A stretch of 36,737 nt of DNA. It comes from an uncultured bacterium. GTDB lineage: Bacteria; Bacillota_I; Bacilli_A; RFN20; CAG-826. Numbering within the stretch: position 1 is the stretch's first letter; each line of letters starts with the position of its first letter. The notes below the pieces were generated by a model. The model was given only the letters and a program-made list of their open reading frames with translations, was not told where the DNA came from and did not search any database. Shown one piece after another: positions 1-36,737 of the stretch. The translations under genes were made by a program, and so were the position numbers. The DNA is taken from positions 1 to 36,737 of the forward strand of contig CASDXP010000008.1 of assembly GCA_949285455.1 (NCBI GenBank), written 5' to 3'.

Positions 1-34
1 CCCGCGACTATCCTTATATATTTTACCAAGGAAG

Positions 35-55
35 AAAAAGCGACCCCTAGGGGTC
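35..55 (-). terminator. Probable terminator after the cca-like gene
   Basis: A perfect 14-base palindrome, GACCCCTAGGGGTC at 42-55, can form a 5-bp stem with a CTAG loop. On the minus strand it is followed by GC and a run of five T (35-39). It lies about 60 bases beyond the stop of the cca-like gene, which fits an intrinsic terminator. The stem is short. Confidence 0.5.
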
Positions 56-115
56 AATCAATAATGCATCCCTTGGATACATATATTGTTAATGAGATAT
101 TTAAAATTATAATCT

Positions 116-787
116 TTAATACCTTTTTAAGATATTAAATTCTTTCAAAAGTTTAAAATAATTTTCATCGATCATCTGCATACGATGAATTTCTTGATTC
201 ACTTTATCAGGATTTAATAACTTTAATAGATGAGCGTTTTCTTTCATCACCTTTGCAAGATGCGTTTCCAAATCGAAATTGAGTAATAATTTAAATCTTA
301 AAGCACGAAGGATGCGAAGTGGATCTTCTTCGATGCGCGTATAAGGATTACCAATTGTTCTAATAAGATAAAATCTTAAATCTTTTAATCCATCCGCAAA
401 ATCATAAATCTTACCATCTTTATCGATGTAGATAGCGTTGATAGTAAAATCTCTTCTTTTATAATCTTTTTCAATCTTATCAGTGAAAGTAATTTTTAAG
501 GGATGACGATGATCTTGATATTCATCTTCTTCTCTTAAAGTTGTGATATCCACCCTTACACCATCCACTTTTAAATATGCACTTCCAAGATGAGCGTAAG
601 GTGATTTCAAATCTTCAAGAAATTCAAACATTTCTTCTACTTTCGCATCCGTACATAAATCTAAATCATGACATTCTCTTCCCAATAAAAAATCACGTGA
701 GGAACCGCCAATCATATATAGCTTGTAACCATGATTTTCAAAAATATCAGCAAGTTTTAAAAATGTTTGAGGCAAAGGTTTATCCAT
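116..787 (-). CDS. cca: Short CCA tRNA nucleotidyltransferase / poly(A) polymerase family protein
   Basis: This 223-residue protein belongs to the class II nucleotidyltransferase family that adds or repairs the tRNA 3' CCA end. Visible motifs are the catalytic GGSSRDFLLG followed by DLDLCTD (about residues 27-48), RRDFTINAIYID (about 110-122) and the neck motif EEDPLRILRALRF (about 152-164). Bacterial CCA enzymes usually run to 370-450 residues. This one stops soon after the neck and lacks the body and tail domains. The reading frame is intact and a terminator-like palindrome follows, so it looks like a real short gene and not a fresh truncation. No ribosome binding site precedes the ATG. A TAAAAT lies 8 bases upstream, so the message may be leaderless or may depend on readthrough from hup. 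Whether it adds CCA, only A, or only CC cannot be told. Confidence 0.8.
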   Translation of the reverse strand: MDKPLPQTFLKLADIFENHGYKLYMIGGSSRDFLLGRECHDLDLCTDAKVEEMFEFLEDLKSPYAHLGSAYLKVDGVRVDITTLREEDEYQDHRHPLKITFTDKIEKDYKRRDFTINAIYIDKDGKIYDFADGLKDLRFYLIRTIGNPYTRIEEDPLRILRALRFKLLLNFDLETHLAKVMKENAHLLKLLNPDKVNQEIHRMQMIDENYFKLLKEFNILKRY

Positions 788-819
788 ATAGAAATATTTT
801 AATGATATTTAGCAAAATA

Positions 820-841
820 AAAAAGCCCCGAAGGACTTTTT
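820..841 (-). terminator. Rho-independent terminator of hup
   Basis: On the minus strand, AAAAAGTCC-TTCG-GGGCTTTTTT forms a 9-bp stem (one G-U pair) capped by a stable UUCG tetraloop and running into a T tract. It begins 26 bases past the hup stop codon. Confidence 0.9.
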
Positions 842-867
842 CTAAGAACGATATATCCGTTAAATGA

Positions 868-1143
868 TTATTTGTTTAATTTATCTTTTAACGTTTGAGC
901 GGTTTTGAAACGAACAAGTTTCATTTCGGGTATATCGATATGCGCACCCGTGCGAGGATTCGTGCCTTTTCTTGCTTTATGCACTTTTGGTTCTAAGACA
1001 CCAAAATTAGAAATGTGCACATCTCCGCCTTTCACTAATTCATCAGAAATAGTATCGAAAAGAGCACCGACAACATCTTCAACTATGTAATTTGGATAGT
1101 CGACTCTTTCAACGATTCGATCAATTAGATCTCGCTTATTCAT
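868..1143 (-). CDS. hup: HU family DNA-binding protein
   Basis: This 91-residue protein has the normal length and layout of bacterial HU, the homodimeric histone-like protein that bends DNA and compacts the nucleoid. The N-terminal helical region begins MNKRDLIDRI. The core motif ISNFGVLEPKVHKARKG (about residues 44-60) leads into the DNA-binding arm with NPRTGAHIDIPEMKLVRFK. The start is supported by a strong AAAGGAGG seven bases upstream. The gene has its own promoter and terminator, so it is probably expressed at a high level as a single gene. Its place next to gpsA and der matches the hbs neighbourhood of Bacillus. I cannot tell from sequence whether it is the organism's only HU. Confidence 0.96.
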   Translation of the reverse strand: MNKRDLIDRIVERVDYPNYIVEDVVGALFDTISDELVKGGDVHISNFGVLEPKVHKARKGTNPRTGAHIDIPEMKLVRFKTAQTLKDKLNK

Positions 1144-1171
1144 AACGTTCCTCCTTTCACTCTTTACTTTA

Positions 1172-1201
1172 ATTATAAAAGAAAAAGAATTAATTTTACA
1201 A
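1172..1201 (-). promoter_or_regulatory. Promoter of hup
   Basis: Read on the minus strand, TTGTAA (1196-1201) lies 18 bases before a perfect TATAAT (1172-1177). The -35 sits at the very end of the intergenic gap beside the gpsA stop. The AAAGGAGG ribosome binding site follows at about 1151-1158. Confidence 0.65.
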
Positions 1202-1203
1202 AA

Positions 1204-2202
1204 TCAATCTTCACTCCTTAATGGTCTAAGCATTAATTCGCGACAAACAGTTGAAGGTTTGGCCCCTTCATAAATAATTTCATAAAGAGCCTCAATGATT
1301 GGCAAATGAATGTTGTGAAGATTTCCTAATTCATGTAAAACCTTGACTGTACGAATACCTTCCACCGTCTTTTTATTAGTCTTTAAAAAATCTTTGACAT
1401 CATCATCTAAACCAATTTTCAAACCAGCCTCAAAATTTCTTGAATGATATGAATAACAAGTGACGATTAAATCGCCTACACCAGTAAGACCATATAATGT
1501 TTCTTTTTTAGCACCGAAAACGTGTGCGAGCCGACCAATTTCTAATAAGCCACGCGTCACTAATGCGGCCCTGGCATTATCGCCTAATTTTAATCCTTCA
1601 ATCATCCCGCTCGCTAATGCGATAGCGTTTTTCATCGCTACTTGATACTCTGCTCCAATTTCGTCTTTTAAAGTGTAAACTCGAAAATAATCATTCGCGA
1701 ACATTTTTTGTACTTTCTTTGCTGCTTCTTCATCTTTTGAAACAGCACTTATAAGAGTAATATGTCTTAAAATAACTTCTTCTGCGTGCGATGGGCCAAG
1801 TAAAGAAGTAACTTCCCCTCTTTTCTTATGAGGAATGATTTTTCTAATGAGAGAAGAAATAGTAATATCTTCTTCTGGGTCGAAACCTTTCGCTGTATTT
1901 ATAAATAAAACTTTTTTATCGAGTAATGCATCAATTTGAGTAAGGACACTTCGCATAGCAATTGTAGGAATAGATAGCACTAAAGCGTCAGCAAAATCGA
2001 TGGCCTCTTTTAAATCGTTCGTGCCTTTCATTTCAAGCGGTAGTTTAATGTGAGGAAAATAAGAAATATTTTCGTGAATTTCATTCAGTGCTTTTACATC
2101 TTCAACCTTATTTGAATAACAAAGAACTTCGTGCCCATTGTCGCATAAAACTTGTCCTAAGGCCGTACCCCAAGTACCGAAGCCGATAATACTTACTTTC
2201 AT
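1204..2202 (-). CDS. gpsA: NAD(P)-dependent glycerol-3-phosphate dehydrogenase
   Basis: This 332-residue cytosolic enzyme reduces dihydroxyacetone phosphate to sn-glycerol 3-phosphate, the backbone for phospholipid and glycolipid synthesis. The Rossmann motif GFGTWGTALG is at residues 7-16. Also visible are NTAKGF, LGPSHAEEV, the catalytic-lysine segment AMKNAIALASG, and GLTGVGDLIVTCYS typical of the C-terminal helical domain. Length is normal. The start codon overlaps the stop of der as ATGA, so the two are translationally coupled. The der-gpsA-hup order is a known conserved neighbourhood in Bacilli. Confidence 0.97.
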   Translation of the reverse strand: MKVSIIGFGTWGTALGQVLCDNGHEVLCYSNKVEDVKALNEIHENISYFPHIKLPLEMKGTNDLKEAIDFADALVLSIPTIAMRSVLTQIDALLDKKVLFINTAKGFDPEEDITISSLIRKIIPHKKRGEVTSLLGPSHAEEVILRHITLISAVSKDEEAAKKVQKMFANDYFRVYTLKDEIGAEYQVAMKNAIALASGMIEGLKLGDNARAALVTRGLLEIGRLAHVFGAKKETLYGLTGVGDLIVTCYSYHSRNFEAGLKIGLDDDVKDFLKTNKKTVEGIRTVKVLHELGNLHNIHLPIIEALYEIIYEGAKPSTVCRELMLRPLRSED

Positions 2203-3509
2203 TGCGTCTTTCTCCTAAAAATTAATTTTATCGGTGAACCATCGAAGACGAAAGTTTCTCTAAGACGATTCTTTAAATAACGTTCGTAAGAAAAATGTAA
2301 GTAGTTTGGGTCGTTACAAAACATCACGATAGTCGGGGGTTTAATCGCCACCTGATTAGCGTAATATATCCTTAATCTTCCCCCGTTGAAATTAGGCGTT
2401 TCATTCATAATTTGTGCATCTTCGATAACGCTATTCAATAAAGAAGTTTGGATGCGAGAAACATAACCATCATAAGCGACGTCAATAGCTTTAAAAATCG
2501 TATGTAATCTTTCCTTTTTCAAAGCGGAGACGAAGACGATAGGAGCGTAATCTAAAAATTTAAATTCCGCACGAATTAATTTTTCAAATTCTTGCATCGT
2601 CTTTTCATTTTTTTCCACTAAATCCCACTTATTTACGACGATAATTATGGCTTTATCTTGTTCGATTGCATAGCCGATGACATGTTTATCTTGTTCGATA
2701 ATGCCAACACTTGCGTCGATGACAAGTAGAACAATATCGCTTCTTTCCATCGCTTTTAAAGCTCTTAAAGCACTATATTTATCGATAGCTTCATAAATCT
2801 TTCCACGCCTTTTTAAGCCAGCTGTATCGATAACTTTATAACTTCTTCCATCACGCGTGAAATCGATGTCAATAGCGTCTCTTGTCGTCCCTTCAATATT
2901 CGAAGTGATGACGCGATTTTTATTGATAAGAGCGTTGGTCAAAGATGATTTACCAACGTTTGGTCGACCCACTAATGTGAAACAAATTTTTCCTTCTTCT
3001 TTAGGTTCTACCTTCTTAGGAAGATAGGAGACAATCTTATCTAATAAATCGCCAATGCCGATACCGTGAACACCGCTGACAAGAATTGGTTCACCTAATC
3101 CTAAAGCATAGAAATCATAAAGATTTTCTACTTTATTTTTATTGTCAGACTTATTGATGGCAAGGATGACTGGTTTCTTCTCTTTTCTTAATATTCTTGC
3201 CACTAATTCGTCATCTTTTGAAACACCTGTTTTTGCATCGACTAAAAAGACGATGACATCCGCTTCCTCAATAGCGATTTTAGCTTGTATTCTTATCTCC
3301 TCTTGAAAAGGTCGATCTTCAATTTCAATTCCACCAGTATCGATTAAATAAAAAGAATGATCTAGCCATTCACAAAGACCATACATCCTATCTCTAGTCA
3401 CACCCGGCATATCGTTGACGATAGCTTTTCTTTCACCGAGCAGACGATTGAAGATAGTAGATTTACCAACGTTTGGACTACCCACTAAAGCGACGTAGCC
3501 TTTAGCCAT
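2199..3509 (-). CDS. der: Ribosome-biogenesis GTPase Der (EngA)
   Basis: This 436-residue protein has the tandem GTPase layout unique to Der, which is needed for 50S subunit maturation. The first G domain shows GSPNVGKST (about 10-18), DTGG and NKSD. The second shows GRPNVGKSS (about 181-189), DTAGL and NKWD. The KH-like C-terminal domain ends in a basic tail. The ATG overlaps the cmk stop in the 8-base unit ATGGCTAA and is preceded by CAGGAG, so the genes are probably coupled. Full length, no anomalies. Confidence 0.98.
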   Translation of the reverse strand: MAKGYVALVGSPNVGKSTIFNRLLGERKAIVNDMPGVTRDRMYGLCEWLDHSFYLIDTGGIEIEDRPFQEEIRIQAKIAIEEADVIVFLVDAKTGVSKDDELVARILRKEKKPVILAINKSDNKNKVENLYDFYALGLGEPILVSGVHGIGIGDLLDKIVSYLPKKVEPKEEGKICFTLVGRPNVGKSSLTNALINKNRVITSNIEGTTRDAIDIDFTRDGRSYKVIDTAGLKRRGKIYEAIDKYSALRALKAMERSDIVLLVIDASVGIIEQDKHVIGYAIEQDKAIIIVVNKWDLVEKNEKTMQEFEKLIRAEFKFLDYAPIVFVSALKKERLHTIFKAIDVAYDGYVSRIQTSLLNSVIEDAQIMNETPNFNGGRLRIYYANQVAIKPPTIVMFCNDPNYLHFSYERYLKNRLRETFVFDGSPIKLIFRRKTQ

Positions 3510-4176
3510 TTTGTTCTCCTGTCTTCATCTTGATAATTTTTAAAACTTCATTCACTACTTCATCGACGCTCATGAAAGAAGTATCGATCAAAACTGAATC
3601 ACTCGCTGCTTTAAGAGGAGCGAATTCACGATGTGAATCGATGTAATCTCTTTTTCTAACATCTTGTTCGATATCCTCAAGTGTACAAGGAATACCTTTT
3701 TGCATGTTTTCTTCATATCTTCTAATAGCTCTAGTTTCTACGGAAGCAATTTGAAAAATTTTGACTTTTGCATCTGGTAGGACGTAGGTTCCAATATCTC
3801 TTCCATCCATCACGACATTAGAAGTTTTAGCTAATGCACGTTGTTGTTCCACTAGAGCAAGACGAATGTCTTTATAAGATGCGATATATGAAACGTTTGC
3901 ATTAATATCTGGCTGTCTAATTCTAAATGTAACATCTTCATCATTTAAAAATACTTTGTTATCAGGAGTTAAAGTAATGTGAACTTCAGGAATTAAAGAG
4001 ATACTTTTTTCTTCGTCTTTAGGATCTATTCCCTTTAAAATCGTATAAAGAGTGTAAGCGCGATACATCGCACCGGTATCGATATATGTATAACCTAATA
4101 TTTCTGCGACTTTTTTAGCCACAGTGGATTTACCAGCTGCGGCTGGTCCATCGATTGCAACGCTAATATAAGACAT
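3502..4176 (-). CDS. cmk: Cytidylate kinase
   Basis: This 224-residue kinase phosphorylates CMP and dCMP with ATP. The P-loop GPAAAGKST is at residues 10-18. DGRDIGTYVLPDA, a Cmk signature, and the lid-type region RAIRRYEE follow. I place the start at the ATG preceded by AAAGGAG (start codon 4174-4176) and not at an upstream in-frame codon, because the ribosome binding site and the family N-terminus both fit there. That binding site overlaps the stop codon of the upstream membrane-protein gene (TAAAGGAG), so translation may be coupled. The cmk-der-gpsA order resembles Bacillus, but the rpsA/ypfD gene often found after cmk is absent. Confidence 0.97.
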   Translation of the reverse strand: MSYISVAIDGPAAAGKSTVAKKVAEILGYTYIDTGAMYRAYTLYTILKGIDPKDEEKSISLIPEVHITLTPDNKVFLNDEDVTFRIRQPDINANVSYIASYKDIRLALVEQQRALAKTSNVVMDGRDIGTYVLPDAKVKIFQIASVETRAIRRYEENMQKGIPCTLEDIEQDVRKRDYIDSHREFAPLKAASDSVLIDTSFMSVDEVVNEVLKIIKMKTGEQNG

Positions 4177-4186
4177 AATTACTCCT

Positions 4187-4525
4187 TTAAAATAAAATGA
4201 TGCCAAAAGCAATAATTAAAGCAATGATTGCTAAAGATAAAATGGAGACAACAACGTAATAAATACGAATTTTCTTATTCATGCGTAAAAAAGAAAAAGT
4301 CGATGGCTTATAATCACTATCTTTCTTACCATCATCGTTTAATTCTTCATAATGTAATCCAAGATTAGGATGAGACATCAATTGATCAATTTCTTGTTTC
4401 TTACTAGAATCGACTTCCAACTTAGGCGAAGAAAAAGTCGTAATCGTATCGAAATCATCATCATCCATGGCTTCAATCGATTTTCTTCTTTGTTTAAATA
4501 AGTCAGTTCGTGTTTTTTTCGTCAT
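4187..4525 (-). CDS. Small C-terminally anchored membrane protein, unknown function
   Basis: I do not recognise a family for this 112-residue protein. About 85 polar, charged residues rich in Asp, Lys and Ser are followed by one strong hydrophobic segment (about residues 88-111, starting YYVVVSILSLAIIALII). The basic stretch just before it (MNKKIRI) favours a cytosolic N-terminus with a C-terminal anchor. The gene is the first of the cmk-der-gpsA run, with its stop inside the cmk ribosome binding site. An AGGA lies nine bases before the ATG. The gene position and frame are well supported, but the function is not. Confidence 0.75.
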   Translation of the reverse strand: MTKKTRTDLFKQRRKSIEAMDDDDFDTITTFSSPKLEVDSSKKQEIDQLMSHPNLGLHYEELNDDGKKDSDYKPSTFSFLRMNKKIRIYYVVVSILSLAIIALIIAFGIILF

Positions 4526-4600
4526 AAATTCATTTCCTAATTTTATATTGTAATAAAAATTAAGTTTCTTTTAAAGTATCAGTATAACTTTATTCCTATC

Positions 4601-4628
4601 TTGACAAAACAGATAGATAATTTATAAT
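4601..4628 (+). promoter_or_regulatory. Consensus sigma-A-type promoter of the ferredoxin gene
   Basis: TTGACA (4601-4606) and TATAAT (4623-4628) are both perfect and are separated by 16 bases. They lie 27 bases upstream of the ferredoxin start, which suggests strong constitutive expression. Confidence 0.9.
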
Positions 4629-4633
4629 CAAAA

Positions 4634-4649
4634 GCGTCTAGGAGGACGC
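4634..4649 (+). promoter_or_regulatory. Hairpin presenting the ferredoxin ribosome binding site
   Basis: GCGTC (4634-4638) pairs with GACGC (4645-4649). The six-base loop TAGGAG holds most of the Shine-Dalgarno AGGAGG, whose last G forms the closing base pair. The start codon follows five bases after the stem. Confidence 0.6.
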
Positions 4650-4654
4650 AAACA

Positions 4655-4843
4655 ATGGCAAAAAAAGTCAATGTCAATAAGGATGTCTGCATCGGATGCG
4701 GTCTTTGCACCGGCTTACTTCCATCAGTGTTCGAATTCGATGATGATGGTAAGGCTAAAGCTAATGAAGTACCAGCTGAAGACGAAGCATCAATCGCTGA
4801 TGTTGTTGCCCAATGCCCAGTTGGTGCTATCGAAGAAGAATAA
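4655..4843 (+). CDS. Single-cluster [4Fe-4S] ferredoxin
   Basis: This 62-residue acidic electron carrier has three cluster cysteines in CIGCGLC (C12, C15, C18) and a fourth at C54 in CPVGAIEEE. That is the layout of one-cluster bacterial ferredoxins such as the Bacillus type. The long acidic stretch between the cysteine groups replaces the second cluster of two-cluster clostridial ferredoxins. It has a perfect promoter, a strong AGGAGG site and its own terminator, and so is a monocistronic, probably abundant protein. Its redox partners are not encoded nearby. Confidence 0.96.
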   Translation: MAKKVNVNKDVCIGCGLCTGLLPSVFEFDDDGKAKANEVPAEDEASIADVVAQCPVGAIEEE

Positions 4844-4870
4844 TTTCTTACATCATTAACGATCGAAAAG

Positions 4871-4893
4871 AAAAGAGCATTAGCTCTTTTTTT
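4871..4893. terminator. Bidirectional terminator between ferredoxin and ribU
   Basis: AAAAGAGC (4871-4878) and GCTCTTTT (4883-4890) form an 8-bp stem with the loop ATTA. A T run follows on the plus strand and CTTTTC follows on the minus strand, so both convergent genes can stop here. The minus-strand loop (TAAT) contains the ribU stop codon, so the last ribU codons are written in the stem. Confidence 0.85.
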
Positions 4894-5578
4894 CTTGTTC
4901 TACTTCTTCATTTGTCGTTTTTACGATTCCTTCGATAACTTTCTTTTCTTCAGCTTTTTTTAATTTAGCTTGATGATATGCATTTGCAATTTTTTCGATT
5001 GTTCTACGCATTATTTTATAGATAAGAAGCGTAGCCACGACGACGATAGCGTCTTTTAGAGCATTGAATGGTAAAGCAATATAAAACCCATATGACCAAT
5101 CGAGATTAGTGACGTAAGGAAAAGTTTCTTGAATCATCTTCAAATCAAGACCAAATAGATATGCATAGAACGGTACAGAAACGTAAATATTAATAATTAA
5201 AGCAAAAAATAATTGTAAAACTGTTCCCACTAATAAACCTAATAACGCCCATTTAAATTTACGACGATATTTATAGATGATGACAGCAGGAATAATAAAG
5301 ACGATGGAGAGGAATAAATCCGTCAATTCCCCGACGCACATCGTCGAAGTCATTGGTAATTTAATAATTGTTTTAATAAAAATAGACGTAAGCGCCACTA
5401 GAGGGCCATAAGCAAATCCTGCGACAAAATTTGGAATTTCATCAAGGTGAATTTCTAAAAATGAAGGAGCGAATGGAACCTTAAATTGGAGGCCGGGTAC
5501 GACGTAAAGAATAGTCGCTATTGCCCCAAAAATAGCGGACCTTGTCATGAAGAGAATAATTTTGTGTGTCTTTGACAT
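4880..5578 (-). CDS. ribU: ECF transporter substrate-binding (S) protein, riboflavin type
   Basis: This 232-residue integral membrane protein has about six membrane segments and fits the ECF S-component family that captures a vitamin and docks on the shared EcfA/A'/T energy module. The order MTRSAIFGAIATILYVVPGLQF, then HLDEIPNFVAGFAYGP, then a late LPFNALKD matches RibU-like proteins. The upstream FMN riboswitch independently supports riboflavin as the ligand. A charged C-terminal tail of about 30 residues rich in Lys and Glu is cytosolic. The ribosome binding site AGGAG lies six T before the ATG and is buried in the regulatory hairpin. No ECF ATPase or T gene is in the window, as expected for a group II system. 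Confidence 0.92.
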   Translation of the reverse strand: MSKTHKIILFMTRSAIFGAIATILYVVPGLQFKVPFAPSFLEIHLDEIPNFVAGFAYGPLVALTSIFIKTIIKLPMTSTMCVGELTDLFLSIVFIIPAVIIYKYRRKFKWALLGLLVGTVLQLFFALIINIYVSVPFYAYLFGLDLKMIQETFPYVTNLDWSYGFYIALPFNALKDAIVVVATLLIYKIMRRTIEKIANAYHQAKLKKAEEKKVIEGIVKTTNEEVEQEKKS

Positions 5579-5585
5579 AAAAAAC

Positions 5586-5603
5586 TCCTAGCCAGGGCTA
5601 GGA
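5586..5603 (-). promoter_or_regulatory. Riboswitch expression platform: hairpin hiding the ribU ribosome binding site
   Basis: On the minus strand TCCTAGC-CCTG-GCTAGGA forms a 7-bp stem, followed by G and six T running to the start codon. The AGGAG ribosome binding site lies in the 3' arm. The hairpin could block translation, act as a terminator, or both. Its GCCCTG is complementary to CAGGGC in the 5' part of the aptamer (5720-5725), which offers a possible alternative pairing. Confidence 0.75.
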
Positions 5604-5620
5604 AAAAGAAGAGAAAATAT

Positions 5621-5729
5621 ACTTCTTTCATCTTGACTTTAACAATCGCCACTTGAATTGCACAAGTTCATGCTCATCTTGAGCTCGCGGGGTTTACCGC
5701 CGGTCGGAAATTACATCCTGCCCTGAAGT
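5621..5729 (-). ncRNA. FMN riboswitch (RFN element) aptamer
   Basis: On the minus strand the conserved RFN blocks occur in order. AGGGCAGGATGTAATTTCC is followed by GACCGGCGGTAAACCCCGCGA, a variable arm, and GTTAAAGTCAAGATGAAAG. The closing helix P1 pairs ACTTC (5725-5729) with GAAGT (5621-5625). The element binds flavin mononucleotide and usually turns off riboflavin synthesis or uptake when FMN is plentiful. It directly precedes the riboflavin S-component gene. Confidence 0.97.
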
Positions 5730-5735
5730 GCTTTT

Positions 5736-5764
5736 ATTATATAACTTCATTTTGTTGTTGTTAA
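5736..5764 (-). promoter_or_regulatory. Promoter of the FMN riboswitch / ribU transcript
   Basis: On the minus strand TTAACA (5759-5764) is separated by 17 bases from a perfect TATAAT (5736-5741). The expected transcription start falls at about 5729, exactly where the P1 helix of the aptamer begins. Confidence 0.85.
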
Positions 5765-5835
5765 TAAAAAACAAAATTTAAAACAACTTATTTTAAATTC
5801 TTAGAAAAAATAATTTAATTTTTCTATTAGTTGAG

Positions 5836-5841
5836 TATTAT
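5836..5841 (+). promoter_or_regulatory. -10 box next to a start codon (possible leaderless promoter)
   Basis: TATTAT at 5836-5841 is eight bases before the ATG at 5850. The expected start of transcription is therefore at or within two bases of the ATG. The -35 region is weak (TTTAAT at about 5814-5819). Confidence 0.4.
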
Positions 5842-5849
5842 ATAACCAT

Positions 5850-6155
5850 ATGGATAACGAATATCTAACTAAAGCACAAATGCGTCGACTTCTTACAAAA
5901 CATGATCCAATCGAGGTTTTGCAGTACATTGAAAAATGTGTCTTAAAAAATAAACCTGATGATGAACTCATGATGACGTTAATTGATATTACTAAAAGTT
6001 ACATCTATCTTTTAAGCATCCAAGATACATATGAAAAAGAACTTAATGATAATATTACTGCAAAAGTTTTGATAGCTTTACAAGATGTCATCAATTTATT
6101 AGGTTTTAAAGAAATTAAGGCTGATTTTGAATTGAAGCAAAATAACGTCGCTTAA
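5850..6155 (+). CDS. Small alpha-helical protein, unknown function
   Basis: I do not recognise this 101-residue protein. It is predicted to be mostly helical and soluble, with no signal peptide, membrane segment or cysteine motif. Its start MDNEYLTKAQMRRLLTKHDP and the helix KDVI/LIDITKSYIYLLS-type pattern suggest a small helical bundle. It is a single gene that ends just before a terminator-like hairpin. No Shine-Dalgarno sequence precedes the ATG. A TATTAT box ends eight bases upstream, so the message would start at or next to the ATG. Confidence 0.65.
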   Translation: MDNEYLTKAQMRRLLTKHDPIEVLQYIEKCVLKNKPDDELMMTLIDITKSYIYLLSIQDTYEKELNDNITAKVLIALQDVINLLGFKEIKADFELKQNNVA

Positions 6156-6193
6156 ATCAAATATTTTTTAAAAAATTAATACTATTTTAAATT

Positions 6194-6218
6194 AATTCAC
6201 GATGTGAATTATTTTTTT
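6194..6218 (+). terminator. Terminator after the small helical protein gene
   Basis: AATTCA and TGAATT (6194-6199 and 6205-6210) form an AT-rich stem around the loop CGATG. The stem is followed by A and seven T. Confidence 0.65.
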
Positions 6219-6226
6219 ATATGAAA

Positions 6227-6253
6227 TTAGCACTTACCTATTGACAGTGCTAA
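6227..6253 (+). promoter_or_regulatory. CIRCE operator 1 (HrcA site), overlapping the -35
   Basis: TTAGCACTT, a 9-base spacer, then CAGTGCTAA differs from the CIRCE consensus (TTAGCACTC-N9-GAGTGCTAA) only at the inner end of each arm. The right arm shares bases with the -35 TTGACA. Confidence 0.85.
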
Positions 6254-6268
6254 AAATAGTCCTATAAT
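6241..6268 (+). promoter_or_regulatory. Promoter of the hsp20 gene
   Basis: TTGACA (6241-6246) and TATAAT (6263-6268) are both perfect with a 16-base spacer. The promoter lies between, and partly inside, two HrcA operators, so it is probably strong and repressed in the absence of heat stress. Confidence 0.92.
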
Positions 6269-6272
6269 ATAG

Positions 6273-6299
6273 TTAGCACTTGAAAGATGTGAGTGCTAA
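6273..6299 (+). promoter_or_regulatory. CIRCE operator 2 (HrcA site) in the hsp20 leader
   Basis: TTAGCACTT, 9 bases, then a perfect GAGTGCTAA gives one mismatch to the CIRCE consensus. It lies just downstream of the -10 and covers the likely transcription start. Confidence 0.93.
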
Positions 6300-6320
6300 A
6301 AATACATGGAGGTAATACAT

Positions 6321-6752
6321 ATGGCAAAATACGAAACACAACTTAGACATCATTACGATGAAGACTTATTCCCATTCGATAATATTTTCGATGATCTCTT
6401 CCCTACCACGAATAGAAGAGTAGGCGAAATGTTAAAGACTGACATCTTAGAAGATAATGATCATTACACTTTAAAGATGGAAGTTCCAGGTGTCAAAAAA
6501 GAAAATATTAAGATGAGTTATGAAGATGGCTACCTTACCATCTCATGTACAAAAAATGAAGAAAATGAAGAAAAATCTCATCACAAATATGTGCGTAAGG
6601 AAAGATATTTTGGTTCCTATTCACGTAGTTTCTACATTGGTGAGATGGAAGATAGTAAAATCGATGCTTCTTTGAATGATGGTATACTTACTATCAAACT
6701 TCCAAAAGAAGTAGAAAAAACACCTGAGAAAAAATTTATTGAAATTAAATAA
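6321..6752 (+). CDS. Small heat-shock protein, Hsp20/alpha-crystallin family
   Basis: This 143-residue ATP-independent chaperone should form oligomers that hold unfolding proteins. The alpha-crystallin domain runs from about residue 40 (TDILEDNDHYTLKMEVPGV) to the GILTIKLPKE motif near residue 127. A short N-terminal arm with FPFDNIFDDLF precedes it and a short C-terminal tail ends FIEIK, an I-x-I-like motif. I chose the ATG at 6321 because GGAGGT lies seven bases upstream. An earlier in-frame ATG at 6306 overlaps that binding site. Control by two CIRCE elements means HrcA regulation, while the usual CIRCE targets are dnaK and groE operons. Confidence 0.95.
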   Translation: MAKYETQLRHHYDEDLFPFDNIFDDLFPTTNRRVGEMLKTDILEDNDHYTLKMEVPGVKKENIKMSYEDGYLTISCTKNEENEEKSHHKYVRKERYFGSYSRSFYIGEMEDSKIDASLNDGILTIKLPKEVEKTPEKKFIEIK

Positions 6753-6769
6753 GTCTGAATTTTGTTAAG

Positions 6770-7642
6770 TTACTTAACGGAGGGTTTCCTAGGTCTAGGA
6801 GCCCTCTTTTTAGATTTATTTTGAAGTAATTCAGCTAAGAATTTATCTCTTTCGTTCTCACTTTCAAATTTAAATGTTACTTGCAATTTTGCATAAGATG
6901 AATCGCAATGATATTTCGAATCAATTTTCTTCTTAAATTTATCATCATTGACATCATGCTTGTAAGCATAGACTAATTTTTCGATGTCATGGACACTTAA
7001 ATTATCAGCGTAGATGCGCTTGAGTAAATCTTGCATAACATCTTCTGGTAAAGCCACTAATGCTTTCGCGTGACCATAAGTCAATTTTCCAGTACTTAAG
7101 TCGGAAAGAACACTATCAGGCAAAGTAAGAAGTCTTACAATGTTTGTAACTTGTGGTCGAGAGATATGGATGAGAGTGGCAACACTATTTTGAGAATAAT
7201 TATAATCTCTGATTATTTTTTCTAACACTAAAGCCATCTCGACAATGTTTCTTTCTTTATGATCGTTGATGTCGCTTAACAAAGTAAATAATAAATCTTC
7301 ATCACTAACGTCTAAGACGATGCAAGGAATTGGACTAATTTTTGCTAGTTTTGCAGCCAATAATCTTTTTCTTCCTAAGACGATTTCATAATGATCTTTC
7401 TTACTTCTTACGATAAGTGGGGTTCTAAAACCATTTTTCTTCAATGTTTCGCCAATGTTTTTAAGTAAAGTATCAGATAATTTAGCTTTCTTCAAAAATA
7501 AATTATCGTCAATTAATTTAGATTCAATCTCTTTGACGGAATTAGATTTATATTCTTTTTCCATCTCGCGAATGACATCGCTCTTAGCAAATTTCTTCAC
7601 TAATTCTTTCAAATCTTGGTTAATGATTTTGTTGTTGCTCAT
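6770..7642 (-). CDS. parB: ParB/Spo0J family partition protein, divergent
   Basis: This 290-residue protein should bind centromere-like parS sites next to the ParA ATPase. The ParB N-domain spans about residues 50-125 (TPLIVRS at 74-80, EIVLG then R91-K92-R93). The helix-turn-helix is around 148-172 ([20 protein letters not shown]), followed by a linker and a dimerisation domain. Two features are atypical. The CTP-binding box normally reads GERR but is GRKR here, and the N-terminal Arg motif that normally stimulates ParA is not evident. The C-terminal tail is very basic ([13 protein letters not shown]). It overlaps parA by 23 bases, with AAAGGAG about ten bases before the ATG. Confidence 0.9.
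6780..6811 (+). terminator. Terminator of hsp20, embedded in the 3' end of parB
   Basis: GAGGG and TCCTAG pair with CTAGGA and CCCTC to form an 11-bp stem with a small internal bulge, followed by five T. It lies 27 bases after the hsp20 stop, inside the coding sequence for the basic C-terminus of the convergent parB. Confidence 0.88.
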
Positions 7643-8405
7643 AATCTAATATCTCCTTTGCTAAATTTAAATATGATGTCGACCCTAATGAAGTTGGCCG
7701 ATAGATAATTGATGGAATACCTCTCGCACTTGCTTCTGGTAATGTCACATTACGAGGAATATGTGTAAGGAAAGTTTTTTCTTTGAATAGTCCTCTTATC
7801 TGCGTCGATACTTCCGTTGCTAGACGAATTCTTGCATCGTACATCGTAAGTAAAAATCCTTCGATAGATAAATCGTGATTATATTGTGTTTGAATATTAG
7901 AGATGCTCGCTAATACTTGAGCAACAGCTTCTAAAGCAAAATATTCACATTGGACTGGAATGATGCAAGTGGAAGCCGCCACTAGTGCATTGATTGATAA
8001 AAGACCCAATGAGGGTGGACAATCGATGAACATATAATCGTAATTTTTCTTAATTTTATTCAAATTTTCTTTAAGTAAAAAATAAGGATTAAGATTTTTG
8101 GCATTGCTTTGCAAATGAACATCTAAACTCGTCAATTTAATATTAGCGGGTAATAAATCTAAACCTTTCATCGTCGTCTTTTTAATAACTTTATTAATAT
8201 CGTAATCAAATGCTAGACAATCGAATATAGAACGATTTAATAAAGTGATATCGATGCCGACACCACGCGAAGAATTACCTTGTGGATCCATATCGATCAA
8301 AAGAACATTTTTTCCAAGATAGGCAAAAGATGCACTTAAATTGATAGCGGTCGTCGTCTTTCCAACTCCACCTTTTTGATTAGCGATTGCAATAATTCTT
8401 CCCAT
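7620..8405 (-). CDS. parA: ParA/Soj family chromosome-partition ATPase
   Basis: This 261-residue deviant Walker-A ATPase drives segregation with Par[14 protein letters not shown] is at about residues 10-22, DMDPQGNSS at about 38-46 and [16 protein letters not shown] around 126. The downstream segment [11 protein letters not shown] is typical of Soj. Length is normal. It follows rsmG by 33 bases, the usual rsmG-parA-parB order near bacterial origins. No Shine-Dalgarno sequence is seen. An extended -10 (TGCTATAAT) ends six bases before the ATG, so a leaderless transcript starting in the gap is likely besides readthrough from the upstream genes. Confidence 0.96.
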
Positions 8406-8411
8406 AATTTA

Positions 8412-8420
8412 ATTATAGCA
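8412..8420 (-). promoter_or_regulatory. Extended -10 promoter directly before parA
   Basis: On the minus strand TGCTATAAT is a perfect -10 with the TGN extension. Six bases separate it from the parA ATG, so transcription would start at about the A of the start codon. The -35 is poor (TTGATT at a 15-base spacing), which extended -10 promoters tolerate. Confidence 0.55.
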
Positions 8421-8438
8421 AAAAAATTGTGAAATCAA

Positions 8439-9134
8439 TTATAAAGGTTTCTTTTTAATAATAGAAAAATCACGCGGATATTTTTTTGCGTTTTCACGCA
8501 TTTTTAAATAAGTGACAACTCGTCTTTCACCTGCCTCATTTGGCAAATGAAAATTTAAGACGTTTACCACTTTTAAATTCAAGATTTTAGAAATTCTATT
8601 TTCATCTTTGATTTGTGCTTCGTTAACTTTCGATTTAAGTGTTATTAATAAGCCACTAACTTTAATTAATGGAGAGAGTAATTCAAGTTCAATATTCGTC
8701 GGGGCAAACGCTCGTGCAGTTACTAGATCAAAACTTTCTCTAAGTTCACCATGAGCAAGAGTTTCCGCCCTACCTAGATATGTTTTAATGTTATGAAGTT
8801 TTAAATTTTTACAAACTAAATTAATAAAATGTATTTTCTTATGATTAGAATCGATAGCTGCCCCTTGCATTTGAGGAAAAATAATCGCTAAAGGAATGAG
8901 AGGAAATCCTCCACCTGAACCAACATCACAAACAAATTTTCCGTTCAAATCCATATTTTTAAAAGGATAAATAGAATCATAAAAGTGCTTAATTAAGACA
9001 TCTTCTTCATCGGTGATAGTTGTTAAGTTATACTTTTTATTTTCTTCGATTAAAAGTTTATAAAAAGCTAAAAATTTTTCTTCTTGTTCTACGCTAAGCT
9101 TAGGAAATATTTCTTTTAAAATATTAAAATTCAT
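8439..9134 (-). CDS. rsmG: 16S rRNA (guanine-527-N7) methyltransferase
   Basis: This 231-residue SAM-dependent methyltransferase modifies G527 of 16S rRNA. YNLTTITDEEDVLIKHFYDS (about 37-56) is the conserved RsmG N-terminal block. CDVGSGGGFPLIPLAI (about 69-84) is the SAM-binding motif. The following AAIDSNHKKIHFINLV and GRAETLA motifs are also typical. The ATG shares its A with the mnmG stop (TAATG), so it is translationally coupled to mnmG. The mnmG-rsmG pairing is widely conserved. Confidence 0.97.
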   Translation of the reverse strand: MNFNILKEIFPKLSVEQEEKFLAFYKLLIEENKKYNLTTITDEEDVLIKHFYDSIYPFKNMDLNGKFVCDVGSGGGFPLIPLAIIFPQMQGAAIDSNHKKIHFINLVCKNLKLHNIKTYLGRAETLAHGELRESFDLVTARAFAPTNIELELLSPLIKVSGLLITLKSKVNEAQIKDENRISKILNLKVVNVLNFHLPNEAGERRVVTYLKMRENAKKYPRDFSIIKKKPL

Positions 9135-11014
9135 TAATTATCCCCTCGCTTTTTTAAAAAGATCAAAAGCCTATTAATATCGCTTGGATTAATGCCAGAA
9201 ATACGCGAAGCTTGGGCAAGGCTAATAGGTCTAACTTTAGCAAGTTTTTCTCTTGCCTCTAACGCTAAACCATCGATATTTTTATAATCTAAATCGGATG
9301 GTAAAATAACACTTTCAAGTTTCTTTAATTTCATAGCGTCATGTTCTTGCTTTTTTATGTAACCTTCATATTTAATTTTTACTTCTAGTTTAACGATAGA
9401 AATAGGTAGCATATTTAAAGCTTTTAATTCGTCAGTGTGTTCAATAATTTTAGTGAGTGAAACATCTTTTCTCCTCACAAGTTCCAAAGCACTTACACCA
9501 TGCGTTAATGGTTCGTAGTGCAAAGTTATTAAATATTCATTTAGCCAACTATCTTTTGGCCCAAAATGTAATTTATTTAAAATAACGTATCCTTTTTGAA
9601 TTTTATTTTCTTCTTCTTTAAAGATAGCATATCTTTCTTCACTAATAAGACCAAATTTATAACCATATTCAGTAAGTCTTGTATCCGCGTTATCGTGCCT
9701 TAATAAAAGACGATATTCAGCCCTGCTCGATAAAAGACGATAAGGTTCACTAATGCCCTTAGTGACTAAATCATCTATCATTACGCCAATGTAAGATTCA
9801 TCTCTTCTTAAAATAAAAGGCTTCTCATTTTTGATTTTTAAAGCGGCATTAATGCCAGCCATAAGACCTAGCCCTGCAGCTTCTTCGTAGCCTGATGTTC
9901 CAGCAATTTGACCAGCGATATATAATCCTTCATATTTTTTTGTTTCTAGTGTCTTAGTTAATTCAAGAGGTGAAAGAGCGTCATATTCAATCGCATATGC
10001 ATATTTTAAAATTTCAGCATTTTCTAACCCTGGTAAAGAATGAACCATATCTACTTGCACTTTTTCACACATCGAAGTAGCGAAGCCTTGCAAATATATC
10101 GAATTTAAATCATGCCCTTCAGGTTCTAAAAATAATTGATGTCTTTCATGACTTGGAAATTGTACGACTTTAGCTTCAATCGAAGGACAATATCTTGGTC
10201 CAATACCTTTGACATTTCCACTATACAAAGCTGTTTCATGCAAATGAGCGTTGATAATATCATGCGTTTCTTTCGTCGTATAAATTAGATAGCAAGGATA
10301 TTGTTGATCAAGAGGAATAAATTTATTTGTTTCGTAGGAAAAAGCTAGAGGTTCATCCGTTCCTAATTCGATTTTAGCTTTGCTAAAGTCAATTGATTTT
10401 CGTTCGATACGTGGAGGAGTACCAGTTTTTAGACGAATTATTTCTAATCCCATTTCCCTTAGACTATTTGAAATTTCCTTGACAGTTTTTTCACCATCTG
10501 GTCCACCTTCATGACGATTTAATCCCACTAATATTTCGGCATTCGCATATGTTCCTAAGGCTAAGATAGTTGCTTTAGAATAAAATTTTTGACCATCTTT
10601 TAAAATGACTCCTAAAACTTTTTTATCTTCATATATAAGAGAAGTAACAGCACCATCAAGATAAGTAAGATTTTCTTGTTTAAGAATTTTATCTTGCATG
10701 ATTTTACGATATAAAGCACGATCATTTTGTGAGCGAAGCGCCCAAACACCAGGTCCTTTTCCACGATTGAGCATCTTCATCTGCATATAACGATCGTCAG
10801 CGCTTTTTGCCATCTCTCCTCCAAGGGCATCAATTTCCCTAACGACGATTCCTTTAGCGGAACCACCTATCGAAGGATTGCAAGGCATGTTGGCGATATT
10901 ATTAAAATTTAAAGAAATAAGTAAAGTTTTTAAGCCCATGCGTGCAGGTGCAAGGCTGGCTTCGATGCCGGCATGACCGCCACCGACGACGATGACATCA
11001 AAATTATTTTCCAT
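9134..11014 (-). CDS. mnmG: tRNA uridine-34 5-carboxymethylaminomethyl modification enzyme, FAD subunit
   Basis: This 626-residue protein works with MnmE to modify the wobble uridine of several tRNAs. The N-terminal FAD motif VVGGGHAGIEASLAPARMG is at about 10-28. NMPCNPSIGGSAKGIVVREIDALGGEM is the family signature. The C-terminal region with RASRISGINPSDI-like helices is the MnmE-binding part. Length is normal. The start overlaps the sufB stop as TAATG. A position directly downstream of sufB is unusual, since mnmE normally precedes mnmG. mnmE is not in this window. Confidence 0.97.
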   Translation of the reverse strand: MENNFDVIVVGGGHAGIEASLAPARMGLKTLLISLNFNNIANMPCNPSIGGSAKGIVVREIDALGGEMAKSADDRYMQMKMLNRGKGPGVWALRSQNDRALYRKIMQDKILKQENLTYLDGAVTSLIYEDKKVLGVILKDGQKFYSKATILALGTYANAEILVGLNRHEGGPDGEKTVKEISNSLREMGLEIIRLKTGTPPRIERKSIDFSKAKIELGTDEPLAFSYETNKFIPLDQQYPCYLIYTTKETHDIINAHLHETALYSGNVKGIGPRYCPSIEAKVVQFPSHERHQLFLEPEGHDLNSIYLQGFATSMCEKVQVDMVHSLPGLENAEILKYAYAIEYDALSPLELTKTLETKKYEGLYIAGQIAGTSGYEEAAGLGLMAGINAALKIKNEKPFILRRDESYIGVMIDDLVTKGISEPYRLLSSRAEYRLLLRHDNADTRLTEYGYKFGLISEERYAIFKEEENKIQKGYVILNKLHFGPKDSWLNEYLITLHYEPLTHGVSALELVRRKDVSLTKIIEHTDELKALNMLPISIVKLEVKIKYEGYIKKQEHDAMKLKKLESVILPSDLDYKNIDGLALEAREKLAKVRPISLAQASRISGINPSDINRLLIFLKKRGDN

Positions 11015-12417
11015 TATCCAACACTGCCTTCCATATCGAGTTTAATCAATTGATTTAATTCGACAGCATATTCCATAGGAAGTTCTTTAGAGAACGGTTC
11101 GATAAATCCCATGACAATCATTTCTTTAGCTTGTTCTTCATTTATGCCACGCGACATCAAATAAAATAATTGTTCTTCATTAATTTTTGAAACTGTCGCT
11201 TCGTGTTCAATATAACTAGTTGCGTTACTCATTTCATTTTTCGGTAACGTATCTGATTTAGAAATATCATCGAGAAGCAAAGTATCGCATTTAACACTTG
11301 CTTTAGAATGATGAGCGGTGTCCTTAATTCTTACAGTTCCACGATAATTTGAAGTACCGCCATTTTTCACGATAGTTTTCGAAATTATCGTCGAAGATGT
11401 ATAAGGTGCTTCATGGATCATACGGGCACCTGCATCTTGATATTGTTCTTTACTTGCAACCGCAACAGAAATACATGTTCCTTTAGCCCCTCTACCTCGA
11501 AGAACGCAGGCCGGATATTTCATATTGAGACTACTTCCGATATTACCATCAATCCATTCCATCAAAGCATTTTCATAACACACTGCTCTTTTTGTCACTA
11601 AGTTGACGATATTTCTCGACCAGTTTTGGACTGTTGAATATCGACATCTTGCGTTTTTATGAACAAAAATTTCGACCACTGCCGCGTGCAAACTTTCTTT
11701 AGAATAAACCGGTGCGGTACAACCTTCCACATAGTGGACATCCGCGCCTTCATCGACGATGATAAGCGTCCTTTCAAATTGCCCCATCTTCTCTTGATTA
11801 ATGCGGAAATAAGATTGGAGAGGTTTTTCTAATTTAACGCCTTTAGGCACGTAGATAAATGAACCGCCAGACCAAACCGCACCATTTAAAGCCGCAAATT
11901 TATTATCGCTATAAGGTACTATTGTGCCAAAATATTTTTTTACTAGCTCTGGACAGACTTTTAATGCCTGGTCAGTCGATAAGAAAATGACACCTTTTTC
12001 ATCTATTTCAGTTAGCATATTGTGATAGACGACTTCCGATTCATACTGTGCACTTACACCAGCTAAGAATTTTTGTTCAGCTTCAGGAATACCTAATCGG
12101 TCGAAAGTATGTTTGATAGTCGTCGGAACCTCTTCCCAAGTATGGCCTTCTTTTTCTGCTGTCCTAATGAAATAAGTATAGGAATCAAAATCTAAATTCG
12201 AAAGATTAGGGCCAAATTTCGGTAGAGGCATCGCTTTGAAGGCACGATAAGATTTAAGACGATATTCGAGCATCCAATCGGGTTCATCTTTCAATTTAGA
12301 AATAGTTCTTACTACTTCTTCATTAAGACCGATGCCCGTAGATGTAACAGGCTTTACTTCGTCTTTAAATCCGTAAGCATAAACATCTTCATTTTTATTT
12401 TTAATATCATTTGCCAT
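11014..12417 (-). CDS. sufB: Fe-S cluster assembly scaffold SufB
   Basis: This 467-residue scaffold forms the SufBCD complex on which Fe-S clusters are built. Family hallmarks include [41 protein letters not shown], the [15 protein letters not shown] core, and the C-terminal [20 protein letters not shown]. It is about the normal size. The start is uncertain. AAGGAGG lies 12 bases before the chosen ATG at 12417 and only three bases before an in-frame TTG at 12426. The ATG overlaps the last codons of sufU, so coupling is likely. Confidence 0.95.
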
Positions 12418-12847
12418 TTGAATCAATGGCCTCCTTTAAAGCATTCCAGCCAATCGTCGCACATTTGATACGAGCTGCCTGCTTATGCGTATTTTTAAAA
12501 GCATTAGCCTCATCTAAAATATCGCTATCGAAAGGCTTTTCAAAAATCATATTAAAATATGATTCTAAAATCTTTTTAGCTTCTTCGATCGATTTACCAA
12601 TAACTAAATCGCACATAATATCAGTTGAACTCGCTGTAATTGTACAAGCCACACCATCGAATAAAGCATCGCTTACAATCCCATCTTTAATTTCGATGTA
12701 AAGAGTAATATCATCGATACAATTTTCTGAATCCTTATGTATTTGCATATAGCTAGATAAATCATTAGGCACCTTACGATGTCTCGGATTAGAAAAGTGA
12801 TCCATAATAATAGATCTCATCATATGTTCATCAAGAGAAATAGGCAT
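12407..12847 (-). CDS. sufU: SufU, zinc-dependent sulfur relay protein
   Basis: This 146-residue IscU-like protein accepts sulfur from SufS in Gram-positive SUF systems. The expected zinc ligands are present as C43 and D45 (NCIDD), C68 (GVACTI) and C129 (IKCATI). The 18-20 residue insertion between the second and third ligands that marks SufU against IscU is present in the [10 protein letters not shown] region. The N-terminal [11 protein letters not shown] is also typical. The gene overlaps sufS by 17 bases, with GAGGG about eight bases before the ATG. Confidence 0.95.
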
Positions 12848-14069
12848 CTAAAAATCCCTCACTTCCATCTAATGCTTCACAAAGAGCATCAATTTCTTCA
12901 AACGTATTATAAAAAGCGAAAGAAATGCGCACTGTCGCTAAAGAACGAAGATGATCGATCAATATTTTTGCACAGTGTTGACCGCTACGCGTCGCAATTC
13001 CTTTCGAATTTAGATATGTCGATAAATCTTGAGCGAAGACATCCTTAATATTAATAGTAATAATAGCTCCTTCTGCGTGTTCATTATAAATGATGATGTT
13101 ATTTACTTTTTTAAGTTTTTCAATAGCGTAAGCACGTAGTTCACTCTCTCTTTTTTCAATATTGCTAATACCATAATCATTGATAAAATCAATCGCTGCG
13201 CCTAAGCCAAAAATGCCTTCTAGATTTAACGTTCCAGCTTCTAATCTTTCAGGAGCGCTTAAATAGCGCACATCGCCACACGCTAAAAATTTTGCATTCA
13301 TCCCACCACCTGAAAGAAGTGGATCCATCTTATCTAATAATTCTTTTTTACCATAGATGACACCTAATCCAGTTGGACCATACATCTTATGAGCGCTGAA
13401 GGCTAAAAAATCACAATCGATATCTTGGACATCAGTTTTCATATGCGGAACAGATTGGGCTCCATCGACGACGAAAAAAGCGTTAAATTCATGGCAAATA
13501 CGGGCCATTTCTTTTACTTCACTCTTAAATCCTAAGACATTTGTGACGTGAGCGACACTGACGACTTTCGTCTTATTCGATATCACTTTTCTTAAATTAT
13601 TAGCGGTAATACGTCCTTCTTCGCTTAAAGGAATATAAACAATTTTAGCTTTTTTAATCTCTGCGATCTTAAACCATGGTAAAACATTCGAAGCATGTTC
13701 TGCTTCATCGATGATAATTTCATCGCCCTCTTCAACATATTTTAATAATCCATAGGCGATGATATTAATAGACATCGATGCACCGGCAGTAAAAACGATT
13801 TCTTCCGCTTGTTTAGCGTTGATGAATTGAGCGACTTTTTCTCTAACGTTATAGACGTATTTATCCATCTCGAAACAAAGATCATAATCACCTCTATGAG
13901 AATTAGAAGTTTTATTGAAATAGTAATCTTTTAAAGCATCAAATACTTGATATGGTTTAAAAGTTGTCGAAGCGTTGTCTAAAAAGATAAGAGGTTTACC
14001 TTGCATAAACTTATCTTCTTTTAACATTGGAAAATTTGCTCTAATTTCATCGATATCCATCTTCTTCAT
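12831..14069 (-). CDS. sufS: Cysteine desulfurase SufS
   Basis: This 412-residue PLP enzyme takes sulfur from cysteine for Fe-S cluster assembly. YFNKTSNSHRG (about 50-60) and DEAEHASNVLPW (121-132) are group II signatures. The PLP lysine is K228 in SAHKMYGPTG. The catalytic persulfide cysteine is C366 in RSGQHC. Length is normal. The ATG overlaps the sufD stop as ATGA. With SufU next in line, sulfur should pass SufS to SufU to SufBCD. Confidence 0.97.
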   Translation of the reverse strand: MKKMDIDEIRANFPMLKEDKFMQGKPLIFLDNASTTFKPYQVFDALKDYYFNKTSNSHRGDYDLCFEMDKYVYNVREKVAQFINAKQAEEIVFTAGASMSINIIAYGLLKYVEEGDEIIIDEAEHASNVLPWFKIAEIKKAKIVYIPLSEEGRITANNLRKVISNKTKVVSVAHVTNVLGFKSEVKEMARICHEFNAFFVVDGAQSVPHMKTDVQDIDCDFLAFSAHKMYGPTGLGVIYGKKELLDKMDPLLSGGGMNAKFLACGDVRYLSAPERLEAGTLNLEGIFGLGAAIDFINDYGISNIEKRESELRAYAIEKLKKVNNIIIYNEHAEGAIITINIKDVFAQDLSTYLNSKGIATRSGQHCAKILIDHLRSLATVRISFAFYNTFEEIDALCEALDGSEGFLDAYFS

Positions 14070-14794
14070 AAAATTTTCCTCAAGGAAGATAATATATCTT
14101 CTTTTATCTTTTCATCTTCAATTTCATTTATAGCCATTTTGAGATGGGCTAGAGTTAACAAAAGTTTAGCTTCATCTTCATCCACTCCACGTGAAGTTAA
14201 ATAAAACATCGCATTTTCATCGACTGAACCAACGCTTGCAGAATGCATAGCGATAACATCGTCACAATCGATTGATAAAATAGGATCAGCACGGCCAAAA
14301 GATATATCATCATAAACGATAATTTTAGCAACTTGTGAGACGCTAGCCTTATAGGCTTTTTCATAAATTTTACCAATGCCAGAAAATTTAAGTTTACCAC
14401 CTTTAAGAGCAACTCCAAGGTTAGACATAGAAGCTTTACTTCGTTCGACTAAATGATGGAATGAGGCATCGATATTTTTGTCATCATTTTCTTTAGCGAC
14501 ACTCGCGAGCGTCCAATCAAAAGAAGAATCGATACCTATTAATTCGATATTAGCGTTTAAATTTAACAATCCATCACTTAAATCAAAGATGGTGACGTGC
14601 ATCTTTGCCCCTTCTTTTAACTTGCCAATAAAAGATAAATCTTTTACCTCACCATGCAAAATCATGACAAGTCTAAGGGAAGAATTATTATCCAAACTAA
14701 AATTGAGATTTGAAAAATCTAAAGGGCTAACTAATGTTAGCGATTTACTTTCATCTTTATGAACTGTCAAACAACGTTCGATTGTTTCCATCAT
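14066..14794 (-). CDS. sufD: Short SufD-like Fe-S assembly protein
   Basis: This 242-residue protein matches the core and C-terminal part of the SufB/SufD fold. It shows the beta-helix-like central region (VKDLSFIGKLKEGAKMHVTIFDL), then DDISFGRADPILSIDCDDVIAMHSASVGSV and the C-terminal LTSRGVDEDEAKLLL helix motif seen in SufD. A typical SufD is about 420 residues, so the N-terminal domain is largely missing. The frame is intact and overlaps the neighbours on both sides, so it is a compact variant and not a broken gene. It probably replaces full SufD in the SufBCD complex. The start overlaps the sufC stop (ATGA), and a second ATG follows directly. Confidence 0.88.
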   Translation of the reverse strand: MMETIERCLTVHKDESKSLTLVSPLDFSNLNFSLDNNSSLRLVMILHGEVKDLSFIGKLKEGAKMHVTIFDLSDGLLNLNANIELIGIDSSFDWTLASVAKENDDKNIDASFHHLVERSKASMSNLGVALKGGKLKFSGIGKIYEKAYKASVSQVAKIIVYDDISFGRADPILSIDCDDVIAMHSASVGSVDENAMFYLTSRGVDEDEAKLLLTLAHLKMAINEIEDEKIKEDILSSLRKIL

Positions 14795-15621
14795 TTTTCC
14801 TTCGCTCTATTTTTCTTAATAGCACAGCTACCTAAAGAAATGACCTTAGGTCTTGCTTCCTCACCTTTCTTTAAGGAAATGTGATATTCTTCTTCTAACC
14901 ATTCGTAACCTTCCACGTCAATTTTTTCGACGTAACTACTATCGCCTTCGAAGACGATACGTCCATCAACAATGATGATAACACGTGTAGGTTTCACAAT
15001 TTCATATAGCCTAGCGTAGTGCGAGATAATTAAAATACCTTTACCAGCATTTTGTTCTTCTTTTAAAGCTTTCGCTACGTAATTAATAGCATCGACATCT
15101 AGACCGCTATCGATTTCATCTACGAGAGCAAAAAGTGGATTTAAGATACGCATCTGCATAATTTCATTTTTCTTTTTCTCACCACCGCTAAATCCTTCGT
15201 TTAATGAACGATTGACCATATCGAAAGGAAAATTAACTTCTTTCGTCATAGAATTGAGAATTTTATAAAATTCCGATAAGGAAATGGGCTTCTCTCTTCT
15301 AGCGTTAATAGCGGATCTTAAAAAATCTGCAGTTGGAACACCTGGAACTTCAACTGGCAATTGCATAGCTAAGAATAATCCTAGTCTCGACCTTTCGGAA
15401 GGATTAAGTTTTAAAATATCTTTTCCGTCTAATAATATTTCACCTTCATCCACGTGATATCGAGGATGACCCATGATAGTCATCAATAAGGTTGATTTAC
15501 CATGTCCATTCGGGCCGAATAAAGCGATGGTCTCGCCTTGATTCAAGGTGAGGTCAATTCCTTTTAAGATGGCCTTCCCATCGATCGATACGTGCAGGTT
15601 TTTTATCGTTAGAGTATGCAT
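14791..15621 (-). CDS. sufC: Fe-S assembly ATPase SufC
   Basis: This 276-residue ABC-type ATPase powers the SufBCD scaffold. Walker A GPNGHGKST is at residues 36-44. The signature FSGGEKKKNEI and Walker B LFALVDEIDSGLD are both of the SufC type. About 25 extra residues at the C-terminus (after EYHISLKKGEE) exceed the usual length of about 250. I chose the ATG at 15621 because GAGGTGAG lies six to eight bases upstream. A GTG nine bases earlier overlaps that site. It is the first gene of the suf run. Confidence 0.95.
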   Translation of the reverse strand: MHTLTIKNLHVSIDGKAILKGIDLTLNQGETIALFGPNGHGKSTLLMTIMGHPRYHVDEGEILLDGKDILKLNPSERSRLGLFLAMQLPVEVPGVPTADFLRSAINARREKPISLSEFYKILNSMTKEVNFPFDMVNRSLNEGFSGGEKKKNEIMQMRILNPLFALVDEIDSGLDVDAINYVAKALKEEQNAGKGILIISHYARLYEIVKPTRVIIIVDGRIVFEGDSSYVEKIDVEGYEWLEEEYHISLKKGEEARPKVISLGSCAIKKNRAKEK

Positions 15622-15741
15622 AATTCTCACCTCGCGTGATTTATATTTTATATAATCGCTTTCGATTTTACCACTGAGACGATAAAAAAGTTATATAAAT
15701 AGTGTTCAGGCGTTATTTAAAAAATAAGATGTAAATTCTAT

Positions 15742-15770
15742 TTGATATTTACATTTAACATGTATAAAAT
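15742..15770 (+). promoter_or_regulatory. Probable promoter of the prsA-like lipoprotein operon
   Basis: TTGATA (15742-15747) lies 17 bases before TAAAAT (15765-15770), with an overlapping TATAAA at 15763. AAGGAGGAAT follows at about 15789, close to the ATG at 15808. The minus strand of the same gap must also hold the suf promoter. A TATAAA-rich stretch near 15640-15655 is a weak candidate. Confidence 0.5.
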
Positions 15771-15807
15771 AAAATACGCTATGCATACGAAGGAGGAATA
15801 ATAGTAT

Positions 15808-17667
15808 ATGAAAAAAAGCAAGCTTAGTTTCGGCCTCGCTTTTACACTCTTACCACTCGTCGCGGTATCAGCGTGTTCTCCCACAGTAACTCCAAGCGAT
15901 AAGGACATCGTTTCTTTTACTGATCCAAATGGTAACACTGTCAATATCCCGACTGATGAAATTTATGCAAACTACAAAATCGACAAAAATGGTGTTGAAA
16001 AATTCTACAATGCCTTAGTTGAAGTCGTAGTTCGTAATGAGATGAACAAAGAAGAATATGCGGATACGAAAGCGCATTGTGAATCTCTTGCACGCAACCG
16101 TGTCGAAGGTTCAAAAGAACAAGCGCAAAGTAACGCAGAGGCAAATGGTACATCTTATGATGAAGAATTCGAAAGCATCTTAACTTCTAACAATTGTGAA
16201 GATGAGGAAGAATTATTCAATCTCTACACTTATCAAGAGATGACAAGCGCTCTTGAAGATGAATGGTTCTCTACAGAAAAACTTTCTGAATTACTCGTCG
16301 CTAATGAAGGTTATTTTGCTACGGAGGTTCCTTATCATATCCGTCACATCTTAGTGAATGTCACTGCTTCCGTCCCAGAAGGTTTATCCATTTCTACCTC
16401 ACCATTTACTTCTCAAGAAATTACATCTTCTGAAGCCGCTAAATTATCGAACGTCGTCTCTGCTTTAGCGAGCGGTAACGAATCGTTTGGTACGATCGCA
16501 TATCGTTATAGTGACGATTCAAGCGGTGATACTTCAAGCCGTAACAATTATGGTGATGTTGGCATCATGGGTCGCTCTACTTCATTCGTCAATGAATTTA
16601 AATTAGGTATTTATACTTACGATTTACTTTATCAAAACGATGCGACACGTAGTCAAACTCTTGAAACTGCCTTAGGTTTAGATGAGATTTATCCAGATGA
16701 TGAAATCGCTACTGAATTCACTAATATGGGTTTAGATGATATTGGAACTATCCCTTATGGTGCAATTTTAAAACTTGGTCAAGTGGCTAATGTTGAAACT
16801 TCCAACAGCGGCACTCCAGTCAATAATGGCGTTACTTTATTCTATCCTAGAAACATCCTCTTCAATAAATATTTCAATAAACATAATGTTTCAATTATCA
16901 CTCCAAATGATGTCGCCGTTGCTGATGTCGACGCTAGTGGCCGTCTTACTCCTACTAGATTAAACACTGGTGAATTAATCACTGGTGAAAATTTCGCTGG
17001 CATATTTAATGAGGATTACGTCATAAATTCAAAAGGTCGTTTCCAACAAGTGGCTGCTTTAGATAATCAATATGCCTTATGCGATGAACAAGGCAATGTC
17101 ATCTTAGTGGTTCGTGCCGGTAGCGGTTACGAAGGCGTCCACTTCATGGTCGTCCAACGTAATTATTTAGACGAAGTCGTCAATGACGTCACCTTACAAG
17201 AATATTACACGACCGCTATTCCAGGTGAAGAAGCTTATCCTACCACCGCTGATGGTAAAGATAAAGCGACATACGTCAACTTCATCCGTGGTAATAACAC
17301 GACTTATAACACTCGTGCTACGCAAGTTAGAGATGCTATCATGGCTTATAATCCTTACATCACCGATGACATGTATTGGTCACTCTTCGAAGAACAAAAA
17401 GTCGTCATCCACGATGAAACCTTAGCCACTAAGATCGATGAATATCTCGAAACGCGTAAATTAGATGAAACGTTCAATCGCAATGAAACGTTCGAAGATT
17501 CTTGGGATGCTTACATCGACTTACTCAAGATTCAACAACAACTTCGTGGCGTAAACGATGATGGCGAACCAGTCAGATTAATTTCTGAAACATGCGCCGT
17601 CAAATTCCAAGAAGATCCTAACTCACCAGCCTTTGCTGAAGGAGGTATTTGTTACTATGCGCAATAA
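15808..17667 (+). CDS. prsA: PrsA-like peptidyl-prolyl isomerase lipoprotein (parvulin foldase)
   Basis: This 619-residue exported lipoprotein starts with a signal peptide (LSFGLAFTLLPLVAV) and a lipobox VSAC, with lipidation expected at C23. The parvulin domain begins HIRHILVNV (177-185) and continues to GNESFGTIAYRYSDD and GDVGIMGRS (249 onward). It should fold secreted proteins on the outer face of the membrane. At 619 residues it is twice the length of Bacillus PrsA, with a long acidic C-terminal extension of unknown role. AAGGAGG precedes the ATG. Its proximity to hit and yhaM echoes the prsA region of Bacillus. Confidence 0.85.
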   Translation: MKKSKLSFGLAFTLLPLVAVSACSPTVTPSDKDIVSFTDPNGNTVNIPTDEIYANYKIDKNGVEKFYNALVEVVVRNEMNKEEYADTKAHCESLARNRVEGSKEQAQSNAEANGTSYDEEFESILTSNNCEDEEELFNLYTYQEMTSALEDEWFSTEKLSELLVANEGYFATEVPYHIRHILVNVTASVPEGLSISTSPFTSQEITSSEAAKLSNVVSALASGNESFGTIAYRYSDDSSGDTSSRNNYGDVGIMGRSTSFVNEFKLGIYTYDLLYQNDATRSQTLETALGLDEIYPDDEIATEFTNMGLDDIGTIPYGAILKLGQVANVETSNSGTPVNNGVTLFYPRNILFNKYFNKHNVSIITPNDVAVADVDASGRLTPTRLNTGELITGENFAGIFNEDYVINSKGRFQQVAALDNQYALCDEQGNVILVVRAGSGYEGVHFMVVQRNYLDEVVNDVTLQEYYTTAIPGEEAYPTTADGKDKATYVNFIRGNNTTYNTRATQVRDAIMAYNPYITDDMYWSLFEEQKVVIHDETLATKIDEYLETRKLDETFNRNETFEDSWDAYIDLLKIQQQLRGVNDDGEPVRLISETCAVKFQEDPNSPAFAEGGICYYAQ

Positions 17668-19360
17668 GAAATTATTTGTCATCGCTGCTTTAGCAGGTGT
17701 CGTCTTAACTGGCTGTTCTGAAATAAGAGCCCATCCAGGCGATTACGATGATCCTATCTTAAATAATCCTGATGGTAGCAAAGTTGATGTTGTAAACAAC
17801 ATCGCAAGCGTCGTCTACGATGCTCTCGATGATGCTGGTACGACCAACGAACAAGTTCTTGAAACTTTAAAAGTTAGTCTTGCTGAATCGATCTTTGGCA
17901 CCGCCGAAGAACTTGAAGCAGCTTATAGTGGCGGCGCAAGTAGCGAAGCCTTCACTAACTTAAAAACTACGCATGCTTATTACACCGAAGATATCGAAGA
18001 AACTTTAAGCGAAACTGAAAAGAATGAATATTCTTTCTGGCGTCTAACTCAACTCGTCACCGAAATTCAAGACCGTATTCTCGATACGTATTATGGCCTC
18101 ATCATCGGTGGTGATTATAGTGATGATTCTTTATTTAGCGAAGAAAAATTCGCTAACTTCATCCGTAGTGAGCTTTATGAAGTAGTAGATCCTGAAACTG
18201 AAGCTTTCCCTACTACTTTCTATGAAGATGTGTTAATCACTCCAAGCAAGACTTACGAAACGATCGAATCTTGGGGAATTCATATCGATTATTATGAAGA
18301 TTACACTCGTCGTGTCATCATACCCAACATCTACATCGATTTGTTAGCGGAACAATATCTCTTCGATGAAAACTATTCATCCTTAGGGAGAAGTTACGCC
18401 CGTAAAGTCAATTACATCGCAATTACTTCTAACGATGAGTTTGCAAATGCTGCTCCTTATTTAATGCTAAATTTCATCGAACAAAACATCTTAGCGGAAG
18501 ACGCTACAGCTGAAACTGCTAATTTGGAAATACTTGCGAATGCTTGGAGAGGCTATGAAGAAGATTATCTTAAGGACGGTAATGAAACCGAATTATTAAA
18601 TCTTTCTCTCGGCGCTGGTTCTTTCCAAAACAAAACGACCCGCGCTGATGATCATGGTTCCATCTCCTATTACAGTGGTACGCAATACGGTAACATTTTA
18701 GATGATTACGATTTAATCTACGAAAATGATCCACAAAAGAATGATCAAACAGTCGAATCTGACTTCACCAATTCTTATGCTTATACGATCGAAAAAGGTC
18801 TCGAACTTAAGACGAGAACGATGCGTACGACCGATTATACGACTGATGGTTGGTTCATCCAAAACGGTGGTTTATCCACTTTACCTTCTTGGATTAGAAC
18901 TAGATTATTCAATATCGGTGTCGCTAACGCCATCGATGACATTACCGATGAAAAAGATACGAGCGTCGCTCCAGCTGACCGCATCACTTCTAACTTCGTG
19001 CGTAAGATTGATGGTTATTATTACTTATTACCACAAACGACACAAAGTGGTAGCGAAGATGTCGACTTCTTACTTTACGACAACGATTCTAAAACATATT
19101 ACATCATCCAAATTGAAGAAGCTGTCTCATCTTCCAAACTTAATCGTAATTCCCAAAATAACTACACTAACGTCCACGGCGACCATGGCGAATACATGGA
19201 AGAAGTAGCAAGAAACATCGCTGAGACTATGGCGGAAGGCGGAAGTTACGATGATCAAGCTATCCTCTTCTACTTCGAAAATATGGATTTACAATATTAC
19301 GATGAAGATCTCTACGATTACTTCGTCGAAACATTCCCAGATTTATTCGAAGAAGATTAA
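17657..19360 (+). CDS. Large acidic lipoprotein, possible PrsA/SurA-related chaperone
   Basis: This 567-residue protein has a clear lipoprotein signal (KKLFVIAALAGVVLTGC, lipidated C20). I placed the start at the ATG at 17657, after GGAGGT with a 10-base gap, giving an 11-base overlap with the preceding gene. An earlier in-frame start would add eight residues before the signal. Like its neighbour, it follows the signal with a short N-P-D/G-rich, valine-containing stretch (NNPDGSKVDVVNN) and then a helix- and Glu-rich region. I do not see the parvulin HIxHIL and GDLG-like motifs. It may be a paralogue without isomerase activity, but this is inference. Confidence 0.8.
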   Translation: MRNKKLFVIAALAGVVLTGCSEIRAHPGDYDDPILNNPDGSKVDVVNNIASVVYDALDDAGTTNEQVLETLKVSLAESIFGTAEELEAAYSGGASSEAFTNLKTTHAYYTEDIEETLSETEKNEYSFWRLTQLVTEIQDRILDTYYGLIIGGDYSDDSLFSEEKFANFIRSELYEVVDPETEAFPTTFYEDVLITPSKTYETIESWGIHIDYYEDYTRRVIIPNIYIDLLAEQYLFDENYSSLGRSYARKVNYIAITSNDEFANAAPYLMLNFIEQNILAEDATAETANLEILANAWRGYEEDYLKDGNETELLNLSLGAGSFQNKTTRADDHGSISYYSGTQYGNILDDYDLIYENDPQKNDQTVESDFTNSYAYTIEKGLELKTRTMRTTDYTTDGWFIQNGGLSTLPSWIRTRLFNIGVANAIDDITDEKDTSVAPADRITSNFVRKIDGYYYLLPQTTQSGSEDVDFLLYDNDSKTYYIIQIEEAVSSSKLNRNSQNNYTNVHGDHGEYMEEVARNIAETMAEGGSYDDQAILFYFENMDLQYYDEDLYDYFVETFPDLFEED

Positions 19361-19384
19361 TCTATCATCTTTTTAAAAAAATAC

Positions 19385-19413
19385 GAGGCTAGAAAAAACT
19401 AGCCTCTTTTCTT
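19385..19413 (+). terminator. Terminator of the lipoprotein operon
   Basis: GAGGCTAG (19385-19392) and CTAGCCTC (19399-19406) form a perfect 8-bp stem with an AAAAAA loop, followed by TTTTCTTT. It lies 24 bases beyond the stop codon. Confidence 0.93.
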
Positions 19414-19461
19414 TACTTTGAGAGTATAATTATATTATCAAATATAAAGGAGATATAACTC

Positions 19462-19884
19462 ATGGCTAAATATGATAAGAACTGTATCTTTTGCCAAATT
19501 GCACAAGGGAAAATCAATGCTTATAAAATCTATGAAGATGATCAAGTTTTAGCGTTTTTAGACACTAATCCGAAATCGATGGGACACGCCCTAGTGATTC
19601 CTAAATCACATCACGATAACTTCCTTACGACGTCAAAAGATATCATGCATAAAGTTTACGATGTCGCTCAAAAAATAGGCCAAGCGGATATGAATGGCTT
19701 AGGTGCGGTCGGCATCAACATCCTCACTAATTGTTACGAACCCGCTGGACAAAGTGTCATGCATTTCCACGTGCACGTCATTCCACGTTATCTTACCGGG
19801 GAACGTTATCAAATCGACATGAAAGAAAGTTTAGATGATAAAAACTTACCCGCTATTGTAAAAGTTATTAGAGATAATTTATAA
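19462..19884 (+). CDS. hit: HIT family protein (histidine triad nucleotide hydrolase)
   Basis: This 140-residue protein is of the Hint type, which hydrolyses nucleoside phosphoramidates or related adenylates. The histidine triad HFHVHVI is at 101-107, with H103 the expected nucleophile. The N-terminal CIFCQIAQGKI with C8 and C11 matches the zinc-binding variant of the family. Length is normal. AAAGGAGATAT precedes the ATG. It is convergent with the yhaM-like gene, with only four bases between the stops. Confidence 0.95.
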   Translation: MAKYDKNCIFCQIAQGKINAYKIYEDDQVLAFLDTNPKSMGHALVIPKSHHDNFLTTSKDIMHKVYDVAQKIGQADMNGLGAVGINILTNCYEPAGQSVMHFHVHVIPRYLTGERYQIDMKESLDDKNLPAIVKVIRDNL

Positions 19885-19888
19885 ATTA

Positions 19889-20827
19889 TTATTTACGCGT
19901 TTTCTTTGGTTGATAAAAACTACGATCATCGAACGCTAAGATACGTTGTGACCATTCGCCGCCCTTCACGTCGTGGAGGGCTTTTCCAACCATCTCTAAT
20001 TTCGCATCTAAATCATCGATCATGTTAAGCGCTAAAGCTTCTTTGATCATCGGCTCGACTGGCGAACCATATTCTTTTTTGCCGTGATGAGTGAGGATAA
20101 GATGTTCTAAAACAAGGCGCACTTCATCATCGACATGAAGTTCTTTGCATTTATTAAAAATAATCGCGTGCGAGATACTTATATGACCAATGAGACGACC
20201 TTCGTTCGTATATTTAGCAATAATAGGACCTGATAATTCGATGACTTTACCTAAATCGTGTAAAATCGTTCCGCTTAATAAAATATCAGCGTCTAATGAA
20301 GGATATAAATTTAATAGAGCTTTCGCTAAACGCACCATATGGACACTATGAACGAGTAAACCACCTGCGAATTCATGATGATTTTTTGTCGCTGCTGGGA
20401 AACTTACAAATTTTTCACGATATTCATCTAATAAAGTTTTGACCACGCGATGATAATCTTTATCTTTGATAAGAGCGATCGCTTCATCCAATTCTTTTTC
20501 TAAGGCCTTAAAATCGTAATCTGGGCGAGGAATATAATCTTCAAGATGATAATCATCCGGTAATACATTCATCACTTTGTAGACTTTAAGTTGCATTTGA
20601 TCGCGATATAGATAAGTTACCCCATCTACACGCACGACTTTGCCGACGTCGAAAATTTGATAATCCCCTGGTTCAATTTCCCATTTCTTTGCTTCGATAG
20701 TGCCGCTTTTATCTTGTAAAGTAATAGATAAATAAGGAGAGCCGCTACTATTGACACCACGAACGACATTGGTCACTAAAAATTTTTCACCATAAATTTC
20801 TTCGTTTGATTCATAATCTTTAATCAT
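19889..20827 (-). CDS. yhaM: 3'-5' exoribonuclease YhaM family
   Basis: This 312-residue protein has an N-terminal OB-fold (about residues 12-90, with LQDKSGTIEAKKW) and a C-terminal HD phosphohydrolase domain. HHEFAGGLLVHSVHM (about 150-164) and TILHDLGK (H190, D191) hold metal ligands, followed by LTHHGKKEYGSPV. This matches YhaM in order and length. YhaM trims RNA and single-stranded DNA ends. The ATG overlaps the recX stop in the 8-base unit ATGATTAA, nine bases after GGAGG. An in-frame TTG one codon earlier is an alternative start. Confidence 0.95.
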   Translation of the reverse strand: MIKDYESNEEIYGEKFLVTNVVRGVNSSGSPYLSITLQDKSGTIEAKKWEIEPGDYQIFDVGKVVRVDGVTYLYRDQMQLKVYKVMNVLPDDYHLEDYIPRPDYDFKALEKELDEAIALIKDKDYHRVVKTLLDEYREKFVSFPAATKNHHEFAGGLLVHSVHMVRLAKALLNLYPSLDADILLSGTILHDLGKVIELSGPIIAKYTNEGRLIGHISISHAIIFNKCKELHVDDEVRLVLEHLILTHHGKKEYGSPVEPMIKEALALNMIDDLDAKLEMVGKALHDVKGGEWSQRILAFDDRSFYQPKKTRK

Positions 20828-21605
20828 CAAAATATTCCTCCATCAATGAATGTATAATTTTATTTGGATAGCCCTTGCGATACATACCACGATAAAATTT
20901 TTGCTTATCATCTTTCGCACTTCTTTTTTGTTTGATGGCATCAAGACGTGCTCGATTCATATCGAATGCATCGCTAAATTTAATTTTTTTCAGTTCTTCA
21001 TCAATTAAATTCATCTTAAAACCATTATTAATTAGTGCATTACGTAATTTATTTTTCGCCAACGGACCATATTTTTCATATTTAGGTTTGAGCGCATTAA
21101 TTTGTTTTAACAAATTCTTTCTTTCAATTTTTTCATCAAACGGTAAATTATCAGGGAAATAAAAAATGCGCTTTTGAGCCAATTTCTTTTCGCATTCTTT
21201 AAAAGAATATCCTTTAGATAAATAATATTCTAAATATTCTTTTCTTAAAGCAAGATTATCGAAAAGATGTCTTCTGTTATCAAGTTCGAACATAATCTTT
21301 TTAATTTGTTCTTCATTTAATCCTTCTTTTTGAGCTAGACGTTCTTTAAAATAACTTTTCGATACTTTATACTTGTTTAAATAATTAACGTACTTTCTAA
21401 TAGCGACTGAAGTTTTAGTTTCTTCTAAGATTTTTTTAAGTTCATAAGATGTCAGTGTTTTTTTGACGTAAAGGCGATTATTTAAAGTTGTTTCAAAGTC
21501 GCAAGGAAAGGTATGACCATTACTTAAATAGACCATATTAGTGGTTCTTTGCCGTTTAATTGCCGTAATTTCTATCTTACCAGTTCTTTTTAATGGCCCT
21601 TCCAT
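20820..21605 (-). CDS. recX: RecX-like regulator of RecA
   Basis: This 261-residue basic helical protein fits RecX, which modulates RecA filaments. An N-terminal beta-rich segment (KIEITAIKRQR...VYLSNG) is followed by repeats of three-helix units, including AIRKYVNYLNKYKVSKSYFKERLAQK and QKFYRGMYRKGYPNKIIHSLMEEYF, as in firmicute RecX. Length is close to that of Bacillus RecX. The gene starts 29 bases inside the upstream glycosyltransferase gene. Its binding site (GAAGG) is only three bases from the ATG, so the start could be slightly later. No recA is in the window. Confidence 0.82.
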   Translation of the reverse strand: MEGPLKRTGKIEITAIKRQRTTNMVYLSNGHTFPCDFETTLNNRLYVKKTLTSYELKKILEETKTSVAIRKYVNYLNKYKVSKSYFKERLAQKEGLNEEQIKKIMFELDNRRHLFDNLALRKEYLEYYLSKGYSFKECEKKLAQKRIFYFPDNLPFDEKIERKNLLKQINALKPKYEKYGPLAKNKLRNALINNGFKMNLIDEELKKIKFSDAFDMNRARLDAIKQKRSAKDDKQKFYRGMYRKGYPNKIIHSLMEEYFDD

Positions 21606-22761
21606 ACACCTTCTTTATCCTCTCGTAAAATTTTTCTATCGAATATTCATCCATCTTCTTGAAAGCTTCATCTTTCATCTTTTCTAATTCTTCTTCTTTC
21701 ATAAATAAAATTGTTTCTAGTTTTTTAATGAAATCATCTTCATCATAGAAGAAGAAACCATTTTTCCCACTTTCGATTAAATCATATAAATTATCGTCAT
21801 ATTTTACTAAGAGGATACGGCGCGCGGCCATAGCTTCAAGATAAGTTAAACCTTGCGTCTCTGAAGTGGAAGCAGAAACGTAAATATCGCTAAGATTATA
21901 ATAGAAACCAACTTCTTCGTTCGGCACTTTTCCTAAGAACAAAATCTCTTTTTCTAAACCAAAATTTTTAGACATATTTTTTAGTTCTTCTTCGTGCGGC
22001 CCGCTACCAACAATTAATAATTTCATCTTTTGTTCAGGATGAAGTTTACGATATTTTGCGTAATGAGAAATGACTACATCGACGCTTTTAGCTTTATCGA
22101 CTCGACCTAAGCAAAGCAACGTCACCGTATCTTTATCGATACCTAGTTCTTCTTTTTTCTTCTTCAAATTGATCTCATCTTGATTTTCAGGTAAGAAACG
22201 ATGAAAATCGATGCCTGTTGGAATAATATTTATATATGCTTCCACTCCTATTTCACGTAGATAGTTTTTAATTTTCTTAGATGGGGTAATAAATTCGTCA
22301 GCCATATCAGCAATGACTCCAACGAACCATCTAATTGCATTTTTCGCTAGGCGATCAAAATGGCCTTTGAAAAAATCACTAAAATAATAAGTATAATCCT
22401 CATACTGAGTATGGTAAGTATAAACTGCGGGCACATGTAATAAATAAGAGATTATACGACCAAAAAATCCCACTCCTAAATCTGATTGCACGTGCAATAC
22501 ATCTGGTCGAAATTTTTTGATGAATTTCGTCACTTTCGAATGGTAGAACCAAGTGAAACGATAATTGAACATATTTTTCATCACGAGGCCAGGAATACGT
22601 ACGATATCTTTTTCATAAGTAATTTCATTGCTGAATGGGTTCGTCGTAACAATTAAAACTTCGTGACCGTGTTCTTCAAAAGTTTTTTTCATGTAAAAAG
22701 TTGAAGTTGCCACTCCATTTATCTCCGGTGGATAAGTATCAGAAAAGACGACGATACGCAT
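21577..22761 (-). CDS. GT4 glycosyltransferase, probable diacylglycerol glucosyltransferase
   Basis: This 394-residue protein has the two-domain GT-B fold of family GT4. The N-terminus (RIVVFSDTYPPEINGVATS) and YTYHTQYEDYTYYF region closely resemble 1,2-diacylglycerol 3-glucosyltransferases of Acholeplasma and streptococci. The C-terminal donor site shows the E-x7-E motif in SETQGLTYLEAMA. It should work at the cytosolic face of the membrane to make glucosyl-diacylglycerol, a bilayer-shaping lipid or lipoteichoic acid anchor. The flippase-like gene upstream and shared operon support an envelope-lipid role. The exact sugar and linkage are inferred. Confidence 0.88.
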   Translation of the reverse strand: MRIVVFSDTYPPEINGVATSTFYMKKTFEEHGHEVLIVTTNPFSNEITYEKDIVRIPGLVMKNMFNYRFTWFYHSKVTKFIKKFRPDVLHVQSDLGVGFFGRIISYLLHVPAVYTYHTQYEDYTYYFSDFFKGHFDRLAKNAIRWFVGVIADMADEFITPSKKIKNYLREIGVEAYINIIPTGIDFHRFLPENQDEINLKKKKEELGIDKDTVTLLCLGRVDKAKSVDVVISHYAKYRKLHPEQKMKLLIVGSGPHEEELKNMSKNFGLEKEILFLGKVPNEEVGFYYNLSDIYVSASTSETQGLTYLEAMAARRILLVKYDDNLYDLIESGKNGFFFYDEDDFIKKLETILFMKEEELEKMKDEAFKKMDEYSIEKFYERIKKVYGRAIKKNW

Positions 22762-22776
22762 AATTACTTTTTTCCT

Positions 22777-24255
22777 CTATAACTTATTATCGATATCAAT
22801 TTCAGTGAAGCTATTTTGCTTGCTGGCTTTTTTTACTTCTTTAATCTTTTCTTTTCTTGTATCGACATAATATGCATCATCTTGGAAATTGATAATAAGT
22901 GAATTTTCATCTTCTATATTGTCCGGCGGATTTCTTCTTCTTCTCAGATGTAACTTCTCTTGTAAAGCGCGCCTAGAAAGTTGCGAAGTTTCATATTGTT
23001 TATTAGAAGACAAGCGACGTTCTTCGAACGTACGTAATTGTAGTTCCAAATATGTTTGACGAATCGATTTTTTGTCCGCTTCCATCTCCGTTGGTGTCGC
23101 ACGATAAAAAGCAGTAAAAAGACCAGCGAACAGTAATGGGACAGTATACAAAGAAAAACGCCAGATGATAAGCGATGCGTTCGTGACTGCTTGCGTGGTA
23201 TAAAAACCTGCACCCGGATTCGCATTATTGTAAAACATGACCGAGAAGAAAATTTCTGAAATGCCCGCTGTGCCAGGAAGTGGCCAGAAACCAGTACACA
23301 TCTGGTGAAAACTAGACATGAAACAAGCATCGAAGAAAGAATTAATATTCGTATTATTTAGTCCATCTAAAGCCATACCAGCAAAATAAGGAATACAATA
23401 TTTCGCCGTCATCATAATGAAACTGCAGACGATAATTAAAAGCATGAAGGGAATATTAGATTGGAGACGTCTCAATTCAATTTTAAAATTTTCCACTTGA
23501 ATTCTTAATGATTCTCTCGTCTTTTCGGGGTGTTTAACAATACGTAGTTTAGCGAACAAATTAATACCGTGTTTCATAATAAAATTATGAATATGACGGT
23601 TATAAGACATCAAAAATAAAAGGCCAATTAAAGATATGTTGATGATGAAGCCAAAGATGGCTAAAGGCCAAACAGGAATATCGACACCATTGAGATTAAA
23701 TGAACCGATCGAACTAATTAAGTCATATTTAAAGATGAACGATAAGACACCGTAAAGAATTAAGACAATTTGATAGGTAATGAAAGACATGACCATGATA
23801 CTTGCGGCGTTAGAAACAGGGACACCTTGTTTGGAAAGTGTGCGAGTTTGAAAAACTTGTTCACCTGTACCAGCCGGCAAGACACCATCGTAGAACATTC
23901 CGACGAGCTTATTCGCCATCGCTTGTCTAAACTTATAACGCCTCGTATATAATCTTGCGTAGCAAAAAACGATGAATGAATCGACGAGAAAATGAAAAAA
24001 CACGATCGCTCCGATGACGAGAATCCATCGCCAATCCGTACTTGTGAAAGCATTGACGACGTCGAAGAAAGTATTATATAGAGTTAAAGCTAAAGAACCT
24101 GCAGTTAAAAGTAAGATGATGACGATATAAATCGCATATTTAGCAATTGGTGAAACACGTTTTTTCTTACGGTTTTCTTCACCTTCCTTTAAAGCTTGCT
24201 CAACTTCAGGATCAAGCGTTTCTTCATTCATTGTCTCAATGTCTTCTTTTTTCAT
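22777..24255 (-). CDS. LPG-synthase TM / YbhN-type flippase-like membrane protein
   Basis: This 492-residue protein has about eight membrane segments between a charged N-terminal tail of about 40 residues and a charged C-terminal tail of about 100. The motif VLPAGTGEQVFQTRTL and, later, WPLPGTAGISEIFFSVMFYNN are the paired proline-glycine signatures of the MprF/YbhN membrane domain (lysylphosphatidylglycerol synthase TM region). No aminoacyl-transferase domain follows, so it is flippase-like only. Next to the GT4 gene it may move or support a glycolipid, but this is inference. The start is 15 bases beyond the next gene's boundary, with only a weak purine-rich binding site. Confidence 0.85.
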   Translation of the reverse strand: MKKEDIETMNEETLDPEVEQALKEGEENRKKKRVSPIAKYAIYIVIILLLTAGSLALTLYNTFFDVVNAFTSTDWRWILVIGAIVFFHFLVDSFIVFCYARLYTRRYKFRQAMANKLVGMFYDGVLPAGTGEQVFQTRTLSKQGVPVSNAASIMVMSFITYQIVLILYGVLSFIFKYDLISSIGSFNLNGVDIPVWPLAIFGFIINISLIGLLFLMSYNRHIHNFIMKHGINLFAKLRIVKHPEKTRESLRIQVENFKIELRRLQSNIPFMLLIIVCSFIMMTAKYCIPYFAGMALDGLNNTNINSFFDACFMSSFHQMCTGFWPLPGTAGISEIFFSVMFYNNANPGAGFYTTQAVTNASLIIWRFSLYTVPLLFAGLFTAFYRATPTEMEADKKSIRQTYLELQLRTFEERRLSSNKQYETSQLSRRALQEKLHLRRRRNPPDNIEDENSLIINFQDDAYYVDTRKEKIKEVKKASKQNSFTEIDIDNKL

Positions 24256-24277
24256 CTAAATTTCTTTCTATAAATAA

Positions 24278-24883
24278 TTAAAATCGGTAACGGTCTTCCC
24301 CTTCCGCGTCTTGATGCGCTCTTACGACCGGAACAATAGCAAAAGGAACAATAGTTAAAACGATAAATCTTAAAATGTAAGTCCAAGTTGTCCCACTTAT
24401 AAAATTAAGATAACCGTAGAGAATGATGAAGACGTAAGCGACCGCAGTCGTAATACTCAAAGTTAAAACGATCGTCGCAATATTATTAAATATTTCAATA
24501 CCAAATAAGAAGATGAAGACGAGCATCACAAGATATGATATAGCGACGAGCAAAGCGATGATGAAAGCGATGATGCAGATCACATTGTAAGTAGAAAAAG
24601 CTAAAATGCCGCATATGACGGTTAAATAAACGAAAACACCGATGAACACAAATTCGATAATACAAGAACCTAAGGTGATACCAAATTGTTCATTTTTCGT
24701 CAAATAAAATAAAAGACCCACACCAATTAAAAGGATACCAGCTACGTAAGAAAAGTAACCGAACATGCTTGCCCCTGTTCCATAAATTGAAGCGATGATT
24801 CCATCCACTAGGAGCATAGCCCCAGCGATGAGAGGGAAGATAATTCCTAACAAACGTGCTTTTGAGTTCTTGATTAAGTGCAT
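24278..24883 (-). CDS. Polytopic membrane protein, unknown function
   Basis: This 201-residue protein consists of about six hydrophobic segments with short loops and a charged C-terminal end (RAHQDAEGEDRYRF). I recognise no family motif. It is the first gene of the flippase-glycosyltransferase-recX-yhaM run, 22 bases before the flippase-like gene, and AAGAGG precedes its ATG. Its promoter lies in the divergent palindromic region, so it is probably co-regulated with the ABC exporter. Confidence 0.75.
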   Translation of the reverse strand: MHLIKNSKARLLGIIFPLIAGAMLLVDGIIASIYGTGASMFGYFSYVAGILLIGVGLLFYLTKNEQFGITLGSCIIEFVFIGVFVYLTVICGILAFSTYNVICIIAFIIALLVAISYLVMLVFIFLFGIEIFNNIATIVLTLSITTAVAYVFIILYGYLNFISGTTWTYILRFIVLTIVPFAIVPVVRAHQDAEGEDRYRF

Positions 24884-24900
24884 GATTTTGCCTCTTATTT

Positions 24901-24929
24901 AATTTAACAAATTAACATCCTTTTTGCAA
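24901..24929 (-). promoter_or_regulatory. Promoter of the membrane-protein/flippase/GT4/recX/yhaM run
   Basis: On the minus strand TTGCAA (24924-24929) is 17 bases before TAAATT (24901-24906). The -35 is the left half of a palindrome shared with the opposite promoter. Confidence 0.5.
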
Positions 24930-24939
24930 TGTTGCAAAA
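24922..24939. promoter_or_regulatory. Palindromic operator-like site between divergent promoters
   Basis: TTTTGCAATGTTGCAAAA is a perfect 8+2+8 dyad. Each TTGCAA half is a -35 box for one of the two divergent promoters, so a dimeric regulator bound here would block both. Confidence 0.6.
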
Positions 24940-24959
24940 TTTATTATATGGGTTAAAAT
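24932..24959 (+). promoter_or_regulatory. Promoter of the ABC exporter operon (possibly leaderless)
   Basis: TTGCAA (24932-24937), a 16-base spacer, then TAAAAT (24954-24959). The ATG of the first exporter gene follows only eight bases later and has no Shine-Dalgarno sequence. Confidence 0.55.
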
Positions 24960-24967
24960 TTTAGTCA

Positions 24968-26752
24968 ATGAAAGAATATTTGAAATTCGTCGGAAACATT
25001 TTAAAAGAACATAAAGGACGTTATGCCCTATGTTTTATTTTTCAATTCATCTCTGTTTTTTTCACTCTTCTTTCAACCTTCTTATCTAAAATTCTTATCG
25101 ATTGTTTAAATGGTGACATTAACAAAATTGAACTGACTGGGGTCGTCGAACAAACGATCGTCAATATTTTAGGTGGACCTGATTTTCTACAAAATAACTA
25201 TTGGCTCTTTGCAATTATCATCTTCACCGTCGGCTTAGCAATTTCTTCTATCAACGTCGCAAGAGCTCTAAGCAATGCTTCCGTCACTGTCGGTATCTCT
25301 AAGAAGATGCGCGTCATGCTATTCGATCACATCCAAAGGATGCCTTTTTCAAAAATACGTTCTTTTCAATCAGGCGACTTAATTCAAACTTGTACTCGTG
25401 ATGAACATATTTTAAGACGTTTTGCTGTTCAAGAAACTTTACTTATCACCTACACTTTATTTTTAATTGTTATCTCTTTCTTGCTTTTACTTTCGATCAA
25501 TTGGATTATCGCCTTAACAAGTATCGCAATTCTTCCAATCTTATTTATCTATTCATTTTTCATCATTAAAATTGTTAGAAAAAGATATCGAGCGACAGAT
25601 GATTCGGAAGGTTTATTAACTGCAAAAATAGAAGAAAATATCTCAGCTGTAAGATTAGTGAAAGCTTACAATAATGAAAATTATGAGATAAAAGATTTTG
25701 ATCGTTACTTAAAAGATTATCGAAAGAAATTCATCTCATGGCGTCTAATGTCTTCTTTATATTTTGCCACGAGCGATATCTTAGTGTTCTCCCAAATTAC
25801 TTTCACGACCGTCTTTTCTTTATATCTTACGATCATCGGCCAAGTTTCAGTAGGAACTTTCGTCATCTCTTTTACTTTCGTCAATCTAATGGTTTGGCCA
25901 GTAAGAGATGTCGCGTCGACTTTATCTAATCTCGCTCGTGCCTTCGTCAGCGTCGATCGTATGAATTTAATTTTAAAAGAAAGAAAAGAAGATACATTAA
26001 GTGGCGATAAGCCTCTCATCGATGGATCAATAAAATTTGATCATGTATCTTTTTCTTATGAAGATAACAAACCTATTTTAAACGATATATCTTTAGATAT
26101 AAAAGCAGGCGAAACAATTGCTATCATGGGTCGCACTGGAGCGGGTAAATCAACATTCGCACAACTTCTAGCAAGATTATACGACGTAAACGAAGGCCAT
26201 ATTTATCTAGGAAAAGATGATATAACTCACATCCAAAAAGATTATTTGAGACATCATGTTGCAATTGTATTACAAGAACCGTTCTTATTTTCTAAAACAA
26301 TCGAAGATAATTTGCGTTTAGCGGACACATCGCTCAACAAAGAAAAGATGATAGAAGCGACGAGCATCGCTAATATCGATGAAACAATTCTTGGCTTTGA
26401 AAAAGGTTATCTCACTCCTGTCGGTGAAAAAGGTGTGACTTTATCAGGTGGACAAAAACAAAGACTTGCTATTGCAAGAACTTTACTCACAAACGCCCCT
26501 ATTTTAATATTCGATGATTCTTTAAGTGCGTTAGATACAGAAACGGATTTAAAGATTAGAAGTAATTTGAAGAAAAGAACGCACAAACACACGACGATTA
26601 TCATTACCCATCGCGTCGCTACTGCCAAAGACGCCGATCGAATACTAATTTTAAACGAGGGTAAAATTGAGGCATTAGGAACGCATGAAGAACTTCTAAA
26701 AAAAGAAGGTTTATATAAAAGAATTTATGAAATACAGACGAGGATGGTGTGA
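24968..26752 (+). CDS. ABC exporter half-transporter, subunit with degenerate Walker B
   Basis: This 594-residue protein joins a six-helix exporter domain to an ATP-binding domain. Walker A GRTGAGKST begins at residue 388. The signature LSGGQKQRLAIAR is canonical. Walker B reads LIFDDSLSALD, with D517 where the catalytic Glu normally sits. This is the hallmark of one partner in heterodimeric exporters such as BmrCD or TM287/288. No binding site precedes the ATG, and a -10 box lies eight bases upstream. It overlaps its partner gene by a few bases. Substrate unknown: drug or lipid export are both common for this class. Confidence 0.92.
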   Translation: MKEYLKFVGNILKEHKGRYALCFIFQFISVFFTLLSTFLSKILIDCLNGDINKIELTGVVEQTIVNILGGPDFLQNNYWLFAIIIFTVGLAISSINVARALSNASVTVGISKKMRVMLFDHIQRMPFSKIRSFQSGDLIQTCTRDEHILRRFAVQETLLITYTLFLIVISFLLLLSINWIIALTSIAILPILFIYSFFIIKIVRKRYRATDDSEGLLTAKIEENISAVRLVKAYNNENYEIKDFDRYLKDYRKKFISWRLMSSLYFATSDILVFSQITFTTVFSLYLTIIGQVSVGTFVISFTFVNLMVWPVRDVASTLSNLARAFVSVDRMNLILKERKEDTLSGDKPLIDGSIKFDHVSFSYEDNKPILNDISLDIKAGETIAIMGRTGAGKSTFAQLLARLYDVNEGHIYLGKDDITHIQKDYLRHHVAIVLQEPFLFSKTIEDNLRLADTSLNKEKMIEATSIANIDETILGFEKGYLTPVGEKGVTLSGGQKQRLAIARTLLTNAPILIFDDSLSALDTETDLKIRSNLKKRTHKHTTIIITHRVATAKDADRILILNEGKIEALGTHEELLKKEGLYKRIYEIQTRMV

Positions 26753-26754
26753 TT

Positions 26755-28692
26755 ATGGCCTTTGCCTTTGAAGAAGAAGCATTACCAAAAAAACTGAACT
26801 TCTACGTCTGGAGAAGAATTTTAAAATATGCATTAAGGCAATGGAAACTAATTTTATTGCTTTTACTTTGTATTATTATCGTTACATTTTACGATAGTGC
26901 TTTTATTCCTCTAATGAATAAGGCCGCTATCGATAGCGTAGAATCTAATCTTACGGCGGACTTCACTACTTTCATCATTCCAGTCGATATCTATGGTATT
27001 AAATTTGAAGTTACTTATTGGGCTTACGTCCTCATTTTAATAGGCGGTATCATCTTGCGTTCCATCGCTATTTTATTCAATTTCTTCCTCATGAATTATA
27101 TCGCCATGTGCATCGTCATGGATTTAAGAATCGATGGTTATAGGCGTATTCAAGAATTATCTTTTTCTTATTTTGATCGCACCCCATCAGGCTGGCTCAT
27201 CGCTAGGCTACAAAATGATGCTTCTAGTATTGGCGACCTATTATCGCACGGTCTCACCAACATGATTTGGATGGCTTTTGAAATTATCTTCACCTTGGTG
27301 ACGATGTTTACCGTCTCTTGGCAAATGTCATTAGTCATCCTCATCACTGTCCCTTTCATCATGATTATTTCGCCAATCTTTGAATTGAAGATATTGAAGA
27401 AACATCGTCTCGCAAGAAGCGCATATTCTAACTTTGTTAGATGGCTTGCTGAATGTATTGCAGGGTCGATGACGATCAAGACCTTAGCGATTGAAAATCA
27501 AGTAGAGAAAGAAGCGATTGAAGTGACGGAAGATATTCGTAAGAAAATGTTCGCTGGACGTAAAGTAAATGCTTTCTTTCAGCCTTCCATCTCCTTACTT
27601 TCAAGTCTCGCTACCGCGTTAGTGATAACTTTTGGTATCTACGTTTTCCACGCGAATGAATCAGATTATATTATCTCTATTTCTATTCTCGTCTTAGCGT
27701 TAGGCTTCGTTTCAAAAATCTATTCACCATTACAATCATTTTTTGAAATATTTGCCGAATTTATGTCCGAACAAGCATCTGCTGAAAAACTTTTAAATTT
27801 AATCGATACTAAGCCAGCAATCGAAGATAGTGAAGAAGTCGTCACAAAATATGGCACTTTATTTAAACCAAAATTAGAAAATTATGAAAAGATGCAAGGA
27901 CATATTAAATTTGATCATGTTTCCTTTTCTTACCTTCCTGAAATAGAAGTTATCCACGATCTAAATATCGATATTCCAAAAGGTACTTCTCTAGCGATCG
28001 TCGGAGAGACCGGAAGCGGAAAATCGACGCTCGTCTCTCTATTAGCGAGATTTTATGAACCTACGGACGGAAAGATTTTAATCGATGGCGCTGATTATCG
28101 CACGCGTTCTGTTGGTTGGTTGCGTTCTAACATTGGTTTTGTCCAGCAAAACCCCTTCATTTTCCGCGGTTCTTTCAAAGATAATATCGCTTATGGTAAA
28201 CTTGACGCCACTCTAGATGAGATTAGGAAAGCAGCGATGCTCGTCGATATCGATTCCTTCATCATGTCTTTTAAAGATGGTTACGATCACCTCTTAGAAG
28301 ATGGCGGGAACGAATTATCGACTGGTCAAAAGCAACTCATTTCTTTCGCTAGAGCTATCATTAGAAATCCACGCATCATGATTTTAGATGAAGCCACTTC
28401 AAGCGTCGATACCGAAACGGAGTTAACGATACAAAGTGCTTTTAATATGATTTTGAAAGGAAGAACTTCTATCATCATCGCTCATCGTCTATCGACGATT
28501 GTTAACGCTGACCGTATCTTAGTGATGAAAGATGGTAAGATTGTCGAAGACGGTAATCACATATCTTTAATGCGAAAGAAAGGTTATTATCATAGTCTTT
28601 ATATGAATCAATTTAAAGAACTAACAATCGATGAACAAATATCGACTTACGAAGCTCAAATTGAAGGTAAAAAATTAGATAATAAAATTTAA
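26755..28692 (+). CDS. ABC exporter half-transporter, catalytic partner subunit
   Basis: This 645-residue partner also has an exporter membrane domain and an ATP-binding domain. Walker A GETGSGKST begins at residue 417, Walker B ILDEATSSVD carries the catalytic E546, and the signature is LSTGQ (521-525) instead of LSGGQ. Paired with the neighbour, one composite site would be fully active and one degenerate, as known for heterodimeric exporters. Start choice is between ATG 26755 and GTG 26749. GAGG at 26740 fits either. The stop shares TTAA with the stop of the convergent gene. Confidence 0.92.
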   Translation: MAFAFEEEALPKKLNFYVWRRILKYALRQWKLILLLLLCIIIVTFYDSAFIPLMNKAAIDSVESNLTADFTTFIIPVDIYGIKFEVTYWAYVLILIGGIILRSIAILFNFFLMNYIAMCIVMDLRIDGYRRIQELSFSYFDRTPSGWLIARLQNDASSIGDLLSHGLTNMIWMAFEIIFTLVTMFTVSWQMSLVILITVPFIMIISPIFELKILKKHRLARSAYSNFVRWLAECIAGSMTIKTLAIENQVEKEAIEVTEDIRKKMFAGRKVNAFFQPSISLLSSLATALVITFGIYVFHANESDYIISISILVLALGFVSKIYSPLQSFFEIFAEFMSEQASAEKLLNLIDTKPAIEDSEEVVTKYGTLFKPKLENYEKMQGHIKFDHVSFSYLPEIEVIHDLNIDIPKGTSLAIVGETGSGKSTLVSLLARFYEPTDGKILIDGADYRTRSVGWLRSNIGFVQQNPFIFRGSFKDNIAYGKLDATLDEIRKAAMLVDIDSFIMSFKDGYDHLLEDGGNELSTGQKQLISFARAIIRNPRIMILDEATSSVDTETELTIQSAFNMILKGRTSIIIAHRLSTIVNADRILVMKDGKIVEDGNHISLMRKKGYYHSLYMNQFKELTIDEQISTYEAQIEGKKLDNKI

Positions 28693-29168
28693 TTTTCAGG
28701 ATGGCTAACAAAGATAGCTTTTAAAAAGAGCATTAGAGCTCCTAAAAGTAATAAAATTGAAGCGATGATAGGGCCAAAGGAAATTTCTATGTTCGTTCCC
28801 GCAAGCCCTTGCATCGCTAAAGCGATTTGACGAGTAAAAATAATTAAGATACCGGAAACTAAATAAATAAGCGCGATGATAAGATCATTACGCCACTTAT
28901 CACTCAATAAGAAAGCTAAGATGCCGCCCACTAGAGGTAAGGCCCAGAAAATTAATAAGACGACATTGAAATTAAATGGTTCCATGACGCTCACTGATTC
29001 AACTGTTCCACCAAAGATGAGTAGATAAGAGGCGATGTAAACATTTTGACCATCGTCCACATACATGACGCCTGGTAAAAACATTAATAGTGTCGCAAGT
29101 ACTCCGATGACACCAAAAATAGTCATCGCAATCTTTTTCTTTTTATCGCTAATAGATATCTTTTTCAT
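28689..29168 (-). CDS. Small four-helix membrane protein, unknown function
   Basis: This 159-residue protein has a basic N-terminus (KKISISDKKKK) and four hydrophobic segments, beginning IAMTIFGVIGVLATLLMFLPG. I recognise no family. It is the last gene after the hydrolase and phosphoesterase, 24 bases downstream, with AAAGGATG about ten bases before the ATG. Its stop codon overlaps that of the convergent ABC gene. Confidence 0.75.
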   Translation of the reverse strand: MKKISISDKKKKIAMTIFGVIGVLATLLMFLPGVMYVDDGQNVYIASYLLIFGGTVESVSVMEPFNFNVVLLIFWALPLVGGILAFLLSDKWRNDLIIALIYLVSGILIIFTRQIALAMQGLAGTNIEISFGPIIASILLLLGALMLFLKAIFVSHPEN

Positions 29169-29192
29169 AATAATTACATCCTTTCTTTTATT

Positions 29193-30059
29193 TTACACAC
29201 TTTTTAAAGTGACGTGAACAATTTCAGGTGGACAACGATAACGGATTTGAAATTGATTGGACATGCCGATACCGGCACTTATAAATAGAGTAGAAGTATG
29301 TTCTTCATACGTTTCAACATACATCCCACGCGTATAATGTGGAAATAAACCTTGCCCCATAATAATAGGCACACCGATGCCGACCATATTAATTTGTCCG
29401 CCATGCGTATGGCCTGAGAAAACGTAATCAAATTTATACTTTGCATAAGTCGGCATAAATTCTGGACGATGAGATAATAAAATGTTGATAGCATTTTCAT
29501 CCATAGGATGATCTTCTAACATCTTATCTAGAAAAGGCGAAACATCATCGATATTTAACCCCTCCTCCACTTTTTCTTTATAAGGGTCATGAATGCCATA
29601 GATTTGTAAAGCATTTCCTTTTATTTCTATATCGATACAATCATCTTCTAAAATGTAGACACCATAATCTAATAACAAATTTGTAAGCCCTTCCATCATC
29701 GGTGAATAATATTCATGATTACCGCGCACGTAAACGATAGGCACTTCGAACGCATCTAAGATGAGCGAGATACGATTTAAATCTTCTTCGTCGCTAAATT
29801 GGTCGATTAAATCACCTGTAAGAAAAACGATATCTTTTTCGACACCTTCAATCATTGAAATAATATTGTCATTCGGATAATCAAGATCATGATTGTGGAA
29901 ATCAGAAAGTTGTAAAATATTAATTTCTTCGTTCACTAAATGATGTTTTACTTCGTAATTTGTCATGAGTAATGTATCATCGTGTCCTAAAGCAAAAGAT
30001 AGAAAGACGCTTCCAACAACGATGAAAAAGGCTGATAAAATACGAAGGAATATTTTCAT
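29193..30059 (-). CDS. Membrane-anchored metallophosphoesterase, YkuE-like
   Basis: This 288-residue calcineurin-type phosphoesterase has an N-terminal signal anchor (LRILSAFFIVVGSVFLSFALG), so the catalytic domain probably faces outward. All metal motifs are present: SDFHNH (D53, H55), TGDLID, GNHEYY, LSHRPEF and GHTHGGQ. Relatives act on phospholipid or nucleotide-linked envelope substrates. I chose the ATG at 30059, eight bases after AAAGGTGG and overlapping the previous stop as ATGA, instead of an upstream GTG. Confidence 0.92.
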   Translation of the reverse strand: MKIFLRILSAFFIVVGSVFLSFALGHDDTLLMTNYEVKHHLVNEEINILQLSDFHNHDLDYPNDNIISMIEGVEKDIVFLTGDLIDQFSDEEDLNRISLILDAFEVPIVYVRGNHEYYSPMMEGLTNLLLDYGVYILEDDCIDIEIKGNALQIYGIHDPYKEKVEEGLNIDDVSPFLDKMLEDHPMDENAINILLSHRPEFMPTYAKYKFDYVFSGHTHGGQINMVGIGVPIIMGQGLFPHYTRGMYVETYEEHTSTLFISAGIGMSNQFQIRYRCPPEIVHVTLKSV

Positions 30060-31021
30060 TCTTTGAGCCACCTTTCTAACATCTTATCATCGATTTGGCA
30101 AGCTTTCTTCCAATCGATTGTTCGTAGTTTTTTCTTTCTATCTTCACCAGTTAATAAACTTACCTCACGTATGTCACTAACTAATATATCTTGGGCTTCT
30201 TTAGTAAGATATGGATTGTGATATCTATCTTCAATAAGATGGTAGGTGACGTTTTTGCATCCATCTAATTTTTTAATATTTTTATAAGCATATCTCACAT
30301 TTATAACATCATCTTTTAATCCATGGATAACTTTGAATTTAATATCTTTATTTTTCTTCATAGTTTTAGATGCACTTGTGAAAAGAAATCGTGGATGAAT
30401 AAATAATTCTTTTATCAATAATAAAACTGCCACAAAAGCATTTTTCTTACCGATGAAATCAAATAAGAATCTTTCATCATTAAATGGAGCGAAAGCAATG
30501 ACTTCTTTTACTACTTCTTTAGGGAAAGTTAAAAGAGCGTTGATAATTGAATATGCACCATAAGAATGTCCCAACAAAGTTATTTTTTTATCTTTTAAAT
30601 TAGGTTCAACTTTTAAAAAGTTAAGATAAATATCTTTCAATATGATTGCCCCTTGGCTCATACCCTTAAAATTTTTACCACCGCTTTGACCCATACCATA
30701 CATATCAAAAGTTAAAACGATGTAACCTAACTCACATAAAGAATTAATTAAAGAAGTATAGGCAAGATGACCTGCCCCAATTCCGTGTGCGAACAATAGA
30801 TAACCTCGATCATTTTTCTTTCCTTCATATCTTGCAGCAAAAATGCTTACTTTCTTATAAGGAAAGGTAAAATAACTAACGCTTAAATTTGGATAATCAC
30901 TCGCATCTTCATAAACAAAATCTTCGACGTAATTAAATCTTGGAAGTTTTGAAGAAATTAAAATTATTAAGATGGCGATGAATAATGGGATTAGCAAAAG
31001 TAAAAACCAAAGATATATCAT
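30056..31021 (-). CDS. Membrane-anchored alpha/beta hydrolase
   Basis: This 321-residue protein starts with a strong hydrophobic segment (YLWFLLLLIPLFIAILIILI), then a serine-hydrolase domain. FAHGIGAGH is the oxyanion region. GHSYGAYS holds the nucleophilic serine. HGLKDDVI and DRYHNPY fit the acid and histidine of the triad. It may act on an envelope lipid or ester; the substrate is unknown. The ATG at 31021 has no Shine-Dalgarno sequence. TATAAT on the minus strand (31033-31038) ends 11 bases upstream, so the leader would be only about four bases. An in-frame TTG two codons earlier is also possible. Confidence 0.85.
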   Translation of the reverse strand: MIYLWFLLLLIPLFIAILIILISSKLPRFNYVEDFVYEDASDYPNLSVSYFTFPYKKVSIFAARYEGKKNDRGYLLFAHGIGAGHLAYTSLINSLCELGYIVLTFDMYGMGQSGGKNFKGMSQGAIILKDIYLNFLKVEPNLKDKKITLLGHSYGAYSIINALLTFPKEVVKEVIAFAPFNDERFLFDFIGKKNAFVAVLLLIKELFIHPRFLFTSASKTMKKNKDIKFKVIHGLKDDVINVRYAYKNIKKLDGCKNVTYHLIEDRYHNPYLTKEAQDILVSDIREVSLLTGEDRKKKLRTIDWKKACQIDDKMLERWLKE

Positions 31022-31090
31022 AATCAATAAGTATTATAACGTTAATACGAGAATAAAAAACGATGATTTTTATTCTTTAGTATTTTAGTT

Positions 31091-31096
31091 TATAAT
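31091..31096 (+). promoter_or_regulatory. -10 box directly before the acyltransferase gene (possible leaderless promoter)
   Basis: A perfect TATAAT ends nine bases before the ATG at 31106. No Shine-Dalgarno sequence lies between (TTTTTTACG). The -35 is weak. Confidence 0.5.
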
Positions 31097-31105
31097 TTTT
31101 TTACG

Positions 31106-32035
31106 ATGATGAACGCATTAACTAATAAGATTGCAAGAACTTATCCAGAAGTCAAAAAGCGTGTTTTTGAAGTCGACTTCTTACGTGGCTTATGTATTCT
31201 TTTAATGATTCTTGATCACTTCTTTTACGATTGGTGTGGTTTAATGCCTGCTATCTTCGGCCCGATTAACGAACCAGAATGGTTAGTAACGTTACATGAT
31301 TTTGCTTTATTTTGGTGGAACTGGGATGTTAGAACTATCACGCGTTTTATCATCGTCGCTCTCTTTTTCTTTTTAAGTGGCATCTCCACTTCCTTTTCTA
31401 GGTCAAATATTAAAAGAGGTAGTATCTATTTCACGATTGGTGTTCTAATTTCTTGCATCACTTTCGATATCTCCCAACTGACAAATGGCTTTCAAATCGC
31501 GATGATCGTCAACACTATTTTTACTTTTGGACTCGCTACTTTAATATTTGGTATCTTCGAATATTTATTTAAAAAATTTATTAAAAATAAATTAGCGTTT
31601 ACTATCACCTCTACCGCTATCGGAATCGCTATTATTATCATCGGCTATACAAGTCCAACTTTTTTTGACAACACCGCCACTCTTGAAGTATTAAATTTCC
31701 CTAATTTGATGAGGGCTATATTTGGCTATGGAAGATTTGCTAACCAAGCGGATTACATGCCTTTATTACCTTATCTAGGTTTCATCTTCTTAGGTGCAGC
31801 TTTCGCTTCTATTTTCTACGCTAAAAAGCAATCGTTACTGCAACCATTGTTCGATAAATTTAATCATCGGCCAAAAGATTACCTCGATAATGTCGTATGG
31901 TTTCCAATAAAAATTGGTAAAGGCATTTCTTTCGTCGGAAAATATGCTTTCTTAACTTATATTATTCATCAAGGTGTGCTCATCATCATTTGTGTAATCA
32001 TTATGCTTTCATTAGGATATAGTTTAAATATATGA
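31106..32035 (+). CDS. Membrane acyltransferase, HGSNAT/DUF1624-like
   Basis: This 309-residue protein has about seven membrane segments. The N-terminal RVFEVDFLRGLCILLMILDHF motif, then FFLSGISTSFSRSNIKRG, match the catalytic region of the heparan-alpha-glucosaminide N-acetyltransferase family (PF07786). In bacteria these proteins acylate sugars or lipid-linked glycans at the membrane. Two ATG codons stand side by side at the start. The stop overlaps the next gene as ATGA, so the ligase is translationally coupled. The acyl donor and target are not known. Confidence 0.85.
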   Translation: MMNALTNKIARTYPEVKKRVFEVDFLRGLCILLMILDHFFYDWCGLMPAIFGPINEPEWLVTLHDFALFWWNWDVRTITRFIIVALFFFLSGISTSFSRSNIKRGSIYFTIGVLISCITFDISQLTNGFQIAMIVNTIFTFGLATLIFGIFEYLFKKFIKNKLAFTITSTAIGIAIIIIGYTSPTFFDNTATLEVLNFPNLMRAIFGYGRFANQADYMPLLPYLGFIFLGAAFASIFYAKKQSLLQPLFDKFNHRPKDYLDNVVWFPIKIGKGISFVGKYAFLTYIIHQGVLIIICVIIMLSLGYSLNI

Positions 32036-33651
32036 GAAAAAATTACGAACTGACAATGTATATGGCCTTGAGACGAAGTGCACTTCAATATCCCAAATAT
32101 CGTGCCTTAAATTTTGAAGGACGCTTCATCAATTATCGCACTCTTCTTAAAAAGATTGATCTATATGCTTCTAACATCAAAAAATATCATCTTGATGAAA
32201 AAGGTGTCGTCACTTTATGTTTGCCTAACGTCCTTGACGCTATTTACTTACTTTATGCCTTCAATAAATTAGGAGTAAAATTAAGTCTAGTTCACCCTTT
32301 GATGAATGCTTCTATCTTGAAGAAGACGATGGAAAAAACTTCTTCTCACGTCGTCTTTCTCTTAGATACGATGTATTTAAAATTTAAACATCTTGAAGAT
32401 GATAAAAACTATAAAATAGAAATCATTCCTTGTGACGTCAAAAAAGATTTAAGCATTTTTAAAGCATTAGGTTACCAATTCATCAATCGCAAGAAATTAA
32501 AATATTCTTCTTCTTTAACAACTTCGCATCTCGCTAAAGGAAAAATAGAAACCACACCAGTGGATGAAGATATTTATAACGATCGCTTCTATTTACAATC
32601 AGGCGGTACGTCTGGAACGTCTAAAACGATTGCCTTAAGCAATCTTAACATTAATTCCAATGTGAGATTTTTCTTCGATCGTTTAAGTTTAGATACTCCT
32701 AAAAATAAATACATGCTCGCTGTCTTACCAATGTTTCATGCTTTCGGCTTATGTATGGGCATTCACGTCGCTTTGTATTTCGGTGGCTGCGACATGCTCA
32801 TGCCAAAATTTTCTAGTAAGAAAACGATCAAATTGATGAAACAAAAACATCTTTCTTTCATCATTGGCATTCCCTTGCTTTATTTAAAACTCATCAAGGA
32901 TAAGCATTTTGATGGAAGACATTTGAAATCGCTTAACGTCTGCTTCGTCGGAGGCGATTTCGTAGATGAAAAGATTATCGAAACTTTTAATAAAACATGC
33001 GCAAAACGCCACTCGATGGGTCGATTATACGTCGGTTATGGTCTCACTGAAGCAAGCGGTGTCGTCGCTTTAAATACGCACGCTGATCATCAAGATTTTA
33101 CGGTAGGGAAACTATTAGATAATATCGATGTGCTCATCAAAGATACAAATACGAATAAGATATTAAGCGATGGAGAAGATGGCAAAATTTATCTTAGTGG
33201 CGAAACATTGATGAACCATTATTTAAATAACGAAAATGATGAGGTATTCGTCGTTCACGATGGTAAAAAATTTTTTGATACTGGTGATTTTGGTCACGTG
33301 AGCAAAGATCGTTTCTTAGTTTTTAAACAAAGAGTGAAAAATATTATCAAAGTCAAAGGCATTAACGTTTTCCCTCAAGAAATAGAACAAGTTTTAAAAA
33401 GTGATGATACCATCTACGATTGCAAAGCAATCGCTGTTAAAGACGATGAATTTTCTCATAAAATTGTCTTATTTATCGTTCTAAATAAGAATACTAATAA
33501 AACAATAAGCGAAAAAGAAATAAGAACACTTGTCGATGAAAAATGTGGAAGGTATTCTTCCCCTCACATCATTAAATTCATCGATAAACTTCCTTATACG
33601 AATATTGGTAAAGTTGATATTTTAAAGCTTGAAGAAATGTTAAAAGATTAA
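32032..33651 (+). CDS. AMP-forming acyl-CoA synthetase / acyl ligase family
   Basis: This 539-residue ANL-superfamily enzyme activates an acid as its adenylate. Motifs seen are the phosphate loop SGGTSGTSKT (instead of the usual SSGTTGxPKG form), LPMFHAFGLCMG, VGYGLTEASG, FDTGDFGHV, KNIIKVKGINVFPQEIE, and the C-terminal catalytic lysine region TNIGKVD. Length is normal. It is coupled to the membrane acyltransferase gene, so the two may supply and transfer an acyl group. This is inference from context. A strong terminator follows. Confidence 0.9.
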   Translation: MRKNYELTMYMALRRSALQYPKYRALNFEGRFINYRTLLKKIDLYASNIKKYHLDEKGVVTLCLPNVLDAIYLLYAFNKLGVKLSLVHPLMNASILKKTMEKTSSHVVFLLDTMYLKFKHLEDDKNYKIEIIPCDVKKDLSIFKALGYQFINRKKLKYSSSLTTSHLAKGKIETTPVDEDIYNDRFYLQSGGTSGTSKTIALSNLNINSNVRFFFDRLSLDTPKNKYMLAVLPMFHAFGLCMGIHVALYFGGCDMLMPKFSSKKTIKLMKQKHLSFIIGIPLLYLKLIKDKHFDGRHLKSLNVCFVGGDFVDEKIIETFNKTCAKRHSMGRLYVGYGLTEASGVVALNTHADHQDFTVGKLLDNIDVLIKDTNTNKILSDGEDGKIYLSGETLMNHYLNNENDEVFVVHDGKKFFDTGDFGHVSKDRFLVFKQRVKNIIKVKGINVFPQEIEQVLKSDDTIYDCKAIAVKDDEFSHKIVLFIVLNKNTNKTISEKEIRTLVDEKCGRYSSPHIIKFIDKLPYTNIGKVDILKLEEMLKD

Positions 33652-33683
33652 ATTTTCATTTGGATAAATTCAAGAAACGCAGT

Positions 33684-33735
33684 AAGCATAATTCTAAATT
33701 TCCATAACTTGGAAAAATAGATTATGCTTATTTTT
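33684..33735 (+). terminator. Terminator of the acyltransferase-ligase operon
   Basis: AAGCATAAT-TCTA (33684-33696) pairs with TAG-ATTATGCTT (33718-33729) with one bulged T. An inner TTTCC/GGAAA stem (33699-33703 and 33711-33715) extends it. ATTTTTG follows. It starts 32 bases after the ligase stop. Confidence 0.82.
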
Positions 33736-33813
33736 GATGAGTAGATCGCGATAGACACTAAAAGATTTGAGTTCCCCATTTTTTAATGCAATTGTTTTAA
33801 ATTTCGATAAAAT

Positions 33814-33868
33814 TACAAAAAAATAGGCAAAAATGGGTATTTTCAGCTCGTTTTGCCTTATTTTTGTA
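33814..33868. repeat. Imperfect 18-bp inverted repeat
   Basis: The arms at 33814-33832 and 33851-33868 read ACAAAAAAATAGGCAAAA and TTTTGCCTTATTTTTGT. They pair with a small offset around an 18-base loop. It could be a terminator-like hairpin or the remnant end of an insertion element. Confidence 0.5.
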
Positions 33869-33932
33869 TTATTAAAACAGCTTTTTTAAAAATGTAGGTA
33901 CGAAATTATTAGTCTCACATCTCATTGAAAAG

Positions 33933-34094
33933 ATGAAAAATTTAATAAGAAAAATAGTTGGAAAATCTTCTGGTAGACAATTCAAATTTTATATTGATAT
34001 GATGTATGGAATTTTTAAAAGCAAAAGCATAGTTCTTAATGATGTTGCCTATTTTCTTAATGAAAAGACATCGTTAAAGAAAACATATCGATAG
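33933..34094 (+). pseudogene. N-terminal remnant of a DDE-type transposase
   Basis: A 53-codon frame ends in TAG. It contains KFYIDMMYGIFKSKS and VLNDVAYFLNEKTSLKK, which resemble the N-terminal helical region of firmicute transposases in which a KKTIDRLS-like stretch follows. Here the stop comes right after SLKKTYR. In another frame just past that point HIDRIL can be read and then stops, which suggests a frameshift in a decayed copy. There is no ribosome binding site. The family assignment rests on pattern memory, not on a search. Confidence 0.5.
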
Positions 34095-34144
34095 AATATT
34101 ATAGAATCCTTTCGAGTATACACTCTTTATTAGGTACGAACAAA

Positions 34145-34225
34145 ATGGGGGTAAAAAATTATAAACCTATAAGAAGCAACAAACCTAAGCAATTATCTTT
34201 ATTCAAAATCTTTGATTTTGATTAA
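34145..34225 (+). pseudogene. Possible N-terminal fragment of another transposase
   Basis: A 26-codon frame reads VKNYKPIRSNKPKQLSLF before it stops. Its YKP...QLSLF pattern resembles the start of IS1182-like transposases. It lies 50 bases after the first transposase-like fragment, which favours a graveyard of old insertions. The fragment is short, so chance cannot be excluded. Confidence 0.3.
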
Positions 34226-34460
34226 CAAAATTAATTAAAAAAATGTTCAATTTCTCTTACATACACAATTCAATTTAATACAAAATAGTTTTGTATAAAA
34301 GATGCGTCACATCCTTATGTGTACATTCCATATCCACAATTAATTATAATCAATCAATAACTTTCTTTATGAATAATATATTTTTCAATAATATTTTGTT
34401 TCTGCAAATTCAAAAATATTGATACTACGATTACATATCTTGATGAGTTAATAGCTATTA

Positions 34461-35756
34461 TTAAAATTCTAAACTATTATCGTTCAATAAAAAATCCTTT
34501 ATTCCCATAACTAGATATCCTTTTTCATTTCTTCTTGGCTTCATACTTTGAGCAACTACAATAATTTTTTTAAAGGAATCATCTGTTTTATCAAATGATC
34601 TAGTTTCTTTTGCCAACTTTCCTTCGCTTACTATCTCATATGCTGACTGTATGTAATATCTATTACTGCCCTTATTGGCGATAAAATCAATTTCGTATTG
34701 ACGTTTTGTTCTACTTCCATCTTCTTTTTTTTCAAAAACTTCAACGACACCTACATCTACATTAAAGCCGCGATATCTAAGTTCATTATAGATAATATTT
34801 TCCATAGTATGTGTTTGTTCAAGTTGCCTAAAATTAAGTCGAGCGTTTCTTAAACCAATATCTTCAAAATAAATTTTAAAAGGAGTATTTATATATTTTT
34901 TTCTTTTAACATCATATCTTTTAGCTAAGCTTATTAAAAATGCTTCTTGTAGATACTCAATGTAACTAGAAATAGTATTAACAGATATTGATGCATTTTT
35001 TACACTTTTAAATGTATTAACCAATTTAGGTGGGTTAACTAATGTAGAAATTCCAGAAGCTAAAATATCTAAAAGTTCACCTATATTTTCATCATTGTTT
35101 AAGTGATATCTAGTAACGATATCTTTTAAATAAACATTTTTCATTTGACTTTGTAAATAGTTTAGTTTTTGCTCATCATTTTTCATAGAACATAGCGCTG
35201 GTAATCCTCCATAAAGAGAATACTCATCTAATGCATCTTCTTTACTTCCATTAAAAGCAGCGAAAAACTCACTAAACGCTAATGGCATTACATGAATTTC
35301 GTCTCCTCGTCCTTCAAATTCAGTAATAATATCGCTAGATAAAAATTTTGAATTACTGCCAGTTACATAAACATCTAGATTTGGCTTTCTTAAATAACCA
35401 TTAAGCACTGCTTCAAAGTTTCCTAAATTTTGTACTTCATCTAACAATAAGTAATACATATTATCATCTTTAATTTTCATCGATATATAATCCATAAATT
35501 TTTTTGGATTAACTCTTCTTCCTTCAATATCAAGTTCAATTAAATTTTCACCAATGAGGTCTAAATCATCGCCAGAATCAAACGCAAATCTAATAATATG
35601 ATCCGGAAATATTCCTTCGTTTATTAAATGCTTATAAAATATGTTATTTAATAAGTAAGATTTTCCACATCTTCTAATTCCCGTTATAATCTTTATTAAT
35701 CCATTGTGTTTTCTATCAATTAATTTATTTAAATATTTCTCTCTTTTAATTTCCAT
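34461..35756 (-). CDS. AAA ATPase with DUF4143 domain, accessory
   Basis: This 431-residue protein belongs to the ATPase family with an N-terminal AAA_14-like domain and a C-terminal DUF4143 domain. Walker A is GIRRCGKS (26-33) and Walker B is YYLLLDEVQN (D106, E107). VTGSNSKFLSSDI holds the sensor-like segment. The C-terminal half with FEDIGLRNARLNFRQL and EIDFIANKG, a nuclease-fold-like pattern, is typical of DUF4143. Function is unknown and such genes are common in variable regions of gut bacteria. I chose the ATG at 35756 because GGAGGT lies seven bases upstream. An earlier in-frame start would run through a 40-bp dyad. It stands alone with long gaps on both sides. Confidence 0.88.
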   Translation of the reverse strand: MEIKREKYLNKLIDRKHNGLIKIITGIRRCGKSYLLNNIFYKHLINEGIFPDHIIRFAFDSGDDLDLIGENLIELDIEGRRVNPKKFMDYISMKIKDDNMYYLLLDEVQNLGNFEAVLNGYLRKPNLDVYVTGSNSKFLSSDIITEFEGRGDEIHVMPLAFSEFFAAFNGSKEDALDEYSLYGGLPALCSMKNDEQKLNYLQSQMKNVYLKDIVTRYHLNNDENIGELLDILASGISTLVNPPKLVNTFKSVKNASISVNTISSYIEYLQEAFLISLAKRYDVKRKKYINTPFKIYFEDIGLRNARLNFRQLEQTHTMENIIYNELRYRGFNVDVGVVEVFEKKEDGSRTKRQYEIDFIANKGSNRYYIQSAYEIVSEGKLAKETRSFDKTDDSFKKIIVVAQSMKPRRNEKGYLVMGIKDFLLNDNSLEF

Positions 35757-35766
35757 AAAGTACCTC

Positions 35767-35806
35767 CATTGAATATTTTGTTGTATATGCAACTTTTTAT
35801 TCAATG
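35767..35806. promoter_or_regulatory. 40-bp dyad just upstream of the AAA/DUF4143 gene
   Basis: CATTGAATA (35767-35775) and TATTCAATG (35798-35806) are perfect inverted arms. TTTT spacers and an inner GTTG/CAAC pair (35780-35783 and 35790-35793) share the same centre. The inner end touches the GGAGGT ribosome binding site, and a TATACA -10-like box lies inside it on the minus strand. It may be an operator or an mRNA hairpin. Confidence 0.65.
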
Positions 35807-35916
35807 AAATAAATCTATTCTAGAAAATTTAATGAGTTAACTTAATGTAGCGATATTTGATTCGCTTAATTCTGAAGTATGATGTTAACAATCACAAAAA
35901 TTAATTAAATTAATTT

Positions 35917-35933
35917 AACAGATACTATCTGTT
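35917..35933. repeat. Perfect 8+1+8 palindrome
   Basis: AACAGATA-C-TATCTGTT is a perfect dyad in a non-coding gap, about 160 bases upstream of the AAA/DUF4143 start. It has the look of an operator for a dimeric regulator, but no regulator gene is adjacent. Confidence 0.5.
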
Positions 35934-36320
35934 GATTTCGATAAGCTAAATAAATCCTTCTCATCATTTGAAAGTTGGATACTAAAAATCATTAGCCATA
36001 ATTTTTAGAAAGTTCTCTAGATATTGTTCCGATTGTACTAGTGTCATATTGGGATTTACTACTACCTTTTGCTCTTGTACATATCATGTATATATTTTGG
36101 CTATACTTCGTCAAAAATATGAGAAGGTAAATACAACTTAATTCTTAAAACGATAGAAAAGGACTAATAATTATTTTTTTCGTTGCAATGAGTTTGTCCA
36201 CTAACAATCGAAATATCGTTAACTATTTATATATATAAATATCTTGAATACGTTTTTGAACTAAAATTTTTTAATTCATGGTTTGTATCAAAATGTTAGT
36301 TATAAGATGTCTTTGCGCAA

Positions 36321-36383
36321 TCGTATCGATGCAGAGCGATACCGCTACTAGCGAAATGCTACCCTTACTAGAAAAACTATACC
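36321..36383. repeat. Degenerate 20-base tandem repeats, locally GC-richer
   Basis: ACC recurs at 36341, 36361 and 36381. The 20-base units starting at 36341 and 36361 agree at 13 of 20 positions and share TACTAG. The block also contains GTATCG/CGATAC (36323-36328 and 36337-36342) and CGCTA-C-TAGCG (36343-36353) inverted repeats. It lies just downstream of the kinase-like gene. Confidence 0.45.
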
Positions 36384-36393
36384 ATTTTCATTC

Positions 36394-36737
36394 TTAAATA
36401 AGTTTTTCATCACCATTCCAGTATTTTATTCCCCAATTATCAAAATCCCATTTTGCATCGTATAAATTACATTCGTAATCAATGTAATAGATTAAATTAT
36501 CATTCTTATTGATAATGAAATTTGTTGGATAATAATCAATATTAAGACCTGCACTATAAATATTATGAAGCATGTCTTTCATTTGCTTAATATAAATTGT
36601 TATATCTTTATTTGATTTAATTAGGTCAGATAAGACTAGTCCTTCAATATATTCTTTAATGATTATTTCTTTATCTTTATCAACCGCAATCAATTTAGGA
36701 ATTCTAATTCCTGTTTTAAGAAGTCGCTGATAGTCAT
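36394..36737 (-). CDS. Kinase-fold phosphotransferase (APH/choline kinase-like), 5' end outside the window
   Basis: The minus-strand frame stays open to the right edge, so the true start lies outside. In frame before the first internal Met are DYQRLLKTGIRIPKL and then IAVDKDKEIIIKEYIEG, a classic protein-kinase-like N-lobe-to-hinge pattern. Then come a catalytic-loop-like NIDYYPTNFII, with Asp and Asn at the expected spacing, and a metal-site motif IDYECN. It resembles small Kae1-associated or aminoglycoside/choline kinase relatives; the substrate is unknown. The C-terminus ends soon after the IDYE motif (NWGIKYWNGDEKLI), so the C-lobe is short. Confidence 0.75.
   Translation of the reverse strand, partial: DYQRLLKTGIRIPKLIAVDKDKEIIIKEYIEGLVLSDLIKSNKDITIYIKQMKDMLHNIYSAGLNIDYYPTNFIINKNDNLIYYIDYECNLYDAKWDFDNWGIKYWNGDEKLI

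Follow-up and report, generated by a model that had tools for sequence, protein, structure and literature searches.

In the Dlt system, the AMP-forming ligase DltA feeds the membrane acyltransferase DltB, a member of the MBOAT family, and the envelope is modified as a result. The gene pair described here followed the same logic, an AMP-forming ligase together with a membrane acyltransferase, although the protein families differed: by profile and fold the acyltransferase was a TmAT protein and not an MBOAT, and the ligase was FadD-like, in contrast to the D-alanine ligase of Dlt. MBOAT and TmAT are treated as separate in the available portion of PMC12423673. The acyltransferase resembled the HGSNAT/TmAT superfamily (HGSNAT, AT3 proteins such as OafB and OatA, and GWT1/PIGW) in its fold, its HGSNAT_cat domain and its DxxR, FxxxxG and TMH9-Tyr motifs, yet unlike those systems it was tied to an acyl ligase of its own. 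The ligase in turn resembled FadD-type long-chain-fatty-acid-CoA ligases in its motifs, domain order and TGGTTG-like loop; unlike FadD, the paired ligases formed a separate clade linked to the acyltransferase, with Thr, Ile, Val or Ser in place of the Gly that follows the loop lysine. A further likeness was to the sets of enzymes that modify lipoprotein N-termini (LhaT/PcrB/YvoF, LnsAB and Lit), in that lit followed the pair in one sublineage, whereas those pathways are described without a CoA ligase in the part of PMC12345273 that was available. The original prediction had known of no described two-gene pathway of this form, and none was present among the open-access literature matches listed, which came from partly broad queries. 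Each half of the pair was of a known kind; their combination, and its setting in bacteria that seem to lack fatty-acid synthesis, were absent among those matches.

The two genes lay on the forward strand of the window, the whole 36,737-nucleotide stretch of DNA analyzed here, which is contig C8 of a 1.1 Mb, 97% complete genome (G000) of an uncultured bacterium. The HGSNAT-type (TmAT superfamily) membrane acyltransferase occupied positions 31106..32035 (+) and encoded 309 aa, and the FadD-like AMP-forming acyl ligase occupied 32032..33651 (+) and encoded 539 aa. Both ORFs were confirmed as originally delimited, together with the ATGA overlap between the acyltransferase stop and the ligase start, read directly from the sequence at 32032..32035 (+), which presumably couples the translation of the two genes. 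A scan for promoters and terminators gave promoter-like sites no more frequent than in shuffled sequence (10 found, 18.3 expected). No carrier-protein gene of the kind found in Dlt directly followed the ligase, and no ORF of at least 60 aa lay between the ligase and position 34461 of the window. Divergent from the pair were genes for a metallophosphoesterase and an alpha/beta hydrolase (29193-31027, -), which adjoined it within the genus (L062, L063, and L073) and were absent beside the other mapped loci.

Several other features of the window were recorded. An FMN riboswitch (5616-5734, -; Rfam RF00050, 91.2 bits) was located upstream of the substrate component of an ECF transporter (4880-5578, -), which probably serves riboflavin uptake. 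A GT4 glycosyltransferase adjoined a flippase-like LPG-synthase-TM protein (21577-24255, -), possibly as a glycolipid or export pair. Two large ORFs of 619 and 575 aa occupied 15808-19360 (+); in Pfam, the latter was unmatched and the former gave no more than a weak match to peptidyl-prolyl isomerase.

The acyltransferase matched the Pfam family HGSNAT_cat (PF07786) at 1.6e-14, with 54.5 bits against a cut-off of 22, while its match to Acyl_transf_3 (7.4e-06) fell below the cut-off. All 33 aligned sequences of the acyltransferase family matched HGSNAT_cat (E 0.001); D24, H38, G92, D216, and Y285 were invariant among them, and R27, F87, R104, and G230 were present in at least 90%. DxxR, FxxxxG, a Gly in TMH6 and a Tyr in TMH9 together make up the acyl-CoA site conserved across the TmAT superfamily, and DxxRx10H is the AT3-type variant, HGSNAT carrying an Asn at that position of TMH1, according to the available portion of PMC12423673. 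In the window's protein, these motifs were present as DxxR (D24, R27), FxxxxG (F87 to G92) and Tyr (Y285), with a putative assignment of these residues to TMH1, TMH2 and TMH9. The Asn specific to HGSNAT proper was replaced by His38 in a DxxRx10H pattern, so that the protein differed from human HGSNAT in this AT3-type His as well as in being shorter. The pattern, with Arg or Lys allowed, was found in 52 of 52 acyltransferases, and His38 is the likely catalytic residue.

The structure predicted for the acyltransferase from an alignment of 28 sequences had a pLDDT of 86.6. In the fold search, the model matched HGSNAT entries with Z from 11.7 to 9.6 (best 227 aligned residues, 4.3 A), followed by GWT1 (Z 8.6) and GWT1 with palmitoyl-CoA (Z 8.3), and the next unrelated row was at 4.4. 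Helical proteins at Z below about 13 may share a mere arrangement of helices; the TmAT fold was nevertheless accepted, because the gap to the next row, the profile match and the motifs agreed. The HGSNAT-like membrane acyltransferase of the original prediction stood on profile, motifs and fold alike. A short acyl group would be possible, since several of the matched HGSNAT entries carry acetyl-CoA. No match was obtained in a sequence search of the PDB with the single protein, a profile search of the PDB gave chance rows only, and a plasmid search for the acyltransferase had no match.

The ligase was likewise borne out as an AMP-forming enzyme, matching AMP-binding (4.8e-46) and AMP-binding_C (1e-09) above the Pfam cut-offs with its catalytic motifs kept. 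The features expected of an ANL enzyme were all found, namely the AMP-binding and C-terminal domains, the P-loop (SGGTSGTSKT), GYGLTE (335-340), TGD (417-419), the Arg (R434) and the predicted catalytic Lys (K527). Among 30 aligned ligases, that of the window included, G335-E340, D419, R434, and K527 were invariant, and T417 and G418 occurred in at least 90%. The phosphate loop had been called unusual; it was present, yet ordinary, the corresponding loop of E. coli K-12 FadD being TGGTTGVAKG, and the comparison with E. coli FadD and with the other ligases in a 58-row tree ruled this peculiarity out. Among 43 paired ligases, the residue following the loop lysine was Thr in 30, Ile, Val or Ser in 12 and Gly in none, with the pattern unmatched in one; in one of the 12 (L078), the loop lysine itself was replaced by Arg.

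Among the best 25 of 96 NCBIfam matches, the models closest to the ligase were long-chain-fatty-acid-CoA ligases, all far below their cut-offs, the best being NF004114 with 235.6 bits against a cut-off of 766. Because no cut-off for a long-chain-fatty-acid-CoA ligase was reached, the protein was filed as FadD-like and not as FadD, with which (E. coli) it shared 23% identity over 535 columns. The fold search returned CoA ligases of many acids, with MenE and MatB first and fatty-acyl ligases tied or slightly lower, and for this reason the fold does not choose the acid. From its sequence, the ligase is most likely derived from FadD.

Co-occurrence in genomes, which had been proposed as a check of the pairing, was examined in a sample consisting of the pair's own genome and 57 relatives from its order. 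The acyltransferase was found in 30 of these 58 genomes, and a strong ligase accompanied it in 29 of the 30 against none of the 28 without it (Fisher p 2e-15, uncorrected for kinship). Strong ligases were those with E < 1e-60, a line chosen after seeing a gap from 4.8e-68 to 1.9e-32; at a looser E of 0.001, the ligase query matched 38 of the 58 genomes, but the extra matches were weaker and fell on AMP-binding genes other than this ligase or on portions of larger frames. Of the 29 strong-ligase genomes, all but G015 and G044 (27 in total) had the two genes adjacent on the same strand, with the acyltransferase first. A query of genome contigs with the single protein returned 11 close relatives. 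The genes flanking the pair varied between lineages while the pair persisted, and no third gene recurred across all lineages among the mapped loci.

An even draw of 392 genomes from the phylum contained the acyltransferase (E 1e-10) in 47, which belonged to families f1 and f3 of the same order and f31 of the same class. A ligase match was found directly downstream on the same strand in 40 of the 47, within 40 bases in 36 and within 293 in the rest. The ligase profile matched 65 of the 392 genomes at E 1e-80, and the lone ligases, from families f16, f17, f20, f21, and f26, scored lower. Ten of them were fetched, and none had the acyltransferase beside it; nine entered the tree, where each fell outside the paired clade, and the frame of the tenth was broken by TGA codons. 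The ligase matches in two f16 genomes, L192 (G397) and G415, contained three in-frame TGA codons each, and TGA may be read as an amino acid there. Generic FadD genes in families f21, f17, and f20 of the same class (L193, L194, and L195) adjoined a gene of about 250-300 aa, which we take to resemble an E2/CAT-type acyltransferase, possibly forming another ligase-acyltransferase neighborhood.

Trees were built after leaving out near-duplicates and fragments (L062, L063, L065, L068, L069, L072, L102, L103, and L153), as well as ligases below 350 bits and acyltransferases below 150 bits against profiles made for this analysis. The ligase tree held 58 rows and took E. coli FadD as its root; one clade (SH-aLRT 96) united 43 paired with 4 unpaired ligases, separate from ten generic FadD rows. 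Path distances in the acyltransferase and ligase trees were correlated over the 43 pairs (r 0.78), and none of 5000 permutations gave a value as high. With PlsX as a control in 22 genomes, the acyltransferase-ligase correlation was 0.71, those of the two genes with PlsX were 0.15 and 0.08, respectively, and a partial r of 0.71 was obtained; in 20 genomes, with G018 and G049 omitted from the partial Mantel test as their PlsX looked divergent, the respective values were 0.75, 0.31, 0.17, and 0.75. Neither partial r was reached in 5000 permutations. The control was useful rather than strong, because the PlsX tree was poorly resolved, 9 of its 19 inner branches being open. When the pair was mapped onto a PlsX tree of 42 genomes, its presence changed 11 times on the best tree, with 4 changes forced by starred branches. 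An independent-pairs test took genomes with both genes (22) or with neither (20), and its 4/4 concordance was therefore built in, so that information comes from the count of changes alone. The original suggestion that the two genes belong together was upheld by co-occurrence, adjacency and matched trees, and the pair is a genuine conserved two-gene unit, the pairing being far beyond chance.

In both pair trees, G052 (family f3) fell among f1 genomes and G049 (f5) next to G042 (f3), whereas the PlsX tree grouped G042 with G035 and G052 with G022. The simplest reading of these discordant placements is that the pair was transferred horizontally as a unit, and it has probably been shared in this way between lineages.

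Nine of the 52 acyltransferases in the tree had no adjacent strong ligase. Four of these belonged to genus code g13: in G015, the ligase beside the acyltransferase (L099:9218-10744) was badly diverged, had lost the P-loop and scored 123 bits, which by its sequence marks a decaying or repurposed copy, and in G294, G330, and G370 the ligase beside the acyltransferase was absent. All four genomes carried a generic FadD elsewhere, the copies of G294, G330, and G370 being 71-74% identical to that of G015, and this lineage appears to substitute the generic FadD for the paired ligase. Among the remaining exceptions, G239, G296, and G044 had, at another place in the genome, a ligase that belonged to the clade or branched at its base, and G024 had a stand-alone AMP-binding frame of 496 aa; G256 had a strong ligase nowhere in the genome and only a weaker AMP-binding frame. 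The presence of such FadD-like or AMP-binding genes elsewhere suggests a dependence of the acyltransferase on a FadD-like donor enzyme within the same cell, encoded as a rule beside it.

The ketoacyl-synthase (FAS II condensing) family had no match in the pair's own genome and was likewise unmatched in 53 of the 58 genomes in all; it matched in 5, at full length only in G017. PlsX was found in 56 of the 58 genomes and DegV/FakB in 57, with matches to both in the pair's own genome. Because PlsX and DegV/FakB matches were present in a genome with no FAS II condensing match, phospholipids are probably built there from scavenged acids via acyl-phosphate. At E 1e-15, the same genome had two AMP-binding genes, the paired ligase and a 674-aa protein fused to a phosphopantetheine carrier domain (L101:5446-7470, G000 contig 17). 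Frames sized like this fusion recurred in several relatives.

The core of the mechanism proposed here is that an acyl-CoA-type transferase has a dedicated acyl-CoA ligase next to it, although the phospholipids of the cell should not require acyl-CoA. On balance, the pair is probably a stand-alone module for acyl activation and export, which would bring a scavenged fatty acid by way of acyl-CoA to a predicted extracytoplasmic acceptor. The ligase would adenylate a free carboxylic acid and then, on the inner side of the membrane, join it to CoA as a thioester; the acid would most likely be a fatty acid of medium or long chain that the cell has scavenged. The acyltransferase, with its TmAT fold, would take up the acyl-CoA in a membrane pore and pass the acyl chain to an acceptor on the outer side, with His38 as the likely catalytic residue. 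In this scheme, we infer that acyl-CoA is handed from ligase to acyltransferase, that the acyl group is fatty and that the reaction has its acceptor on the extracytoplasmic side. The folds and conserved residues of both proteins fit the originally suggested activation of an acyl group followed by its transfer to an envelope acceptor. Activity of the ligase as a fatty-acid CoA ligase would not speak against the pair, because a FadD-derived ligase would feed a membrane transferase dependent on fatty acyl-CoA.

The neighboring genes offered leads to the acceptor. The order acyltransferase-ligase-Lit was found in six loci (L067-L072) and in G317, G353, G354, and G371, all from one sublineage, two of the loci (L072 and L069) coinciding with the contigs of G317 and G354; Lit was identified with Pfam on the L067 protein and at the other loci by cluster or by a Lit search. 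In one g25 locus, a PAP2 phosphatase gene (Pfam, one protein) was directly upstream of the acyltransferase, and an O-antigen-ligase-like gene (Wzy_C) was third upstream in 3 of 4 f31 loci (Pfam on one, the rest by cluster). A link between PAP2 and Lit was ruled out, as the gene preceding Lit in G029 and G241 grouped with flavin oxidoreductases; it is presumably thioredoxin-reductase-like. Lit was also considered as an obligatory third partner and rejected, being rare (7 of the 58 genomes, and 7 of 38 over the cut-off in a further Lit search).

The third position of lit in the operon is a weak hint at a lipoprotein acceptor, and the pair might then acylate lipoprotein N-termini in place of the known Firmicute enzymes, as a special case of the activation and export proposed above. 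A precedent exists in B. anthracis, where lit sits behind lhaT, the gene for a lipoprotein N-acetyltransferase, in an lhaT-lit operon (PMC12345273, in the part available), and of these enzymes DUF1405 (the LhaT family) was found in 0 of the 58 genomes and Lit was as rare as given above. Since Lit adjoined the pair in one sublineage only, and since its exclusion with the acyltransferase was not significant (6 of 58 acyltransferase-bearing against 8 of 34 other order members, p 0.13), we consider this special case improbable. An acid other than a fatty acid (short-chain, dicarboxylic or aromatic) would fit the HGSNAT entries as best structural matches of the acyltransferase and the MenE, MatB and similar CoA ligases that headed the fold rows of the ligase; any acid missing from the CoA pool would require a dedicated ligase, and the O-antigen-ligase-like gene upstream in f31 would suit an acyltransferase that decorates a surface glycan. 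The ligase was nonetheless nearest to FadD models (among the best 25 of 96) and stood beside the class-wide FadD in the tree, genus g13 appears to make do with a generic FadD, and GWT1, solved with palmitoyl-CoA, also matched the acyltransferase model, all of which makes the non-fatty acid unlikely.

In a further reading, the ligase would serve ordinary fatty-acid salvage, feeding phospholipid synthesis beside an unrelated membrane gene. A FadD-like ligase in a genome without a FAS II condensing-family match speaks for salvage, but this reading is largely countered by the conserved pairing and the matched trees, and PlsX and DegV/FakB would supply an acyl-phosphate route. Moreover, genomes without the acyltransferase need phospholipids too, yet none of the 28 had a strong ligase and 15 of them had no AMP-binding gene at all at E 1e-15. 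Salvage is accordingly regarded as very unlikely, and activation of a scavenged fatty acid and its transfer across the membrane is the preferred reading.

A more specific form of the preferred reading is possible, though we advance it only tentatively. Long chains from scavenged fatty acids may be moved to an extracytoplasmic acceptor, for example lipoprotein N-termini or an envelope glycolipid, by a horizontally shared ligase-TmAT cassette, so that acyl-CoA would be used beside the acyl-phosphate route in bacteria that have lost fatty-acid synthesis. The question concerns small-genome uncultured bacteria which, in this sample, have hardly any fatty-acid condensing enzyme, and for which the use of scavenged fatty acids and the make-up of the cell coat are at stake. 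It also concerns the TmAT superfamily, as no link between a TmAT acyltransferase and a dedicated donor-making enzyme appeared among the literature matches listed. If true, the ligase-TmAT cassette would give bacteria a counterpart to the lipid acylation of the GWT1 type.
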